Assembly (NCBI GenBank): GCA_027490155.1
Contig: JAIXYP010000039.1
Coordinates: 1 to 64,000, forward strand
Direction: 5' to 3'
DNA length: 64,000 bases
Origin: Cytophagaceae bacterium
GTDB taxonomy: Bacteria; Bacteroidota; Bacteroidia; Cytophagales; Flexibacteraceae
The notes under the pieces were generated by a model. That model ran no database searches. It was given only the letters and a program-made list of their open reading frames with translations, and was not told the DNA's origin. Below are positions 1 to 64,000 of this stretch, piece after piece (within the stretch, counting starts at the first letter, position 1; each line of letters starts with the position of its first letter). The position numbers and the translations under genes were made by a program.

Positions 1-45
1 ACAGGAAGCCTAGCTCATATCAATGAACTTGCAAGGAACGGAAAT

Positions 46-423
46 CTAGCCAACTAATGCCTCATAAGCCGCAGCATCAAGCAGGGCATCCACATCGGCA
101 ACGTTATCAACCTTAAGTTTGATCATCCAGCCTTTGCCATACGGGTCAGAGTTGACGTTGTCCGGGGTGGCCTCTAGGTCAGCATTGACCTCTAGGACGG
201 TGCCGGATACGGGCAAAAACAGATCACTAACCGTTTTGACAGCCTCGACTGTACCGAAGACCTCCTCGGCCTTGAGCGCTGAGCCCACAGTATTGATGTC
301 TACAAAAACGATATCACCCAGCTCGCTCTGGGCAAAGTCAGTGATGCCAATTGTGGCAATGTCGCCATCTAGGCTAAGCCACTCGTGGTCACTGGTATAT
401 TTTAGGCTTGCTGGTAAAGTCAT
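46..423 (-). CDS. gcvH: glycine cleavage system H protein
   Basis: Lipoyl carrier protein that shuttles the aminomethyl group of glycine between the P, T and L proteins in the cytoplasm. The 125-residue length fits the family. The lipoylation motif is clear: VEAVKTVSD, with the modified lysine at residue 63, and the N-terminal DHEW and GITDFAQ blocks are typical of GcvH. It starts at ATG 423. No other glycine cleavage gene is next to it here, and the upstream stretch 424-668 holds no gene I can support. Assignment is secure from motifs and length. Confidence 0.96.
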
Positions 424-668
424 TTGCAGGGGAAGGTAATGAAGTTAAAGTCTGGTGATGGTCTAGGTAGTGATTGCAAGTTAAGCAGAGAACGACCATG
501 TGCCACAACAGGATGCTGCCAACTGGGCAGAACTTTGGCGATGGACTAGTCTGTCGCAATGATAAGCCTAGAGATCATAATGGCCAAATATTTGACAACA
601 GTATAACTATAGGTAGATAGTAATAGCCAGAGCTTACTGTGAAAAATCCTTGTTTTGTTGACTAGGAT

Positions 669-1706
669 CTAATCGCGTTTCCGCTGGATGAGATTGTGGT
701 ACTGATTACCCGTCGTGAGGTTGCGTACGTTTTCCGTCGCCAAGAAGTCATGCGGGAAGCCGAGCTCGATTGCTGAGACGGTATTGAGGGCTGCAAGTTC
801 TTCGGCACTGAGTACCACATCCACACAACCTAAGGAGTCCTTGAGTTGGTCGGCTGTTCTGGCCCCGACAATCGGGATGGTGCAGCTGCCTTGTTGCCTC
901 AACCAGCTCAGGGCCACCTGCGTAGCGGTGCAGCCTTTTTCTTGGGCGATATCAACCACTTTTTGGGTAATGGCCATGCTGCGCTCGTTGCGGCGGATGC
1001 TTACGGCCTTGGTACGCCCGAGGTCATCATTGCTGCCAGCGTTGAGGTACTTGCCTGTGAGAGCGCCACCAGCTAAGGGGGCCCATGCTGTGACACCAAG
1101 CTCGAGGGCATCAGCCATCGGCAGAAGGTCACGCTCTGGGGTCCGTTGGATGAGGCTATACTCTACTTGGCAACCGATAAAACGGCTCCAACCACGCAGT
1201 TCGGCCATGGTGTTGGCCCGGCTAACAACCCAAGCGGGTGTATCGCTAATCGCCACATAGAGCACCTTGCCAGATCGCACCAGGTCGTCCAGCCCACGCA
1301 TCACCTCGTCTACTGGGGTTGTGAAGTCCCAAGCATGGAGGTAAAACACATCGACATAATCGGTATCAAGGCGACGAAGGCTACTCTCGAGGCTTTCGAC
1401 CATGTTTTTGCGGTGGTTGCCACCATCATTGACGCCACCAAGGGCCGTCCGGAGGCTATACTTGGTCGCCATCACGATCTGTTGGCGCATATCCTTCATA
1501 AAGGATCCCAAGAGGCGCTCGCTGGTACCTTCGGTATAACGATTGGCCGTGTCGATGAAGTTGCCACCGGCATCCACAAACGTTTTGTACTGACGGTAAC
1601 TTTCGGCAGCATCGGCGCCATAGCCCCATTCCTCGCCCATGGTCATGGTGCCAAGGCAGATTTCAGAAACGCGCAAGCCGCTGCGGCCTAACAATTTATA
1701 TTTCAT
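669..1706 (-). CDS. aldo/keto reductase
   Basis: NADPH-dependent oxidoreductase of the aldo/keto reductase superfamily, cytoplasmic, 345 residues as usual. The catalytic tetrad is visible: Asp52 (FIDTA), Tyr57, Lys82 (MATKY) and His124 (YLHAWD). C-terminal blocks around IPIVGARTADQL match the cofactor-binding end. The layout resembles YajO/IolS-type enzymes; the substrate cannot be told. It lies 37 bp downstream of the biotin carrier gene on the same strand, so the two are probably co-transcribed. Start at ATG 1706. Confidence 0.93.
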   Translation of the reverse strand: MKYKLLGRSGLRVSEICLGTMTMGEEWGYGADAAESYRQYKTFVDAGGNFIDTANRYTEGTSERLLGSFMKDMRQQIVMATKYSLRTALGGVNDGGNHRKNMVESLESSLRRLDTDYVDVFYLHAWDFTTPVDEVMRGLDDLVRSGKVLYVAISDTPAWVVSRANTMAELRGWSRFIGCQVEYSLIQRTPERDLLPMADALELGVTAWAPLAGGALTGKYLNAGSNDDLGRTKAVSIRRNERSMAITQKVVDIAQEKGCTATQVALSWLRQQGSCTIPIVGARTADQLKDSLGCVDVVLSAEELAALNTVSAIELGFPHDFLATENVRNLTTGNQYHNLIQRKRD

Positions 1707-1743
1707 AGTGGTGTTGGTTGTGATTGTATTCTCGGGTGCCTTA

Positions 1744-2259
1744 TTAAGCCGTTGCTTCCTTCAGGAACGTAATCAGGACGGTACCCTTCTCGACCTTGTC
1801 ACCTTTCTGGACCTTGATCTGGTCAACAGTGGCTTCGTGGTCTGCCTTGATGGCGTTTTCCATCTTCATGGCCTCGAGCACAAGTAGCACATCGCCTTTA
1901 TGGACCACCTGGCCTGGCTGTACCTGTACCTCGACAATAAGGCCGGGCATTGGGGCCTTAAGGTCATTGAGCTTGGGTTTGGCTTTGGCACCAAGGCCCA
2001 TTTGCTCCAGTAGCAGCATGGTTTTGTCCTTGAGGTCCACGGTCAGGATCTGGCCATCGACCTTGATCTGGTATTGTTTATTATGATAATCCGCACTCAC
2101 GACCTCGAGGCTAATGCTCTGGCCATTGCGGATCAGGTGATATTGATTGCCTTGTAGGTGGATGATGTCGGCGCCAGCAGGCAAGCCATTGATCAGCCAT
2201 TGGTGATCTTGTTGGGTCAGCAGCAGGGGTTGCCCCCCTAGTACGGTTGCTTGGTACAT
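1744..2259 (-). CDS. biotin/lipoyl-containing carrier subunit of an acyl-CoA carboxylase
   Basis: Biotin carboxyl carrier protein of 171 residues. Residues 100-171 form the biotinyl domain with the motif EAMKMENAI, the biotinylated lysine being residue 132. The first 90 residues are a beta-rich region with no recognised motif, as in free-standing carrier subunits of propionyl- or acetyl-CoA carboxylases in Bacteroidota. The carboxylase subunits themselves are not in view, so the acyl-CoA substrate is unknown. It is followed after 37 bp by the aldo/keto reductase gene. Start at ATG 2259. Confidence 0.88.
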   Translation of the reverse strand: MYQATVLGGQPLLLTQQDHQWLINGLPAGADIIHLQGNQYHLIRNGQSISLEVVSADYHNKQYQIKVDGQILTVDLKDKTMLLLEQMGLGAKAKPKLNDLKAPMPGLIVEVQVQPGQVVHKGDVLLVLEAMKMENAIKADHEATVDQIKVQKGDKVEKGTVLITFLKEATA

Positions 2260-2639
2260 AAGGAATGTTGGTGTCTCGGCAGTTGGGGCCTAGGTGCAGA
2301 CTGTGATAGCGGATTCTGGTCCGATTTGACACCCGCAAAGGCCATGCCCAAAGGTACAGAATATCAGCCTTGTTTGGCCTAGGTATTGATCCTCAGGCCA
2401 TGATAGACCCAATTGGTGCTATGTGATTGCGGATCAGTCCTGCCTGTTATGGTTGTACTGATACCAGTCTGGTTGAAGCAGTTCGGGCCCTATCGCCATT
2501 CAGGCCAACCCCAGGACTTGTATTGCCTAGGATTTGGTAAAGGACTGCTACTGATTTGGGAAAGACCCTAAGAAAATAATGACCTATCCTTAACTACCTT
2601 GGTCCCTCTTGTTACCAGCCAAATTACCTACGACTGACC
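2260..2639. other. intergenic region between divergent genes
   Basis: About 380 bp separate the divergently transcribed carrier gene and the secreted beta-helix gene. It must hold promoters for both, but I see no full TTTG-N19-TAnnTTTG match, no RNA gene and no clear repeat. Confidence 0.5.
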
Positions 2640-4892
2640 ATGTTGCTCCGCTTTAGTTTTCTGTTGATTTTTTCGTGGTGCCTAGCTGGCTCGGCCTTTG
2701 CCCAGCCAACGGACAATCCCTACACCGCCCGCTACCCACAGGCCATTGGCCACTGGACGGATAGCCTAAACTGGAGCAGGGTATGGCTCGCAACAGACCA
2801 TAACATCTTCCCGAACGACAACCTGTATGACGATGCAGCGGCAGCCATCGCCATGGACTCATTGTCTCGCAACGGTGGTGGTGTCTTGTATTTCGAGCCC
2901 GGGCAGTATGATTTCCAAGTCAATTTCAGGATTCCGAATGGGGTGATTGTGCGTGGAGCAACCCCCGTTGGCATTACGGATGCTACGGTCCAAGGTTTTA
3001 GCCCACCCACCCGGTTTGAGTTCCCGCAATACATCTTTGACCCAATGGCCAATGGCGGTCGGGGGACGGCCAATAGCACTGCCTTCAAACGCATCACGAC
3101 CACAACCGGACGTGTCAGTAATGCAGGCATCGTGAACGTTAATGTCAACAGGGCCGGCATCAGCTTTAGGTCTGACCTAGGTTTCCCTACGGGTTGGGCA
3201 GGCACCCAGCCGATCGCCTATACCCGCAACATCATCGTGATGGGCACCCGCACCAACAACGTAGCCGATGCCAGCAGCTACGTGCCAGACACGACTTTCC
3301 AAGAGGCTTGGCAGCGGCATAGCTACTTGTTCACGAACAATATAGGGGTCTTTGTCCAGCGCAATGCTGCTGTTGTCAATAACCGCTGCAACGACATCGC
3401 TGGCACAGGCGGACAGGACGACAGCTTTGAGATGGATGGCTATGTCGTCAAGAAATGGCCCTTCACTGGCTATGATACCCTAAGGGCTGGCAAGGCGATC
3501 TTTAACTATACCGACCACTATGGCATCTCGGTCAACCGTAAAGCTGCTGTCACTGCCGCTACACCTGAGCAAGAGCCTGCCCTTTTTGCCGAGGGTATCG
3601 AGATCAGGGATAACTGGATCTATCACACCATGCGGATTGGCCTCACGTTCAGCGGCCTTAATGCTGAGGTGACAGGCAATGTGATCCGCGACAAAATGCA
3701 GAAAGTCACTTGGATACACCCGCTTGGCCTCGAGGTTCCCAAAAATGCCAATACGTTCGAAAATCGTGGTATTGACGTCTCAGGCTGGGGTGCAAGGGTT
3801 GATAATAATGACTGGGTTGTCTATCGGCACCGCATCAATAGTGGGCCTTTCTACAGTGTGGATGGTGAGGGACTATTGTTCCAGAGCTGCTGTGGTGGCA
3901 CAACGGTCAATGGTTATCAGGTGACGAATAACACGTCTAACGGCACCTTCATCTCCATCTTCTACAGCAATGACATCCATAACGTGGTGGTGTCTGGCAA
4001 TAACCTAGGCGGTCCATTGCAAGGTGGTGTCCAGAGTGGGTCCATTATCTGGATCAATGCGGATGTGAGTAGCACACAGTTTGGCTACCTCAACAATGTG
4101 CTGGTTGAAGGCAACTACAACATCAACAACAATGGTGGCATGGGCTGCATCATCACAGGTAGCAAGGGAGGTCATAATGCTATCGTCCGGAACAATACGG
4201 TTGTTAACACGCCTACCACAGCCCCTGGGCCAGATCTCACGATCAGCTGTCATGTTCAAGAGTCTGGCAACCAAGGATTCTCGAATGTGCGGATCCAGAA
4301 TAACGGCGGCAACCCTTGTGGTCCACCAGCTAGTCTACCCCTAGTCGCAATCACGAACCCTAGCACTGACACTACCTTCTGCGATAGTGTCCTGACCCAG
4401 ATCCCTGTCACGATCCAGCTGACGGATGCCGACCTAACCACTGCCACTGTCGATCTTTACCGTGGCAACTCAGTCATCGCCCCAGGGCTGGTACCCGCTC
4501 CGGATGGTAGCATCTCTTTGTTGGTCGATCTGCCCCCTGGCTCTGGCACCACCTCATTTACGGCTTATGTACGTCAGGCTGGGGTGACCTCCATCTCACG
4601 CTCCTTGAGGTTGTTGCGCAACTGCCCTGTCAACATCGTCACAGATCTCAGCAACACTGCAGGACCAGTCGCCAATTGGTCTATGATGCCGAACCCAAGT
4701 AGCACCGAAGTGCGATTCATGGGCCTATCTGCCAATCAGACTGCAAAGGCCTTAGTTTTCAACACGATGGGGCAACTGGTCTTGAGCCAATCCATTAGCC
4801 CAGATCAGCCACTTAGTGTTGCTGGCCTCGGCGCAGGACTCTATATCGTCCGAGTAGGTGGCCAGCAACAACGCATGGTTGTGCTGCACTAG
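2640..4892 (+). CDS. secreted right-handed beta-helix protein with T9SS sorting domain
   Basis: A 750-residue secreted protein. Residues 1-22 are a signal peptide ending AFAQ. Residues 60-560 have the asparagine- and glycine-rich short-strand pattern of right-handed parallel beta-helix proteins (pectate-lyase-like fold); the start, with a glycine-rich VLYFEPGQY stretch, is typical. Residues 565-670 look like an Ig-like domain, and the last 75 residues are a type A T9SS sorting domain (MMPNPSSTEVR ... GAGLYIVRV). A polysaccharide substrate is plausible for the fold, but I see no catalytic motif that names one. It is convergent with the ammonia-lyase gene, and the two stop codons overlap by 4 bp. 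Confidence 0.82.
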   Translation: MLLRFSFLLIFSWCLAGSAFAQPTDNPYTARYPQAIGHWTDSLNWSRVWLATDHNIFPNDNLYDDAAAAIAMDSLSRNGGGVLYFEPGQYDFQVNFRIPNGVIVRGATPVGITDATVQGFSPPTRFEFPQYIFDPMANGGRGTANSTAFKRITTTTGRVSNAGIVNVNVNRAGISFRSDLGFPTGWAGTQPIAYTRNIIVMGTRTNNVADASSYVPDTTFQEAWQRHSYLFTNNIGVFVQRNAAVVNNRCNDIAGTGGQDDSFEMDGYVVKKWPFTGYDTLRAGKAIFNYTDHYGISVNRKAAVTAATPEQEPALFAEGIEIRDNWIYHTMRIGLTFSGLNAEVTGNVIRDKMQKVTWIHPLGLEVPKNANTFENRGIDVSGWGARVDNNDWVVYRHRINSGPFYSVDGEGLLFQSCCGGTTVNGYQVTNNTSNGTFISIFYSNDIHNVVVSGNNLGGPLQGGVQSGSIIWINADVSSTQFGYLNNVLVEGNYNINNNGGMGCIITGSKGGHNAIVRNNTVVNTPTTAPGPDLTISCHVQESGNQGFSNVRIQNNGGNPCGPPASLPLVAITNPSTDTTFCDSVLTQIPVTIQLTDADLTTATVDLYRGNSVIAPGLVPAPDGSISLLVDLPPGSGTTSFTAYVRQAGVTSISRSLRLLRNCPVNIVTDLSNTAGPVANWSMMPNPSSTEVRFMGLSANQTAKALVFNTMGQLVLSQSISPDQPLSVAGLGAGLYIVRVGGQQQRMVVLH

Positions 4893-6430
4893 ACGATCTC
4901 TTGGTGATCTTGCCGCGGGTCAGTAGATGATTCGTTGAACGATTGATCCACTAACCAACTTCTTGTTCGGCTGATTTCGGCAGCCATGATGCGGTCATCA
5001 GCGGTGGGTGTGCCTAGCCAATGATGGTAGTTCGCCAACCGATCTGCCAGCCTAGGTGCGATGGCATACGCTCCTTGATCGCCACCTCGTAGGTAGAGCG
5101 CTTGGGCAGCCGTCAACCACTCGATCGCCAAAATCTGCTCGACATTATCAGCCACCATCAGGGCTTTGAGCGCCGCATTGGCTCCCATACTAACATGGTC
5201 CTCTTGGCCATTGCTGCTCACGATGCTATCAGCAGAGGCAGGGGTACAGAGCTGTTTGTTGAGGCTAGCAAGGGATGCTGCCGCATATTGCGGGATCATC
5301 AAGCCACTTTCGAGGCCCGGGTTGGCTGTCAAGAACTCAGGCAAGCCACGTTTGCCACCCAGCAACAAGTAGGTGCGCCGCTCGCTGATACTGCCCAATT
5401 CGCTTAGGGCTAGGGTCAGGTAGTCAGCAGGCAGTGCGATTGGTTGCCCATGGAAGTTGCCTCCCATCAAGACCTCCTCGGTCTCTACAAATAGCAGTGG
5501 GTTGTCCGTAACTGAGTTGATTTCGGTCTCTAGGGCTGCGCCGATATGGTCCAGCGCAGCGAGCGAGGCGCCATGTACCTGCGGGATACAACGGAAACTA
5601 TAGGGGTCCTGCACAGCCTTTTTGTCCACCTCGGCCATCGGGGCATCTTCCAGCCAATACCGCATCCGTTCGGCACTCAGGATTTGGCCTTTATGGGGCC
5701 TCACCAGCTGGATAAGGGCATGGTAGGGCTGGTGTTTGGCTTGATAGGCTTCGGCACTAAGGGCAGCGGTCATGTGAGCCAGCTCGGCGATTTGCCGCCC
5801 TTGCCCATAAGCCCATACCGCCAATGCTAGTGTGAACTGTGTGCCGTTGATCAATGCAAGGCCTTCCTTAGCACCTAGTACAATCGGCTGCCAACCAAGC
5901 GCCAAATAGACATCCGCAGCGGGTAGGCGTTTCCCTTGCCACCAGACTTCGCCCTCGCCAATTAGGGGCAGGGATAGGTGCGCCAGCGGGACCAGATCGC
6001 CACTTGCGCCTAACGAGCCCTTGTCATAGACCACTGGCAGCACGTCATGGTTATAGAGGTCGATCAATCGCTGGACGGTCTCTAGCTGCACACCCGAGTG
6101 GCCCAAAGCCAAGGAGTGCACCTTCAGCAGCAACATTAGCCGTACCAAGTCAGCTGCGATCGGACTACCGACCCCACAGCTATGGCTGCGCAACAGGTTG
6201 TATTGCAGATCGCTCAGGTCATGCCCTTCGATCCGGACGTTACAGAAGGCACCGAACCCAGTGTTAACGCCATAGATGGTCGTCTCTTGGTCGGCAAGTA
6301 GGGTTTGTAAAAACTGATGGCTAGCCTTGATGAGCCCAGTGGCCTCCGCACCTAGGCGCAGGGGCGTTTTGTCCTTCAGGAGCTGCAGCGCATGGTCGAT
6401 GCTGAGCGGAAGGTTGGATATTTCGTGCAT
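4889..6430 (-). CDS. hutH: histidine ammonia-lyase family protein (HAL/PAL/TAL)
   Basis: Aromatic amino acid ammonia-lyase, 513 residues. It has the self-cyclising Ala-Ser-Gly triad that makes the MIO cofactor at residues 142-144 (GSLGASGDL), the catalytic tyrosine loop YGVNTGFG at 53-60 and the conserved SHSCGVG block at 82-88. It most likely deaminates L-histidine to urocanate. Because hutU, hutI and other histidine-degradation genes are absent nearby, tyrosine or phenylalanine lyase activity is not excluded. A TATATTTG box lies about 70 bp upstream of ATG 6430. Its 3' end overlaps the convergent beta-helix gene. Confidence 0.88.
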   Translation of the reverse strand: MHEISNLPLSIDHALQLLKDKTPLRLGAEATGLIKASHQFLQTLLADQETTIYGVNTGFGAFCNVRIEGHDLSDLQYNLLRSHSCGVGSPIAADLVRLMLLLKVHSLALGHSGVQLETVQRLIDLYNHDVLPVVYDKGSLGASGDLVPLAHLSLPLIGEGEVWWQGKRLPAADVYLALGWQPIVLGAKEGLALINGTQFTLALAVWAYGQGRQIAELAHMTAALSAEAYQAKHQPYHALIQLVRPHKGQILSAERMRYWLEDAPMAEVDKKAVQDPYSFRCIPQVHGASLAALDHIGAALETEINSVTDNPLLFVETEEVLMGGNFHGQPIALPADYLTLALSELGSISERRTYLLLGGKRGLPEFLTANPGLESGLMIPQYAAASLASLNKQLCTPASADSIVSSNGQEDHVSMGANAALKALMVADNVEQILAIEWLTAAQALYLRGGDQGAYAIAPRLADRLANYHHWLGTPTADDRIMAAEISRTRSWLVDQSFNESSTDPRQDHQEIV

Positions 6431-6498
6431 GGTGTATGTGGCAGGCTAGCAGCTGTAGGCATGGATGCCGACACCTAGTCGCCCAAAAAAAACTACTG

Positions 6499-6506
6499 CA
6501 AATATA
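6499..6506 (-). promoter_or_regulatory. -7 promoter element (TATATTTG) for the ammonia-lyase gene
   Basis: On the minus strand the sequence TATATTTG matches the Bacteroidota -7 consensus TAnnTTTG exactly, 69 bp upstream of the start codon. No TTTG lies 19 bp further upstream, so only half of the promoter is recognisable. Confidence 0.4.
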
Positions 6507-6616
6507 GCGGGGGATGTGGGATGGGTGGTCTGGTTGCCAAGCCAATCTGGACCTATGTTAGCTTGCATCCAGAACATGGACAGAAGTCTGCATCCCCTGC
6601 AAAGACTAGTATCCAT

Positions 6617-7384
6617 TCACCCCCACCCCTTCGCCACCAAGGACAATACTATGGCAAGAACGGTGCTGCAAAGGGTGCCCGCCAAGACGTATTCGGTTCG
6701 GGTGGATTCGTTATCGGGGCTGAAGCGCAAGATGGATTTACTCGCAACCATCCAGCCGATGGCCTCTGGGTTGCCACTCATGATGCAGATGAAGATGATG
6801 ACCCGCTCCATGATGCCGATGAGCTCGCCACCTTTGGGTAAGGTATTGCTGGTGTCGATCCCTAGGCCAAATTGCCGGAAGATGCTCTGCAATAGATAGG
6901 AGCTAGGTTTGGTCAGGATGATCAGGATCAAGGTCTGGACCAGTAGGGCTGTGCTGATGTGCTGCCCTGCTAGTTGCCGCAATGCTTGGGCCTCGGACGG
7001 GTGCAGCGCCAAGGCCACGACCAACAAAGCCGCCAGATGTGCCACTTGGTCTAGCACGAAATTGCTAGGGTTATCATCCAGATAGCTTTTGGCCAGGTCA
7101 GTACCTGTATGGGCTAGCACCAACGACAAGCTCAATAGGAGCCAACGCCCCAAGCCGAAATCGGGCCAAAGTGAGGTTTGTGTTAAGGAGCCGATCAAAC
7201 CCAGAGTCAAAACTGCCCCAAGGATTGGCAGGACGCCACCCAACACCCCATGGATGTAGAGTGAACGGCTGCGCCATTTGTTCTGTTTGCGGTCCTCGAC
7301 CCAGGCCGTTTTTTGCCACCAAAAGTCAGCCAACAGATGCCCCAAAATCAGGCCAAAGACTGTACAGGAGAAACTAAAGCTCAT
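6617..7384 (-). CDS. DUF3307 membrane protein
   Basis: A 255-residue polytopic membrane protein of the DUF3307 family. The diagnostic N-terminal block GHLLADFWWQK (residues 15-25) and the histidine-aspartate motif LAHTGTDLAKSY in the middle are present, with about six hydrophobic segments. The function of the family is not established. Its ATG (7384-7382) overlaps the TGA of the upstream SatD gene by 4 bp, which implies translational coupling. The DUF3307/SatD pairing is recurrent in bacteria, so the two probably act together. Confidence 0.85.
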   Translation of the reverse strand: MSFSFSCTVFGLILGHLLADFWWQKTAWVEDRKQNKWRSRSLYIHGVLGGVLPILGAVLTLGLIGSLTQTSLWPDFGLGRWLLLSLSLVLAHTGTDLAKSYLDDNPSNFVLDQVAHLAALLVVALALHPSEAQALRQLAGQHISTALLVQTLILIILTKPSSYLLQSIFRQFGLGIDTSNTLPKGGELIGIMERVIIFICIMSGNPEAIGWMVASKSILRFSPDNESTRTEYVLAGTLCSTVLAIVLSLVAKGWG

Positions 7385-8034
7385 GGCTGATTTGTGCTTA
7401 TTTGGGCTAACCTTGTTTGCAGGTACCTGATTGTGGGCTCAAGCCGTGGCCAACCGAGGCTGCGGCCTGATTCGCCAACGGTGGACTTGCTTTTGCCCGT
7501 CATGTTGGCAATATCGGTATAGTTATGGCCCAAAAGCAAGTAGTATATGGTTTCGCCCTGCACGGGTTTCCAGCGGCTACTAAGCTCGTCCAGCAAGGTG
7601 ACTAGGTGCTGTAGGGGCAGGTCCGCCTCTGGGCCTTGAAAGGTGCTGATGCCCATCGTCATAGGGGCTTTGAGGCTATCCAACCCCCTGCCCGAAAGCA
7701 CAAAGGCCTCTCCACCTGAGCTGCCTAGACTTTTGGTCAGGATGGTCTCCCCAATGCCGAGGTATAGCCGTGTGTCAAGGGTATGGCCTGCATACTGGTG
7801 GCTATGCCAAACGAGCCAAGCCTTCGTGAGCAGCATCACCGTAATGCCCATTGAGGGGTCTTGGCACATCAGCTGCAAACCATCCCCACGAAACTGAAAA
7901 ACGGGTTCGTCATACGGATAGAGGTAGTCCCGCAGGTCTTGCCCCATGTCCTTGAGCATTTCCATCAGTTGGCTGGGCTCCACCTCCACTGAGCTGACCA
8001 GGTCGCCGGTGATTACACTGTTATAGGTCGTCAT
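7381..8034 (-). CDS. SatD-family protein with C-terminal helix-turn-helix
   Basis: A 217-residue protein of the SatD family. The N-terminus carries the ITGDLVSS motif followed by FQFRGDG at residues 46-52, a strand-loop-strand that looks like the metal-binding hairpin of nucleotide cyclase-like folds (my inference). The C-terminal 55 residues (LLGHNYTDIANMTGKSKSTVG) read as a helix-turn-helix. It is the first gene of a two-gene operon with DUF3307. Its promoter region (TATATTTG at 8070-8063) is covered by a 29-bp palindromic repeat array, so autoregulation through the HTH is a reasonable guess. Biochemical function is unknown. Confidence 0.8.
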   Translation of the reverse strand: MTTYNSVITGDLVSSVEVEPSQLMEMLKDMGQDLRDYLYPYDEPVFQFRGDGLQLMCQDPSMGITVMLLTKAWLVWHSHQYAGHTLDTRLYLGIGETILTKSLGSSGGEAFVLSGRGLDSLKAPMTMGISTFQGPEADLPLQHLVTLLDELSSRWKPVQGETIYYLLLGHNYTDIANMTGKSKSTVGESGRSLGWPRLEPTIRYLQTRLAQISTNQP

Positions 8035-8062
8035 CTCTGCTTGGGCTGTTTGGTTCGGTGCC

Positions 8063-8070
8063 CAAATATA
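8063..8070 (-). promoter_or_regulatory. -7 promoter element of the SatD-DUF3307 operon
   Basis: TATATTTG on the minus strand matches TAnnTTTG exactly, 29 bp upstream of the SatD start codon. The first palindrome of the adjacent array begins at 8069, overlapping this box by 2 bp and filling the expected -7/-33 spacer. That is where an operator would sit. No TTTG is found at the -33 position. Confidence 0.5.
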
Positions 8071-8203
8071 CAGGGTAAAAACCCTGTATTTGCCGTTGAC
8101 AGGGTAAAAACCCTGTATTTAGCGTTGACAGGGTAAAAACCCTGTATTTGGCATTGGCAGGGTAAAAACCCTGTATTTGCCGTTGACAGGGTAAAAACCC
8201 TGT
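8069..8203. repeat. five-copy 29-bp tandem array of palindromes
   Basis: Five units begin at 8071, 8100, 8129, 8158 and 8187, an exact 29-bp period. Each contains the palindrome ACAGGGT-AAAA-ACCCTGT (7-bp arms, 4-bp centre), followed by TTTGCCGTTG with one to three changes between copies. The palindromes are almost invariant, while the linkers vary (TTTGCCGTTG, TTTAGCGTTG, TTTGGCATTG). The array lies between the stop of the GNAT gene and the promoter of SatD. It can be read as a multi-site operator or as a row of RNA hairpins in the GNAT transcript. Confidence 0.93.
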
Positions 8204-8224
8204 CTTTTGATCTCCTTATTGGGA

Positions 8225-9070
8225 TTATTGCCCTTTCACGTACCTAAATCGGGTATCGATCACCCCAAAACCTAGCTTAAGGGCATTGGCTTCGGACACA
8301 GAGGCAGGTGTAGCCACAAAGATCACCCGTTTGCTCCCGATGGCCGCCAAGTAGTCCAGCCGTTGGTGCAGCAGTGCTGTATGGATCCCTAGCCCACGCG
8401 CCCTAGGCAGCACCGTCGCCCCAGATAGATAGCTCAGGCCATTGATGTCAAGGCAGGAACCAACGGCTACTGGCTCGCTATCGGTGTCAAAGGCGATCCA
8501 GATGGTTTGGCTTTCCGTCAAGAACCAGTTATGATAGAAAGCCCGATGGACCTCCGTTTGGGCGATGCCATAACCTTCGAGCACACGATCCAGTACATAG
8601 TCAGAGGTAAAGACATACTTGCTGGCCTGCTCCACTGAGTAGGCAGGGTGCCCCTGGTGTTGCCCAACTGTCCAGTCAGCAAGGTTAAGCGACAGCACAT
8701 TGGCAGGGTCGGAGGGATGAAAACCTGCTTCGGCCAAGGCAGCCAAAAAGGTGGGCCTAGCGCTGATGCTGACCTCAATGCGGGGCTGCACCTTGCGGTC
8801 TTGGTAAAAGGCCAGAGTATCGGCTACATGGGCTGCTTCGTCGGCAACTGTATGCTGCGCATCAGCCTGTTGGATGCCGATGGCGTTGCCCAGATTCAGG
8901 AAACCCTCTGAGCCGAAGTAGAACAGCGCCCCCGTATCAATAGGTTGAACCTCGGCCAGACCACCATCCACCCTAATTTGCGCCGCCAAACGCTGCAGGA
9001 TCTCCGTCCGAAAGGTTTGGGCCTCGGCGATCTCGGCTAGGCGGGCTGGGTGTAGGTTGGAGGTGAACAT
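8225..9070 (-). CDS. GNAT-family acetyltransferase
   Basis: A 281-residue cytoplasmic protein whose C-terminal half is a GNAT N-acetyltransferase domain. The acetyl-CoA binding motif A appears as VLPRARGLGIHTALL, followed by a late strand with ALKLGFGVIDTRFRY typical of the fold's end. The N-terminal 130 residues are an alpha/beta region that may be a second, degenerate GNAT-like half. The acceptor substrate is unknown. It sits 7 bp downstream of the PIN-like gene on the same strand, so it may be part of that transcript. Start at ATG 9070. Confidence 0.8.
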   Translation of the reverse strand: MFTSNLHPARLAEIAEAQTFRTEILQRLAAQIRVDGGLAEVQPIDTGALFYFGSEGFLNLGNAIGIQQADAQHTVADEAAHVADTLAFYQDRKVQPRIEVSISARPTFLAALAEAGFHPSDPANVLSLNLADWTVGQHQGHPAYSVEQASKYVFTSDYVLDRVLEGYGIAQTEVHRAFYHNWFLTESQTIWIAFDTDSEPVAVGSCLDINGLSYLSGATVLPRARGLGIHTALLHQRLDYLAAIGSKRVIFVATPASVSEANALKLGFGVIDTRFRYVKGQ

Positions 9071-9077
9071 GGGGGGC

Positions 9078-9479
9078 TTAGAGTTGGATCTGTCTAAACG
9101 ATCTTGGATTAATATCGAATGCGAATGGCCTTGAGGTCACTAGACTTTTCTTATAGATTTCTGGCCAATGAGCGACGATTTGCTCCACCATGGCCCAATA
9201 AGAATAACCACCTTTGCCTGGTGGAACAAGAAAAACGATACCTAATTGATGCGCTTTGAATAAGGCAATCTGCGCTCTTTTTCTTCCGATGTTGAGGTCT
9301 TGCGTAATGACGACTGCTCCCTCCTGACCTACAATCGGGATCCACTTTTCATCAGGTGTGCCGGCTCCAAACGTCTGTTTGATAGATCTTACCTCAACGT
9401 CTTTGTACAGGCCTTTGATGAGTATATCAAAGCCATTGGCTAGCACAACAGGCATATTTTCGTCAAAATAGATGATCAT
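9078..9479 (-). CDS. PIN-like (DUF5615-type) protein, probable toxin of a TA pair
   Basis: A 133-residue PIN-fold nuclease-like protein. It starts MIIYFDENMP with an early aspartate (residue 6), has a central acidic residue in GTPDEKW, and ITQDLNIGRKR with a third aspartate. This is the spaced acidic layout of DUF5615/PIN-like toxins. I chose ATG 9479, which overlaps the TGA of the upstream DUF433 gene in an ATGA; a longer in-frame start at 9494 would overlap that gene by 19 bp. Expected role: RNA cleavage held in check by the partner. No activity can be shown from sequence. Confidence 0.78.
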   Translation of the reverse strand: MIIYFDENMPVVLANGFDILIKGLYKDVEVRSIKQTFGAGTPDEKWIPIVGQEGAVVITQDLNIGRKRAQIALFKAHQLGIVFLVPPGKGGYSYWAMVEQIVAHWPEIYKKSLVTSRPFAFDINPRSFRQIQL

Positions 9480-10141
9480 GCCGCCGCTGCACAAAAGGCG
9501 ATTGCGTCCTTCACCTCGGCCTCGTCAACCTCGTATAGGTTGGCCACTACCGCCACCGATCCCTCTGCCTGATACATCTGATATAGGGTTTCCGGGTAGA
9601 TATTGGTATTGCCAACAAGGGGAGCGCCAAATCTCCGGCTAGGGTCAACGACGATGGTGTGATCCTTGCCCATTGGCCAGAATTTGGTGGCAATAAAATC
9701 GGCACCAAAATCAATCTGGCGGCTGAAGTTCTGCAAGAATGGTAGATTGAACTGCTTTTTGCCATTGAGTATAATTGTGCCCTCAGCTATCCTAAACGAA
9801 ATATCATTGCCGTTGACTTCGATCTTGTCCAAGATCAAACGATGGGCAAAAGGATGTGCTGTCTCATACTCAAGTGACAGCTCACGATGCGCCGCACTGA
9901 TTTTGCGTGGCGGCACCCCAGCTTCTCGCAGGCCGAAATAGACCACCAGTTCTATCAGTACCAAAAACGAATAGTAGGGCTGGTCGATACCGTCGAGCTT
10001 GACCATCGCCGTCGTCTGGCCGAGTGCTGCTTGGTCTGCCTGATGCCAATACTTCTTGACCCAACTCCGCACGGTATGCGTCGGCAGTCTCATTATCTGC
10101 GCCAAATCAGCCACCCTGAAGTATCCTTTTTGCTCGGTCAT
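9476..10141 (-). CDS. DUF433-domain protein with N-terminal HTH, probable antitoxin
   Basis: A 221-residue protein. Residues 1-45 form a MerR-like winged helix (YFRVADLAQIM ... RSWVKKYW). The middle is beta-rich, and the last 55 residues fit DUF433 (YPETLYQMYQAEGSVAVVANLYEV), a domain found as the antitoxin partner of DUF5615 proteins. I use ATG 10141; an in-frame GTG at 10183 is less likely. Its TGA overlaps the start of the downstream PIN-like gene. The HTH suggests it also represses its own operon. Neighbouring composition is normal for the window. Confidence 0.77.
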   Translation of the reverse strand: MTEQKGYFRVADLAQIMRLPTHTVRSWVKKYWHQADQAALGQTTAMVKLDGIDQPYYSFLVLIELVVYFGLREAGVPPRKISAAHRELSLEYETAHPFAHRLILDKIEVNGNDISFRIAEGTIILNGKKQFNLPFLQNFSRQIDFGADFIATKFWPMGKDHTIVVDPSRRFGAPLVGNTNIYPETLYQMYQAEGSVAVVANLYEVDEAEVKDAIAFCAAAA

Positions 10142-10483
10142 CGTGTCGTAAAAATACCATATTGGGTACCCAATGTCAAGCACAGCACCAACAAAACTAG
10201 ATGTCCTCAGATGCCTAGATGGCTTTATGCGCCTTTCAAGTATTAGTTAGGTGATTTGATTAGGCTAGTTTAGTGGCTATCACCTTTAACCTTAAGGACT
10301 TCAAGGCTATGTGCTCAGTACTAAGCTGCGACGGCATCGTGGGGTGATTTTGGTAGGACTGGAGCTTGTAAGGGCCTCCGTACTTCGCTACCAGTCTGTT
10401 AGTTGTGGAGTGGTGTCCTTCTGGGCCTGAAGAATTAATGTGGCAAAGCTGAGAAGGCTAGGTATTTGAGTTTGTGAAAGCAT
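10142..10483. other. intergenic region downstream of the kinase gene
   Basis: About 340 bp between the kinase stop and the DUF433 start. It should hold the promoter of the DUF433/PIN operon. I see no RNA gene, repeat or convincing hairpin in it. Confidence 0.5.
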
Positions 10484-12052
10484 TTATTGGTAATCCTTAT
10501 ATCCAATGCGTTCTCTTTGGTTATAACTTGAAATACTAGAGTGTATATTTATTAAAATTGACTCTCGGTTGTCAATTGTAGAATCTATAAGAGATTTAAA
10601 AAGTGGTACAATCTTTTTTTCTGCTTCATAACAATAAATGTTATGACAAAATGTGCCAATAATGAACACTTGGTCAATTTCCAATCTAGACACTTGAACA
10701 CGATCACTGGTTTTTATCTCTACAGGATTGTTCTCAGATTCAACGTACATATTGACAGCTTCTTGGTACGTGATGTATGAGCACTTATTAAGAATTGCAT
10801 ATTCATAGACTTTATCGCCTTTCAATTCAATAGGTTCTTGATTCTTACAAAACAAAACCATAAAATCATTCATTAGTCTGCTGCCTCTAACTAAGTATAC
10901 ATCAGAAATATTTATATGAAAATTTGCAAAAACCCATTGATTGTCAAAATAAAATATATCCTCAGAACTATTGAAATGAAGATTGTCAAATCTGCGTCCT
11001 GAAGTACTAGGTGACATCCAATGCAGTTTTTTATAAAATCTATCTACTGAAGTGGACAGATTAGTCATAAATTTGTCAATTTCTTGTTTTTGACTCAATC
11101 TTACTATTCTATCCAATGATGTCGGTTTTGATTTTGAAATCAAATCATTAAAATACGAATAGTAGTGATTGAAGCTTCTAATTTCTTTACTCCTAGAAAA
11201 ATTATTGCTAATATAATTACGAATTTCGTCTATATTTGAAAATCTTTCATTAGCATTATTTTGAAGACATTTTTCGATAATTTTGTCATAAACGGGATCG
11301 AGGTCGGTATACAATGAAGAAATTTTGCTGAGTGTAGCTCCTGAGTGATGATGTCCAAAAACATAATAATGCAGAAGCTGGCCAATGGCATATATGTCCA
11401 TTTGAGGACTAGCAGGCTCGTTAGAATTATCTTGCTCTGGTGCTGAAAAATATCTATTCCCAAGACGTTCTCCTTGCCCAGTTTCATGTGAAACAATGTT
11501 AATTTCATCTGAAAAGGATGCAATGCCGAAGTCTCCAATGTGATATTTTTTATTCATTTTAAGGATGTTTTCGGGCTTCAAATCCCGATGTATAATCCCG
11601 TAATTGTGAATTTTTTCTATTGTATCCAGCAAAAAATTAAGGTAGTCGTGAAACTCTGATAAACAAGTCGCTTTTTCATTTGCAACATTACCTTCATATT
11701 TCTCCATTAGTATAGCAAAGGTAGTAAATATATTTGGGCTTTCACCAAAAGATATCGTACTAATATTGAAATTAGCGACTATTCCATTTTTATCTTGCAA
11801 CTTTTGAAGATTAAAATACTCTGACACAAATCTTAGTGATTTTCCAGATTGTGAGCCACCGCCGTCAAACGTTAGGATTTTTACGGCGATTTCCTTAGCC
11901 TCTGAACCTGCGAGCAAAAGAGCCGAGTAAACTATACCATTTCCACCTTGACCTATTGTCTTACCTAGTTTAATAGTGCCATAACCAAGATCTATTTTCT
12001 TGTGAACACTCTTTATGTAAGTACTTAATTGTTTTACGTTTGGTAAGTTCAT
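10484..12052 (-). CDS. Hanks-type serine/threonine protein kinase, AT-rich
   Basis: A 522-residue kinase with an apparently complete catalytic domain: glycine loop GQGGNGIVY (35-42), ATP-anchoring Lys58 (AVKIL), catalytic HRDLKPEN (155-162), metal-binding DFG (174-176), APE (204-206), Asp219 and Arg270. Residues about 286-522 form an unrecognised domain with no transmembrane segment, so the protein should be cytoplasmic. A sampled line is about 30% GC, against 45% or more in flanking genes, and codon use shifts accordingly, suggesting recent acquisition. No phosphatase or obvious substrate gene adjoins it. Its substrate is unknown; a defence-related role is only a guess from context. Confidence 0.88.
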   Translation of the reverse strand: MNLPNVKQLSTYIKSVHKKIDLGYGTIKLGKTIGQGGNGIVYSALLLAGSEAKEIAVKILTFDGGGSQSGKSLRFVSEYFNLQKLQDKNGIVANFNISTISFGESPNIFTTFAILMEKYEGNVANEKATCLSEFHDYLNFLLDTIEKIHNYGIIHRDLKPENILKMNKKYHIGDFGIASFSDEINIVSHETGQGERLGNRYFSAPEQDNSNEPASPQMDIYAIGQLLHYYVFGHHHSGATLSKISSLYTDLDPVYDKIIEKCLQNNANERFSNIDEIRNYISNNFSRSKEIRSFNHYYSYFNDLISKSKPTSLDRIVRLSQKQEIDKFMTNLSTSVDRFYKKLHWMSPSTSGRRFDNLHFNSSEDIFYFDNQWVFANFHINISDVYLVRGSRLMNDFMVLFCKNQEPIELKGDKVYEYAILNKCSYITYQEAVNMYVESENNPVEIKTSDRVQVSRLEIDQVFIIGTFCHNIYCYEAEKKIVPLFKSLIDSTIDNRESILINIHSSISSYNQRERIGYKDYQ

Positions 12053-12189
12053 GGGTTGATGTTTTATGTCTTATCTACAAATTTCGCAAATCCAACCCAA
12101 ACCTCCAACACTTATTGCAAAAATATTTTTCAGGTCAGTAATATCAGCCTCAACAAGCCCTGCAGCACCCTGCAAGCCCACTTGCCATC

Positions 12190-13746
12190 CTATTTCACCC
12201 ACACCCCATACAACCTAACCTGTTCAGCACCAGCCTCTGCCACCACCACCACCGTTTGGTTCGCTTTGATTTCCATCCCAACAAGGGATAGGTAGCGCTG
12301 TAAGGGTAATGGTTTGTTGTCAACAATATAGTCCGTTAGCCATTGGCGGAGGTGGGGTAGCTTCGTGATTTGGGCGATGGTACTAAAGAGTTCGTCCTCC
12401 TCAAAGGTGCCGGTGGGGCCAAAGTGTTTGGTCAGGGCTGCCACCAGTTTACGGTTGTTCCAGAGGCCATTGCTGCTTTTGATCAGTTCTAGGTCCAGCA
12501 TTAGGCATAGGAGTGGGCCTTTGGCATAAAAGTTCATATACTGGTCCTGCCTAGTGCTAGCCTTGAGGCTCATTTGCCACAGGCTCTGGGTGCTGTCAAA
12601 TTGGCTAGCTTGGCGGATATAGCTACTGAGCCCCTCCAGACTTTGGGTTGGAGTATCGAGGTGCTGGCTGAGGCGTGTATGCCAGGTGAAATACTCAGTC
12701 ATCCCCTCATAAAGCCAAAGGTGGGCCGAGGGGGCAGGGTTCAGAAAATCATAATCTTCGATGCTGCGGCTATGGAGGTTCAGCGGCATCAGGATGTGGT
12801 AAAATTCATGGTTGGCGACGGCAAAGGCCTGCCGTTTAATCACACTAGGTCGGTTGGCAATTTTGTTGATGATCAGGGTGGACTGGCCATGTTCTAGCCC
12901 ATCGTAATAGTATTCATTGGTATCACGGTGCAGCTCATGGTAGTTCAGGAACGTGTACCGATCGACTGGAAGTTTACCGCCTAAATACCTAGCTTGCGCC
13001 TGCACCAATGGCTCGATGACGCTGGCCAAAGTGGCAGCAGACTTGAGCCCCCCTCGGCTGTAGCCCGCAATCATGACCCTGAGGTTGCCCACCTGAAAGC
13101 TGGTCGTATCAGGGGCGGCGACCAAAATAGGATTATCCACAAAGGTGCGGTAGTTGGGGGCCTTCAGCTGCCAGGTTGTTAGGGCTTTACCAACAATAGT
13201 TGCCTTCGCCACTAGGCCAGAGACAGGTAGCATCTTTGTTGGGGCAGTCAAGTTAAGTACCAAGGGCGATTTTTCGGCCCCGACGACATAGCCGAACACC
13301 GCATTGGCATTGATCAGAAAGACTGAGTCGGCAATAAAACATGAGCCAGCCGAGCGATAGATGGGCGTGGGTTGCTCTACCTGTCGGCAATCATCCCAGC
13401 TATCATCCACCCAATAGCTGATGGACTTGATTGGTGCCCAACCCCTGATCTGCCAAGTATTGGTGCTGGTTTTGGTTACCTCTGCCGGGCCGGCTTGGCT
13501 TTGAGCAGATATCCCGCTAACAAGGCGCCCAAAATCCAGCTTGGCATAGATGCCCGGCACCATAGCTGGCATCGCAAAGGTGAGCTCATTACGCCCAAGA
13601 GCTTCTACATTTACCGTGACTTCTAACTGGTCTGCCACAACCTTGTTGAGGTTGGTATGGTAGCTAATGGTTTGGGCCTGAACCATTAGGGTAACGTTAC
13701 AGCCAAAAAGCAGCAATAACAGGGCTTTGAGGAAGTATTTCATCAT
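12190..13746 (-). CDS. M61-family metallopeptidase (glycyl aminopeptidase-like)
   Basis: A secreted or periplasmic zinc peptidase of 518 residues. The zinc site HEFYH is followed about 30 residues later by the third ligand in LYEGMTEYF, as in family M61. The start is a signal peptide (MMKYFLKALLLLLFG ... VQAQ); I chose ATG 13746 because the longer reading frame begins with TTG. M61 proteins often carry a PDZ domain near the C-terminus; here the last 90 residues are short and I do not see a full PDZ, so it may be degenerate. The preferred peptide substrate is unknown. Confidence 0.85.
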   Translation of the reverse strand: MMKYFLKALLLLLFGCNVTLMVQAQTISYHTNLNKVVADQLEVTVNVEALGRNELTFAMPAMVPGIYAKLDFGRLVSGISAQSQAGPAEVTKTSTNTWQIRGWAPIKSISYWVDDSWDDCRQVEQPTPIYRSAGSCFIADSVFLINANAVFGYVVGAEKSPLVLNLTAPTKMLPVSGLVAKATIVGKALTTWQLKAPNYRTFVDNPILVAAPDTTSFQVGNLRVMIAGYSRGGLKSAATLASVIEPLVQAQARYLGGKLPVDRYTFLNYHELHRDTNEYYYDGLEHGQSTLIINKIANRPSVIKRQAFAVANHEFYHILMPLNLHSRSIEDYDFLNPAPSAHLWLYEGMTEYFTWHTRLSQHLDTPTQSLEGLSSYIRQASQFDSTQSLWQMSLKASTRQDQYMNFYAKGPLLCLMLDLELIKSSNGLWNNRKLVAALTKHFGPTGTFEEDELFSTIAQITKLPHLRQWLTDYIVDNKPLPLQRYLSLVGMEIKANQTVVVVAEAGAEQVRLYGVWVK

Positions 13747-14122
13747 TGTGGGATAGGACCAGAGCTGGTGTATTAGCGCAGCTGGGTATGCCTGCAATTA
13801 TAGGTAAATTGACTTGCTATCCCGTAGGAATAAAATGTTAATGGCAGTTGGGGTAGGATCAGTGGGTCAAACGCTGTTCGCACCTAGAGCCTTTTGGAAT
13901 ATTCCAGCCTACAACTAAATTTGCAGACGTAGCGACCGAGTTGTAAAATCTAAACATACTTCAAAACCTACACCCCAAGAGCACAACACTCAAAATGCGC
14001 CTAATAAGGGGCAACTTTGACTTGTCAACACCAGCCCTAGCCTTATTAAACTCACTCCTGAGCAGTAAAGCGCAAGCCAAGTGTTGCGACCTGAATCCCC
14101 AAGTAAACTCGAATAAACCCCT
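13747..14122. other. divergent intergenic region with promoter and palindrome
   Basis: About 375 bp between the M61 gene and a secreted hypothetical gene. It contains the complete promoter at 13893-13923 and the 12-bp palindrome TGGAATATTCCA at 13895-13906. The leader from the promoter to the downstream ATG would be about 190 nt and holds no recognised riboswitch. Confidence 0.6.
13893..13923 (+). promoter_or_regulatory. Bacteroidota promoter TTTG-N19-TAAATTTG with overlapping palindrome
   Basis: TTTG at 13893-13896, a spacer of exactly 19 bp, then TAAATTTG at 13916-13923 match the Bacteroidota consensus in every fixed position. The perfect palindrome TGGAATATTCCA (13895-13906) overlaps the -33 box and so could be an operator. 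Transcription would run towards the secreted hypothetical gene at 14123. Confidence 0.65.
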
Positions 14123-15151
14123 ATGAAGCACATTGTAATCACCTTAGTCCTTACGCTTCTATGTTTTCTGACACAGGCCCAGATACAGGTGGAAACCGTT
14201 TCTGAACAGGAACTATCCTCTGATTACCTGCATTACTTGCGCCATGGGCAATACATAGGTAATAACACAGTGCTTCGAGTATCGAAAGGGCAATTCGTCA
14301 AGATAGAGCTTCCCACCAACAAGGTAACTGAGCTGGCTACTGGCTTTGACCCCAAGGTTTTTTACTTGCCGATTAACGAAAAGGGTAACTACTTCCTAGC
14401 ACAATCGGAAAATAAGATCTACAAAAACGAGGACAACAAACTTCTACTCGCTGCTGATGTTAATACAGAGCTCCGCAAAAGTGGTTACTCTCCACAGCCA
14501 TACGTCTTTATTACCACCAGTAAGCTAAACACAGGCAGCGACTTTTTTGCTTTTAGTTTCGTAACATTTGATAGTGTCAACTTGTGCGGGCCCAAACCAT
14601 TTTTTGACTATCCAGAGTTTGGCCTATTCAATCTCAAAACAGGCAAACTTAGTTTCTTGGGCAAAAGAGCTGCGCCTAGCAAAAGGGCGACTTTTTACGC
14701 TGGTACATATACCTATAACGACGCCAGCAAAAAGCGCATCTTAACTGCTTCTGTCGGTAGTTTAACCATTTCCGCCTACAATACCAAAGGTAAATTACTT
14801 ACCCAATCCAGATTGCCAGACTCGATCAAGAACGACTACAGGACGATTGATCAAATACCGCCCTCGAAGTATAAAGACCTAAGGTTTTATGAAGCGGCTA
14901 AGATAATTCAATGGCAAGAAATTGATGATTATTACCGCGTTCAGGAGTTAGTTAGGCTCAATGATGATCGAATAAGCCTCATCATCACGAATGGGGCAAA
15001 ACTAGTGTACTTGGTTTTTGACAATGATCTGAAGTTCAAAGGTCAGTTTGAAGAGCCTTACATTTCGAATGAGGTAGCCTACCATAACGGGGACATAACC
15101 ACATTCATTTCCAGATACGAAAACAAAATCAAAACAGTCAGGATTAAGTAG
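14123..15151 (+). CDS. secreted hypothetical protein
   Basis: A 342-residue protein I do not recognise. Residues 1-20 are a signal peptide ending QAQ. The rest is beta-rich with repeated YxxxxxG and LxFxxxxD patterns, consistent with a beta-propeller-like or other repeated-strand fold, but this is inference. The C-terminal 120 residues resemble the truncated gene fragment at 24692-25060 (shared LPDS, RLN-D and a VFD/VYD-x-L strand), so a paralogue once existed in this window. It has a complete promoter about 200 bp upstream. Confidence 0.7.
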   Translation: MKHIVITLVLTLLCFLTQAQIQVETVSEQELSSDYLHYLRHGQYIGNNTVLRVSKGQFVKIELPTNKVTELATGFDPKVFYLPINEKGNYFLAQSENKIYKNEDNKLLLAADVNTELRKSGYSPQPYVFITTSKLNTGSDFFAFSFVTFDSVNLCGPKPFFDYPEFGLFNLKTGKLSFLGKRAAPSKRATFYAGTYTYNDASKKRILTASVGSLTISAYNTKGKLLTQSRLPDSIKNDYRTIDQIPPSKYKDLRFYEAAKIIQWQEIDDYYRVQELVRLNDDRISLIITNGAKLVYLVFDNDLKFKGQFEEPYISNEVAYHNGDITTFISRYENKIKTVRIK

Positions 15152-15298
15152 GTGGGTGTTTTATGGGGAACATTGTTTAAGACCGAGGTGCCTGTAAAAG
15201 ACAACAACTGCCCAATAGATGTAAACCTATTGGCATTGACATAATCTGGCTAAACTCTATCCATTGATCAATTCACCAGGATCAGTTCCTGCCAACCA

Positions 15299-15898
15299 TT
15301 ACCCTTTCCAAACTTCCATCATATCAGGCTCTTGCTGGCGGCGGGCTTTGAGCAGGTACTGGATACTTTCTATAATGATCTGACAATCCAGCCCGAGGCT
15401 ATAGGTTTCTACATACTCCACATCAAGAGCAAAGCGGTCCTCCCAGCTGACAGTGTTGCCACCTCGCACTTGTGCCAACCCCGTGATGCCGGGCCGTACC
15501 AAATGGCGTTTCCGCTGCTCAGCGGAGTAAAGCGGTAGGTATTGCGGCAAAAGTGGACGAGGGCCAATCAAGCTCATATCCCCAATCAGGATTTGGTATA
15601 GCTGGGGTAGCTCGTCCAGTACCGTTTGCCGCAAAAAACGACCAAACCCGAAGGCACGACGGGAGTCAAGTGTCAAAGGGTCTTGCCCCAAGGGTGCAGG
15701 TCTCAAACTGCTGAACTTGATGATCCTGAAGGCTTTGTCATTTCGGCCAATCCGGGTCTGGAAAAACAAGATATGCCTAGGCCCTAATATGATGGCCAAC
15801 ACCAATGCAATCACCACCTGAAGGGGTAAGGTTAGCCCAATCAGCCCCAAGGCCACCACGATGTCGATCAGTCGTTTGAGGTACTGGCGGTAGATCAT
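15299..15898 (-). CDS. sugar transferase (phosphoglycosyl transferase, WcaJ/PglC type)
   Basis: Membrane-associated monotopic phosphoglycosyl transferase of 199 residues, which moves a sugar-1-phosphate onto undecaprenyl phosphate to start a glycan. Evidence: N-terminal KRLIDIVVA with a hydrophobic re-entrant segment, the catalytic Asp-Glu pair in VLDELPQL, and the family blocks GDMSLIGPRP and RPGITGLAQVRGG. I use ATG 15898; the longer frame begins with GTG and adds 20 residues without homology features. It is the short form without the multi-spanning N-terminal half of WcaJ. The next gene upstream is a GT2 transferase, which fits a glycan pathway. Confidence 0.88.
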   Translation of the reverse strand: MIYRQYLKRLIDIVVALGLIGLTLPLQVVIALVLAIILGPRHILFFQTRIGRNDKAFRIIKFSSLRPAPLGQDPLTLDSRRAFGFGRFLRQTVLDELPQLYQILIGDMSLIGPRPLLPQYLPLYSAEQRKRHLVRPGITGLAQVRGGNTVSWEDRFALDVEYVETYSLGLDCQIIIESIQYLLKARRQQEPDMMEVWKG

Positions 15899-16043
15899 TG
15901 GTTGGGCTAGGTATCTGATAGCGGCGCAATTGTAGGTCAAAGGTAGCTCATTGGTCACTCCATAGATTTGGAGCTAGTCAGCTTCCCTTCTTTGCGGTCT
16001 AATCTGCTGGGTATTGCTTAATCAACCAAACTAGTAACCGCGC

Positions 16044-17138
16044 TTACCAACTGATATTACGTTTGGTGCCCGCCCTGAAATTGAAGAACAAGTAACACCA
16101 TAGGTAGATGAAATCAATAAACGGCAGCAGCAGCCACGGGAACCGCTCTCCCAGCACTTTGCCGCAACGCCAGAAGTAGATCGAGTGGCCAAGGCTGCGG
16201 AGCACAAACAAGGCAATCGCAGGCACCCATCCCCAAGGCAAACAACACAGGACCACTAAGGAGATCCAGAAGAAGATAAAGCTATTACCTAGCAAAGCCA
16301 GCCGATTCATGTCCTCCGCTTTGTAGTAGGCCCCTACCGAGAAGTGCCTCAACTTCTGCCGATACCAACCAGACCAAGACTGTTTAGGTTCGCTCATGAC
16401 GTGGGTCTCAGGGGTGATCACAACGGCCACGTTATCAGCACTAGCGGTGCGGTTGATGAATAGGTCATCATCGCCACCATTAACGCTGATGTGTTTATAA
16501 AACCCCTTGTAGCTGAAGAACAGGTCCCGGGTATAGGCCAGGTTGCGGCCCACGCCCATATAGGGTTTGCCAGCCAGTGCCATCGATAGGTACTGGATGC
16601 CTGTATAGAAGGTCTCGTACCGGATGAGGGTGTTCAGCAGGCCGCCATAACGTTTGTAGGGACTATAACCCAAGACGATGCTTTTGCCTGTCTGGAAACC
16701 CAATTGCATCTGACGGATCCAGTTGTCGGACAGGGGTAGGCAGTCGTCATCCGTGAGGAGGACATGGTCAAACCGTGCGGCCTTAATGCCCATTGTGAGG
16801 GCAAACTTTTTGGCGTTCATGCGGTCTGGCGTCTCCTCGATGCGGGTCATCCGGAAATTCGGATAGGTGTACTTCATCGTCAGGAGGTAGTCATAGACCT
16901 CGTCTCCGCTGCGGTCATCCACCATGATGATCTCGAACAAGGGCATCTTCTGGGCCAGCAGGTTCTCGATCAGCGGTTTGATGGTGTGCATATTGTTACG
17001 CACACAGACCACCACCGACATCGGTTTGTATTTGGCGTTTTCGGGCTCAGGGGCTTTGTAGGCCGCCAGCTTACCGAAGAACCGGATATAGTAGTAATAC
17101 TGCACGATCACCAAACCGAGGCACAAGGCAGCCATCAT
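16044..17138 (-). CDS. family 2 glycosyltransferase, membrane-bound
   Basis: Inverting glycosyltransferase with a GT-A domain. VVVCVRNN opens the nucleotide-binding fold, VDDRSGDE and LLTDDDCLP supply the metal-binding aspartates, and a GGDDDLFINR motif lies further on. One N-terminal and two or three C-terminal membrane segments anchor it facing the cytoplasm. The frame can begin at TTG 17198 or at ATG 17138; I chose the ATG, which gives a clean N-terminal membrane segment and 364 residues. It lies 145 bp upstream of the sugar transferase on the same strand, so both may act in one envelope glycan pathway. The sugar donor is unknown. Confidence 0.85.
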   Translation of the reverse strand: MMAALCLGLVIVQYYYYIRFFGKLAAYKAPEPENAKYKPMSVVVCVRNNMHTIKPLIENLLAQKMPLFEIIMVDDRSGDEVYDYLLTMKYTYPNFRMTRIEETPDRMNAKKFALTMGIKAARFDHVLLTDDDCLPLSDNWIRQMQLGFQTGKSIVLGYSPYKRYGGLLNTLIRYETFYTGIQYLSMALAGKPYMGVGRNLAYTRDLFFSYKGFYKHISVNGGDDDLFINRTASADNVAVVITPETHVMSEPKQSWSGWYRQKLRHFSVGAYYKAEDMNRLALLGNSFIFFWISLVVLCCLPWGWVPAIALFVLRSLGHSIYFWRCGKVLGERFPWLLLPFIDFIYLWCYLFFNFRAGTKRNISW

Positions 17139-17514
17139 GGCCGTCGGGTACAGCTCGAGCGTTAGGGTCGTGGGGAATTGCAGGTCAGGAAAATCCAAAT
17201 ACGAGAGGAGCAGGGTTGCGGAACAGGGAAGAGAAGATAATTGGCATTAGGCCAAGCAAGGCAGCAATTCAGGGCCTCAAAGATAAGGAAAAGCCAGCAC
17301 TAGGCTAGGCTGACATTAGCACCTACACCCAGGCTTTTGATCAATTATAGATTAGTGGTGGCACTAAAGGGACTGATCCGCTAGACTACCAAGGCCATAT
17401 CCAAGCCAAAAAGGCCGATCCTTCGTTGTGGAAGGTATCGGCCTCAATAAGATCGTTTTGTAACGCAGGATGTGATCAGGGCAGCCATCTATGACTGCCT
17501 AGGCCAACCGCTGA
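17139..17514. other. intergenic region with a terminator
   Basis: About 375 bp between the small lipoprotein gene and the GT2 gene. Apart from the hairpin at 17408-17445 I see no further gene or repeat. Confidence 0.5.
17408..17445 (-). terminator. intrinsic terminator after the small lipoprotein gene
   Basis: On the minus strand AGGCCGATACCTTC pairs with GAAGG-ATCGGCCT around a short loop (one bulged base) and is followed by TTTTTGG. It lies about 70 bp beyond the stop codon of the 48-residue lipoprotein. Confidence 0.75.
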
Positions 17515-17661
17515 CTAGCCGCGGGTATCAGCTTTGTGCACTACGGGAGCAGTGTTTTTGCTGTATGTGGCACATGTGCGATATCCACCGCCGCATGAAG
17601 AGGCAATCAGGGCCACTGCGAAGGCCACAAGAAAAGAAACTGCTGTGATACGTGCTTTCAT
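17515..17661 (-). CDS. 48-residue lipoprotein
   Basis: A small gene from ATG 17661 to TAG 17515. The product begins MKARITAVSFLVAFAVALIA and then reads SSCGGGYRTC, so a positively charged start, a hydrophobic stretch and a lipobox with Cys23 are all present. The mature peptide is only 26 residues and contains a second cysteine. A good intrinsic terminator follows, supporting a real transcript. Short lipoproteins of this design are common in Bacteroidota, but no function is known. The base composition matches the neighbouring genes. Confidence 0.72.
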   Translation of the reverse strand: MKARITAVSFLVAFAVALIASSCGGGYRTCATYSKNTAPVVHKADTRG

Positions 17662-17838
17662 CCTGTATATATAGCCGTAGTAATTTTTGGTGACGATGGC
17701 TAGACCGTCCTACTAGACAAGGGTAAAGTTAGGGATAATTTGGTTTTTGATGCAAGGCAGGGCAATAATTTCTGCTTTGACCTTATCTGGCAATTCAAAT
17801 CCATAGTAGCTGTCACAACATCCATCATCACACCAACC

Positions 17839-18648
17839 TTAGCCTACATTACGCAGGGCATGGGCCAGAAGCTCGTCAAAGGTGTTGTGTTGGCGGTTGA
17901 TATAATAAGGGTGGTGGAATGCATCGAGCTTATCTAGCAGCACAAAAAGCTGATCCTGCTCAGCTTGGTTCAGGTTACCCACCACGAGGCGAGCAATCTG
18001 CCCCAGTTTAGGTATAAAGCTGAAAAAGGCTTGTTGGCCTTCGGCAGTGATATGTAGGGGTTGTTTGCGTTTTTTGTCCTCCGACCTTGTAATCTCAATT
18101 AGGCCATGGGCTGTAAGCCGTTTGATGACCTCCATGCCCTGAGGTTTTTCCTGTGTATTCCGCAGGATGACCTCCATCTTGCTCATGCCCGGTTTTTCGA
18201 GGATGCTGGCCAAGAACGTAACCTCGTCTAGGGAAGTGAAAGGGCTATCTGTGATCGCTAGTTTGCTATAGCGTTTGGCATAGCGGCTCAGCACAATCAC
18301 GAGCCTGCCAATGGCTGAGGCTGCATCTGGCATGCCACCATACTGAGTATGGGTGTCGGTCACATATCGATTAGCGATCGTGATCGGGTCATTGGTTGCC
18401 GGCTCGCCTAGGTTTGCTTGGTCTGGGTCGTTCGGGTTCGGTTGGGATGTAGTTGCCGTTGGTGGCGCAGCCATGTTGGTGAGCTCAGTCGCCAACATAG
18501 CTCGATCATCCCTCATTTCTGGCACCCTTATCGCAGCATGGGTCTGGGCCCAAGCCAAAAAATCTGGCATGGACTGGTCATGCATTGGCTTTGTGGCCTG
18601 ATACTGGCCTAGCAGTGGCAGTAGCTCTGTCAATAAGTGATAGTCCAT
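17839..18648 (-). CDS. MarR-family transcriptional regulator with N-terminal extension
   Basis: A 269-residue regulator. Residues about 125-265 form a MarR winged helix: FTSLDEVTFLASILEKPGMS, the recognition part with KPQGMEVIKRLTAHGLIEI, and the beta wing RSEDKKRKQPLHIT. About 120 extra N-terminal residues, partly low-complexity and Asn/Thr/Pro-rich around residues 65-95, are unusual for MarR proteins (typically about 150 residues). I use ATG 18648; an in-frame TTG lies at 18678. It is divergent from the TonB-dependent receptor at 18807 with 158 bp between, which makes that receptor its obvious candidate target. Confidence 0.82.
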   Translation of the reverse strand: MDYHLLTELLPLLGQYQATKPMHDQSMPDFLAWAQTHAAIRVPEMRDDRAMLATELTNMAAPPTATTSQPNPNDPDQANLGEPATNDPITIANRYVTDTHTQYGGMPDAASAIGRLVIVLSRYAKRYSKLAITDSPFTSLDEVTFLASILEKPGMSKMEVILRNTQEKPQGMEVIKRLTAHGLIEITRSEDKKRKQPLHITAEGQQAFFSFIPKLGQIARLVVGNLNQAEQDQLFVLLDKLDAFHHPYYINRQHNTFDELLAHALRNVG

Positions 18649-18806
18649 TTTGCCTTGCGCTTTATATTTTGCCTCCAAAGGTATAAAAACCTACCTAATT
18701 GATGCTTTGGTTGTCAATTAAGAATATTTTTATACTTAAATTGGTCTTCAACCAAACCTTTTGACCTATCCTTGTGTTTTGATAAGGATAAAAAAATACG
18801 CAGCTT

Positions 18807-21314
18807 ATGTGCCAACTCATTACCAACCCGCAAAGTGCCTCTTCCTGGCCCTTTGGCCGATTACCCATTTTGCTGGCACTCTGCTGGTCGATATGTCTAT
18901 TTCCACTAGCCTCTATGGCCCAGGCCCCAACCAAACAGGGTGTTGTTACTGGCCGAGTTACTGACCGCAATACGCTAGAGACCCTAGTCGGCGCTGCCGT
19001 CGTGGTTGATGGCCAGACCGCTGGTGTCCAGACGGATGCAGAAGGACGTTATCGGCTGGTGTTGCCACCGGGAACCTATGCCCTCAAGGCCTCCTTTATT
19101 GGCTACACGCCGATTACACAGTTCAATATCGTCGTGACGACAGGTAACAATCAGAGCATCAACTTTGAGCTTGCAGAGTCAGACGCCAATACCAAGGAAG
19201 CTGTCGAGGTGGTGGCAGATCGCAAGGCCTCAGCACGTGTGACCAAGATAGAGACCCCGCTCAGCATCAATAGCCTGTCCAGCGAGGAGATCAAAAGCAA
19301 CCCAGGCGGCAACTTTGATATCAGCCGTGTGGTGCAGGCTTTGCCGGGCGTCGCAGGGTCAACTGGTGGTGGTCTAGGTTTCCGTAACGATATCATCATC
19401 CGGGGTGGTGCGCCGAACGAAAACGTCTATTATCTGGATGGCATCGAGGTGCCTGTTATCAACCACTTCCAGACCCAGGGTAGTGCTGGCGGCCCTGCTG
19501 GTATCCTGAACGTGTCCTTTATTGAGGATGTAACCTTGAGTAGCTCGGCCTTTGATGCCCGCTACGACAACGCTTTGGCCTCCGTTTTTCAGTTTCGGCA
19601 GAAGGAAGGCAGCCGCGAGCGTGTCCAAGGTAACGTCCGCCTCAGTGCTACTGAGCTTGCCACAACGTTGGAAGGTCCACTAGGGCCAAAGACTACGTTT
19701 CTGGCCTCTGCCCGCCGATCGTATCTACAATTGCTATTCCAAGCCATTGACCTACCTATCAGGCCCAACTACTGGGATTTCCAGTTTAAGGTGACCCATC
19801 GCCTATCCGAGAAAACAACCATCTCCCTGCTAGGTATTGGTGCTATTGATGATTTTTCGTTTGCTGCCCCACGCAAGTCTAGCCCCGAAAAGGAGTATGC
19901 CCTGCGCTCTGTGCCCTCGGTCAATCAATGGAACTATACTGTTGGTGCCAGTGTCAAACACCTGATCGAGAAGGGCTTTATCAACGTATCGCTTAGCCGC
20001 AATATGTTTGACAATGGTCTAGACCGCTTCGAGGATAACACCAAGGACGAAAGCCGCCGAGTGCTCAAGGTGCGCTCTGCCGAGATCGAGAACAAGTTCA
20101 GAGCCGACATCACCAAGTTCTACGGTAGCTGGAAGGTCACAGGTGGGGTAGTGGGTCAGTATGTGAAGTTTAACAACGAGGTCTTCACCCGCATCCAGAA
20201 CGAAATTCGTGACCCATCTGGCGCTGTGGTTTCGCCAGCCATCGCTATCAACTTTGACACCAAGCTGGACTTCTTCCGCTACGGTGCCTTTGCACAGGTT
20301 TCTAACTCCTTCCTCAATAACCGCCTCTCGACCTCCATTGGCCTCCGGACGGATATGAACACGTTCACCACAACAGGGCGCGATCCACTCCAGACCCTGT
20401 CACCTAGGGTGTCTGCCTCTTATGCCTTGTCCGAAAAATGGGCTGTTTCTGCCTCCGTCGGGTCCTATTACAAGACGCCCATCTACACTGTGTTAGGCTA
20501 TAAAGATGCAGAGGGCAACTTTGTCAACAGGGACAACAAGTACATCCGGAGCACCCACTACACCACTGGCCTTGAGTTCTTGCCCCGCAACAGCACCCGC
20601 ATCACGGTCGAAGGATTCTATAAGGACTATGCTGATGTACCAGTTTCGCAGCGTACAGGCATTTCGTTGGCCAACCAAGGGGCTGACTTTAGCGCCGTCG
20701 GCAACGAGGCCACCGTCAGCAATGGCAAGGGTCGCGCTTATGGCTTTGAGGTCTATGCCCAGCAGAAACTAAGCACCAACTATTACGCAGTACTTAGCTA
20801 TACCTTCGTCCGTTCTGAGTTTTCGGGAGCGAATGGCCAGCTTTTACCATCTGCTTGGGATAATAGGCACCTGCTATCGGCCCTATTTGGCTACAAATTC
20901 GGCAAGGGCTGGGAGCTTGGCCTCAAATATCGCTTTGCTGGTGGCACGCCTTACACCCCGCTGGATCTGACCGCTTCGCAGCGCAACTACATCCTCTCTG
21001 GCCAAGGCACATTGGACCTCAATAACGTCAATGCTGCACGTGTGGGTGCCTTTAACCAAGTTGACATCCGCCTTGACAAGAAGTGGAACTTTAGCCGCAC
21101 CACCCTCGATATCTATGTGGACATCCAGAACCTATTTGCGTTCCGGAACCCAGCCCCACCGCAGTTTACCTTTGAGCGACTAGCAGACGGCAGCAACTGG
21201 GCCACCACCGATGGGCAGCCTGTCCGCGCTGATGGCAGCAATGCCACCCCATTGCTCTTGGTCAATGACGATGCCTTGGTCCTACCTACCATCGGCTTCA
21301 TTGTTGAGTTCTAG
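18807..21314 (+). CDS. TonB-dependent receptor with carboxypeptidase-regulatory-like domain
   Basis: Outer-membrane active transporter of 835 residues. Order: signal peptide to about residue 39 (ASMAQA), carboxypeptidase D regulatory-like domain 45-125 (GRVTDRNTLETLVGAAVVV), plug domain about 140-260 with the hallmark IIIRGG at 196-201 and YYLDGIEVP, then a long beta-barrel with aromatic-rich strands to a C-terminal Phe. No SusD partner gene follows, so it is not a standard glycan-uptake pair; the ligand (siderophore, vitamin, oligomer) is unknown. A perfect hairpin terminator follows it. The divergent MarR gene may regulate it. Confidence 0.92.
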   Translation: MCQLITNPQSASSWPFGRLPILLALCWSICLFPLASMAQAPTKQGVVTGRVTDRNTLETLVGAAVVVDGQTAGVQTDAEGRYRLVLPPGTYALKASFIGYTPITQFNIVVTTGNNQSINFELAESDANTKEAVEVVADRKASARVTKIETPLSINSLSSEEIKSNPGGNFDISRVVQALPGVAGSTGGGLGFRNDIIIRGGAPNENVYYLDGIEVPVINHFQTQGSAGGPAGILNVSFIEDVTLSSSAFDARYDNALASVFQFRQKEGSRERVQGNVRLSATELATTLEGPLGPKTTFLASARRSYLQLLFQAIDLPIRPNYWDFQFKVTHRLSEKTTISLLGIGAIDDFSFAAPRKSSPEKEYALRSVPSVNQWNYTVGASVKHLIEKGFINVSLSRNMFDNGLDRFEDNTKDESRRVLKVRSAEIENKFRADITKFYGSWKVTGGVVGQYVKFNNEVFTRIQNEIRDPSGAVVSPAIAINFDTKLDFFRYGAFAQVSNSFLNNRLSTSIGLRTDMNTFTTTGRDPLQTLSPRVSASYALSEKWAVSASVGSYYKTPIYTVLGYKDAEGNFVNRDNKYIRSTHYTTGLEFLPRNSTRITVEGFYKDYADVPVSQRTGISLANQGADFSAVGNEATVSNGKGRAYGFEVYAQQKLSTNYYAVLSYTFVRSEFSGANGQLLPSAWDNRHLLSALFGYKFGKGWELGLKYRFAGGTPYTPLDLTASQRNYILSGQGTLDLNNVNAARVGAFNQVDIRLDKKWNFSRTTLDIYVDIQNLFAFRNPAPPQFTFERLADGSNWATTDGQPVRADGSNATPLLLVNDDALVLPTIGFIVEF

Positions 21315-21340
21315 GCGATTATAAATCAGCTATTGCTAAA

Positions 21341-21380
21341 CACAAAAAATCCTGACCAAGACTAGTCAGGATTTTTTGTG
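21341..21380. terminator. bidirectional intrinsic terminator
   Basis: A 16-bp perfect stem (CACAAAAAATCCTGAC at 21341-21356 and its complement at 21365-21380) with an 8-nt loop. The A-rich and T-rich arm ends provide a U tract in both directions. It separates the converging receptor and lipoprotein genes. Confidence 0.93.
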
Positions 21381-21401
21381 TGGTAACAAGACGCAGGTGA
21401 T

Positions 21402-22025
21402 CTACTCCAGCGTGCGGCCTTTCATGACCCGTTGTTTGCCTTCTGATAGTTTCTTGTCGTTTTTCTTGATCATGAGCTGGGCATCAGCACCAGAAGGGGA
21501 GATGAAGAACTCTTTGCCTTCGTATATGATTTTACCACGTTTGTTTTTCCACTCGTCAGCAAAGATGACATAGATAGAGCTTGGCGAGTTGGCATTGTTG
21601 ACACCAAAGGTCAAGAACTTATCGTCCGTATCGTCAAATGCGATGTCTAGGCGGGCGCTATCCTTGTAGTTGATGCAGATGCCAGGGGTAAACTTCTTGA
21701 GTTTGATGACATGCACATACTTGCCGTTCTCGAATACAACAGATCCTCTGGTGATCTGGACGGTATCTGAGGTCAACTCACGGCGTAGCTCGATGTCGGT
21801 GTCGACATAGTATTGCAGGTCCTTAGGGGTCTTGCCAGTGGCCTTGACCGTATTGCGCATCCCTTGTGAGAAATAGACCTTAGGCGTCGTGGCGCAAGAG
21901 GCCAGCAAAAACATACATGCCATGACGACCAGCGCTGAGCTAGCCATCCGGATTGATAGACCGCCGAAAGAGCTCGGTTTTGACACTAGTTGCGACACTG
22001 CGGAGGGTATTGTCTGGATCGACAT
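21402..22025 (-). CDS. lipoprotein of unknown function
   Basis: A lipoprotein with a clear lipobox FLLASC followed by ATTPKVYF. From ATG 22025 the cysteine is residue 44; from the internal ATG at 21947 it would be residue 18, a more usual distance, though that form lacks a positively charged N-terminus. The mature part (about 160 residues) is beta-rich with many Lys and Asp and no motif I recognise. It is the last gene on its strand before the shared terminator with the TonB-dependent receptor. Confidence 0.7.
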   Translation of the reverse strand: MSIQTIPSAVSQLVSKPSSFGGLSIRMASSALVVMACMFLLASCATTPKVYFSQGMRNTVKATGKTPKDLQYYVDTDIELRRELTSDTVQITRGSVVFENGKYVHVIKLKKFTPGICINYKDSARLDIAFDDTDDKFLTFGVNNANSPSSIYVIFADEWKNKRGKIIYEGKEFFISPSGADAQLMIKKNDKKLSEGKQRVMKGRTLE

Positions 22026-22260
22026 AGGAGGCTATCGGGTAACTTAATGGGCAAAAATGGAAACAAATTTGCAAGAATCTACCAAAAGATGGTCTAACAG
22101 AGCAAAACACCTTACGAAACGGGGCTCGTTAATCCGACCCTAAAGATACAACCAAGGCCTACCAATCCAACATAAACCGCTCCAAATCGGCTGATTTAGT
22201 TGTTTTGCTTCGTTTGCCAGATTTGTCGAGACAAAAAAGTACTACAAAATGAGGCATTAT

Positions 22261-22274
22261 CTTACATGTGTAAG
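22261..22274. repeat. 14-bp palindrome CTTACATGTGTAAG
   Basis: A perfect palindrome CTTACA-TG-TGTAAG, with a two-base centre, lies about 45 bp outside the 64-65 bp array in an otherwise featureless AT-rich gap. It may be an operator or chance. Confidence 0.4.
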
Positions 22275-22320
22275 GTATTGGGGCTTGCTGCTGGATCGTG
22301 CTTGATCTGTTAGGCTGGGT

Positions 22321-22730
22321 CAAATGTCCGATAAGAGGGAATAAGAAACAGCCTTTGGGGCACTTCTGAGCGGATTGCCCTATCCAAATGTCCGATTAGC
22401 GAGAACAAAAATCCGCATTTCCAACCCTTCTGGTGAGTCTGCCAAGCCCATTTGTAGTTTAAGCGAGAACAAGAAACCGCGTTTACCCCCCCTTTTGGAG
22501 ACTCTGCCCAGCCCATTTGTAGTTTAAGCGAGAATAAGAAAGCGGGATTGCGCCCTTGTTGGAGGGTCAGCCTTGCCCATTTGCAAGACACGTGAGAATA
22601 AAAACACGGCCTTAGGGTGTATGCTAGGCCACCTTATCAGCTCATTTGCAAGACACGTGAGAATAAAGAAGTTGCCAGAAGACTTGCAGGAGCAATCAGA
22701 AAAAGGCATTTGCAAGACAGGTGAGAATAA
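22321..22730. repeat. seven-unit array with 64-65 bp period, CRISPR-like spacing
   Basis: Units start at 22321, 22385, 22449, 22514, 22578, 22643 and 22707: steps 64, 64, 65, 64, 65, 64. Each begins with a 24-28 bp element, read on the minus strand as TTnTTCTC, an 8-10 bp variable core, then CAAATG (CATTTG in the two distal copies). Cores fall into three neighbouring groups: ACGTGTCTTG (copies 5-7), GCTTAAACTA (3-4), GCTAATCGGA or TCTTATCGGA (1-2). The 36-40 bp between elements differ, but copies 1-4 share a GGC-GGCAGA ... CCA-AAGGG pattern, so the whole unit was probably duplicated. The array begins 16 bp beyond the stop of the AlbA_2 ATPase gene. No cas gene is present. Confidence 0.9.
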
Positions 22731-22745
22731 TTTCCTTGCTTGGCC

Positions 22746-24209
22746 CTAACCCCAATGCGGAATGTAAGCAGCTAGTTTACGTGCCGTGTTTTCAGGATCG
22801 AAATCTTTGATCAGACCTTCGGCCAGTGTGGCTTTGATGATTCGCCAACAAGTCGTTGAGTCAACATTGTCAGGCAAAAACCTGCTTCGCAACGACTGAT
22901 TCGTCAACTTCTCACCATGGACGATGTACCGCAGGCAGGCATGTAGGTAACAAGCCGAGATGCGTTCGCTCTGGGTGAACTGCCGCAGCGGTTTGTAGCC
23001 ATACAGCGTCGCTATCGTATGAGAAGTCTTGCTTTCGAATTTAGGGGCAGGCAAGTGGGCGTTCTCCACCTCGTTTACCACCTTGTCGATGCCACTGCCG
23101 CGCTCTTCGCACAGGCCAATGCGCCGCATAAAGGATGCAAGATCCTCATTGCGCGACTGCGGCGGCTCATCCAAGAAACGCATGGTGTCAATCAAGGGGC
23201 GGCCATTGTTCGTGAATTCAACCCTGTCCCGGTAGATCTCGACCATGGGGTTGGTACCACCCTGATAATAGTCCTGGTGGATCAGCATATTGGCAAACAA
23301 TTCACGGACGGCAATGGGCGGATACATACGTTCGGTGGTGCGGAGGGCCTCGCCGATCTCTTCGTATTGCGGTAGTTGGTCATTGATATACCGGACCATC
23401 TCGGCAAAGTGGGCAGCATAACCTTCTGCAAAATTGACCTCCTTAATGGTCCGAAGTTTGTTTTTGCCCTCGTACACGATGACGCGTACACTTTTGCGGC
23501 GCAGCTGGTCAAACGAATGCAGGTCGTATGCGAATAGCATGGCCCCCATATTGGTTATTGCTAGGTTTTCTACCGTACTGTTGTCAGCCAGAAGACGCTC
23601 AGAAACCAACCGTTGGACGATTGCGACCTTGCCATCTGGCCGCGGAATGTCCAAAGCTCTGAATATGGCATCAAGGTTGAGGCGTTTCTCTAGCTCCTGG
23701 TAGGTGATGCGGTCTAGGGCGATCTCCCGTTCAAACCGTGATATTCTGGCTTGGCTCCTAATGCGCTCCAGCTCCTCGATATTGAGCGGGACTAGTGACT
23801 CATGATCCCGACCGAAATACTGACCTTTCCAAAACAGTGGCATACCACGTGGGGCGGCTGGTATCTCGAACATCACAACTCGTTTGCCCTCGATGATGGG
23901 TGCATAAATCTCCTTGAACGTGATCCTGTTATTGACCTGATCCGCAATTTCTTTCTTGAGCCGTTGGAGGCTATCACCATCAGCAAAGGCATTGCTACCC
24001 ACCACGGCCCTGTCCTGGTTCCGGATGCCAAAAACCAACCAAGCATTGGGTTGGTTCTGTAGGTTGGCCTCGTTGGCTAGGGCCGAGAAGTACTCACCGA
24101 TATCGTTTTTCGAGAACGTACTCTTCGCCTCCTTGAACTCCACCACCTCTGACTCTGCACCAGAGCGCAAGGTCTCGAGGATTTCCTGAAGTTCGGCGTT
24201 AGTGTACAT
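22746..24209 (-). CDS. AlbA_2 / GHKL-type ATP-binding protein
   Basis: A 487-residue protein of the group often labelled ATP-binding or RecG-like. Residues about 15-140 are the AlbA_2 (Schlafen-like) nucleic-acid-binding domain (VVEFKEAKSTF, NAWLVFGI). Residues about 290-390 form a GHKL-type HATPase_c_4 domain with RELFANMLIHQDY, VEFTNNGRP and EERGSGIDKVV. The rest ends in a winged-helix-like region. Such genes are typical accessory genes, sometimes in defence islands, but their role is not settled. It stands alone, with a seven-unit repeat array directly downstream. Start at ATG 24209. Confidence 0.85.
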   Translation of the reverse strand: MYTNAELQEILETLRSGAESEVVEFKEAKSTFSKNDIGEYFSALANEANLQNQPNAWLVFGIRNQDRAVVGSNAFADGDSLQRLKKEIADQVNNRITFKEIYAPIIEGKRVVMFEIPAAPRGMPLFWKGQYFGRDHESLVPLNIEELERIRSQARISRFEREIALDRITYQELEKRLNLDAIFRALDIPRPDGKVAIVQRLVSERLLADNSTVENLAITNMGAMLFAYDLHSFDQLRRKSVRVIVYEGKNKLRTIKEVNFAEGYAAHFAEMVRYINDQLPQYEEIGEALRTTERMYPPIAVRELFANMLIHQDYYQGGTNPMVEIYRDRVEFTNNGRPLIDTMRFLDEPPQSRNEDLASFMRRIGLCEERGSGIDKVVNEVENAHLPAPKFESKTSHTIATLYGYKPLRQFTQSERISACYLHACLRYIVHGEKLTNQSLRSRFLPDNVDSTTCWRIIKATLAEGLIKDFDPENTARKLAAYIPHWG

Positions 24210-24691
24210 CTGTTGTAGTTGTGGCTTTCGAGAGGGTAGATTAAGCCCCCCTCACCACATCCGCAATATACAAAGCCGACTAGGCCAATAGCAAGTACTG
24301 GGCTAAAGGTGGTGCTGGATAGGTATTGTGTTTTGCTGGGTGTGTCCTTATCGGAGATGGTATAGCAGGCAGTTGACAATATGGAGCTCCTTTAACGTTG
24401 ATTAGCCAGCATTTAAGGCATATTTAAGCCCCACATCTGCGCCTATTCTTAACCTATCACATCCTTTTTCGCATCAAATCAGTGGTTTTATTAACCCAAA
24501 ATGGTACCAAATGTACCCATTTTCCAGTGGCAGGTCATTTTGTCTAGGCTCAAAATCGGCCTATCTAATGCGTAAGGCCCATTTTACCCATCTGCTGCTT
24601 AAAATGCAGGCACTACCCCCCCTATATGGAATTATCGTCATTGCCTAGGTTATTTGGCATATAAAGTGGATTAGACACCTCTTTACACACC
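24210..24691. other. intergenic region without recognised gene
   Basis: About 480 bp, AT-rich in its middle, between the AlbA_2 gene and the pseudogene fragment. It holds short inexact repeats of CCCATTTT but no gene, RNA or clear promoter that I can support. Confidence 0.45.
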
Positions 24692-25060
24692 CTACCTCAC
24701 CCCCAACAAAACCGCCTGCCGCTCAAAGCTAGGTTGGCCCTCATCCCGTGTGAAGCCTGTGAAGATGCTTTCGTTATTGAGGTAATGCGAAAAGCCCATC
24801 CACGTGTCGCCAAAGCTAAACGAACCAACATACCGAAGTTGACTATCATATACGATGTAGCTGGTTTCCTCACTTTTGGCTACCTGCACTGCTACGAGGT
24901 CCTTATTGAGCCGCGTTACCCGGATGGAGGTATAGATCGGCGATGTGACTGCACCCATGAGCCGCTCGCCTACATCCGAAAAGCGGCTTTGGGTAGGGTA
25001 CAGCACAGGGTACTGATCATATAGTTTGTACTTGGCGATGACAGAGTCTGGCAGGGTGCT
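24692..25060 (-). pseudogene. 3' fragment of a paralogue of the secreted hypothetical at 14123
   Basis: The last about 120 codons of a gene, with no start or signal peptide. The product begins LPDSVIAKYKLYDQYP, contains RVTRLNKDLVAV and YIVYDSQLRYVGSF, and matches the pattern of the C-terminal end of the protein at 14123-15151 (LPDSI, VRLNDDR, LVFDNDLKFKG). Its 5' end is fused near 25050 to a broken copy of the DUF6913 gene, within a short shared AGCACC. A longer frame can be read across the junction, but its first 35 codons are the DUF6913 copy in the wrong frame, so it is not a real gene start. Confidence 0.72.
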
Positions 25061-25378
25061 CAAACACCATGCTAAGGCCCCGTGCTGATACAGATTAGGT
25101 AGTCCAACGGGGTGTCGATAAAGCGGTTCACCAGCTCTAGTTTGATGCGGCCCCATTGGTAAAGGTCCGTCGGCCGAAACGATTTGAACGCCACCTTACA
25201 CTCGGGTGAGGGCTCATTATCCAAAAAAGTAAACGCGCTTACTGATTTGCCATCATTGAGCAAACCCTTGATCAACAGCTCAATACCTTGGGCATGGGCC
25301 TGTTGATCAAGGGGCTCGGAACAATACACCTACTTGCCGCACTTGGGCGTAGGTCAGGATATGGTCTGTTTTCGCAGA
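25049..25378 (-). pseudogene. truncated, frameshifted second copy of the DUF6913 gene
   Basis: About 330 bp homologous to the central part of the intact gene at 27100-27657. The core (about 70 residues, from LLIKGLLNDG to ICISTGP) differs from the intact copy at about three residues, and a stretch near 25175-25255 looks identical at the base level. Outside the core the match is weaker. The copy lacks the first 30 and last 60 codons, has a one-base frameshift near 25320 (RAP then TGA) and an in-frame TAG after STGP. It begins 5 bp after the stop codon of the T9SS protein gene. Confidence 0.88.
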
Positions 25379-25382
25379 CTGA

Positions 25383-26951
25383 TTACTGCAATACCACTTT
25401 TGTTTGCTCGACCGCAGTAGCAGTTTTGACCACAACGGTGTAGATACCACCCGGCAGCGACGAAAGATCTAGGGTTAGGTTATCATCAGCAACCGACTTC
25501 TGGAAAACAACCTGCCCAAGCGGGTTTTGCACCACAACTGATTGTGCAGCAGTTGCCGACTTAACATGGATGATACCTCTGCTTGGGTTAGGGTACACCA
25601 ATAGTTTTTTGGCTGTGCTGCTTTCCAGCACCGTAACTACATTGCCACCTTGGACTGAGAAGTTAACCCTGCTAGCACCAGGCACGGTGGCGCTCACCAA
25701 TGGTGTTGATACCTTCGGATACTCTACCCGAACCATATAGTTGCCATTATGCAGTCCTGAGATTTTCCATTTTCCATTCGGATCCACTTTCGAAATCGCA
25801 ATGTCTTTTCCAGTGGCCACATCACGCACAATAATGCGGGCTGATTGGTGGTGGAACGGCATAATGTAGGGCGAACGCAGATTAGAAATGATGGTCGAAT
25901 CGAATAACAGAACACCACCAAGGGTATCAGTGCCTGATAGTAGCGGAAGGTCAGGAACGACGATATTGATCGTTTGTACAGACCCAGAATCCAGCCTGTA
26001 AATGGTGGCACTCTGCCAGTCGGTGACATCTGGTGCGTAGGCAGAAATCCCTACCAAACCTGTAGAGTCTGTAGGTGTAGCCTGGAATATATAGCTACCT
26101 GGCGGAAGAGCGGGGAAATAATACCGCCCGTGTATATCGGAAGTGAAATAGCTGCCCGAGCCACCAGCTTGCCATGCAGTAACGGTATAAGAAGCAACTG
26201 GTCTGCCACTGGCATAGGCGACACTGCCTCGTACGTTAGCAACAGGGCTAACAGTAGGATTTTGGCAGGCGAAACTGATGTTAACGCTGATGTCGGCATT
26301 GGCGAAGCTAGTAGCCCTAGTCACGATCGGAAGACCAGTACAAGTTGTGATGACCATATAGTCTTGGCTTGCCTGTCCAGAATCGTACGGTACCTGAAGG
26401 CTGAAGTTGCCATTGGCGTCTGTACCACCAATTACTGTTGGGAACAAGTTGCCCGTAGCGATGCTAACAGAATCAGGGTTAATGGCTATTGGCAAATTGC
26501 CAACATTGGTATTGCTATCTACGGGGACGACTGTGCCCGAAATGGTGATCAGATTTCGCCGTTGAGCCGATGTACAGATACCGACAATACCATAACCATA
26601 GCCCAAAGAAGCATTGACCAATATAATAGTCTGATTGAGCCGGCAGTCAGGCACCACCACCCGGTACATAGGACTTGGGTTCCGCTGTGGATTAGGTGCC
26701 CGGAAACTATAGATGCCATTAGAATCCGTAAGCGTAGCCAGGCTAGGAAAGTAGTTCGCGAAACCAGTATCAGGAAGGAGGTAAACAGAGTGATTGCGTA
26801 CTGGGCCATTAAAATTCAGGCTCTTCACAACGCCAGAGATGGTCACCGAGTCTAAACTCTGGGCAAATGCGTTCGTGTTGAGTACATGAAGGAGGCAGAA
26901 AAACAGCAACTTCAGAAACAAACTGGATGATACTTTACTGTAGATCTTCAT
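25383..26951 (-). CDS. secreted protein with carboxypeptidase-regulatory-like domains and T9SS sorting domain
   Basis: A 522-residue secreted protein. Signal peptide about 1-31 (NAFAQ). Four or so tandem Ig-like/carboxypeptidase-regulatory-like units follow, marked by repeated SGVVKS, DSNGIYSFRAP, DANGNFSLQVP, DIHGRYYFPALPPGSY and DPNGKWKISGL. Residues about 447-522 are a type A T9SS sorting domain (YPNPSRGIIHVKS ... LPGGIYTVVVK). These units usually act as stalk or adhesion modules; I see no enzyme domain. It lies between the intact DUF6913 gene upstream and a truncated DUF6913 copy downstream, so the locus was probably rearranged around it. Confidence 0.85.
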   Translation of the reverse strand: MKIYSKVSSSLFLKLLFFCLLHVLNTNAFAQSLDSVTISGVVKSLNFNGPVRNHSVYLLPDTGFANYFPSLATLTDSNGIYSFRAPNPQRNPSPMYRVVVPDCRLNQTIILVNASLGYGYGIVGICTSAQRRNLITISGTVVPVDSNTNVGNLPIAINPDSVSIATGNLFPTVIGGTDANGNFSLQVPYDSGQASQDYMVITTCTGLPIVTRATSFANADISVNISFACQNPTVSPVANVRGSVAYASGRPVASYTVTAWQAGGSGSYFTSDIHGRYYFPALPPGSYIFQATPTDSTGLVGISAYAPDVTDWQSATIYRLDSGSVQTINIVVPDLPLLSGTDTLGGVLLFDSTIISNLRSPYIMPFHHQSARIIVRDVATGKDIAISKVDPNGKWKISGLHNGNYMVRVEYPKVSTPLVSATVPGASRVNFSVQGGNVVTVLESSTAKKLLVYPNPSRGIIHVKSATAAQSVVVQNPLGQVVFQKSVADDNLTLDLSSLPGGIYTVVVKTATAVEQTKVVLQ

Positions 26952-27099
26952 GTCGGCTATAGCTGGTGAAATTATTACCTATAAGGGTTTACGACCCCTA
27001 TTTTGGTCAACCAACTACGAACGAAATATGTTTACAGAATTGGGGTGATTTTTTGTGAAAATTTTTCTTGGTAAAAATTACAGCTCAAGACCTTTCCCC

Positions 27100-27657
27100 C
27101 TACCCCAAATACACCGGCCTTACCCAATCACCGCTCAACATCCGTAAATAGCCCAAGATGGCGGTGGCGGCCTCTTCCGGGTTGTGCCCTTCGGTATCAA
27201 AGACCAAGTCAAAGAGGTGGGGCATACCCGTTTGGCTGTTCCCGATGCGGCAATAGGCCTTAGAGCGCAAAATCAGGTGCTCAAACTCGGTGCTTGGGCC
27301 TGTGCTGATGCAGATCAGGTAGTCTAGCGGGGTGTCGATAAAGCGGTTGACCAGCTCCAGTTTGATGCGGCCCCATTGGTCAATATCCGTCGGCCGAAAC
27401 GATTTGAACGCCACCTTACACTCGGGTGAGGGCTCATTATCCAAAAAAGTAAACGCGCTTACTGATTTGCCATCATTCAGCAATCCCTTGATCAGCAGGT
27501 CAACGGCCATGGCTTGCTCCTTCTTTGGCGCGCGGAACAATAAGCCCACCTGCCGCACCTGGGCGTAAGTTAGCAGGTGGCCTTGGCGCAGGGCCTCTTG
27601 TTTCCGCAATAAACGGTTCCGGATCTGGAGACTAAGATGTTGGAGGCTGCGGTTCAT
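27100..27657 (-). CDS. DUF6913 family protein
   Basis: A 185-residue cytoplasmic protein matching the Bacteroidota-specific DUF6913 family in length and pattern: an N-terminal helical part (SLQIRNRLLRKQEALRQ), then GLLFRAPKKEQ, a strand-rich core with TFLDNEP and DYLICISTGP, and a C-terminal FDLVFDTEG block. No catalytic motif is known to me for the family. A near-identical core of this gene is duplicated at 25049-25378, downstream of the intervening T9SS gene. Start at ATG 27657. Family call is from pattern memory. Confidence 0.7.
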   Translation of the reverse strand: MNRSLQHLSLQIRNRLLRKQEALRQGHLLTYAQVRQVGLLFRAPKKEQAMAVDLLIKGLLNDGKSVSAFTFLDNEPSPECKVAFKSFRPTDIDQWGRIKLELVNRFIDTPLDYLICISTGPSTEFEHLILRSKAYCRIGNSQTGMPHLFDLVFDTEGHNPEEAATAILGYLRMLSGDWVRPVYLG

Positions 27658-27902
27658 GGCTGATGTTGTCGCAAGTTAGGGCTTTGGCAGATATGCGCGC
27701 ACCCGCTTTCGGGATTGCTGCTTTGCCAGCCTACTGGCGACCATGAGTGGGCATGGTTCGGCACCTTGGCCTAAAATCTTACCATCCGAAAGCCCATTTG
27801 CCGTAACATTGCAGCCATATCATTCTGGCCGCCTAAACCACTGGCCAAGACCTATATATTAGTCGTGCATCTGCCCGACTGTTTGCCCCACCACCAACTG
27901 CT

Positions 27903-29003
27903 ATGCAACCGACAACCGACCAAGTAATCGCCGCCCTCCGCCACGTCGAAGAGCCTGACCTTAAGCAAGACCTCGTTACGCTAGGTATGGTGCAGGATAT
28001 CGTCTGTGCCGAGGGCCAAGTGACCTTTACGGTTGTACTCACCACGCCCGCCTGCCCCCTCAAGGAGCTGATCCGGAAACGCTGTGTGGATGCCATCGCC
28101 ACCCATATCGACCCTTCCATTAAGGTGACGGTCAACCTGACAGCCAATGTAACCAGTGGGCGTGGGCCAACCGGACCATTGCTGCCAGGAGTAAAAAACA
28201 TTGTGGCCATTAGCAGTGGCAAGGGTGGTGTCGGCAAAAGCACCGTTACCGCCAACTTAGCTCTGGCCTTGGCCAAATCTGGCGCATCCGTCGGGTTGAT
28301 TGATGCAGATATCAGTGGCCCATCCGTCCCTGTTATGTTTGGTGCCGAAGGAGACCACCCAACTGTCCAGCAGATTGATGGCAAAAACTGGCTAATCCCG
28401 ATCATGCGCTATGGTGTCAAGTTGCTGAGCATCGGCTTCTTAGCCCCTGCCGAAAATGCCGTCGTCTGGCGTGGCCCGATGATGAGCAGTGCCTTGCGTC
28501 AGTTCATCAGCGATACCCTCTGGGGCGATCTGGATTACCTCCTGATCGACTTGCCACCCGGCACCAGCGACATCCACCTGACCTTGGTGCAGACCGTGCC
28601 CGTGACGGGGGCCATCATCGTGACCACCCCACAAAAGGTCGCCTTGGCTGATGCCGAAAAAGGCCTTAATATGTTCCGCATGCCCCAGATCAATGTACCC
28701 GTCTTGGGCGTGGTCGAGAACATGGCATGGTTCACCCCAGCTGAGCTGCCTGACAATAAATACTACATCTTTGGCCAAGGGGGCGGTGCCCTGCTTGCCG
28801 AGGCTCATAACATCCCGTTATTGGGCCAGATCCCGCTAGTGCAATCTATCCGCGAAAGTGCCGATGCTGGCGCGCCCATCGTACTACATGAGGATGACCC
28901 TGCCGCCGCTGCTTTCTCAGAGCTTGCCGAGTCTGTCGCCCGCCAAGTTGCCATCCGAAACGCCGCCTTGACCCAAACCCAAACAGTCAAGATTGTGGCC
29001 TAA
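27903..29003 (+). CDS. Mrp/ApbC-type iron-sulfur cluster carrier ATPase
   Basis: Cytoplasmic P-loop ATPase of the Mrp/NBP35 family, 366 residues, expected to carry or transfer Fe-S clusters. Residues 1-85 are the MIP18 (DUF59) domain with TPACPLK. The deviant Walker A is SSGKGGVGKST, followed by LIDADISGPS and LLIDLPPGTSD. The CxxC motif found in E. coli-type Mrp after the ENM block is absent: here the sequence reads ENMAWFTPAELPDNKYYIFG. The TerB-like gene begins 36 bp after its stop, suggesting one operon. Start at ATG 27903. Confidence 0.93.
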   Translation: MQPTTDQVIAALRHVEEPDLKQDLVTLGMVQDIVCAEGQVTFTVVLTTPACPLKELIRKRCVDAIATHIDPSIKVTVNLTANVTSGRGPTGPLLPGVKNIVAISSGKGGVGKSTVTANLALALAKSGASVGLIDADISGPSVPVMFGAEGDHPTVQQIDGKNWLIPIMRYGVKLLSIGFLAPAENAVVWRGPMMSSALRQFISDTLWGDLDYLLIDLPPGTSDIHLTLVQTVPVTGAIIVTTPQKVALADAEKGLNMFRMPQINVPVLGVVENMAWFTPAELPDNKYYIFGQGGGALLAEAHNIPLLGQIPLVQSIRESADAGAPIVLHEDDPAAAAFSELAESVARQVAIRNAALTQTQTVKIVA

Positions 29004-29039
29004 GTCTTGTTTTCGTTGGCCTAAACTACCCACCCACAG

Positions 29040-29483
29040 ATGTCTATATTCAGCAAGTTTTTGCAGCCCAGCCAAGACCCCGGCCTGCCCGAAATCAAAA
29101 CGGAGGCCGAAGCATTCATGGTGATCCTGTATGCCGTCGTGACGGCAGACCAAGCCCTGTTCGACTCTGAGCTGGATGCGCTGATTGCCGTCTGTAAAGC
29201 CCGTGGACAGTTTCAGGATATTGACGTCGAGGTCCAGCTAGATCGGGTGATGGAAATCTCAGCCGATGCCAACGGAGCCGTGAACCTCATCCGCCCTGCT
29301 GCCGCTCGCTTAACCGAATCCCACCGTGAGGCTGTCTTTATCACCGCGCTTGACTTGGTGCTGGCCGATGGCTATATCCATAACGAAGAGGCCGTTCTGC
29401 TACAAGAGCTGGAGCAGGTCCTGAAAATCAAACCCGAGCTGGCCGACAAAGCACGGGACATCATGAAACGCAAATACCTCTAG
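29040..29483 (+). CDS. TerB-like protein
   Basis: A 147-residue, all-helical cytoplasmic protein of the TerB (tellurite resistance) superfamily. Two halves repeat an acidic pattern: AVVTADQALFDSELDAL and LDLVLADGYIHNEEAVLLQ, the DG-x(3)-EE type metal-binding helix-hairpin of TerB domains. No other ter gene is present, and single TerB proteins have no established role, so the name should not be read as tellurite resistance. It follows mrp by 36 bp. Confidence 0.82.
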   Translation: MSIFSKFLQPSQDPGLPEIKTEAEAFMVILYAVVTADQALFDSELDALIAVCKARGQFQDIDVEVQLDRVMEISADANGAVNLIRPAAARLTESHREAVFITALDLVLADGYIHNEEAVLLQELEQVLKIKPELADKARDIMKRKYL

Positions 29484-29663
29484 TTGTCAGATAGGTGCCT
29501 GAGTACCCTTTGAGGTGCGTCCATTGTCGAAACAACTGGGTCGGCAATCCAACGATATTTTCGGTTTTGGTTGCTTTTGGCCCTGTATCCGTGCTATTTT
29601 GGGGTTGAGCTACAGGACGTAATCATCAGGTATCTATATCAGATCCTTAGCCACCCTCCACAC

Positions 29664-30476
29664 ATGAGCGCAGCCCCTGTCAATTCGGTCTATGGATATG
29701 TCAAGAACTGCTTGTTCGTCAACCTAGACACCGTGGCGGCATTTGCCTCCCCAGCAGATATGCCCGAGGTGCTACAAGTCCTGTGGGATCATAAAGCCAA
29801 ACAGCTAGACCCCACTGGCACCATCGATCCACTGGAACTTTACCGCAGCAAGGCCCCATTTTATGCCGAGTTTTCGAAGGTTGCCGCCCTAGGCCTCAGC
29901 TACTTTGCCGAAACCGAAAGCAACCAGATCGAGCTGCGCGCCACCGGCATCGCCACCCGCACCGAGGTTGACCTGCTGCATCATTTCGGTAGTACCTTGT
30001 TCAAAAAACGCTTCAGTGCCAAAGAGCTGCACCTCGTGGGCCACAACGCCCGCGACTACCATATCCCGATGTTGGGGCGTCGGTTTCTGGCTAATGGCAT
30101 CGCCCTACCTGCCATCCTGAACACCCAGTACCTCAAACCTTGGGAGGTGCCTATTGAGGACACCATGGAAATGTGGCGCTTTACCGAGCGGCGGGCCTAT
30201 ATCAACCTTGTGACCTTGGCCTTGACGCTAGGCATCGGCACCTCCCCAGCTGACCCTGAAACAGATGCCCCCATCACCACCTCGGACTTGTTGCGCCTAG
30301 CCGAGCTCAACTCTGCCGAACGTGCCATGTCGAACTCCGCAGTCTATCACAACCCGACAGAGGACCTCAGACCGATGGCCAGCACCGCAAGGCTCAAAGC
30401 GGCTTTGGTGGCCCAGGTTTGGCTCCGTTTGCGTTCTTTGCCAGCCTTAGCACCTAATCAAATCCGCTTTGTATAG
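29664..30476 (+). CDS. 3'-5' exonuclease-fold protein (PolB-exonuclease-like) with substituted active site
   Basis: A 270-residue member of the predicted 3'-5' exonucleases related to the PolB proofreading domain (DEDD superfamily). The framework is intact: LWDHKAK, AEFSKVAALGLSYF, GHNARDYHIPML, KPWEVPIEDTMEMW, and LALTLGIGTSPAD. At the catalytic positions, however, the usual DIET reads NLDT (residues 20-23), and the usual FDxP aspartate reads YHIP (His133). Asp166 is kept. It may therefore be inactive or altered. I use ATG 29664; a longer frame starts with TTG at 29571. It follows TerB by 180 bp. Confidence 0.8.
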   Translation: MSAAPVNSVYGYVKNCLFVNLDTVAAFASPADMPEVLQVLWDHKAKQLDPTGTIDPLELYRSKAPFYAEFSKVAALGLSYFAETESNQIELRATGIATRTEVDLLHHFGSTLFKKRFSAKELHLVGHNARDYHIPMLGRRFLANGIALPAILNTQYLKPWEVPIEDTMEMWRFTERRAYINLVTLALTLGIGTSPADPETDAPITTSDLLRLAELNSAERAMSNSAVYHNPTEDLRPMASTARLKAALVAQVWLRLRSLPALAPNQIRFV

Positions 30477-30746
30477 TCTCAAGCAGCCCAAAGGGAGGTA
30501 ATACCGAATTAAATTTTGGTTAACCAAGGGCTAATATGTGTAGTCTGATAGTCGATACGGCCTTTGGCATCAAAAAAAATGGCAATATTGCCGCCCAGTT
30601 GTTTGGCCAACTTCTGTGGGTAGCAATCCATTGATCGACTTGCCCATACGACTGATGCCCCTATTGGATGACTTCGCCGACCTGACGCGTCATCAAACTG
30701 ATTACAACACCAAAACACCCAGCTAGGATACCATCCGCTCCCTTTC

Positions 30747-31346
30747 ATGAACCAAAAGTTTTTTGCCCCCTTTGCCACCTCCTTTTTCCTATTGATCGGG
30801 CTCTTGGCCACATCTTTTGCGCAAGCACAGTACAACGACGGACAACCTGGTCGGGACAAGTCTCTGGTGCTCAAGGTCTATCCCTTGTTTTTTGGGCCTA
30901 TGCCACGGCTAGCATTGGCAGGGTCTGTAGAGTTTAAGGTAGCAGAGTCCGGCACCCTACAGCTCGACGGTCAATTTGGCCTGCCTTACACAATGGATAA
31001 CTACAATGTCCAGTACAACTATTTTGGCGGGCAGTATCGTTACTACTTCAACGGATTTGAGGCCTTTGACGGATTCTACGGTGGTGCTCAAGTTGGTATC
31101 GGTACCGCAACATTCACCGAGGATATCAGCAAAACCAACGGTCGCCACTTTGCCATTCCCGTAGGAATCGTGGTAGGTTACCAGTTCAAAATCACCAAGA
31201 AGCTTTACCTAGACCTTTTCTTAGGGCCTCAGGTTGCGGTCAATGGCAAGTTCGAGACCACCAACCCTACTAGCAACTTCTTCAACTTCAAAAGCTATGA
31301 CGGCCTTAGCCTACGTTCGGGCCTTGGTCTCTGCTACGGTTTCTAG
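30747..31346 (+). CDS. outer-membrane beta-barrel protein
   Basis: A 199-residue protein with a signal peptide (LLATSFAQAQ) and about eight amphipathic strands rich in Tyr, Phe and Gly (GGQYRYYF, YGGAQVGIG, IPVGIVVGYQF, LYLDLFLGPQ), ending in Phe as outer-membrane barrels do. It resembles small DUF3575-like or OmpW-size porins of Bacteroidota. No ligand or enzyme feature is visible. The 270 bp upstream hold no gene I can support. A bidirectional terminator lies about 55 bp downstream. Confidence 0.8.
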   Translation: MNQKFFAPFATSFFLLIGLLATSFAQAQYNDGQPGRDKSLVLKVYPLFFGPMPRLALAGSVEFKVAESGTLQLDGQFGLPYTMDNYNVQYNYFGGQYRYYFNGFEAFDGFYGGAQVGIGTATFTEDISKTNGRHFAIPVGIVVGYQFKITKKLYLDLFLGPQVAVNGKFETTNPTSNFFNFKSYDGLSLRSGLGLCYGF

Positions 31347-31403
31347 ATTGCCTAAATTATAGGGTCTAGGGGCGCCATGGTGCCAGTCCTGATCCTGATA
31401 AAA

Positions 31404-31449
31404 AACAAAACACCTAGTCGGCTACTGTGCAGGCTAGGTGTTTTTTGTT
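31404..31449. terminator. bidirectional intrinsic terminator
   Basis: AACACCTAG pairs with CTAGGTGTT around a 15-16 nt loop; the A-rich left flank and TTTTTTG right flank give a U tract in both directions. It serves the barrel gene on the plus strand and the end of the phage-head cluster on the minus strand. Confidence 0.85.
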
Positions 31450-31493
31450 ACAGGATCTGGTTTATTTATGGGTTGATCTTGGTTGTCTGGCCC

Positions 31494-32009
31494 CTAAAAC
31501 AATTTGGGGCTGCCCATATATCCGCGTGCAGAAGCCAGAAGCTCGAAGTTGGGATAGAGGTCCGGGTGGTCTTGGAGGTGCTGGACCAATTGTTGGGTCC
31601 ATGCCTCGGCCACAAGGCGTTGTTTGGCCATCATGGCCAAGAGCTGTGGACTAGTCGAAAGCAGGTTGTCGCCTTTGGTGTTGGCGATTGCTGGGGATAG
31701 CAGGGGCCAGAAGTTGGGCAGGGAATACTTGTAAGCCCAAGCAGCTAGGCAGGGCCTCAGGACCTTGAGCAGGTCATCATACGGGCCAGCAGGGGACGCT
31801 TCGGTGCCGAAGGCAATGGCAGAGATCAAGCTTTCGTATAGGCCAGAACCTAGTAGCCTGCGCGCCACTACCTGATGCACTAGGTAGAGCTCGGCGCTGA
31901 AGTGTTGATCCTGTACGTTGTTGGGCAGTGGTTGGTAGGTCCGGAACTGCTGCGGATTTAGCAGCAAGAGTTCGGCATCAAGCCTGGTTGGGAGGGTGGT
32001 CGTTTCCAT
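31494..32009 (-). CDS. DUF6712-type phage head-connector protein
   Basis: A 171-residue helical protein that begins with LLLLNPQQFRTYQPL and VQDQHFSAELYLVHQV, the pattern of DUF6712 proteins found beside portal genes in Bacteroidota phages, probably adaptor or connector proteins at the head-tail interface. Last gene of the head cluster, 7 bp after the portal stop. I use ATG 32009; the longer frame begins at TTG 32027 and would overlap the portal gene. A bidirectional terminator follows at 31404-31449. Confidence 0.65.
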   Translation of the reverse strand: METTTLPTRLDAELLLLNPQQFRTYQPLPNNVQDQHFSAELYLVHQVVARRLLGSGLYESLISAIAFGTEASPAGPYDDLLKVLRPCLAAWAYKYSLPNFWPLLSPAIANTKGDNLLSTSPQLLAMMAKQRLVAEAWTQQLVQHLQDHPDLYPNFELLASARGYMGSPKLF

Positions 32010-32016
32010 AGCGGTG

Positions 32017-33390
32017 TCATTGGGCAAGGGAGTGGTCGGATGTTAGCCTGGGGCTTTTGGTGCTGGATGAGCCTTTGTGTAGTGCTGTATCATGTCCTTG
32101 AGGCGGATTAGTGTCTTGGTCTGTCTGGTGTCTGAGCAAAGACTCTGCCACGGTGGGCTGATGTCCTGCTTTGTCATTGATGCCAGACAGGCGCGGTTCG
32201 TAACCCAACTCTTGCCGTAATTCGTCAATGGTCAGGAGTTTGGCTAGTAGATCTTCCTCGAAAACGAGGCGAATAGGTTTACTATTGCTGATATCCAAGT
32301 CATTGACTGTCAGGCCGGCGAATTGGGCCAAATGCATCAGCTGCTGCAGGATGGTAAGCTGCATGGGGCGGATAACGGTATTAAAAAAATGTTCGGCAGC
32401 GACCGAAATTTCGTTGCCACGACCACCTAGGCTACCATGTCCGGGCAAGCCAGCCAACACAGGGCTACTCAGCCGATGGGCCGTGATGATGCGTTGGGTG
32501 GTGTCCGTGGCCCATGCTTTGTACAGATCGGCATTGCCCCGCACCTCGATGGGGGCGATGCTAACCTTGCCTGAACCATTCATTCCGTAGGTGATCAGGA
32601 CCTCGCCTGCTTGGGCTGCACCGCTGAATTTGCGCTTCAGCTCCCTGTAGAATTGTTGGCGTTCGTCCTCAGTAGGCTCGCTATCAACGGAGATGTGGAG
32701 AGCTGGGAACATCCCGTTCTGCATGTTCGCAGTCTTAAACTGGCTGTACTCATAGTCCCAGACCACTTCGGGCAAGGCAGCTTGGTAGGGCGCGATGGGG
32801 TAGTGGGGCCACTCGGGGCAATAGTCCGCATAATACCAAACCTGACGGGGTTGCCGCTTGGCCGCTTCGGGGTCAAACAGCGGAATCATGATCGGTTTGT
32901 AGTCTGGGGTTTGGTGCTGCTGATATGCCTGCCAATCACGGCTGAGGTAAACATGGTCGGGGTTTTGGGTGGCCTCATTCGGTTGGCTGAGCCGCAATTG
33001 GCTGAAGGGCAGGTGGCGCAAAGCAGCTGGTTTGGTCCCGTCGCGCGACCAGATCACCTCCAGCGCAAAGCCACCGAACAGCACATAGTCTTGCCCAATG
33101 TGGTGCAGCAAGTTGGGGCTGATTAGCGACTGGTTGAGCGGCAGATTCAGGAACCCTTCGCCGATCAAAAGGTCGTGTTTTAGCTTCAGGATGGCGGCAT
33201 GGGTAGGCGAGTAGCTCCGGAACCGAATCAGGTGTTGTGGGTAGAGATTATCGTCTCCAAAGGGCTGCCAAGGGTGTTTTTTACCTAATAAATGAGGCAT
33301 ACCTACCTGTTGGTAGGCAGGATCCGTAGGCATAAATCCTGCCAAGGAGCTGGTGCTGCTCAGCCGCAAAAAATCTAGGTTTGGGATCAT
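32017..33390 (-). CDS. phage portal protein
   Basis: A 457-residue portal protein, the dodecameric ring at the capsid vertex through which DNA passes. Supporting features are the order of blocks: an N-terminal PFGDDNLYPQHL with HAAILKLKHDLLIGEGF, a middle DYVLFGGFALEVIW typical of portals, KPIMIPLFDP, and a C-terminal half with helix-rich ISVAAEHFFNTVIRPMQ and LLTIDELRQELGYEPRL, a hallmark end of HK97/PBSX-like portals. I use ATG 33390 over TTG 33396. The C-terminal tail is Ser/His/Gln-rich. Its position after the capsid gene, not before it, is unusual. Confidence 0.82.
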   Translation of the reverse strand: MIPNLDFLRLSSTSSLAGFMPTDPAYQQVGMPHLLGKKHPWQPFGDDNLYPQHLIRFRSYSPTHAAILKLKHDLLIGEGFLNLPLNQSLISPNLLHHIGQDYVLFGGFALEVIWSRDGTKPAALRHLPFSQLRLSQPNEATQNPDHVYLSRDWQAYQQHQTPDYKPIMIPLFDPEAAKRQPRQVWYYADYCPEWPHYPIAPYQAALPEVVWDYEYSQFKTANMQNGMFPALHISVDSEPTEDERQQFYRELKRKFSGAAQAGEVLITYGMNGSGKVSIAPIEVRGNADLYKAWATDTTQRIITAHRLSSPVLAGLPGHGSLGGRGNEISVAAEHFFNTVIRPMQLTILQQLMHLAQFAGLTVNDLDISNSKPIRLVFEEDLLAKLLTIDELRQELGYEPRLSGINDKAGHQPTVAESLLRHQTDQDTNPPQGHDTALHKGSSSTKSPRLTSDHSLAQ

Positions 33391-33449
33391 CGTCAAGGAT
33401 TGGGTTTTGGTCAGGTGGAGGGTGTTATTTGATGCGCTGCTAGTTCAGG

Positions 33450-33902
33450 CTAGGCAGTGCCGTTGCCAACCAAACGTCCCTCTACCCAGACCTGCAGCCG
33501 GAACTCCGCATAGCTGCTCGGGATCACTTTTAGGCGCAGTGCTTGGCTGTTGACATCAGACAAGAGGGTGGGCAAGGTCATCAGTTGAACTTGGCGGACG
33601 GTATGTGCTAGGGTCGTCGCACTGATAAAATTGTTGGCCAACGTATTGGTCCCGATGCTGATTTGGGGCAGGACAGGTGAGGGGTTGGCTTCCTGTGACC
33701 AGACGATGACCATCACTTGGGTGAGTTGGACATATTGCCCTGCCTGTGCCGCCAGCAGGACATGGTCTTGGGCTTGGGTGGCGTCAATGATTCCCGTCTT
33801 GATAGTGAAAGTGCCAGGCTTGATAGCCGTGACAAGGTTGTTGTACTTGGTGACGAGTGTCGTGGTCAGGTCGCCCGCAATGATGGTTGGTGGTTGGTAC
33901 AT
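33450..33902 (-). CDS. phage-cluster protein of unknown function
   Basis: A 150-residue beta-rich protein I do not recognise, between the portal and two other unassigned genes of the head cluster. It has no signal peptide or membrane segment. The alternating Val/Thr pattern (VQLTQVMVIVW, AEFRLQVWVEGRLV) suggests a beta sandwich such as a capsid decoration or fibre protein, which is inference from context only. Start at ATG 33902. Confidence 0.6.
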   Translation of the reverse strand: MYQPPTIIAGDLTTTLVTKYNNLVTAIKPGTFTIKTGIIDATQAQDHVLLAAQAGQYVQLTQVMVIVWSQEANPSPVLPQISIGTNTLANNFISATTLAHTVRQVQLMTLPTLLSDVNSQALRLKVIPSSYAEFRLQVWVEGRLVGNGTA

Positions 33903-33984
33903 GGGTTATTGCTGATGAAGTGGATGGATAGAATTTTGGTAGATTGTTTCAATCGTAACCGCGATTACGATCTAGGTTTTAAGT

Positions 33985-34671
33985 TTAGCCAAGGGTGTTC
34001 AGGCTGGCTTCAGCAATCATCTGAAGCGGTATCATATCACGGTCCCAGTCGATGACCAAGGACTGGTTTGGTGTATATGTTTTTGGCAGCGGCATCACAT
34101 CATCAGCTAGGCGAATCAGGTTTTGGTTACCATGGCCAATTAGGTCTGCCCTGTAGCATTGATCCGCATTGGGACCCGAAAGCCAGAGCTGACTCAACAC
34201 CGTGATGCCTCGGTCAAAAGGGCATAGGTAATAGTGGCCATCCGATAGGCGTACGATCACCAAAAAGCGATGGCGATAGGGTAGGGCAAGACCAATCAAG
34301 ATCTCAAAATCAGCTTTTAAAAGCATTAGACGCATCCGCACGCAAATACTTTCGTTTTGATCTTGTACGCCGACCGCATTAGGATTGACCAGTTGCTGCG
34401 GTAGGGTAAGGATGCTGGCATGGGCCTGACAACTGAGGCGGGTCCAGTGCCCGGGTGCAATCAGATCATCAGGGCCGAAACGTAAGGCCCGGACCTGTCC
34501 ATCCTCGATGATGGGCCGAAACGCTTGGTCAAATGGTCGTAGCCATACCTCCTGAATCTGGAGGCGGGGGGCATTGTTTTCGTCGCTTTTGATTTTGGGT
34601 GGATTGGGCATGGCACCCAAGGCAAGGTCTTGTGCCATTTGGTTGCTGGCGGTATATGAGAGATTGGGCAT
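33985..34671 (-). CDS. phage-cluster protein of unknown function
   Basis: A 228-residue protein without a recognised domain, co-oriented with the capsid genes. The first 45 residues are polar (GAMPNPPKIKSDENNAP); the remainder is beta-rich with LRPFDQAFRPIIEDGQ and YRHRFLVIVRLSDGHYYL. No signal peptide or membrane segment. Probably a structural or head-completion protein by position. A small imperfect inverted repeat ATCGTAA/TTACGAT lies just beyond its stop at 33952-33971. Start at ATG 34671. Confidence 0.6.
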   Translation of the reverse strand: MPNLSYTASNQMAQDLALGAMPNPPKIKSDENNAPRLQIQEVWLRPFDQAFRPIIEDGQVRALRFGPDDLIAPGHWTRLSCQAHASILTLPQQLVNPNAVGVQDQNESICVRMRLMLLKADFEILIGLALPYRHRFLVIVRLSDGHYYLCPFDRGITVLSQLWLSGPNADQCYRADLIGHGNQNLIRLADDVMPLPKTYTPNQSLVIDWDRDMIPLQMIAEASLNTLG

Positions 34672-34739
34672 GATTGGGTTGGCTTTTGGGGTGATCGATC
34701 AAACAAATTATTGCCAGTTGGGATGGCCTGAAGCTTGCC

Positions 34740-35519
34740 TTAAAACCGACGGAAAAACAGTTCATCGGTCGAGCTGCCTCCTTGGTTCTGGACTACCAGT
34801 TTCCGATCTGGCCCGCCAACACCAGCCGGGATTCTGGCCTTGATGCGGTAGGTGTTGCTGTATGCCTCCACAACGAAACTACAGGCCACATCACCCCACC
34901 AGACCCTTGTGCTGCCATAGAGATAATCCCCCTCGATCGTGATGTCATGGCTAAAGGCGCCGTTGCCGATGCCAGGACTAACTGCCGAAAGCGTCGGGGC
35001 CACTCCTGCCAACGAATAAGCCAACTCGGGTGGCAAATAGCCGATCTGGAGTGGGGCAACTAGCGGTGCATTGTCAAGGCCAAATTGCAGCTCTGTAAAC
35101 GGCATTTGTTGCTTGTCGAGCGATGGCCACTTGATCTGCTGCAGCCGTATCGGATGGTCCAGCCCCAGCACCAAGTGATCGGCTGAAGCGGCTAGGCGCA
35201 AGACCAGTAACATTTCGGCCTCCGTGAGCTCGTCGTCCAGTTGGCGTGCTAGGCGGTGTTTGGGTGGGCAAACGACCCGCACCACTGGTTGGCTATGCAG
35301 GCACTCACCTTGCCGGATATAGTGCAGTGTGCCTTCATTTGGCAGGATATCGAGGGATATAAAGCAGCTATTAGGGCGCATTTGCCAAGTGGATTGGTGC
35401 GTCACGGGGTGGATGTGGTAGTTGAGGATATGATTCCGGTCGGCTACCCAGACCTTGCTGAGGCCGACATAGCCTGCGGTAATGGTTGGGTCAGTGGGTG
35501 TGTTGATGATGGGCTGCAT
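34740..35519 (-). CDS. phage-cluster protein with C-terminal IPT/TIG-like domain
   Basis: A 259-residue protein. Residues about 175-258 have the IPT/TIG immunoglobulin-like pattern: PTLSAVSPGIGNGAF, ITIEGDYLYGSTRVWWGD, IPAGVGGPDRKLVVQNQGG. The N-terminal 165 residues are unassigned. Ig-like domains are common on phage capsid and tail surfaces, where they help bind carbohydrate, so a surface decoration role is plausible. It follows the capsid gene after an intrinsic terminator, so it probably relies on read-through or its own promoter. Confidence 0.65.
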   Translation of the reverse strand: MQPIINTPTDPTITAGYVGLSKVWVADRNHILNYHIHPVTHQSTWQMRPNSCFISLDILPNEGTLHYIRQGECLHSQPVVRVVCPPKHRLARQLDDELTEAEMLLVLRLAASADHLVLGLDHPIRLQQIKWPSLDKQQMPFTELQFGLDNAPLVAPLQIGYLPPELAYSLAGVAPTLSAVSPGIGNGAFSHDITIEGDYLYGSTRVWWGDVACSFVVEAYSNTYRIKARIPAGVGGPDRKLVVQNQGGSSTDELFFRRF

Positions 35520-35615
35520 AGCTGTGGATATGGTCAGGAAAGAGGTGGAGATAGCTAATAACAGATTGGGGTATTTAGCAATGCTTGATCGGTCTTCTTT
35601 GGTATTTTATTGATC

Positions 35616-35665
35616 AAAAAATCAGGCCCTTTGGCAAAGGGGGTGGCAAGGGCCAAGGGCCTGAT
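35616..35665 (-). terminator. intrinsic terminator directly after the major capsid gene
   Basis: On the minus strand ATCAGGCCCTTGGC pairs with GCCAAAGGGCCTGAT (one unpaired A) and is followed by TTTTTT. It lies about 40 bp beyond the capsid stop codon, inside the head cluster. Confidence 0.85.
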
Positions 35666-35704
35666 TATCAATCAAAAAGCAGGGGATTTATCTGCCCCAA
35701 TCGA

Positions 35705-36865
35705 CTAGGCTGGGCGGTAGATCAAGACCTCTTGCATATAGGCCACGTTGACGTCCGAGGCGAAGTTGGCACGGTACCTAATCTTCTGGTCGGCAGTGGT
35801 GCTGCGCATATCTACAACCTGGATCTGGTTAAAGTCAGCCTCCAGATCGGTGCCGAAGTAGAGGTTGCTGCTGCGGGCGGCCAACACAGTGTTCGGGTTG
35901 AAATAGGGCATCTCCTGCACCGTTTTGCCCAAGAAGTTGAGTGCCTTGTCAGTGCTGAAGTACGACCCCGCACCATTGGCTACGGAGGCTTGGCGCACCC
36001 GATAGGCATCCGCCACATGCAGCGGAACATAGATCACGAAGTCTGGCTGGTGCTTCACTTCGTCTGGTGTGGTATTGTAGATCGTGGTCAAGACCTCGAC
36101 AACGTTGCTGGCGTTCACGAACTGGGCATAACAAGTGCTAGTGGTGGCTGTGCCCGTCGTGGTCGCCCCAAGGGTGAAGGTTGTGCCAGAGACCACTGTG
36201 ATCGTGAAGGACTGCCCACTGATAGGGCTACCACCAACCAAGGTAGCGGCATTAGCCCCGATGATCGTGACCTTGTCGCCCGTGTTGAGGTTGGCTGTGG
36301 TCGCGACAGTCACCACGGCATTGGCCGCAATCGTAATGCTGCCAACCGCAAGCTGGCCCACGACTGCCGACAGCCTTTTGGCTACCGTGCTGGCATTGAT
36401 CAAGGCCAACAAACCTGGGTAGGCCGGTGTGAAGGTGAACTCAGAGCCGGCTTTGCCCTGCCACATCAGCTTTTCGAGGCCGATGTTGATTTTGGTCTGC
36501 ATCCGCTCGATTAGGAATTGGGCCAGATCGGTCGGGATGTCACCATTGGCACCGTGGCGCAGCTGGGCGGCTTCCCAACTCTGGAGCAGATCGCGAAACT
36601 TAAGCTCATACATCACTGACATTTCCACTGGGTCGAGGTAGCGCTCGTCGATGGTGGTGTTTCCGTCTGCGCTGAAGTCCGCCGAGGCATCTTGGAAGAT
36701 GACGTCTTGCTCAACACCCCGCAGGATGGCGCGTTTCTTGACATGGGGCAGGACCGTAATAAGCCCGCCATTGAGCGACTTGGCACCCAGCAGGGCACGG
36801 CTAACATAGCTGCCAGCGTGTTCGCCAGCGTAGGTATTCGGGGTGAAACTAATGGTAGAAGCCAT
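35705..36865 (-). CDS. major capsid protein, HK97-like, with an inserted beta domain
   Basis: A 386-residue capsid protein. N-terminal arm and E-loop region (FTPNTYAGEHAGSYVSRALL, DASADFSADGNTTIDERYL), then a central helix-rich P domain with FLIERMQTKINIGLEKLMW and a C-terminal A domain with LNFLGKTVQEMPYF and TDLEADFNQIQVVDM. Residues about 183-245 look like an inserted beta domain of the E1-FCCH type (LNTGDKVTIIG, FTITVVSGTTFTLG), often seen in phage structural proteins. Preceded by the XkdF-type protease gene and followed by a terminator. Start at ATG 36865. Confidence 0.82.
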   Translation of the reverse strand: MASTISFTPNTYAGEHAGSYVSRALLGAKSLNGGLITVLPHVKKRAILRGVEQDVIFQDASADFSADGNTTIDERYLDPVEMSVMYELKFRDLLQSWEAAQLRHGANGDIPTDLAQFLIERMQTKINIGLEKLMWQGKAGSEFTFTPAYPGLLALINASTVAKRLSAVVGQLAVGSITIAANAVVTVATTANLNTGDKVTIIGANAATLVGGSPISGQSFTITVVSGTTFTLGATTTGTATTSTCYAQFVNASNVVEVLTTIYNTTPDEVKHQPDFVIYVPLHVADAYRVRQASVANGAGSYFSTDKALNFLGKTVQEMPYFNPNTVLAARSSNLYFGTDLEADFNQIQVVDMRSTTADQKIRYRANFASDVNVAYMQEVLIYRPA

Positions 36866-37078
36866 TGTTAGATTGGTTTAGAGCGTCTGGTTAAGACTGG
36901 TTGTTCTGGGATGGGAGATTGGCTACTCTTGTTATAGATTGGGTAATAGGAATCGGCAGGTTTGGCTGTCCGGTACAGGCAGTGGACTTCCACGGCATCT
37001 CTGGGATGCCTTTGTTTTAAGGGTCATCGGTCTGGATTAGGGGGTGGTTAGTGGAGAGGGATTGTAAGCGCAATGGCA

Positions 37079-38431
37079 CTAGTCAATCAGCTTTTTGGCT
37101 GCCTTGATCTGCCGCATGCGTTTGACCATCGTGTCGGCCACAGCGTTTGGGGCCTTGGCTTGAGCTGTTTTGGCCTCTTTGGCGATGGTGGCCTCTAGGC
37201 TAGGTAGTGGGCTAGGGCTTGCACTCAGCACCGTGAGCCGCTGTTCTAGTTGGTCGATTTTGCTATGCAGGCTATTGATTTGCTGGCTCTGCTCTGTCAT
37301 CAAGGATTTGAGGGCCAATACCAGCTCCGAAGCCTCGGCTGTTGCTGGGGTCGATTGCTGGGCATTTGCTGTTTCAGCGGTTTCGTCCACGGTAGTGATC
37401 CTCTGTTCTGCTGTCCCGCTAGCCTCCTCTTGCCCATTTTGGTACTCGATCGCCTCCTGATCTTCCTTGAATGCGGTACTCTGATCTGGTGAGGTTTCGT
37501 GCTGCAGATCATCGGTTTTAGGATTGTCGGGTTTGTCTTCTTTTTTGCCCTCATCCTCAAAAGCCTCTTGGATGGCTTTGGTCGCTGCCGTTGCCGCAAC
37601 CTCGATCGCCTTGCCCATCAATGCCTGCAGCAACCACTGCCAGATCGCCGTCCAAGCTTGCGTTGGCAACCCAGCGGAAAGGGCTACCAGCTCGTTTTCA
37701 GGCACCCCCAAATTCTGGTTCTCCGTCCCTAGTTCAAAATCGTCTTGGCTGTCGTCCGCATTAAGCCGGATGCTAATGGCCTGGTTTGGGCGGCGGGGTA
37801 AGGCGGGGCGATTGCCAAGTAGTGTCCTAATCTGCTTACGCCATGGGTGGATTGACTCCCGAAAGCTAAACAGCCCCTCTAGGCTAAAGCCCGTCAGAAT
37901 TTCGGGTAAGGCACCTGGTCCTTGTGCTGGGTTCTGCCAGCTGACCAATACCTGCCTTGCCCGCATCGTCATACCAGCATCTAGTTGGTCAACTGGGCTA
38001 AACTGCACTGGTCCTTGCTGTGGGATCGTTATCCTAATCATCCAGGTGCCGACTTTCAGGGTTTGGTCTCCGTGCTGTTCGTCCTGCTCCAAGATCCAAG
38101 ACTGTAGCAAGGTGCCCTCCTGCAATGCGCCGCGGTGCCCAAGGCTGAATTGGGGTGCAAAGGCAAAGTCAGTTGCAATTTGCTGGATTACCTGCCGCCC
38201 AAACCGGATGAAATAGGGTTTGCCTGTATGGTCGCTGCGGCTGATGAGCTGGTTAGGGCTGATGATGGGGCCTTCCAACACGATGGCCTCACCCAATAGC
38301 TGTGCCCTGAACGCATGGCCAGCTGCCGGGTGCGCCACCAATGAGACCTTATAGGTCGGCTGGCTTGCGGTGTTGTTTCTGGCTGTTTGTTGCGGCAGCC
38401 GAACGTCAAAAAGAGGTGGAGAGTTTTGCAT
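37079..38431 (-). CDS. XkdF-type prohead protease fused to a scaffold-like C-terminal region
   Basis: A 450-residue protein. Residues about 25-200 resemble phage XkdF-like putative serine proteases: GEAIVLEGPIISPNQLISR, a mid-domain histidine in SLGHRGAL, VGTWMIRITI and the closing GFSLEGLFSF. Residues 255-345 include an Ala/Thr-rich and an acidic, charged stretch, and 365-410 form a predicted coiled coil (LVLALKSLMTEQSQQINSLHSKI). This layout fits a protease that also serves as scaffold and is removed during head maturation. First gene of the cluster, 213 bp upstream of the capsid gene. Start at ATG 38431. Confidence 0.72.
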   Translation of the reverse strand: MQNSPPLFDVRLPQQTARNNTASQPTYKVSLVAHPAAGHAFRAQLLGEAIVLEGPIISPNQLISRSDHTGKPYFIRFGRQVIQQIATDFAFAPQFSLGHRGALQEGTLLQSWILEQDEQHGDQTLKVGTWMIRITIPQQGPVQFSPVDQLDAGMTMRARQVLVSWQNPAQGPGALPEILTGFSLEGLFSFRESIHPWRKQIRTLLGNRPALPRRPNQAISIRLNADDSQDDFELGTENQNLGVPENELVALSAGLPTQAWTAIWQWLLQALMGKAIEVAATAATKAIQEAFEDEGKKEDKPDNPKTDDLQHETSPDQSTAFKEDQEAIEYQNGQEEASGTAEQRITTVDETAETANAQQSTPATAEASELVLALKSLMTEQSQQINSLHSKIDQLEQRLTVLSASPSPLPSLEATIAKEAKTAQAKAPNAVADTMVKRMRQIKAAKKLID

Positions 38432-38816
38432 ATTGTCCGATTTGGAAACGTTTGTGTTTCAAATCGTATGCAATTTAGATATAGATGTACCCCTATGTCA
38501 AGTCTGGAGCCAAGGTATGTTGAAATAAATTTTTATTCTGGATACGGATGCCCAATGATTAGGTCCTGTTTGGATATTTTGGCTATCCTTGCGCTTTTTC
38601 TCTTGATGCAAATTCCATCAGTTTGCTAAAGTGCTGTAAATCAGAATTTTGACAGACTGTTTGGTGTTTTCAACTGGATTCTGTTACGATGACCATATAG
38701 GCAAACGATAGCCAGCCGCTTGACGGTTATATCCATTCTGGCATCAACCGAGGGCATCCTATGGTGAACTTGTCAATCTTACCAAGATTCGTATCCAGAA
38801 TGGCAACACTTGTTGT
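38432..38816. other. intergenic region upstream of the head cluster
   Basis: About 385 bp, AT-rich, between the SprT-like gene and the protease-scaffold gene. It contains a 12-bp inverted repeat (38535-38546 and 38790-38801) and no supportable gene. Confidence 0.5.
38535..38801. repeat. 12-bp inverted repeat pair ATTCTGGATACG / CGTATCCAGAAT
   Basis: The two arms match exactly and are 243 bp apart. They bracket an AT-rich piece with no gene. This could be the ends of a small non-autonomous element or a chance pair. Confidence 0.45.
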
Positions 38817-39554
38817 CTATTGTACCACCTCCACTGGGGCCATGCCCTTAACCTTATAGAGTTTGCCCGTCTTGACCTCCTTGCAGAGGTAGGTAGTCCG
38901 GGCTTTTTCTTCAACCTCAAAGGTGCGGCCCTTCAACTTAAACCGAAATCCTGCACTAGGTTGGTAGTCCATCAATGGTTTGACCTTGCTTGCTCCTATC
39001 CCCTCAGCCCCATCATCCATATTGCCGAAGTGCAAGGCCCGCATCAGGTCTGGGTCAGTGGCGCTGCTGGCTTTCGGGTCTTTGGCATATACGATCATGG
39101 CCGGCAGTACCTCCGCATCAAAGACCTCAGGGCGTAACATCGGTTTTAGGATCTGGCTAAAGATGCTTTTCCACTCCGCTCCATGGGCCGATACCCTGTG
39201 CGGAATCAGCCTAATGACCATCATATGGGCCACCTCATGCAGATAGGTTAGCAAAAAGGCCTGAGGCGGCAGGTTGCCATTGACGGTGATCTTGTGGGCT
39301 GCTCCCCTGTTGTTAGGACTTGGTGGCAGGGGGCGATAGTCCCCATAGCGGCTTTCGCGCGGTTTCGTTATCTCAAGCAGGAAAGGATAAGCCAGGTACC
39401 AAGCCATCACGTAGTCCACCGATGGCTCCGGTACATACCTGCTGATCAGGTTCCGCTCCTTTTGCCCCTTGCCGCTGACCTTGGCTGCCGCAAGCGCATC
39501 ACGCAGCGGCTGCAGGTCAAGGATGATGGAGTTGCTTTTGGGGCGTGTCGGCAT
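38817..39554 (-). CDS. SprT-like zinc metalloprotease-domain protein
   Basis: A 245-residue protein with a SprT-like domain. The zinc site is HEVAH at residues 106-110, with the third histidine at 124 in SAHGAEWK, the standard SprT spacing. A C-terminal beta segment (GFRFKLKGRTFEVEEKART ... VKTGKLYKVKG) stands where SprT proteins have a zinc ribbon, but it lacks a clear set of four cysteines. Related eukaryotic proteins cleave DNA-protein crosslinks; the bacterial role is unproven. CAAATTTA at 39574-39581 is a TAnnTTTG box on the coding strand just upstream. Start at ATG 39554. Confidence 0.85.
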   Translation of the reverse strand: MPTRPKSNSIILDLQPLRDALAAAKVSGKGQKERNLISRYVPEPSVDYVMAWYLAYPFLLEITKPRESRYGDYRPLPPSPNNRGAAHKITVNGNLPPQAFLLTYLHEVAHMMVIRLIPHRVSAHGAEWKSIFSQILKPMLRPEVFDAEVLPAMIVYAKDPKASSATDPDLMRALHFGNMDDGAEGIGASKVKPLMDYQPSAGFRFKLKGRTFEVEEKARTTYLCKEVKTGKLYKVKGMAPVEVVQ

Positions 39555-40205
39555 GTTTGGAAGGACGGCATTACAAATTTAGATCCATTCCGAACAGGAT
39601 TAGTCCTTGGCCATCATTTGACTACAAAAAATGCCTTTACAGCTCCATAAGGTCGTTATTATTTGCCACCATTCGCCCTCAATTGGGTCTGGAATCTGCC
39701 CTCGATAGCCACATTAACAGCCGTTTGGGGTTTGCCTGACTATCCAGAAACCCAGACCCTGAAATACTGGACAAACGGTATCAACGGACCTGTTCCTGAA
39801 CACTTTAGTGATTGATCTCCACCTCTTTGAACTATCTCTTCTTACCATTTAACGTCGCCTATGGTCATGATCCATAAACCGCTATTTCCACCACGCCCAT
39901 GCTAGGCTATTTACAGCTTAGCATCGCTTGTAATCGCGATCTATCTGTGGATCGCAGCCTCGGGACCATGTTTGAGGTTGCTGCCTTGGCACATCGACTA
40001 CTTTGCGCGGCCCATAATTTATGTTTTTTTGGATTCTGGCAACAACAAGCTAATTGTTATTGTAGTTTTGATAACCGACTATTAACTTGCATGGTTGATT
40101 ATGCAGATTTGGCGAATCGTGGCTAACCATGGACTTCACCACATTGGCGATCATCATTCCAGCCAGTCAGGCCGTTGCTCATCCATCATTTATAACCTAA
40201 TACGC
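39555..40205. other. divergent intergenic region
   Basis: About 650 bp between the SprT-like gene and a lipoprotein gene. It holds isolated -7-type boxes (TAAATTTG on the minus strand at 39581-39574; TAGTTTTG on the plus strand at 40063-40070), neither with a TTTG at 19 bp. I see no RNA gene or repeat. Confidence 0.45.
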
Positions 40206-41156
40206 ATGTTTACCCATCCTAAACTCGCTCAAGGATTTTTTGCTTGCAGCATTGCGGCCCTTGCCATGCTAAGCGGCTGTGGCTCGTCAACAGACAACAG
40301 CCCCAACCCGGCCATCCAGTTTCCGAACATTGATTTGGTTACGAGCAGCACAACCATCCTTAGTGCAAGCCCCAACCAAAATCCTAGTTCTAGCTTCAGG
40401 CTTCGTTTCCGGGCTACGAAAGGTAGTGTTGACCTTAAAAGCATTCAGATCACCGCCTCTGGTGGTGCTAGCCTGAGCGCTGGTTATGGTTCTGGGGGTG
40501 TCAAACAAATCCCTACTCTTCGTCTAGCTGATTTTTCGGACTCTACAACCATTCAGTTGTCATCGGCCCCAACAGCTCCGAAAGTCAAAATCGTGGTTAC
40601 CGACATCAACAACCTGCGCGATAGCCTCATTATCACACCAGTTGGCACACGGGCCTATACCACCAAACTGCTATTCACCCCCCTTGCAAGCGGGGCAGCC
40701 AAGTGTTTTCTGAACTCAGCAACTGGTGTTACCTTTACCCCAGGACAAGCCAATGGAACCGTTTCTGCGGGTATTGACTTCGGGTTCTATTATGGTGTCA
40801 CCAACACCGCTACGCTTTGTTCGCCGCACGTGTTCGAGCTCAATGTCAACCCTCCAGGTACCACCATCGTTAACCTCAATAGCTGGACTGTCAAGAACAA
40901 TACCAAGCTCAAGACCACCTCAACCAGCTACACAGGTAACCACACCGTTGACGAAATAAGGAGCCTCTACGATAGCGGTACTGATGCTTCCAACTCGACG
41001 GACAATCCGCTCTCACGCGCTGTAACGCTAAGTACTACTAGCAACTTCACCTTCCTGACCGCTGCCGGTAAATATGGCATCGGTAAGGTAACCAATATCA
41101 CACCTTCGACTGGTGCAACTGGCTCGATCACGATCAACTACCAGATCCAGTACTAA
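40206..41156 (+). CDS. lipoprotein of unknown function
   Basis: A 316-residue lipoprotein with a signal peptide ending in the lipobox AMLSGC, so Cys is about residue 24. The mature protein is Thr/Ser-rich and beta-stranded, with an Ig-like first part (SSFRLRFRATKGSVDLKSIQ, VKIVVTDINNLRDSLII). The same layout is found in the next gene, so the two are probably paralogous in that domain. I use ATG 40206, which puts the signal peptide at the start; a longer frame adds an unrelated 37-residue leader. A terminator follows. Confidence 0.75.
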   Translation: MFTHPKLAQGFFACSIAALAMLSGCGSSTDNSPNPAIQFPNIDLVTSSTTILSASPNQNPSSSFRLRFRATKGSVDLKSIQITASGGASLSAGYGSGGVKQIPTLRLADFSDSTTIQLSSAPTAPKVKIVVTDINNLRDSLIITPVGTRAYTTKLLFTPLASGAAKCFLNSATGVTFTPGQANGTVSAGIDFGFYYGVTNTATLCSPHVFELNVNPPGTTIVNLNSWTVKNNTKLKTTSTSYTGNHTVDEIRSLYDSGTDASNSTDNPLSRAVTLSTTSNFTFLTAAGKYGIGKVTNITPSTGATGSITINYQIQY

Positions 41157-41192
41157 TATTGCGGCAACCCAATACGGTAGCCTACAACATCA

Positions 41193-41231
41193 AGAGCCTT
41201 GGTCATCAGTTGGTTGGCCAAGGCTCTTTTT
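41193..41231 (+). terminator. intrinsic terminator after the lipoprotein gene
   Basis: AGAGCCTTGGTC pairs with GGCCAAGGCTCT (G-U and one mismatch near the loop) and is followed by TTTTTGG. It ends the transcript of the upstream lipoprotein gene. Confidence 0.82.
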
Positions 41232-41312
41232 GGCATCTAGCCCCAAGATCCTGACCCCGATTGGCTAACTTGCCATTACAATATCTCAACCACCTACCTG
41301 CTTTGGGTCATC

Positions 41313-41771
41313 ATGCGTATTCCCACTAGTATCTCGACGATTTCCCGCTCTGGAGTTATGACCATTTTGGTCTGCCTAGCGCTGTCATTTGTTGTTTGGT
41401 CCTGCACCAATCTCGATGCTGACAATAACCCAGCACCGCGCCGCACCCCACCTGTGATCACCATGGCCACTGGTCCCGGATACGTTTCGGGCACAACAAC
41501 CATCCAGCGGAATACACCATTCAAGGTTGGCTATCGCATCACGAAGGGGACCTCAAATCTTGTTCTGCGGCGGTACAGTGGCAATTTGTTAGCAGGCAGC
41601 TCTGCTCCTTGGGCCCCAATCAATGAGTCACAAGTGCTTGGCGGTGTCACCGCCTATGGTGATACCAATAGCTATACCCTAGGCGCCGCTGGCCAGATCC
41701 GGTTTAAGGTATATGCCCTAGACCAAAACAGCTTGGCCGATAGCACCATTTTTACCCTAACAGTCCAGTAA
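41313..41771 (+). CDS. small Ig-like lipoprotein
   Basis: A 152-residue lipoprotein: signal peptide with lipobox FVVWSC, then one Ig-like domain (TPFKVGYRITKGTSNLVLRR ... IRFKVYALDQNSLADSTIF). The pattern TKGxxxL and the closing LADSTIF are shared with the first domain of the upstream lipoprotein. Probably surface-exposed or periplasmic; role unknown. It stands between a terminator and the LptF/G-like permease gene. Start at ATG 41313. Confidence 0.72.
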   Translation: MRIPTSISTISRSGVMTILVCLALSFVVWSCTNLDADNNPAPRRTPPVITMATGPGYVSGTTTIQRNTPFKVGYRITKGTSNLVLRRYSGNLLAGSSAPWAPINESQVLGGVTAYGDTNSYTLGAAGQIRFKVYALDQNSLADSTIFTLTVQ

Positions 41772-41925
41772 AGGGCAACCGTTTATATCAGCGTGTTTGG
41801 CCTCGTCCTAGGCAATATTGACTTAGTAACATTGGTTAAGACTACTGGATCCGCAGCACACCAGGAACAAACCAATACAAACAAATACGACTCAGACCCA
41901 AAAACCACAACAGATTACCCCTTTC

Positions 41926-43047
41926 ATGAAGATCCTCGACAAGTACATCCTCCGCAAATTCCTTACGACGTTTTTGTTTGTGGTGGGCGTCTTGATGATT
42001 GTCTTGGTCGTGATCGACTACACCGAAAAGAACGAGGATTTCATCAACAATAAGCCCCCCTTGGCGGCCATCATTTTTGACTACTACCTCAACTTTATAC
42101 CCTACTACGCCAATTTACTAAGTCCGATTACTATTTTTATTGCGACTGTTTTCGTGACCAGTCAGCTGGCTGCCCGCACCGAGATCGTAGCCATCCTGAG
42201 TGCCGGTATCAGCTTCAATCGGCTATTGGTGCCCTATATCGTCGGCTCCTTGATCGTCGGAGTCTTCACCTACATTGCAGTTAGCTACATCATCCCCAAT
42301 GCCAACAAGGGCCGCATTGCGTTTGAGCTTAAGTACATCAAGAATCCCTACACCTTCGACAAACGTAACATTCATTTTAAGGTCGCACCCGAGACTTATG
42401 TCAGCCTCGAGAGCTATAACAATGCCATCAATACAGGCTACCAGTTCACGATCGAGAGCATCCGCGGCACCGAGCTGCTGAGTAAACTATCAGCTGATCG
42501 GGTCGTATGGGTGGATACCACCAAAAGTTGGCGGCTCGAGGGTATACGCCTACGCAAGTTCTTCAGGGTGAGTGATACAGCTGCGGTCAGGGGCGGCGTC
42601 CGCAATGGCTTAGGCCAAGAGGACATCAAGTTCATTGGCCAGATGGATACAATCCTGAACATGGCCCCTAAGGACTTCGAGTCCAACTACCAGCGCAACG
42701 AGACCATGACCACCCCCGAGCTGGAGACCTTCATCAAGAACGAGCAGCTCCGTGGCGTCGAGAGCCTAGCCCCCTATTTTGTCGAGCGGTATTTGCGCCT
42801 CACTTATCCCTTTGCCATCCTGATCCTGACCATGATTGGTGTGATTTTGTCGTCCCGCAAGAGCCGCGAAGGCCCCGGGTTCCAGATTGCAGTGGGCTTC
42901 ATTTTGGCCTTTATCTACATCATGTTTTTCGTCATGAGTCGCAGTATCGCCCTCACTGGCAACATCGACCCACTGCTGGCCTGTTGGCTGCCAAACATCG
43001 TCTTTAGTATTATCGGACTGGTGCTCTACAAAACAGTGCCTCGTTAA
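41926..43047 (+). CDS. LptF/LptG-family permease
   Basis: A 373-residue inner-membrane permease of the YjgP/YjgQ family, which with LptB powers lipopolysaccharide transport to the outer membrane. The start MKILDKYILRKFLTTFLFVV is diagnostic, three N-terminal and three C-terminal hydrophobic segments flank a periplasmic jellyroll-like domain (about 135-285), and ILSAGISFNRLLVPY is the conserved cytoplasmic loop. F and G cannot be separated by eye; the start resembles LptG-like members. The EamA transporter follows after 68 bp. Confidence 0.9.
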   Translation: MKILDKYILRKFLTTFLFVVGVLMIVLVVIDYTEKNEDFINNKPPLAAIIFDYYLNFIPYYANLLSPITIFIATVFVTSQLAARTEIVAILSAGISFNRLLVPYIVGSLIVGVFTYIAVSYIIPNANKGRIAFELKYIKNPYTFDKRNIHFKVAPETYVSLESYNNAINTGYQFTIESIRGTELLSKLSADRVVWVDTTKSWRLEGIRLRKFFRVSDTAAVRGGVRNGLGQEDIKFIGQMDTILNMAPKDFESNYQRNETMTTPELETFIKNEQLRGVESLAPYFVERYLRLTYPFAILILTMIGVILSSRKSREGPGFQIAVGFILAFIYIMFFVMSRSIALTGNIDPLLACWLPNIVFSIIGLVLYKTVPR

Positions 43048-43115
43048 GCTGGGTTGCCCATTGCATTTGGCCTACTTAGGCATCACAATATCCATTTGCC
43101 CCTATCCCATTGCCC

Positions 43116-44042
43116 ATGACCAACCCCACGACCCAGCAGGGCCTAATGCCTGAGCCAGCACGCACATCGGACTTTGTGCACCTGCATTTCTTGGTCTTCT
43201 TATGGGGTTTCACCTCCATCTTGGGGATGCTGATGCAGGACCTAGATGCCTTGCAGGTGGTACTCTGGCGGGGGATGTTGACACTCGTTGGCTTGGTATT
43301 GGTCGTGACATGGCAGCGGAACTGGGAGCCCATCCGGTGGCGTCGCATCGTCCAGATGTTGGGTACAGGTGCCATCTTGGCCGTCCACTGGTTGACGTTT
43401 TTTGCGGCTGCTCGCCTTAGTAATGTGTCTACCTGTTTGGCTGGTTTGGCCACCTGCGCACTCTGGACCAGCCTACTCGAGCCCCTAATCACCCGCCGCA
43501 AGTTTCGCCCCATCGAGCTGGTGCTAGGTTTTGTGGTACTGATAGGTCTTAACATGATCATCTACGCCGACTTTAGCCGCACCACCGGCCTGCTGATTGG
43601 GGTGTTTTCGGCGGTTTGTTCGGCCTTGTTTAGTGTGCTTAACGTCGGCTTTGTACGGCAATACAAAGCCATCACCATTACCTTTTACGAGATCTTGGGT
43701 TGCACCCTGACCATCGCCTGCATGATCCCGGTCTTTAACTGGGTCTGGCCGAATGACTTTGGCCTCTGGACGTGGCCCAACGGCTCGACTCTTGGGTATT
43801 TATTAGTCTTGGCTTGGCTCTGTACCGTTTATGCCTACACAGCCTCCGTGTCGTTGATGAAGCGCTTCACGGTTTTTGCCATGAACCTCACGATCAACCT
43901 CGAGCCTGTTTATGGCATCATCCTGGCGTGGCTGTTCTTCGGCCAGACCGAGGAGATGACCCTTGGCTTCTATGCCGGCACCGTCCTGATCATCGCCTCT
44001 GTGGTGGCCTATCCAAGCCTCAGCAAACGGTTTATGGGATAG
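43116..44042 (+). CDS. EamA/DMT-superfamily transporter
   Basis: A 308-residue inner-membrane protein with ten hydrophobic segments in two repeats of five, the EamA (drug/metabolite transporter) fold. Typical elements are the first helix FLVFLWGFTSILG, the loop LQVVLWRGMLTLVGL and the last repeat end GFYAGTVLIIASVVAY. The substrate cannot be read from sequence; family members export amino acids or metabolites. I chose ATG 43116; a TTG lies two codons upstream. Probably co-transcribed with the LptF/G-like gene. Confidence 0.87.
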   Translation: MTNPTTQQGLMPEPARTSDFVHLHFLVFLWGFTSILGMLMQDLDALQVVLWRGMLTLVGLVLVVTWQRNWEPIRWRRIVQMLGTGAILAVHWLTFFAAARLSNVSTCLAGLATCALWTSLLEPLITRRKFRPIELVLGFVVLIGLNMIIYADFSRTTGLLIGVFSAVCSALFSVLNVGFVRQYKAITITFYEILGCTLTIACMIPVFNWVWPNDFGLWTWPNGSTLGYLLVLAWLCTVYAYTASVSLMKRFTVFAMNLTINLEPVYGIILAWLFFGQTEEMTLGFYAGTVLIIASVVAYPSLSKRFMG

Positions 44043-44222
44043 GCCCCGCCCTGTCCTCCTTTCTTTATGATATGTTAAAGCCTACGCACAGCCAGCCATC
44101 TGGGCTGACAGCCTGTCGTATTTGCTTCCGAAATCCTAGATTTGGCCTCAGTTTTGCAGATGCGATCAGGGCCAATCTGTCAGTATCCAGATCGGCAAAA
44201 CCACCACGAACAACCAAACCCA

Positions 44223-45692
44223 ATGGCAACAACCGCACGACCCCTGTGGCAACTCATCGCCCTTAGTTTGATGGCTGGCCTTGTTGGCGCCGCCACTTTT
44301 GGCTATATCAATAGGCCAGCAGAAGGCCCGCTTTTTGCCCATGCCCCTGCCGAATCTGCTCCTGATAATTATCGGTTTGGCGCCCAAAATGCCGCATACA
44401 CTAGTGGGCCTGGCACAGGTGGCCCAGCCAACATCAGCACTGATTTTGTGACCGCCTCGGCAGCCTCAACACCAGCAGTAGTCTTTATCAAAACCGTGTC
44501 GGAGGCCCAAAACACCAATGGCTGGATGGACTGGTTTTTCAACGGAGGCGGGGGTAGCAGGGCCAGCACAGGCTCAGGCGTTATCTTCACCCCGGATGGT
44601 TATGTCGTGACCAACAACCACGTCGTCAACGATGCCGAAAACATTGAGGTAGTCCACGAAAAGCGCACCTACAAAGCCAAAATCGTAGGCACTGACCCTA
44701 GCTGTGATCTAGCTGTGCTCAAGATTGAGGGTAAACGCCTGCCATCCATCAGGGTAGGGGATAGCAAAAAGGTTCAGGTTGGCGAGTGGGTTTTGGCCGT
44801 CGGCAACCCCTTCAACCTGACCAGCACCGTCACCGCAGGCATCGTCAGTGCCAAGGGCCGTAACCTCAATATCGTAAACTCCCAGTTCCCGATCGAGTCC
44901 TTTATCCAGACCGATGCTGCCATCAACCCAGGCAACTCGGGTGGTGCCTTGGTGAACCTCAAAGGCGACCTGATTGGCATCAATACCGCCATCTATAGCC
45001 AGACAGGTAGCTATGCAGGTTATGGCTTTGCCGTCCCGTCTGACCTTGTCGAAAAGGTTGTGGGTGACCTCATCAAGTTTGGCCGTGTCCAGAAGGCCGT
45101 CTTTGGTGCTGATGTTACCGAGCTCAACTCGGGCCTAGCCGAAAAACTCAACACCACAGACCTTAGTGGTGTGGCGGTGGCCTCCTTAGATGCTGATGGA
45201 CCTGCAGACCGTGCCGGTATGCGCAAGGGTGACATCATCGAAAAGGTTGATGGCAAACAGATCAATAGCAAGGCCGAGTTTGACGAAGAAATCTACTACC
45301 ACAGCCCTGGCGACAAAATCAAAGTCACCTACCGCCGTAAGGACCAGCTTTCAACTGCCGAGCTCACCCTTGTCAACCTTGACGGGGGCACTGCAGTCCT
45401 GAAGCGTGAGATCTACAAAAGCAGCAAACTAGGCGCCCAGCTCGAGCGGCTCAGTAAGAACGAACTCGGTAAATACAAAGTCGAGGGCGGTGTTCGCATC
45501 GTTCGGCTTGAGGGTAATGGCATCTTGCGCCGCATGGGCATCACCGAAGGTTTTGCGATAACTAGCATCAACAACAAGCCCGTGACTTCACCTCAGGATC
45601 TTGAGGATACGCTCCTTGCTGTCAGTGGCCGCATCCTGATCGAAGGCCTCAACCAACAGGGCCAGAAAGGATACTACCAGTTTTACTTTTAG
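44223..45692 (+). CDS. HtrA/DegP-type serine protease with two PDZ domains
   Basis: Periplasmic protease-chaperone of 489 residues. N-terminal signal anchor (LIALSLMAGLVGAATFGY), trypsin-like domain with catalytic His133 (TNNHVV), Asp162 (SCDLAVLKI) and Ser239 (NPGNSGGAL), then PDZ1 about 300-390 (DRAGMRKGDIIEKVDGK) and a shorter PDZ2 near the C-terminus (RRMGITEGFAITSINNK). It degrades or refolds damaged envelope proteins. I use ATG 44223; an upstream in-frame extension lacks signal character. A TAGATTTG box lies at 44137-44144. Confidence 0.95.
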   Translation: MATTARPLWQLIALSLMAGLVGAATFGYINRPAEGPLFAHAPAESAPDNYRFGAQNAAYTSGPGTGGPANISTDFVTASAASTPAVVFIKTVSEAQNTNGWMDWFFNGGGGSRASTGSGVIFTPDGYVVTNNHVVNDAENIEVVHEKRTYKAKIVGTDPSCDLAVLKIEGKRLPSIRVGDSKKVQVGEWVLAVGNPFNLTSTVTAGIVSAKGRNLNIVNSQFPIESFIQTDAAINPGNSGGALVNLKGDLIGINTAIYSQTGSYAGYGFAVPSDLVEKVVGDLIKFGRVQKAVFGADVTELNSGLAEKLNTTDLSGVAVASLDADGPADRAGMRKGDIIEKVDGKQINSKAEFDEEIYYHSPGDKIKVTYRRKDQLSTAELTLVNLDGGTAVLKREIYKSSKLGAQLERLSKNELGKYKVEGGVRIVRLEGNGILRRMGITEGFAITSINNKPVTSPQDLEDTLLAVSGRILIEGLNQQGQKGYYQFYF

Positions 45693-45772
45693 GGGTTAGG
45701 CGTTTAGTTATTTGGCCGTCATACAGACTATGGTTGCCTAATTCCCTCCTATATATATAGCAGTCTGCCAGC

Positions 45773-45809
45773 ATGACCACCAATCAAAATTGACCTGATT
45801 GGTGGTCAT
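45773..45809 (+). terminator. hairpin after the HtrA gene
   Basis: A 14-bp perfect stem (ATGACCACCAATCA and its complement) with a 9-nt loop, 80 bp beyond the HtrA stop. There is no T tract after it, so it may be a 3'-end stabilising hairpin more than a terminator. Confidence 0.6.
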
Positions 45810-46246
45810 CTCTTAGTAGGTGATGGTCAAGACCATGTACGGCAATCTGATTTGGCCTTCTACCCAAATTTTATAGAGGTTGTTTCGCTAGTTGGCCATA
45901 CGATTTGGGTGTTTCTGGAAACTTTTTTGTTAAAATTGAATTAAGGGATGTGATTTTTTACCCGATTAGTTCCTAATTTGTTTTGCAATTAATATAGCAT
46001 TAGTTATACAAAAAATGCCCAATATTTTGATTTAGGCTGTTATATTATGGGTGTCGACTTGTTTTTGTATCATATTCGTATCTATGCCAGCCAATCAGAT
46101 GTTACCCTAATGTTTCCAAATTGTTTTATCGATTAGCCTAGTTTGATAATTTTTTATTTGGCGATTGCTGAAATATTGTGTAGTTTATTCTGTTTTACAA
46201 CCAAAGTTAACCTATCATTGTCTGTATGTACCTTTAATCTTGGTTT

Positions 46247-46277
46247 TTTGTTTTGTCAGACTAGTTGCGTATATTTC
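46247..46277 (+). promoter_or_regulatory. probable promoter of the giant surface protein gene
   Basis: TTTG at 46247-46250, a 19-bp spacer and TATATTTC at 46270-46277 match the Bacteroidota consensus at all but the last base. The leader would be about 80 nt to ATG 46366. Confidence 0.6.
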
Positions 46278-46365
46278 GCTTCCTTTTGTGTGTGCTGCCT
46301 ACTAGGTAGGGTACTCATCTAGGTTATCGGAATCTAATCACAGTCAAACCAAACAGCAAGAGACG

Positions 46366-49300
46366 ATGCAAATTCTCTACTCTACAGGGATCAGAAGGCT
46401 AGCCTGGCTCCTCCCGATTTTAACGCTGCTAATACTTGCCCTGCCGGGTAGTGTATCGGCACAGACCTACCTCAATGAGAGCTTCGAGGGGACATGGTCA
46501 GCAGACCCTGGTGCTCCATCTGGCTGGACGCAACAGGAGGTGAGGAACTACACTGTCACTACCTACCAGCCTTGGAGGAAAAATACGCTTACAGGAACCA
46601 ATACATGGTCCTCTACGCCTTATGCATTTTCCACTTGGCCAAATACCACATCCTTCCCTAACTATAATGCCACAACCAACAACTCGGTTGCCTGGATTTA
46701 TGACGGAAATTATGGCGGAGCGGCCTACAATAGTTCCACTCGCTTGATAACACCGACCATTGATCTTTCTAGCAGTACCTCTCCATGGGTGAGCTTTTTC
46801 GTTTGGGATGGCAATGGTATTACAGCACAGCATTTACAAGTTCTCGTTTCTACAGACAACGGAACAACATGGGAACTCCTGATGCCAATTGCATCTCCGG
46901 GACAAGCTACTAGCTCTAGGCCGTTTGCTCAGTATGCCGTCAATCTAAGTCAATACAAATCTGCCACCACAAAACTGGCATTTGGGTCTATCAATACTTT
47001 CGGTAGCTCTGATATTTGGCTAGACCAAATTGTTCTTGCCGAGCGATCAGCAACTACCAATACCTTTAACCCAAGCACTGCAACTGGCAACTGGTTCACA
47101 GCTGCTAGCTGGAGCCTTGGTCGTGTGCCGAATGCACTTGATGACGTCGTAATTGCCGCGGGTAAAACGGCTAATATTGATGTCCTTGCAGGCGTACCTG
47201 CTGTAGCCGCCTCATTGAGTGTTGAGGGTACCCTTCAATACTCTGCAACAAGCAATTATCTGATTGTTGGCGGAGATGTAACAGTTGTTTCTGGTGGCAC
47301 ACTTCGTTTAGGAACTTCTGGAACTACCGGATCTCGTATTTATGTCGGTGGTGACCTCGTAGTAAACGGAACGCTAAACGGTACCCTTGGTACAGGTTGT
47401 GCGCTATACTTCTATGGGCGCAACAAACAGTTCACAGGCAGTGGTACCATAACCAGCAACATCATTCGCGAGATCTATCACGCTGGTACGGGCACATTTA
47501 CTTACAACCAAACCAATGCTGTTGCCGTCCAAGCTACTTTTGGTCTGTTTAACGGTAATGTTAATCCTAACTCGAAACTCAATTTAGGTGTCAATACCTT
47601 TAACTTAACTACTATAAAGGGTTTCGGTAATCTTACTGCTGCTCCTGGCTTTCCTAATATTGGTACCTCGACTAGGTCAGTTACCTATCAAGGACCTAAT
47701 GCAAGCGCCGTGGCTTGCTACACGCCGTTCGGAAACGTATCCAACATTTCAGCTGGTGGCCCAGAGTTAGAGGTTATTAGCGGTGTAAAAACTGTTACTG
47801 GTACCCTAACCTTTAACCACTTTGGTAATTTTGACTTAGTAGCTCCGGTTCAAGTTGGTAATGGCTCTTTCACTGGTACACTCACCATGACCAGGGGTAT
47901 CGTTAACTCAACTAGTACCAATTATCTGTGGTTGGGCCCTTCATGTACTGGCTCATCTGGTACTGCTGCTACCAACTTAAGCACTACATTTAGTTCATCT
48001 GCCACAGCCGGGTCTTACGTATCTGGCCCTATTAGGGTTGCGTTCAATGCACTTGCTACAACTAGGAACCTTCCATTTGGCTTTGGTACCAACTTGCTTT
48101 CAAATACCAGTCCGTTCGGTGCTGCAAATGGTCTTAGGCCAATGGTGCTGTCACGTGCGTCAGGTAACTGGGCAAGCCAAGATATTACTGTTACTCCTAG
48201 TACATCAGCATCAGGCTCTTTTACCGCTCCACTTGCTAAGTTAGTATCTAACAAACTTTGGCAAATTACCGAGAACACTGGTACGCTTGACGCCAATACA
48301 GTTGTTACGCTGTCGGTCCGCAATCAATCCCTTAGTGGAGGTGGTGATAACCTTTTAGCTACGGATAGTACTAGCCACCTCCGAGTGGTACAAAGCACTA
48401 CGGGCACAGGGGGCTGGACTTCACGCTCAAATGCACTCACAAAAGCAGCGTTTACTGATAACTCAGCTGTAACAATCGCTACGCAGGCAGCCTCACCTGG
48501 TCCTATTGCACCATTAAGCACAAACGGTGGCTATTTCGCCATTGCCCAGACTACTTCCACCATAGGTACTACTACCGCCACGACCCCAGTTTCTACTGCA
48601 GTTAGCGCTGGCCAGTCTGACCTTAACTTCTTACGTATTGCAGTTATCTACTCGCCGGCTGGTGGTACAATTAGCCTTTCTGGCGCCAATATCACTGGCA
48701 CCTTTACTGATGGTGATGTTACCGATGCTAAAATTTGGGCTGGTACCGTTAGTGGTCCTACAGGCGCCTCGCCATTAGGAACCATCAACAACCCGTCACC
48801 TGGTACGATTGCGTTCACGGGTCTAAGCACAACTTTGGCTGCTGGCCTTAACTATTTCTGGGTGACATATTCTATGGCAGCTACCCTTAACGGTACTTCT
48901 GCCAAAGCTGATCTCCTGACAGGTGGCCTGACCTTCTCAACATCTGCTGGTGCTATTGCGCCAACAGCTCGTCCTGCTGCTGATCAACTAGGTACGGCAC
49001 GTCTATTTGCTGCACCAATCACGATAACCCCGGCCACAACAACAACATTCTGCGTAGGTGGCTCAGTATCCCTAACTGCCAGCAGTGTTGATAGCTATAC
49101 CTACACTTGGTCGCCAGCTACTGGTCTTAATACGACCTCAGGTGGTACTGTCATAGCTAGCCCAACTACTACCACGACTTATACCGTTTCTGGTGTCAAT
49201 GGCCCTAATACCGTTACCAAAACGCAGGTTGTGACTGTTAATCAATTACCAACAACACCAACAATCCTTGGTACGCCAACTGGTTCTGTTTGCGTAGGCT

Positions 49301-52300
49301 CTACTGTAGCGTTATCACTCGGTAATTTAGGGTCACCATCAGCTGGTACTGGTACAACTACAAGTTCTGCTTACGGACCACTTAGAGGAAACTGGGGTGG
49401 CAGTAGACATCAATACCTCTACACTGCTGCTGAGGTTGGTGCTGCCCGAAACATTGCAGGGCTTCGTTTTGATGTAACAGCATTTTCAGGCTCGCGTGCT
49501 ACCTATACAGGATATACCATCAAAGTGGCACATACCTCGCTTACAGGTCTAGTGTCAACTTTTGAGTCTCCAACTTGGACTACCGTTTATTTCAATGCGG
49601 CTCATCCAGGTGCTACGGCTACAGGTGCTTATACCATTAATTTCAATACGCCATTTGCATATAACGGAACTAGCAATCTCCTAGTCGAGATTTGCTACAA
49701 TGATCCCGATGCAGGTGTAGGTGCGGTTACATTTAACTGTACGAGCCTTGCTTTTATCGGATCGAATACCTTCTCAGGTGACAACAATACTGGTGTTTGT
49801 ACCAATGCTACGGGTACAACCAATGCACTTCGTCCGAACACGATTTTCATGTCGCCCCAGACCTTTAGTACTTATGTTTGGTCTCCGTCAACTGGCCTAA
49901 GTGCAACCAATATTGCAAACCCTGTCCTGACAGTTCCTGCAGCTGGTGCTAATACCTACACCCTAACCGGTACTGATGCCAACGGATGCGTAAGCGCAGC
50001 TGGTAGCATTACTGTAACTGGTCTTGCTCGTCCATCGGCCCCTAGCGTTGAGGCCAATCCTTCGCATTGTGGAAACAAAGCCCCAGGTACCACCTTCACC
50101 TATACAACTGGTGCGGGTGTTACCCTCCGGATCTATGCAACCAACAGCAGCACCACACCGCTCGAGACCATTGCAAGCCCTGGCAACAAAATGACAACCT
50201 ACTTGGTGTCAAATACCACCAATTTGTTTGCATCAGTTGTAGCAGCTAATGGTTGCGAGTCCTCTCGCACGCCATTCACTGTTACTGTTTCAGAGGCCCC
50301 AAGCATCACGATCACACCGGTCGGCGGTAGCTCAATCTGCGTTGGTCAATCAAAGGTGGTCAACCTTACCAGTACAGCTGATTATACCTATTCTTGGTCA
50401 CCAAGTACTGGTGTCACAGCTGGTACTACGGCAGGCAACTTTATCCTTGCCCCTACCACCACAACGACATATACCGTTACAGGTGTTGATCCTGATTTGT
50501 GCCAAAACACGCAGAATATCACCATTACGGTTAACGCTCTGCCAAATGCACCAGTTATTGTTGCTAGCCAAACCGGTTCGGTTTGCCAAGGGTCTCCTGT
50601 TTCACTTTCCGTTCCGAACTTCAATACCGTTCTAGGCACTGGCACGTCAGCTAGCGGTACACAAGGCCCTATGCGTTCCAATTGGGGTGCTGGTAGGTTC
50701 CAGTACCTATACAGAGCGTCTGATATTGGTGGCCCTGCCCGGCTAATCAATGCAATAGCCTTTAATGTTTCTTCGTTTGCTGGTGCACGTCCTACTTTCG
50801 CAGGCTACACCGTCAAAATGGCTAACTCTGCTGTCACTGCATTGACTGGAACCTATCAGTCGCCTACCTGGACCAATGTGTACTTTAACAATGCACAGCC
50901 AGCCCCAACAGCTACGGGTTCTTATGTTATTAACTTCACGACGCCATTTGCGTGGGATGGCACAAGCAACGTTATCATTGACATTTGCCATAACAACCCA
51001 GATGCTGGCAACGGTACCGATGTGTCTTTCACGAACACAACCCTTGCCTACAATGCCTCGACCTCTGCGGCTAATGATAATGCTCCAACCCATTGTTCAG
51101 TTGCATCAGGTACAGCAAGTGGCACTCGTCCAAACACGACTTTTATCACAACACAATCTTTCAGCAGCTATTCATGGTCGCCTAGCACTGGTCTTAGTGC
51201 TACCAATGTTGCCAATCCAACCCTGACAGTTCCGTCAGCTGGCGCTTTGGCCTACACCCTGACTGTAACGAATGCCAACGGATGTCAGAATAATTCGGTG
51301 TTTAATGTTACTGGCCTTGCCGTACCATCAGCACCGACTGTCACTGCCAACCCATCGCATTGCGGCAACAAAGTTCCTGGTGTGACCTTTGGTTCTCATC
51401 TCGGTGATTCCATCCGGATTTACGCCACCAATAGCAGCACTGTAGTGCTCGAGCGAATTGCAGAGCCGGCCTTGAACATGTCAACTTACTTAGTAGGTAC
51501 AACCACGACCCTCTATGCTGCCGTTGTCGGTGTCAATGGTTGTGAGTCAGCACGGACACCTTTCACCGTTAATGTCCTAACTGCACCGACGATCACTGTA
51601 ACCCCTACCACCTCAACATCTATTTGCCCTGGTGGCTCCGTAGAGGTGACAGTTAGTTCACCTGGTGATTATACCTATACTTGGTCTTCTCCTGCCCAAG
51701 TGACTGCAGGTACCACTGCAGGTACTTACATCATTACGCCATCGGCCGCCGGCACCTTTATTGTCACTGGTGTAGATCCAGATTTATGCGAAAACACTGC
51801 CTCTGTTAACATTACCTTCAGGGCTGTTCCTAATGCGCCAGTTATTAGTTCGTCAGCAGGGCTTTCTGTTTGTCAAGGTTCTTCAACTAACCTTAATGTT
51901 ACTGACATCAACACTGTCCTTGGTACCGGTACCGGTTCTAGTGGACTTCAAGGCCCGATGCGCTCTAACTGGGGTGGTTCTAGGCATCAATACCTATACA
52001 GAGCTTCTGATATCGGAGGTGTAGCACGGACGATCCATGCGATCTCTTTTAATGTTACAGGTTTCTCTGCTGCACGTCCAACCTTTACTGGTTATACCAT
52101 TAAGATGGCCAGTACAGCCTCGACTACCCTTACGGCCTTCGAGTCACCTACCTGGACAACTGTTTACACCAATGCAAACCAACCTGCTCCTACAGCAACT
52201 GGTGCGTTTACGTTCAATTTAGCCACACCATTTGCATGGAATGGCACTAGCAACGTTCTGATCGAAGTATGTTACAATGATCAAGATGGTGGCAACGGTA

Positions 52301-55300
52301 CTGACGTGACGTTTAGCAATACCACCTTGGCTTACAACGGTACCATATCCCTTTCTCAGGATAACAATGCCAACGTTTGTACTAACACTGGTACTGGCAC
52401 CTCAACGACTAGGCCTAATACAACCTTTATCACAAGACAAGTATTCAGCTCTTACTCTTGGTCTCCTGCTGACGGCTTGAGTGCAACCAACATTGCTAAT
52501 CCGGTCTTGACTTTGCCAAACACAGGTGCCAACGTTTATACCCTAACCGTTACCAATGCGCTTGGTTGTGCTACTAGCCAACCGATTACGTTGACTGGTG
52601 TAACACCACCATCTGTTTTGTCTGAGGCTACTAATGTTGCCCATTGCGGTGTCCAAACACCTAACGTGACGATCAACACCGTCGTTGGTGATACGATGTT
52701 TGTCTATGCAGACGAAGCAATGACCACTTTGCTCCAGAAAACAAGGGCTACTGCTACTACAACAGCCTTAGCAGGTTTCACGATGGGAGCAGGTACTGTT
52801 TATGTTGCTGGCAAAAACCCAACAACAAGCTGTTTTGGACCAGCCCTCCCTGTTACCATTAGCATCACCCCTGCTCCGGCCCTAACCGCTGGTATCCAAG
52901 GTGCTTATGATCCATGTACGCAGTCAACTGCTTCGGTCCAACTTTTGGCCTCAGGTACTGGCTATACAACCTATACCTGGACCCCAAGTACAGGTCTTAG
53001 CGCTGCTAACATCGCTAACCCTGTTGCCAACCCTAAAGGCACAACAACCTATACTGTTGTTGCTTCTGGAGCTGGCTGTCAGAACACAACTACTGTTACC
53101 GTAACGCGCCAACTGGCACCTGTTGCTACCTCTTCTGCATCGTCTTATGGTGTGCTAAGTGGCCAACCTGTGACATTGACTGGTGTGACAAGGTCTAACC
53201 TTGTACCAGATCCGATCTTGGGTAACGGTACAGCTCCGACTACCGTAGCTACCGGTGTTACCGTTGCTAGTCCATATGCTACTTATTGGGGTGCTAACAA
53301 ACAACAGTACATCATTCGCGCCTCTGAGCTTCGTGCTGCTGGTTATGCTGCTGGTGCCATCAACGGTATGTGGTTCACAATCAATTCTGTCGGTACGGAG
53401 CCTAATGTGCAAGACTTTGCCGTCTTTATGGAGCACACATCTTTGACTGATCTGTCGACTACATCACATCCTGCGACTACATTTACAACACCTGCTAATC
53501 TCGTTTATGGACCAACCACCCGTACGTTGGCTCCAAACTCGTCTGATACAGTTAGGTTTACCAATTCATTCAATTGGAATGGTGTTGACAACATCATCAT
53601 CCAGACCTGTTTTGATAACGATGTCTTTGGTACTTCCAATGCTGGTACGCTCGTTGTGCCGACCACCTATACCAGTACTATGATGGGCTATGGTGACAAC
53701 CAAGGTGGTAGTTTCTGTTCTAACGACTTCACCATCGATGTTCGTCAGACTAACCGTCCTGTGTTTAACTTCCTGCAGCTGCCAACAAGCACTACAGTTA
53801 CCTGGACAGGTCCTAATGGTTTCACTAGCACCAACCGCACACTGGTTATCAACCCAACCGTCAGCGGTACTTATACATTCCGTGCCACTGGCAACGGATG
53901 TACCTCGACTGCAACGCCGTTTAATATTGACATCGTTGCCTGTCCAGTCCCTACTGGCCTTGCATCCACAGGTGTTACAGCTACTACTGCAAGCTTTACG
54001 CACAACCTCATGTTTGGCATCACGAGTTACATTGTTGCCTATCGCCGTGTTGGTACCACCACCTGGACAACCTATTACGTCAACAACGGATCCTTCACGA
54101 TCGTTGGTCTAGCACCGAGCACTTCGTATGAGGTCAACGTGCGTACCTTCTGTAATTTTGCAAGTAGCTCGACTGCTTCAACCAACGTTGTTGTAACTAC
54201 CGGACTTGCCAATGACGTTGTTTCGGGTGCTTTGACCTTGTCTGTTAGCAACAACTTTGTCCCACTAACCCAGGACAATACGACCGCTACAACTGGTCCT
54301 GAGCCTGCACCTACCTGTCAGACTAACTACAGCAAGGATGTTTGGTACAAATACACCGTTCCTGCCTCTGGTCGCGTCATGATCTATGCCAACGTTGGTA
54401 CCCTGACCCGTCTCAACATCCAGAACTTCACCGGCACGCCTACTAACCTTGTTTCTAATGCTTGCGTCGCTGGTACAGCTGGCACCAACGCCCGTCTGTT
54501 TGTCACAGGTCAGACCCCTGGTACCGTCAATTATGTGCGTATCTCTAGCTTCAGTGCTAACGCAGGTACCTTCACCATCGGTATTGCCGAAGGTCACCTC
54601 TGGACAGGTACAACAAACACGACCTACTCAACAGCTACCAACTGGTACGGTGGTGCTACGCCTGCTACATCAGATGTTGTTGTCTTCAGAAGTTCTGGAA
54701 ACCAGCCAAGCGTAACGGCCAGCACTACAACTGCTGGTATTATCCTACAAGCAGGCATTAACCTCACAGTCACGACTGGTACCCTAACTGTCAACGGTCC
54801 GCTTAGCTTTGCTGGTAACAATACCATCAACCTAAACACAGGTGGTATCACTGCCACAGGTGCTGCTAGCCTTGCCAATGCTACCTTCACGGGCTCTGGT
54901 ACGTTAAGCATCACAGGTGCTGTTTCTGCCTCTGGTGCCACGTTTAACAACACGGGTACGACGACCTTTACCGGTGCGACAACCCTCGGCTCTGCTACCC
55001 TTGGTGCAACCACCACAATCAACCTAGCTGGTAACGCTGTCTTCAACAACAGCAGTATCTCCGGCGATGGTATTATTCAGTTCACTGGCACCAGCCGCAC
55101 CCTTTCAGGTTCGGTTCTGCTCGAGAACTTGCAACTTGCTGCCTCCGCATCTGTGGCTACCCAAACTGGTGCAGTCGTTACCATCGGTACTGGTCTGACC
55201 TTGCTTGCAAGCGCTACATTTGACAACACCCTCGGTAGTGTCATCCTCAACAGTGTTAACGGCAAAACCGCTAACCTGACCAACCTCCGCAGTGGTGCTA

Positions 55301-56736
55301 CCTATACAGGCAACATCACCCAGCGTGCTTGGTTGCCAACGCCAACTCCAACTCCAGTTTATGGTCGTTGGTTCAATATCGGTGTCGGTGTTAAGGGTCA
55401 CACCCTTGGTTCGCTTGGTTCTGAGTTCTACACCCGTGGTTTTGCCGGAGCCAATGATCCGACTGGTAATCCTACCGTCCGTTTCTACTCCGAGCCTGAT
55501 ACTAGCTGGAAACCAGCCACAAGCGCTAGCCAAGCTCTCGCCCCAGGTGTTGGTCCGATCGTGTTCCTAGATCACCGCTTCTTTGGTCGCCGTGCTTACT
55601 TCACAGTTACTGGTCCTCCAGTTGTCGGTGATGGTGTCAACGGAACCAATACTGGTGGTACTGAGCAATTTGCCTTCACCCTGACCCGTGCCGGTCTAGG
55701 TAGCAATGCTACTAAAGTTGGTAACAACATCTTGGCGAACCCATTCCCTTCGGCCATCGCCTGGACCTCTGCCAACTGGACCCGTAGTGCTAACATCAGC
55801 CCTACGATCTTCATCCGTGACGCTTTGACCAACCAATGGTTGAGCTATAACTTCAACACGACGTCTGGTACACGTGGTACAGGTGCTGCTTTCGGCCGCA
55901 TCGCTTCTGGCCAAGCCTTCGCTGTTGTTGTGAATGCAGCCGGTACTACCACCCTAAGCGTAGCAGAACAAGCCAAGATCAACGCGACCACCAGCAATGC
56001 CCAACGCGAAGGCAGCATCGTTAACCCGATGACCTTCAAACTCAGCGCAGCAGGTGTCAGCAATGGCATGGACGTGAACCAAGTTGGTTTCATGACCGGT
56101 ACCACTGTTGGTGAGGACCTAGCTTATGATGCCCGCAAAATGATGTCAGGTGTGATTGATATGTGGATGGAAAATGGCAGCGCCAAACAAGTTGTCAACT
56201 TCATGGAGCGCCCAACCACCACCACCACTATCCCGCTTAACTTCCGCACTGTCGGCACTGGCGCCCACACGATCAGCTTCAGTGATGTAGCTGGCCTAAC
56301 TGGCGAAGGTGTAACAGTTATGCTGATGGATAACTTCACTGGCACTGCTACTTACCTGACTACGGACCAAGACTACACCTTCTCGGTGTCAGCCGCAGCA
56401 GCAAGCAAAGCAGACGGACGTTTCAGCCTGATCCTAGCCCCTGCTGGTCCTACTTCTGTTGGCACAGCAATTGGTAAAGTCGTCTTCGGTGTCTATCCGA
56501 ACCCTACAGAAGCCAATGGTGACATCACTGTTGTCCTGAACAACCTAGCCGTCAATAGCAGCACAGCCACCATCAGCATCAACGATGCTGTAGGCCGTAC
56601 CGTCCTGACAGAAGTTGTTAGCTTCAATGGCCAGCAGAACAGCTGGACTGTGAAAAACCAACTAGCAGCGGGTGTCTATACTGTCCGTGCAACCGCTGGC
56701 GGTGAGACCTTTAGCCAGAAACTGGTTGTCAAGTAA
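46366..56736 (+). CDS. 3456-residue modular T9SS-secreted surface protein
   Basis: Giant secreted protein, probably a surface adhesin or matrix protein. Order: signal peptide 1-33 (GSVSAQ); an N-terminal lectin-like/choice-of-anchor region (SFEGTWSADPGAPSGW ... DQIVLAE) to about 225; a beta-repeat region to about 880; four tandem modules of about 430 residues starting near 895, 1324, 1752 and 2180, each with a PKD/Ig-like YTYTWSPSTGL part and a jellyroll-like part (WGGSRHQYLY ... SNVLIEVCYND); a fibronectin III-like domain near 2530; a beta-solenoid-like repeat section near 2750-2980; and a type A T9SS sorting domain (YPNPTEANGD ... AAGVYTVRAT). The fourth module is the most divergent. Terminator at 56788. 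Confidence 0.93.
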   Translation: MQILYSTGIRRLAWLLPILTLLILALPGSVSAQTYLNESFEGTWSADPGAPSGWTQQEVRNYTVTTYQPWRKNTLTGTNTWSSTPYAFSTWPNTTSFPNYNATTNNSVAWIYDGNYGGAAYNSSTRLITPTIDLSSSTSPWVSFFVWDGNGITAQHLQVLVSTDNGTTWELLMPIASPGQATSSRPFAQYAVNLSQYKSATTKLAFGSINTFGSSDIWLDQIVLAERSATTNTFNPSTATGNWFTAASWSLGRVPNALDDVVIAAGKTANIDVLAGVPAVAASLSVEGTLQYSATSNYLIVGGDVTVVSGGTLRLGTSGTTGSRIYVGGDLVVNGTLNGTLGTGCALYFYGRNKQFTGSGTITSNIIREIYHAGTGTFTYNQTNAVAVQATFGLFNGNVNPNSKLNLGVNTFNLTTIKGFGNLTAAPGFPNIGTSTRSVTYQGPNASAVACYTPFGNVSNISAGGPELEVISGVKTVTGTLTFNHFGNFDLVAPVQVGNGSFTGTLTMTRGIVNSTSTNYLWLGPSCTGSSGTAATNLSTTFSSSATAGSYVSGPIRVAFNALATTRNLPFGFGTNLLSNTSPFGAANGLRPMVLSRASGNWASQDITVTPSTSASGSFTAPLAKLVSNKLWQITENTGTLDANTVVTLSVRNQSLSGGGDNLLATDSTSHLRVVQSTTGTGGWTSRSNALTKAAFTDNSAVTIATQAASPGPIAPLSTNGGYFAIAQTTSTIGTTTATTPVSTAVSAGQSDLNFLRIAVIYSPAGGTISLSGANITGTFTDGDVTDAKIWAGTVSGPTGASPLGTINNPSPGTIAFTGLSTTLAAGLNYFWVTYSMAATLNGTSAKADLLTGGLTFSTSAGAIAPTARPAADQLGTARLFAAPITITPATTTTFCVGGSVSLTASSVDSYTYTWSPATGLNTTSGGTVIASPTTTTTYTVSGVNGPNTVTKTQVVTVNQLPTTPTILGTPTGSVCVGSTVALSLGNLGSPSAGTGTTTSSAYGPLRGNWGGSRHQYLYTAAEVGAARNIAGLRFDVTAFSGSRATYTGYTIKVAHTSLTGLVSTFESPTWTTVYFNAAHPGATATGAYTINFNTPFAYNGTSNLLVEICYNDPDAGVGAVTFNCTSLAFIGSNTFSGDNNTGVCTNATGTTNALRPNTIFMSPQTFSTYVWSPSTGLSATNIANPVLTVPAAGANTYTLTGTDANGCVSAAGSITVTGLARPSAPSVEANPSHCGNKAPGTTFTYTTGAGVTLRIYATNSSTTPLETIASPGNKMTTYLVSNTTNLFASVVAANGCESSRTPFTVTVSEAPSITITPVGGSSICVGQSKVVNLTSTADYTYSWSPSTGVTAGTTAGNFILAPTTTTTYTVTGVDPDLCQNTQNITITVNALPNAPVIVASQTGSVCQGSPVSLSVPNFNTVLGTGTSASGTQGPMRSNWGAGRFQYLYRASDIGGPARLINAIAFNVSSFAGARPTFAGYTVKMANSAVTALTGTYQSPTWTNVYFNNAQPAPTATGSYVINFTTPFAWDGTSNVIIDICHNNPDAGNGTDVSFTNTTLAYNASTSAANDNAPTHCSVASGTASGTRPNTTFITTQSFSSYSWSPSTGLSATNVANPTLTVPSAGALAYTLTVTNANGCQNNSVFNVTGLAVPSAPTVTANPSHCGNKVPGVTFGSHLGDSIRIYATNSSTVVLERIAEPALNMSTYLVGTTTTLYAAVVGVNGCESARTPFTVNVLTAPTITVTPTTSTSICPGGSVEVTVSSPGDYTYTWSSPAQVTAGTTAGTYIITPSAAGTFIVTGVDPDLCENTASVNITFRAVPNAPVISSSAGLSVCQGSSTNLNVTDINTVLGTGTGSSGLQGPMRSNWGGSRHQYLYRASDIGGVARTIHAISFNVTGFSAARPTFTGYTIKMASTASTTLTAFESPTWTTVYTNANQPAPTATGAFTFNLATPFAWNGTSNVLIEVCYNDQDGGNGTDVTFSNTTLAYNGTISLSQDNNANVCTNTGTGTSTTRPNTTFITRQVFSSYSWSPADGLSATNIANPVLTLPNTGANVYTLTVTNALGCATSQPITLTGVTPPSVLSEATNVAHCGVQTPNVTINTVVGDTMFVYADEAMTTLLQKTRATATTTALAGFTMGAGTVYVAGKNPTTSCFGPALPVTISITPAPALTAGIQGAYDPCTQSTASVQLLASGTGYTTYTWTPSTGLSAANIANPVANPKGTTTYTVVASGAGCQNTTTVTVTRQLAPVATSSASSYGVLSGQPVTLTGVTRSNLVPDPILGNGTAPTTVATGVTVASPYATYWGANKQQYIIRASELRAAGYAAGAINGMWFTINSVGTEPNVQDFAVFMEHTSLTDLSTTSHPATTFTTPANLVYGPTTRTLAPNSSDTVRFTNSFNWNGVDNIIIQTCFDNDVFGTSNAGTLVVPTTYTSTMMGYGDNQGGSFCSNDFTIDVRQTNRPVFNFLQLPTSTTVTWTGPNGFTSTNRTLVINPTVSGTYTFRATGNGCTSTATPFNIDIVACPVPTGLASTGVTATTASFTHNLMFGITSYIVAYRRVGTTTWTTYYVNNGSFTIVGLAPSTSYEVNVRTFCNFASSSTASTNVVVTTGLANDVVSGALTLSVSNNFVPLTQDNTTATTGPEPAPTCQTNYSKDVWYKYTVPASGRVMIYANVGTLTRLNIQNFTGTPTNLVSNACVAGTAGTNARLFVTGQTPGTVNYVRISSFSANAGTFTIGIAEGHLWTGTTNTTYSTATNWYGGATPATSDVVVFRSSGNQPSVTASTTTAGIILQAGINLTVTTGTLTVNGPLSFAGNNTINLNTGGITATGAASLANATFTGSGTLSITGAVSASGATFNNTGTTTFTGATTLGSATLGATTTINLAGNAVFNNSSISGDGIIQFTGTSRTLSGSVLLENLQLAASASVATQTGAVVTIGTGLTLLASATFDNTLGSVILNSVNGKTANLTNLRSGATYTGNITQRAWLPTPTPTPVYGRWFNIGVGVKGHTLGSLGSEFYTRGFAGANDPTGNPTVRFYSEPDTSWKPATSASQALAPGVGPIVFLDHRFFGRRAYFTVTGPPVVGDGVNGTNTGGTEQFAFTLTRAGLGSNATKVGNNILANPFPSAIAWTSANWTRSANISPTIFIRDALTNQWLSYNFNTTSGTRGTGAAFGRIASGQAFAVVVNAAGTTTLSVAEQAKINATTSNAQREGSIVNPMTFKLSAAGVSNGMDVNQVGFMTGTTVGEDLAYDARKMMSGVIDMWMENGSAKQVVNFMERPTTTTTIPLNFRTVGTGAHTISFSDVAGLTGEGVTVMLMDNFTGTATYLTTDQDYTFSVSAAAASKADGRFSLILAPAGPTSVGTAIGKVVFGVYPNPTEANGDITVVLNNLAVNSSTATISINDAVGRTVLTEVVSFNGQQNSWTVKNQLAAGVYTVRATAGGETFSQKLVVK

Positions 56737-56787
56737 CCGATAGCCTCTAGCGTAGTAGGCCACAGCCTAACTGCGAGATCAATGCCC

Positions 56788-56829
56788 CAAACCCCTGACT
56801 GGTTATGCAAGTCAGGGGTTTGTTTTTTG
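56788..56829 (+). terminator. intrinsic terminator after the giant surface protein gene
   Basis: CAAACCCCTGACT pairs perfectly with AGTCAGGGGTTTG around a 9-nt loop and is followed by TTTTTTG, 50 bp beyond the stop codon. Confidence 0.92.
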
Positions 56830-57014
56830 TTCCTTTGGGGCACGACTCTGCCTACTCTAAAATCATGGCCGTGTAGCCTTGCCTGTCCCGCTTTCAGCAG
56901 GAAGCCATATTTGGCCCATTTTTAGTCGTTTGGGCCTTACCTTTGTTTGGTAATTTCTGCTACCTCTATTTTAGGCTGGGTTGTCGCATGCACCATCCTA
57001 AATCTCTACTAGCT

Positions 57015-57839
57015 ATGTTTAATAATCTGAAGGTTCTACTTATACTGTTTTTGTGCTTGGGATGCTTGGTTGGTGCACCATCATTGGCTTCGGGCCTTTC
57101 AACAAGCCAAATACTCCGTGTCGATACCTTTAGCAGGCCGATGACGATCAAAATGAGTTCGTTGGTCAACCCTATTGGGGCAGACTATTGCCAGATCGGG
57201 GTTGCTGATGACGGCACCTTAGGCTATGATAATTTTTATGATGCCTATAAGTTGATGGGGGGCACCATTGACATGTGGATGACTCCGATACCAAATGTTA
57301 ACATGACAGTCAACTATTTGCCACGTGCTACCACAACGGTGTCTATCCCACTCAATTTCAGGTCAATATATACAGGGCTACATCAGCTTGAGATCACGGA
57401 CTTTGCCAACCTCAGTGGTTTTAATGCCCAAATCACTCTGCGTGACAACTACACTGGCCTGACCTACGATCCTGCCCAGCAGTCCGTCATCCAGTTTGAT
57501 GTTTTAGCTGGTGTTACTGCCACTTTTACCAACCGCTTTGTGATCAACTACCAGCCTGTTGTGGGCTTAGGGTCACCTATAGGCGGCCAAGTTAGCCTTG
57601 CACCTAATCCTGTCCAAGCAGGTCAAATGCTTCAGCTACAGGCCACAACGCCGAATGAGAAGATCAAATCAGCTCAGTTGCTAGGCATTGACGGTAGGGT
57701 AGTGGTTGCAACCTTAACAGTCCAGTCAGCAGGTGCAGGACAAGCCATCCGGATGCCCGTTAGCCTAGCGGCAGGTGTCTATTGGTTGCGTTTGCTAGGC
57801 CAGGATGCGATAGCCCCAACTAGGGTAGTTGTTCAATAA
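57015..57839 (+). CDS. stand-alone paralogue of the giant protein's C-terminal end, with T9SS sorting domain
   Basis: A 274-residue secreted protein (ATG 57015; an ATG at 56988 adds nine residues). After the signal peptide (VLLILFLCLGCLVG) it follows the last 240 residues of the giant protein block by block: MTIKMSS, GTIDMWM, NYLPRATTTVSIPLNFRS, TGLHQLEITDFANLSG and RDNYTG against MTFKLSA, GVIDMWM, NFMERPTTTTTIPLNFRT, TGAHTISFSDVAGLTG and MDNFTG. A type A sorting domain ends it (LAPNPVQAGQ ... AAGVYWLRL). Its own gene follows the giant one beyond a terminator. Role unknown; a short secreted partner or leftover of duplication are both possible. Confidence 0.78.
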   Translation: MFNNLKVLLILFLCLGCLVGAPSLASGLSTSQILRVDTFSRPMTIKMSSLVNPIGADYCQIGVADDGTLGYDNFYDAYKLMGGTIDMWMTPIPNVNMTVNYLPRATTTVSIPLNFRSIYTGLHQLEITDFANLSGFNAQITLRDNYTGLTYDPAQQSVIQFDVLAGVTATFTNRFVINYQPVVGLGSPIGGQVSLAPNPVQAGQMLQLQATTPNEKIKSAQLLGIDGRVVVATLTVQSAGAGQAIRMPVSLAAGVYWLRLLGQDAIAPTRVVVQ

Positions 57840-57852
57840 GGTTTATTTAGGG

Positions 57853-59871
57853 TCAGAGCCTCCAGTTGCGTGGCCGATTGATGTTCCAGTTAAGGCTGAG
57901 GCTGAAATTCGGAAAGAAGTTTCGTTGTACTTGTCCCAGTTGCTCGGTCGTGAACGATGGACCCGTGAAGCTGCTGCCCGAAACAGTGAAGTCGTTATAG
58001 ATTGCCGTGGACTGAATCCAGAGGTCTGTACTCAGCGAAAAGCCGTTCAGCGTCTCGATTGCAAGGGTCATGATGGGCCCATGTTGCAAAACGACATTGT
58101 TGACAAAGGCCAACTTGGCCCCACCGCCATCGTTGATACCTGCCACACTGGTTCGTCCTTGCCTAAATAATCGGTACCCCAGGTCCAGCCGGTAACTGCT
58201 GCCCTTACTGGTGACAAATCCCTTTTGCGCCTTGGCAGTTACATCCCAGATCACGACCGTGTCTATCGGGCTTTCGCTAAAGGCTTTCCAGTTCAGCTGA
58301 CCAAGCCGGTTCTCCCGCCTCAGTACATCAAGCTGAGCTGCGTATTGTTTGTTAAACCGATAGCGAGTCTGCACATTGGATAGCAGAATGCGGTTTGATC
58401 TATTTTTGCCTTGTTCGGTCATGAAGTCCCGGACATGGTAGGTCACAAACAGACTATGGTTGCCCGTAAGGCTCAACCGGCCTGGGGTCCAAGCAAATGA
58501 GGGCTCAAATCGCAAGATCCGCTCCTGAAAGTTCTCGATACTCTGGCTGGCCGTGATATAGACTAGGTGTTTGTACGAGCCAGACGTCTTGAACTCGGTC
58601 CTGAACCACTTGTTCCAGACATACCGATAGCTCCCTTCGATCGTGTAGAAGGCCTCGTCCCGATCTTGATTGTTGTCCTCGCTTCGGGTGTCCACTCGTA
58701 GTAGTTGGGCAATGGTCGCTAGTGTAAATTGTTGCTTGTCGCTTGGTGCATAGCGCCAGTTGGTGTACCAGGCCTGTATCACTTCGGTGATGTCCTTCAC
58801 CCGCTCTAGGGCTAGCACCTTGTCCAGCTCAGTAAGGGGCAGCGATAAGTTGTTTTTGACTCCGTATGCCCGGTCCCGATAAATGTACTCCACTCTTCCT
58901 TCGACAAATAGTAAGTCTGTCTGGTAAAACAAAGACTGTTTGAGATCCCAATCCGTTTGGCGGTAATAGCTGTTCTGCCGTAGCACTGGCCCTGTATAGG
59001 TGCGGTAGTCAAAACTACGGTTCGGCAAGGTCATGCTGTTATAGGACCGAATGGCCCATCGGTCGCTGATCACGTACTGCAGTTTGAGTTCGGATGTGAA
59101 AGTATCGCTAACAATGGACTGGATATTGAGCCCATCCCCCATATTGAGGTAGTCCTCGATTTTGCGTCCGCGGTATCCGACCATTAGTTGCGTAATGGCC
59201 TGTTTGCTGAACTCTTTGCTGATCCTGCCAAAGGCTAAATAGGCTTGGTGTTGACGTGGTGTGATAAATGCTTGCCAGATCCGCCCCCCGATACTGAGTA
59301 CGGCAGTCGTATCCAGCACGGCCTTGTATTGAAGTGCGGTTTCGTAAGCTGGCCCCCCATTCACTAAGTCCGATCGTTTGTCGGCCATCAGCTCTGCCAC
59401 CCCCCTTATGCTAAGATCCTGCCCATCCAGGATGCGTTTGCTGAACTTGACACCTGTGCCCATCCAGGCTAATCGGTTGCGGTTGGCGCCATAGTCCTGC
59501 ACATGCCCGTATGCCAAAAGGCTCCAGTCTGGTCCCCAGTATTGTCGGTATTGTAAGCTTGTCAGGACGTCTGCCGTGACGAATTTGTTTGCCCCATCCT
59601 GTGCCGTGTTATAGATATGGTCCGTCAGGATCAGTCCACTAGCCTGATGACGCCCTAGCCGTAGTGTGCCAGAGCCAGCATAGTTCCGCAGGGCATAGGT
59701 GTTGATCCCTAGCCGGCTGATGTTGCTGTTCACTTGGCTGATTGTATCCAGTAGGGCAATGCTATCCGCTTCGAACTGAGCCATGCAGTGCCCTGGCCCA
59801 AACAGCCCCACCAGCAGCATGAGCCCTCCTGCCGTCCATGACCATATTGATTGCCAAAGCCGATTAGCCAT
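57853..59871 (-). CDS. large outer-membrane beta-barrel protein, unknown function
   Basis: A 672-residue protein with a signal peptide (GLFGPGHCMAQ) and a long run of amphipathic strands separated by polar loops (TLRLGRHQASGLILTDH, WSLLAYGHVQDYGA, LQYVISDRWAIRSYNSM, SYRLDLGYRLFRQG). Such an architecture suggests a large barrel without a plug or a fibrous beta protein in the outer membrane. The C-terminus (NFSLSLNWNINRPRNWRL) is barrel-like but not the canonical aromatic end. It converges on the T9SS paralogue with 13 bp between stops. I do not recognise a named family. Confidence 0.7.
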   Translation of the reverse strand: MANRLWQSIWSWTAGGLMLLVGLFGPGHCMAQFEADSIALLDTISQVNSNISRLGINTYALRNYAGSGTLRLGRHQASGLILTDHIYNTAQDGANKFVTADVLTSLQYRQYWGPDWSLLAYGHVQDYGANRNRLAWMGTGVKFSKRILDGQDLSIRGVAELMADKRSDLVNGGPAYETALQYKAVLDTTAVLSIGGRIWQAFITPRQHQAYLAFGRISKEFSKQAITQLMVGYRGRKIEDYLNMGDGLNIQSIVSDTFTSELKLQYVISDRWAIRSYNSMTLPNRSFDYRTYTGPVLRQNSYYRQTDWDLKQSLFYQTDLLFVEGRVEYIYRDRAYGVKNNLSLPLTELDKVLALERVKDITEVIQAWYTNWRYAPSDKQQFTLATIAQLLRVDTRSEDNNQDRDEAFYTIEGSYRYVWNKWFRTEFKTSGSYKHLVYITASQSIENFQERILRFEPSFAWTPGRLSLTGNHSLFVTYHVRDFMTEQGKNRSNRILLSNVQTRYRFNKQYAAQLDVLRRENRLGQLNWKAFSESPIDTVVIWDVTAKAQKGFVTSKGSSYRLDLGYRLFRQGRTSVAGINDGGGAKLAFVNNVVLQHGPIMTLAIETLNGFSLSTDLWIQSTAIYNDFTVSGSSFTGPSFTTEQLGQVQRNFFPNFSLSLNWNINRPRNWRL

Positions 59872-60100
59872 TTGGGGTGGAGATGCGTTTTGTCACTATC
59901 CTATCGTAGTGGGCCTAAGACTTCCACTCATAAGCTTAAGGGATGTCAAGACCAAGTCAAGGCTATGTTGTTTGATCAGGATAGACCAGCCAAAATACAT
60001 AACAAATGCGCATATCTGGATTGGCTACCTCGTTTTGGGGCCTGATTGTTGGTATTAGGATGCCAAACGAGCCAGTCTTAGCCCTTATCTTTGCCTACTG

Positions 60101-60580
60101 ATGGCCCTTGACCCCAACCATTTTCATCCCTTAGCACAGCTGACCTATGATCTGGAGGCATTGGATGATGTCGTAAAACGGGTACATGGACTTGCTCAGG
60201 AGTGTCCCATCTGGCTGTTTGATGCCAATATGGGATCTGGCAAGACCACTTTCATCAAAGCCTTGATGGCGGACTTGCAAAGCTATGATCCTGTCTCGAG
60301 CCCAACGTTTAGCATCGTCAATACCTATAGGTTGGTTTCGGGCCCAGCGGTGCACCATTTTGATCTGTATCGGGCCAAATCAATGGAGGAGCTCGACCAG
60401 ATTGGGATATGGGAGTACCTTGACAGTGGCAATTTGTGCCTGATCGAGTGGCCAGAGCTGATATGGCCCGCCTTATCTGGAGCCGGCTTGCCGATTGTGC
60501 TCATCAAACTGGAACCCTTAGGCCCAACTGCCCGACAGCTTACCATCCTGAAACTAACACCCGAGGGCGATACCCATTAG
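60101..60580 (+). CDS. tsaE: tRNA threonylcarbamoyladenosine biosynthesis ATPase
   Basis: P-loop protein of 159 residues that drives threonylcarbamoyl transfer to A37 of ANN-decoding tRNAs, with TsaB, TsaC and TsaD. The Walker A motif is MGSGKTTFIKAL (about residues 44-55), followed by the family block SSPTFSIVNTY, the HFDLYR motif and CLIEWPE. Length fits the family. Partners are not adjacent. Start at ATG 60101. The alanine dehydrogenase-family gene begins 187 bp downstream and may be separately transcribed. Confidence 0.93.
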   Translation: MALDPNHFHPLAQLTYDLEALDDVVKRVHGLAQECPIWLFDANMGSGKTTFIKALMADLQSYDPVSSPTFSIVNTYRLVSGPAVHHFDLYRAKSMEELDQIGIWEYLDSGNLCLIEWPELIWPALSGAGLPIVLIKLEPLGPTARQLTILKLTPEGDTH

Positions 60581-60767
60581 ATAAAATCGCTAAATTGGCA
60601 CAGGTATCACTGCTGGCTAAACTAACCCCATCCATTGTTTGAAATCCATAGTCTGGGTTGGCCAAACAACATACTACACCAATCCGATCGTTCGATTCAG
60701 CCTCGCAAATACCTCTCAGGTCCAACCCTGATCAAATAGCCTAATCCTGGCATTACTGACCTATTAC

Positions 60768-62000
60768 ATGAAGGATATGATTTCGCGCTCGTCGCTAGAA
60801 ACACTTGCTAGGGCAGGGGCCTTATTACCGCAAGAGCTGCTGCAGGAGGTAGCCACAGCCTCTAAGGCCTTGGTTATTGGTGTGCCACGTGAGGTCGAGT
60901 TGCAAGAGAATCGGTTATGTCTTACACCTGATGCCGTCGCCATTTTGGTCAGCAACGGGCATGAGGTCTATATGGAAGCCGGGGCAGGCACAGCCTCCCA
61001 ATTTCAGGACACGGAGTATAGCGAGGCTGGTGCCCAGATCGTTTACAGCAATGTCGAGGTCTATCGCAACGCACATATCATCCTCAAGGTCAGCCCGCCA
61101 ACGGTCGAAGAAGTGGGCCTGATGTCGATGGGGGCCACCTTGGTATCAGCCTTGCAGATGAGCCGCCTCAATAAAGACTATATTGATGCCCTGGTGGAGC
61201 GTAAAATCACCGCTGTTGGTTTTGAGCTACTGCAGGACGAAATCGGTGGCTTACCCATCGTACGGGCCATGAGCGAGATTGCAGGTAGTACCACCATGCT
61301 CATTGCTGCGGAGTACCTCAATAGTAATAACAACGGACGTGGGATCATCTTAGGTGGGATCACTGGTGTGCCGCCAACCAAGGTTGTGATCCTTGGTGCC
61401 GGCACCGTTGGCGAGTTTGCCGCACGCACTGCCCTAGGCCTAGGTGCAGAGGTCAAAGTCTTTGACAATGAGCTATATAAACTCCGCCGCATCAAGCAAG
61501 AGTTGGGGCACCATATCTTCACCTCTACTTTCGACGTCACCTACCTAACGGATGCCCTGCGCCGGGCGGATGTCGTGATCGGAGCCTTGCGGCATGAGGA
61601 GGACCTAGCCACCTATATGGTGAGCGAGGAAATGGTCTCGATGATGAAGCAAAATGCCGTCATTGTGGATGTCAGCATCGACCAAGGGGGCTGTTTTGAA
61701 ACGAGCGAGCTCACCAGCCATAGCCGACCTACGTTCAAGAAGTATGACGTCATCCATTACTGTGTTCCCAACATCGCAAGTAGGGTAGCTCATACCGCCA
61801 GCACCGCGCTCAGCAATATCCTTACACCAGTCTTGCTACAAGCTCATCGTATGGGTGGCATTGAAGAAATCTTGTTCGAGAAGGGCTGGTTCATGAAGGG
61901 AGTCTATACCTACAAAGGCCACCTGACTAACAAGTCTATCGCCCGCCGCCTCGGCCTTCGCCACCGTGACCTAAACCTTTTCCGGATTAGTAAGTTTTAG
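60768..62000 (+). CDS. ald: alanine dehydrogenase-family protein
   Basis: Cytoplasmic NAD-dependent dehydrogenase of the alanine dehydrogenase / transhydrogenase-alpha family, 410 residues. It has the N-terminal VIGVPREVELQENRLCLTP block, ILKVSPP with the substrate-binding lysine, GGLPIVRAMSEIAG, and the Rossmann motif VILGAGTVGEFAA. Compared with the Bacillus-type enzyme, the catalytic histidine in YLHLA is replaced: the matching segment here reads SALQMS. About 30 extra N-terminal residues are typical of the Bacteroidota version. Alanine dehydrogenation is the default name, but the exact reaction is less certain because of the His-to-Gln change. Confidence 0.85.
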   Translation: MKDMISRSSLETLARAGALLPQELLQEVATASKALVIGVPREVELQENRLCLTPDAVAILVSNGHEVYMEAGAGTASQFQDTEYSEAGAQIVYSNVEVYRNAHIILKVSPPTVEEVGLMSMGATLVSALQMSRLNKDYIDALVERKITAVGFELLQDEIGGLPIVRAMSEIAGSTTMLIAAEYLNSNNNGRGIILGGITGVPPTKVVILGAGTVGEFAARTALGLGAEVKVFDNELYKLRRIKQELGHHIFTSTFDVTYLTDALRRADVVIGALRHEEDLATYMVSEEMVSMMKQNAVIVDVSIDQGGCFETSELTSHSRPTFKKYDVIHYCVPNIASRVAHTASTALSNILTPVLLQAHRMGGIEEILFEKGWFMKGVYTYKGHLTNKSIARRLGLRHRDLNLFRISKF

Positions 62001-62644
62001 GGTCCGAACTTTTTGGTGTGATTGTAGTCTAGCAATATCGATTGCTGCAGGCCAACCATAACGAGCCAAACCTAAGGTCACAACTCCTGAGGTTAATAGC
62101 CTATGTCTTCCTGCATTTCTCTGCCCGAATGGCATCACCTAAATGAGTGAATAGGTCCAGCCAAAGTGCAATTAGCATAACCAAATGCACTTGATCTGGC
62201 CCTGTTTTCAGTCCTGGTGCCAAATGCAACATAAAAAGTAGACCATTATTGCGCAGATCTTAAGGCTCAATTGAGGTGACCTAATCTAGCCAGTAGAAAT
62301 AGGCTGACGCTGGTTTTTTTGACGCAAAGTCGCAGATATCCAGTGTGTAGAGTTTGTATGCGGTCCGTTTCCCAAATATTAGTTGGCATATCAGCCAGTT
62401 TAGCCCTAGGATGAAAGGTTGTTTAGCGGTACAAGTGGCATAATTTAAAATGGTTCTAAATTGTTTATGCAAACAACAAGTTATCTTTAATGTCATGATA
62501 ATCAGTTACTTAAACTGATTTTGGACCTCAGGCCATTACACACAAACCCTAGCGAAAGATGGATTTCAACTTTGTTACTAGGCAGTCGTGCACTAGTTTT
62601 GCCCCGGTCTAATAATGCCCTCAAAGGGCCTAAGTGCCGCATCT
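62001..62644. other. AT-rich intergenic region upstream of actA
   Basis: About 640 bp. It contains the actA promoter (62571-62601), and two small inverted repeats: AAGTGCA/TGCACTT at 62164-62192 and ATCAGTT/AACTGAT near 62500-62518. A 71-codon minus-strand frame at 62281-62496 is not convincing as a gene. Confidence 0.5.
62571..62601 (+). promoter_or_regulatory. complete Bacteroidota promoter for the actA operon
   Basis: TTTG at 62571-62574, exactly 19 bp, then TAGTTTTG at 62594-62601: a full match to TTTG-N19-TAnnTTTG. The start site would be near 62606-62609, leaving room for ATG 62645 but hardly for ATG 62615. Confidence 0.72.
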
Positions 62645-63952
62645 ATGAGCCTAAACAGGTTAACATCGCGATATTGGGTACGGATAGGAGCTATGGCAGC
62701 CACCGTACTGACGCTACATTTTTCTGCCATTGCCCAAGACGGAGCCGCTACCCCAGCACCTGCTGATGGAGCTGCCGCTGCTGCCCCAGCCCCCGCCGCT
62801 GGTGGTGGTGACGCCGTTGCAGGCGAAGCTGTCTTCAATGCCAACTGTAAACAATGCCACGCCATCAACGAGCAAGTTGTAGGCCCTGCCCTGCGGGATG
62901 CCCACAAACGCTGGCCAAGTGACAAGGCTTTGACCGAGTTTATCAAGTATCCGCAGAAGACCATCGACGGTGGTAATGCGTATGCTAAAGGCCTTTACGA
63001 CAAGTACAAGCAATACATGCCGAACCACAACTTCCTTAAGGATGAGGAGATCGGTAGTGTTATTGCCTGGATCAAGGCCGAAAGTGCCAAGCCAGTCACT
63101 GCTGCTGCTGCCCCAGCTGCTGCAGACGGTAAAGGCGGTGCTGCTGCCGATGCAGGTGCTGGTGCCGGCATTGACTCGAGCTTCTTGACCTATATACTTG
63201 GTGCGTTGGTATTGGTCCTTATCCTGCTGATTGCGGTTTTGGGCTTGATCACCACCGTACTGACCAAGTACCTCAACAACAACGAAAACCTCACCGAGGC
63301 TGACAAGGAATACGCCCTAGATGCTCCTAATTACAAGTCTTTCTTCGGTAGCAAGGCATTCTTGTTCGTCGTGACCTTCATCTTTACGATGGTTGTCCTC
63401 AAGGCGGGTTTTGACAAGGTCTATGGCATCAACGTCAATACTGGTTACGCCCCAACCCAGCCAATTCCGTTCTCGCACAAGTTGCACGCTGGCACCTACG
63501 AGATCGATTGCGGTTACTGCCACACTGGTGTTTACAAAGGCAAGTCTGCTACCATCCCATCGGTCAACATCTGCTTGAACTGCCACAACGCTATCAAGAC
63601 AGGCTCGCCGAACATGCAGAAACTCTACAAGGCAGTCGAGAACAACAAACCAATCGAGTGGGTACGTGTACACAACCTGCCTGACCTAGCTTACTTCAAC
63701 CACTCGCAGCACACCGTCGTGGGCAAAATTGAGTGCGAGAAGTGCCACGGCGCCATCAAAGAGATGGAAGTTGTTGAGCAGCACAGCACCCTTACCATGG
63801 GCTGGTGTATCAACTGCCACCGCGAGACCGTCGTCAAGACCGAAGGCAATGCCTATTATGACAAACTAGTGAAACTGCACGCTGACAAAACCAACAAGCC
63901 GATGACTGTCGAAAACATCGGTGGCCTGGAGTGTAGCAAGTGCCACTACTAA
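62645..63952 (+). CDS. actA: alternative complex III subunit ActA fused to an N-terminal monohaem cytochrome c
   Basis: Membrane-anchored multihaem cytochrome c of the quinol-oxidising alternative complex III. Six CxxCH haem sites are visible. Numbered from ATG 62615 they begin at Cys78, 299, 320, 374, 398 and 440 (subtract 10 for the start used here). The first lies in a class I cytochrome c domain with axial Met in YMPNH; the other five form the usual pentahaem ActA part, closing in LECSKCHY. Two membrane segments (about 190-215 and 247-262) separate them. Ala/Pro-rich linkers flank the cytochrome c domain. I chose ATG 62645 because a complete promoter ends at 62601. The operon should continue with actB beyond the window. 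Confidence 0.88.
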   Translation: MSLNRLTSRYWVRIGAMAATVLTLHFSAIAQDGAATPAPADGAAAAAPAPAAGGGDAVAGEAVFNANCKQCHAINEQVVGPALRDAHKRWPSDKALTEFIKYPQKTIDGGNAYAKGLYDKYKQYMPNHNFLKDEEIGSVIAWIKAESAKPVTAAAAPAAADGKGGAAADAGAGAGIDSSFLTYILGALVLVLILLIAVLGLITTVLTKYLNNNENLTEADKEYALDAPNYKSFFGSKAFLFVVTFIFTMVVLKAGFDKVYGINVNTGYAPTQPIPFSHKLHAGTYEIDCGYCHTGVYKGKSATIPSVNICLNCHNAIKTGSPNMQKLYKAVENNKPIEWVRVHNLPDLAYFNHSQHTVVGKIECEKCHGAIKEMEVVEQHSTLTMGWCINCHRETVVKTEGNAYYDKLVKLHADKTNKPMTVENIGGLECSKCHY

Positions 63953-64000
63953 TTACCATTATCCTTTTCGGGGATGATAACCGACCGCTCTAGAAGCTAA

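Follow-up and report, generated by a model that had tools for sequence, protein, structure and literature searches.

The described system nearest in role to the one analyzed here is RptR (RMS-proximal transcriptional regulator) of E. coli EPEC, which is tied to type I restriction-modification (R-M) loci, represses a defense promoter, and has short direct repeats as its binding sites (PMC12255303). RptR is a small homodimer, and its sites are TAGCTA palindromes within 9-bp repeats upstream of its own gene (PMC12255303). The BrxR/CapW-type WYL regulators of defense islands are also transcription factors located beside defense genes (PMC9122601). They have a wHTH-WYL architecture, and their operators lie upstream. 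In type II R-M systems, C (controller) proteins delay expression of the restriction gene via operators near the R gene. As for domain content, TrlG of Photorhabdus has the same Pfam architecture as the protein described below, Alba_2 plus HATPase_c_4, although its membership in the same subfamily is not established (PMC7554251). In the open-access literature that we searched, we found no published account linking this protein family to repeats.

The locus lies in a stretch of 64,000 nucleotides from a Cytophagaceae bacterium, which we call the window. It pairs a gene encoding a Schlafen-like (AlbA_2) domain and an ATPase domain with an array of evenly spaced repeats. We conclude that this array is very likely bound as a DNA site by the neighboring protein, an inference made from sequence alone and without binding data.

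The window array and its gene

The array consists of seven 24-bp elements spanning positions 22321 to 22730 and is separated by 15 bp from the stop codon of the AlbA_2/ATPase gene. The features of the locus are as follows (element sequences are given on the gene strand).

22321 to 22344, minus strand: element copy 1, TTATTCCCTCTTATCGGACATTTG, the most distant from the gene and the most diverged
22385 to 22408, minus strand: element copy 2, TTGTTCTCGCTAATCGGACATTTG
22449 to 22472, minus strand: element copy 3, TTGTTCTCGCTTAAACTACAAATG
22514 to 22537, minus strand: element copy 4, TTATTCTCGCTTAAACTACAAATG
22578 to 22601, minus strand: element copy 5, TTATTCTCACGTGTCTTGCAAATG
22643 to 22666, minus strand: element copy 6, TTATTCTCACGTGTCTTGCAAATG, with the same letters as copy 5
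22707 to 22730, minus strand: element copy 7, TTATTCTCACCTGTCTTGCAAATG, the closest to the gene
22746 to 24209, minus strand: gene of the cognate protein, 487 amino acids (AlbA_2, GHKL ATPase, and C-terminal winged helix)
23787 to 24155, minus strand: SLFN_AlbA_2 domain, residues 19 to 141 (PF04326, E 1e-14; Foldseek matches SLFN11 and 2KYY)
23007 to 23258, minus strand: HATPase_c_4 domain, residues 318 to 401 (PF13749, E 3e-22)
22803 to 22973, minus strand: C-terminal winged helix, about residues 413 to 469, the region that co-varies with the array
22821 to 22859, minus strand: predicted recognition helix, residues 451 to 463; code residues 450 to 452 are D-S-T

An initial annotation had described seven evenly spaced units, and the start-to-start distances (64, 64, 65, 64, 65, and 64 bp) confirm this. 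Its block-wise variation also held: the copies fall into blocks 1-2, 3-4, and 5-7, divergence is highest at the gene-distal end, and the intervals of copies 1 to 4 are related to one another (62 to 83% identity). On the gene strand, the elements take the form TTrTTCyC...CAwwTG; the constant end CAAATG that it had proposed held only in part, being present in copies 3 to 7 and replaced by CATTTG in copies 1 and 2. The interval length of 36 to 40 bp that it had given failed, since we measured about 40 to 41 bp. While it had suggested a diversifying array, the blocks are seen but active diversification has not been shown; likewise, a defense role is not shown for this particular copy.

The pattern CATTTGN8GYGAGAAYAA has five exact matches in the 4-Mb genome, all inside the array, and copy 2 differs from it by two mismatches. 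No exact copy occurs elsewhere in the genome, and other near-matches stay at the level of a reversed-pattern control. Tandem Repeats Finder detects only the best-matching 2.2 copies. Other repeats in the window include a separate tandem repeat at 8070 to 8207 (4.8 copies of 29 bp with the palindromic core ACAGGGTAAAAACCCTGT) and a nearly identical stretch (LLIKGLLNDGKSVSAFTFLDNEPSPECKVAFKSFRPTD...) common to the open reading frames at 25072 to 25329 and 27100 to 27657, a recent local duplication. Positions 22664 to 22693, in the interval between copies 6 and 7, match 27 of 30 bases of an rnpA-like gene of the same genome (L002, 1501 to 1530; E 4e-4). This likeness is unexplained and could be due to chance or to a copied fragment.

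The even 64- to 65-bp period would also suit a CRISPR or decayed CRISPR array. This reading is all but ruled out: the repeats vary in blocks, the intervals of copies 1 to 4 are mutually related, none of the intervals matched phage or plasmid DNA, and homologous arrays co-vary with a winged helix (see below). Moreover, the genome has its own CRISPR repeat, GTTGTGAATTGGTCTCAAACCTAGTAGATTCGCAACA, at the start of an array near cas1 on contig 34 (L321, 15 to 126), which is unrelated to the window element.

The Schlafen-like and ATPase domains named in the initial annotation were confirmed with Pfam. No recombinase domain was found by Pfam, and a fold search returned the uncharacterized structure 3LMM and Schlafen N-domains. 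In the AlphaFold2 model (mean pLDDT, 93.7), residues 441 to 470 lie within the winged helix, which includes the recognition helix, and the code residues are predicted to sit at its beginning.

Phased repeats beside homologues

Relatives of the window protein with 39 to 47% identity are found in many phyla and have phased repeats at the same place. In other genomes of the same order, three of four homologues with 39 to 46% identity have 63- to 66-bp repeats directly adjoining the gene, and these repeats differ in sequence. A contig scan confirmed at least 588 relatives, of which the 80 that were kept represent Bacteroidota, Cyanobacteria, Proteobacteria, Verrucomicrobia, Bacillota, and others; further homologues were added from 395 genomes of the window organism's phylum. 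The loci were gathered by a pattern-based scan, so sampling is uneven, and all the evidence is computational.

Direct repeats (at least 19 of 24 positions) occur within 260 bp after the stop codon in 60 of 113 homologue loci. The same test gave 4 of 110 upstream, 2 of 100 at +1200, none of 113 inside the gene, and 6 of 1130 (0.5%) dinucleotide shuffles. At least one 11-bp box of the main class lies within 160 bp after the stop in 101 of 136 loci, against 2 of 129 control windows. Many of the loci lacking a main-class box bear another class, such as TTAAACGCAAA, and further minority classes include TTTAAACGCAAA and GATTATGCACA. A strict double-box pattern is present in 30 of the 395 genomes, mostly at family genes or their remnants, with a few isolated, chance-like matches; orphan sites of clear origin are mostly remnants of a family gene.

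The initial annotation had proposed recurrence beside homologues as a check, and this was met by phased repeats at the same place with different sequences. What it had named as refuting evidence, homologues consistently without arrays or the same repeat at unrelated loci as a general minisatellite, was not found. In this regard, a neutral minisatellite can be virtually dismissed. Whole 64-bp units do appear to have been duplicated stepwise, but the pattern is unique in the genome, and recurrence, position, and the helix code described below span phyla.

After one homologue (L042, 2928 to 4040), the array exceeds 1 kb and is built of 132/143-bp units in which two different element types occur. 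In the Streptococcus satellite phage Javan309 (L256), the family member lies directly before the integrase with no main-class box after its stop, and a 55-bp-spaced repeat is located upstream of its start.

Co-variation of the winged helix with its array

A typical family element comprises two direct 11-bp boxes, occasionally three, that read TTATKTGAYNG or TTAATTGAYGG. The spacing of neighboring boxes is always 11 bp: this holds for 103 pairs, and no pair falls at 8 to 10 or 12 to 15 bp. Elements are about 66+11n bp apart; the gaps between them cluster at 64 to 67, 75 to 79, 85 to 90, and 98 to 100 bp, and the periodicity that fits these gaps best is 11.3 bp (R 0.78, n=83). DNA loops in living E. 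coli have about 11 bp per turn (PMC8501960), with a range of 11.08 to 11.60 bp per turn for looped DNA (PMC1762422). Since the observed period falls within this helical repeat, it fits proteins arranged on one face of supercoiled DNA. The window array itself averages about 10.7 bp per turn, if each unit is taken as six turns. Alternatively, the 11-bp phasing may have a mechanical cause, namely, the growth or loss of arrays by whole 11-bp boxes.

Among 53 loci less than 80% identical to one another, similarity between elements tracks similarity in residues 441 to 470 once whole-protein identity is removed (partial rho 0.40); none of 1000 label permutations reached this value, and the best region outside the C-terminal domain gave 0.23. 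Reading the protein alignment and the boxes together, we derived a code from residues 450 to 452, at the start of the recognition helix. Proteins with N-S/A have the box TTATTTGA (TTATTTGAY), those with N-Y (N-Y-S/A) have TTATGTGA (TTATGTGAY), those with N-Y-P have TTATGTAA (TTATGTAAY), and those with N-K have TTAATTGA (TTAATTGAY), while N-R/Q/T goes mostly with TTGCTTGAY or TTGTTTGAY. G occurs at box position 5 in 19/19 cases with tyrosine at code position 2 and in 0/26 without it (p 4e-13); A occurs at box position 7 in 7/7 cases with proline at code position 3 and in 0/38 without it (p 2e-8). Both p values ignore shared ancestry; the same residue-base pairs are seen again in different phyla.

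In held-out loci with a testable prediction, the code gave the correct box in 39 of 42, and all control windows together contained three boxes. Because the array co-varies with the winged helix and the code predicts held-out boxes, we interpret the array as the DNA-binding site of the neighboring protein. There are no binding data, but these two results are the strongest evidence for this interpretation, and we consider it very probable. They also support the initial proposal that array and gene form one unit, in the version in which the repeats are DNA sites for the protein; here, too, the support is repeats beside homologues in many phyla and co-variation with the recognition helix.

The initial annotation had also considered an RNA version, in which a structured RNA or RNA repeat would be bound by the AlbA_2 domain. 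On the gene strand, the array does come immediately after the coding region, on its 3' side. The Schlafen fold is known to bind RNA in some cases. Nevertheless, this version is disfavored and very improbable: co-variation is found in the winged helix rather than in AlbA_2, and spacing follows the DNA helix. Folding did not exceed that of shuffled sequences on either strand (z 0.0 and 0.7), and the array had no Rfam match.

The window protein meets the family definition (SLFN_AlbA_2, HATPase_c_4, and a conserved winged helix ending in Y-x-P-x-W) according to Pfam, alignments, and AlphaFold2. The window repeats meet the family criterion of position and spacing, being within about 20 bp of the stop with a period near 66+11n bp. 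The double direct 11-bp box of the main class (TTATKTGAY and its variants), common but not universal in the family, is absent from the window element, which consists of TTATTCTCACG followed by a different 13 bp. Serine 451 predicts a TTATT half, and the element has one; its other half, CTC in place of TGA, is not predicted. The helix reads D450-S451-T452, in which D450 is unusual, and W455 replaces a nearly invariant serine. The window element (TTATTCTC plus a different second half) belongs to a minority specificity of the family.

Genomic setting, proposed role, and comparison with known systems

R-M genes are present in 22 of 46 well-flanked family loci, most commonly in the order M, S, family gene, R, that is, between hsdS and hsdR, although neighbor gene calls are rough. 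R-M-linked examples on plasmids include pAQ3 of Picosynechococcus PCC 7002, which has the order M-S-gene-array-R, Aliarcobacter, and Acidovorax. A Desulfosarcina plasmid carries the family gene with an anti-phage DUF1156 protein on one side and a phospholipase D-like anti-phage protein on the other. Within one genus, two arrangements are seen: hsdR overlaps hsdS and boxes are absent, or boxes at -121, -31, and -20 stand between the two genes, as would be expected of a control region. The genomes concerned, however, have no full-length protein to match these boxes, which weighs against the regulatory reading. In five loci (L281, L288, L290, L291, and L294), hsdR has well-placed TACTTGAC boxes with no matching protein in the locus; we found no matching full-length cognate for these TACTTGA boxes in those genomes.

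We evaluated the array as a plain promoter of the next gene and rejected this as a general role. Arrays precede convergent and co-directional genes equally often (16/33 versus 30/60), and real convergent genes are among them; therefore, not all arrays can be promoters of the next gene. These counts are rough, since some "convergent" neighbors are spurious open reading frames over hsdR. Simple autorepression is not general either, given that boxes lie upstream of the family gene itself in only 24 of 134 loci.

Because the array commonly sits after the M/S genes and ahead of hsdR in a type I R-M operon, control of the restriction gene is the likeliest role. In the model we propose, the recognition helix of the winged helix would read the array element, a step supported by the co-variation and the held-out test. 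With the elements on one face of the DNA, proteins bound to them could come together in a complex that is looped or clustered and probably ATP-gated. The protein would then most likely control transcription of the restriction gene by delay or repression, and perhaps that of its own locus. Overall, a binding-site array on which a phased complex controls the restriction gene or locus explains the results best, but we hold this by a modest margin: neither binding nor expression data are available, and looping, ATP gating, and target are inferred. No restriction or hsd gene adjoins the window gene, which stands alone. The window copy is a solo gene, and its seven-site array has a specificity of its own; the same-strand neighbor at 22025 to 21402 is no more than a candidate target.

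The main rival to transcriptional control, and a possible one, is an array-controlled effector. Here the protein would be an AlbA_2 enzyme or growth-arrest factor, not a transcription regulator, that its own array keeps parked, assembled, or inactive; its release might be signaled by, e.g., DNA damage, phage DNA, or loss of modification. Consistent with this, the array lies after the gene irrespective of which gene comes next and how that gene is oriented, about half of the family loci are solo genes, and AlbA_2 has a Schlafen fold in which E19, E24, and K26 are invariant among 79 homologues. In addition, growth is arrested upon a temperature shift by TrlG, which shares both domains (PMC7554251). 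In contrast, the M-S-gene-array-R order and the box-bearing versus overlapping hsdR starts favor gene control, and there is no evidence of enzymatic activity or toxicity in this subfamily. A bolder version, also conceivable, is that the gene with its array constitutes a self-contained DNA-scaffold switch, in which assembly on the phased array, not transcription of a neighbor, would set the activity of the Schlafen-fold ATPase. The recognition-helix code might then re-specify protein and array jointly as the unit spreads between genomes.

Less likely, the array could mark where a mobile gene unit ends, serving as a recombination or cassette boundary on which the protein or a host recombinase acts. 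Family genes occur on plasmids, in a P2-like phage, and beside the integrase of satellite phages, and some remnants retain just the last codons of the gene together with the array (L235, L236, L242, and L246). In L183, identical double boxes at 3573 and 7835, about 4.3 kb apart, flank PIN-like toxin and DUF262-like genes with no ATPase gene between them. Against this reading, the protein lacks a recombinase domain, the remnants are compatible with ordinary decay, and single-sided arrays are the rule. A clean empty site was not found at the Hymenobacter serA locus, where variation in the flank prevents a junction from being defined. None could be shown for the window locus, whose flank gene has one weak homologue in the family and none in the same genus.

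Because family genes commonly lie between modification and restriction genes, control of this kind may be widespread in type I restriction, the regulation of which is poorly known. For a large uncharacterized group annotated only as "ATP-binding protein" (at least 588 members), sequence alone provides a predicted DNA ligand, the domain that would bind it, and a residue-to-base code that can be tested. Since the specificity of array and protein changes jointly, the family also offers DNA-binding proteins that are orthogonal to one another and whose sites are predicted.

Regarding known systems, the best fold match among solved structures is 3LMM, the uncharacterized DIP2311 of Corynebacterium diphtheriae (E 3e-20), which is likewise the best match by sequence in the GHKL part; the identity is 15%. 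TrlG causes growth arrest within a trlG-trlF-trlR operon, for which no DNA array is reported (PMC7554251). C proteins are small HTH proteins with an unrelated fold and operator layout, and BrxR/CapW-type regulators differ in both architecture and operator position. RptR remains the nearest in role, but its criteria, a TAGCTA operator and a small homodimeric protein, are not met here: the window family combines AlbA_2, a GHKL ATPase, and a winged helix, and has 11-bp boxes in an array mostly 3' of the gene.
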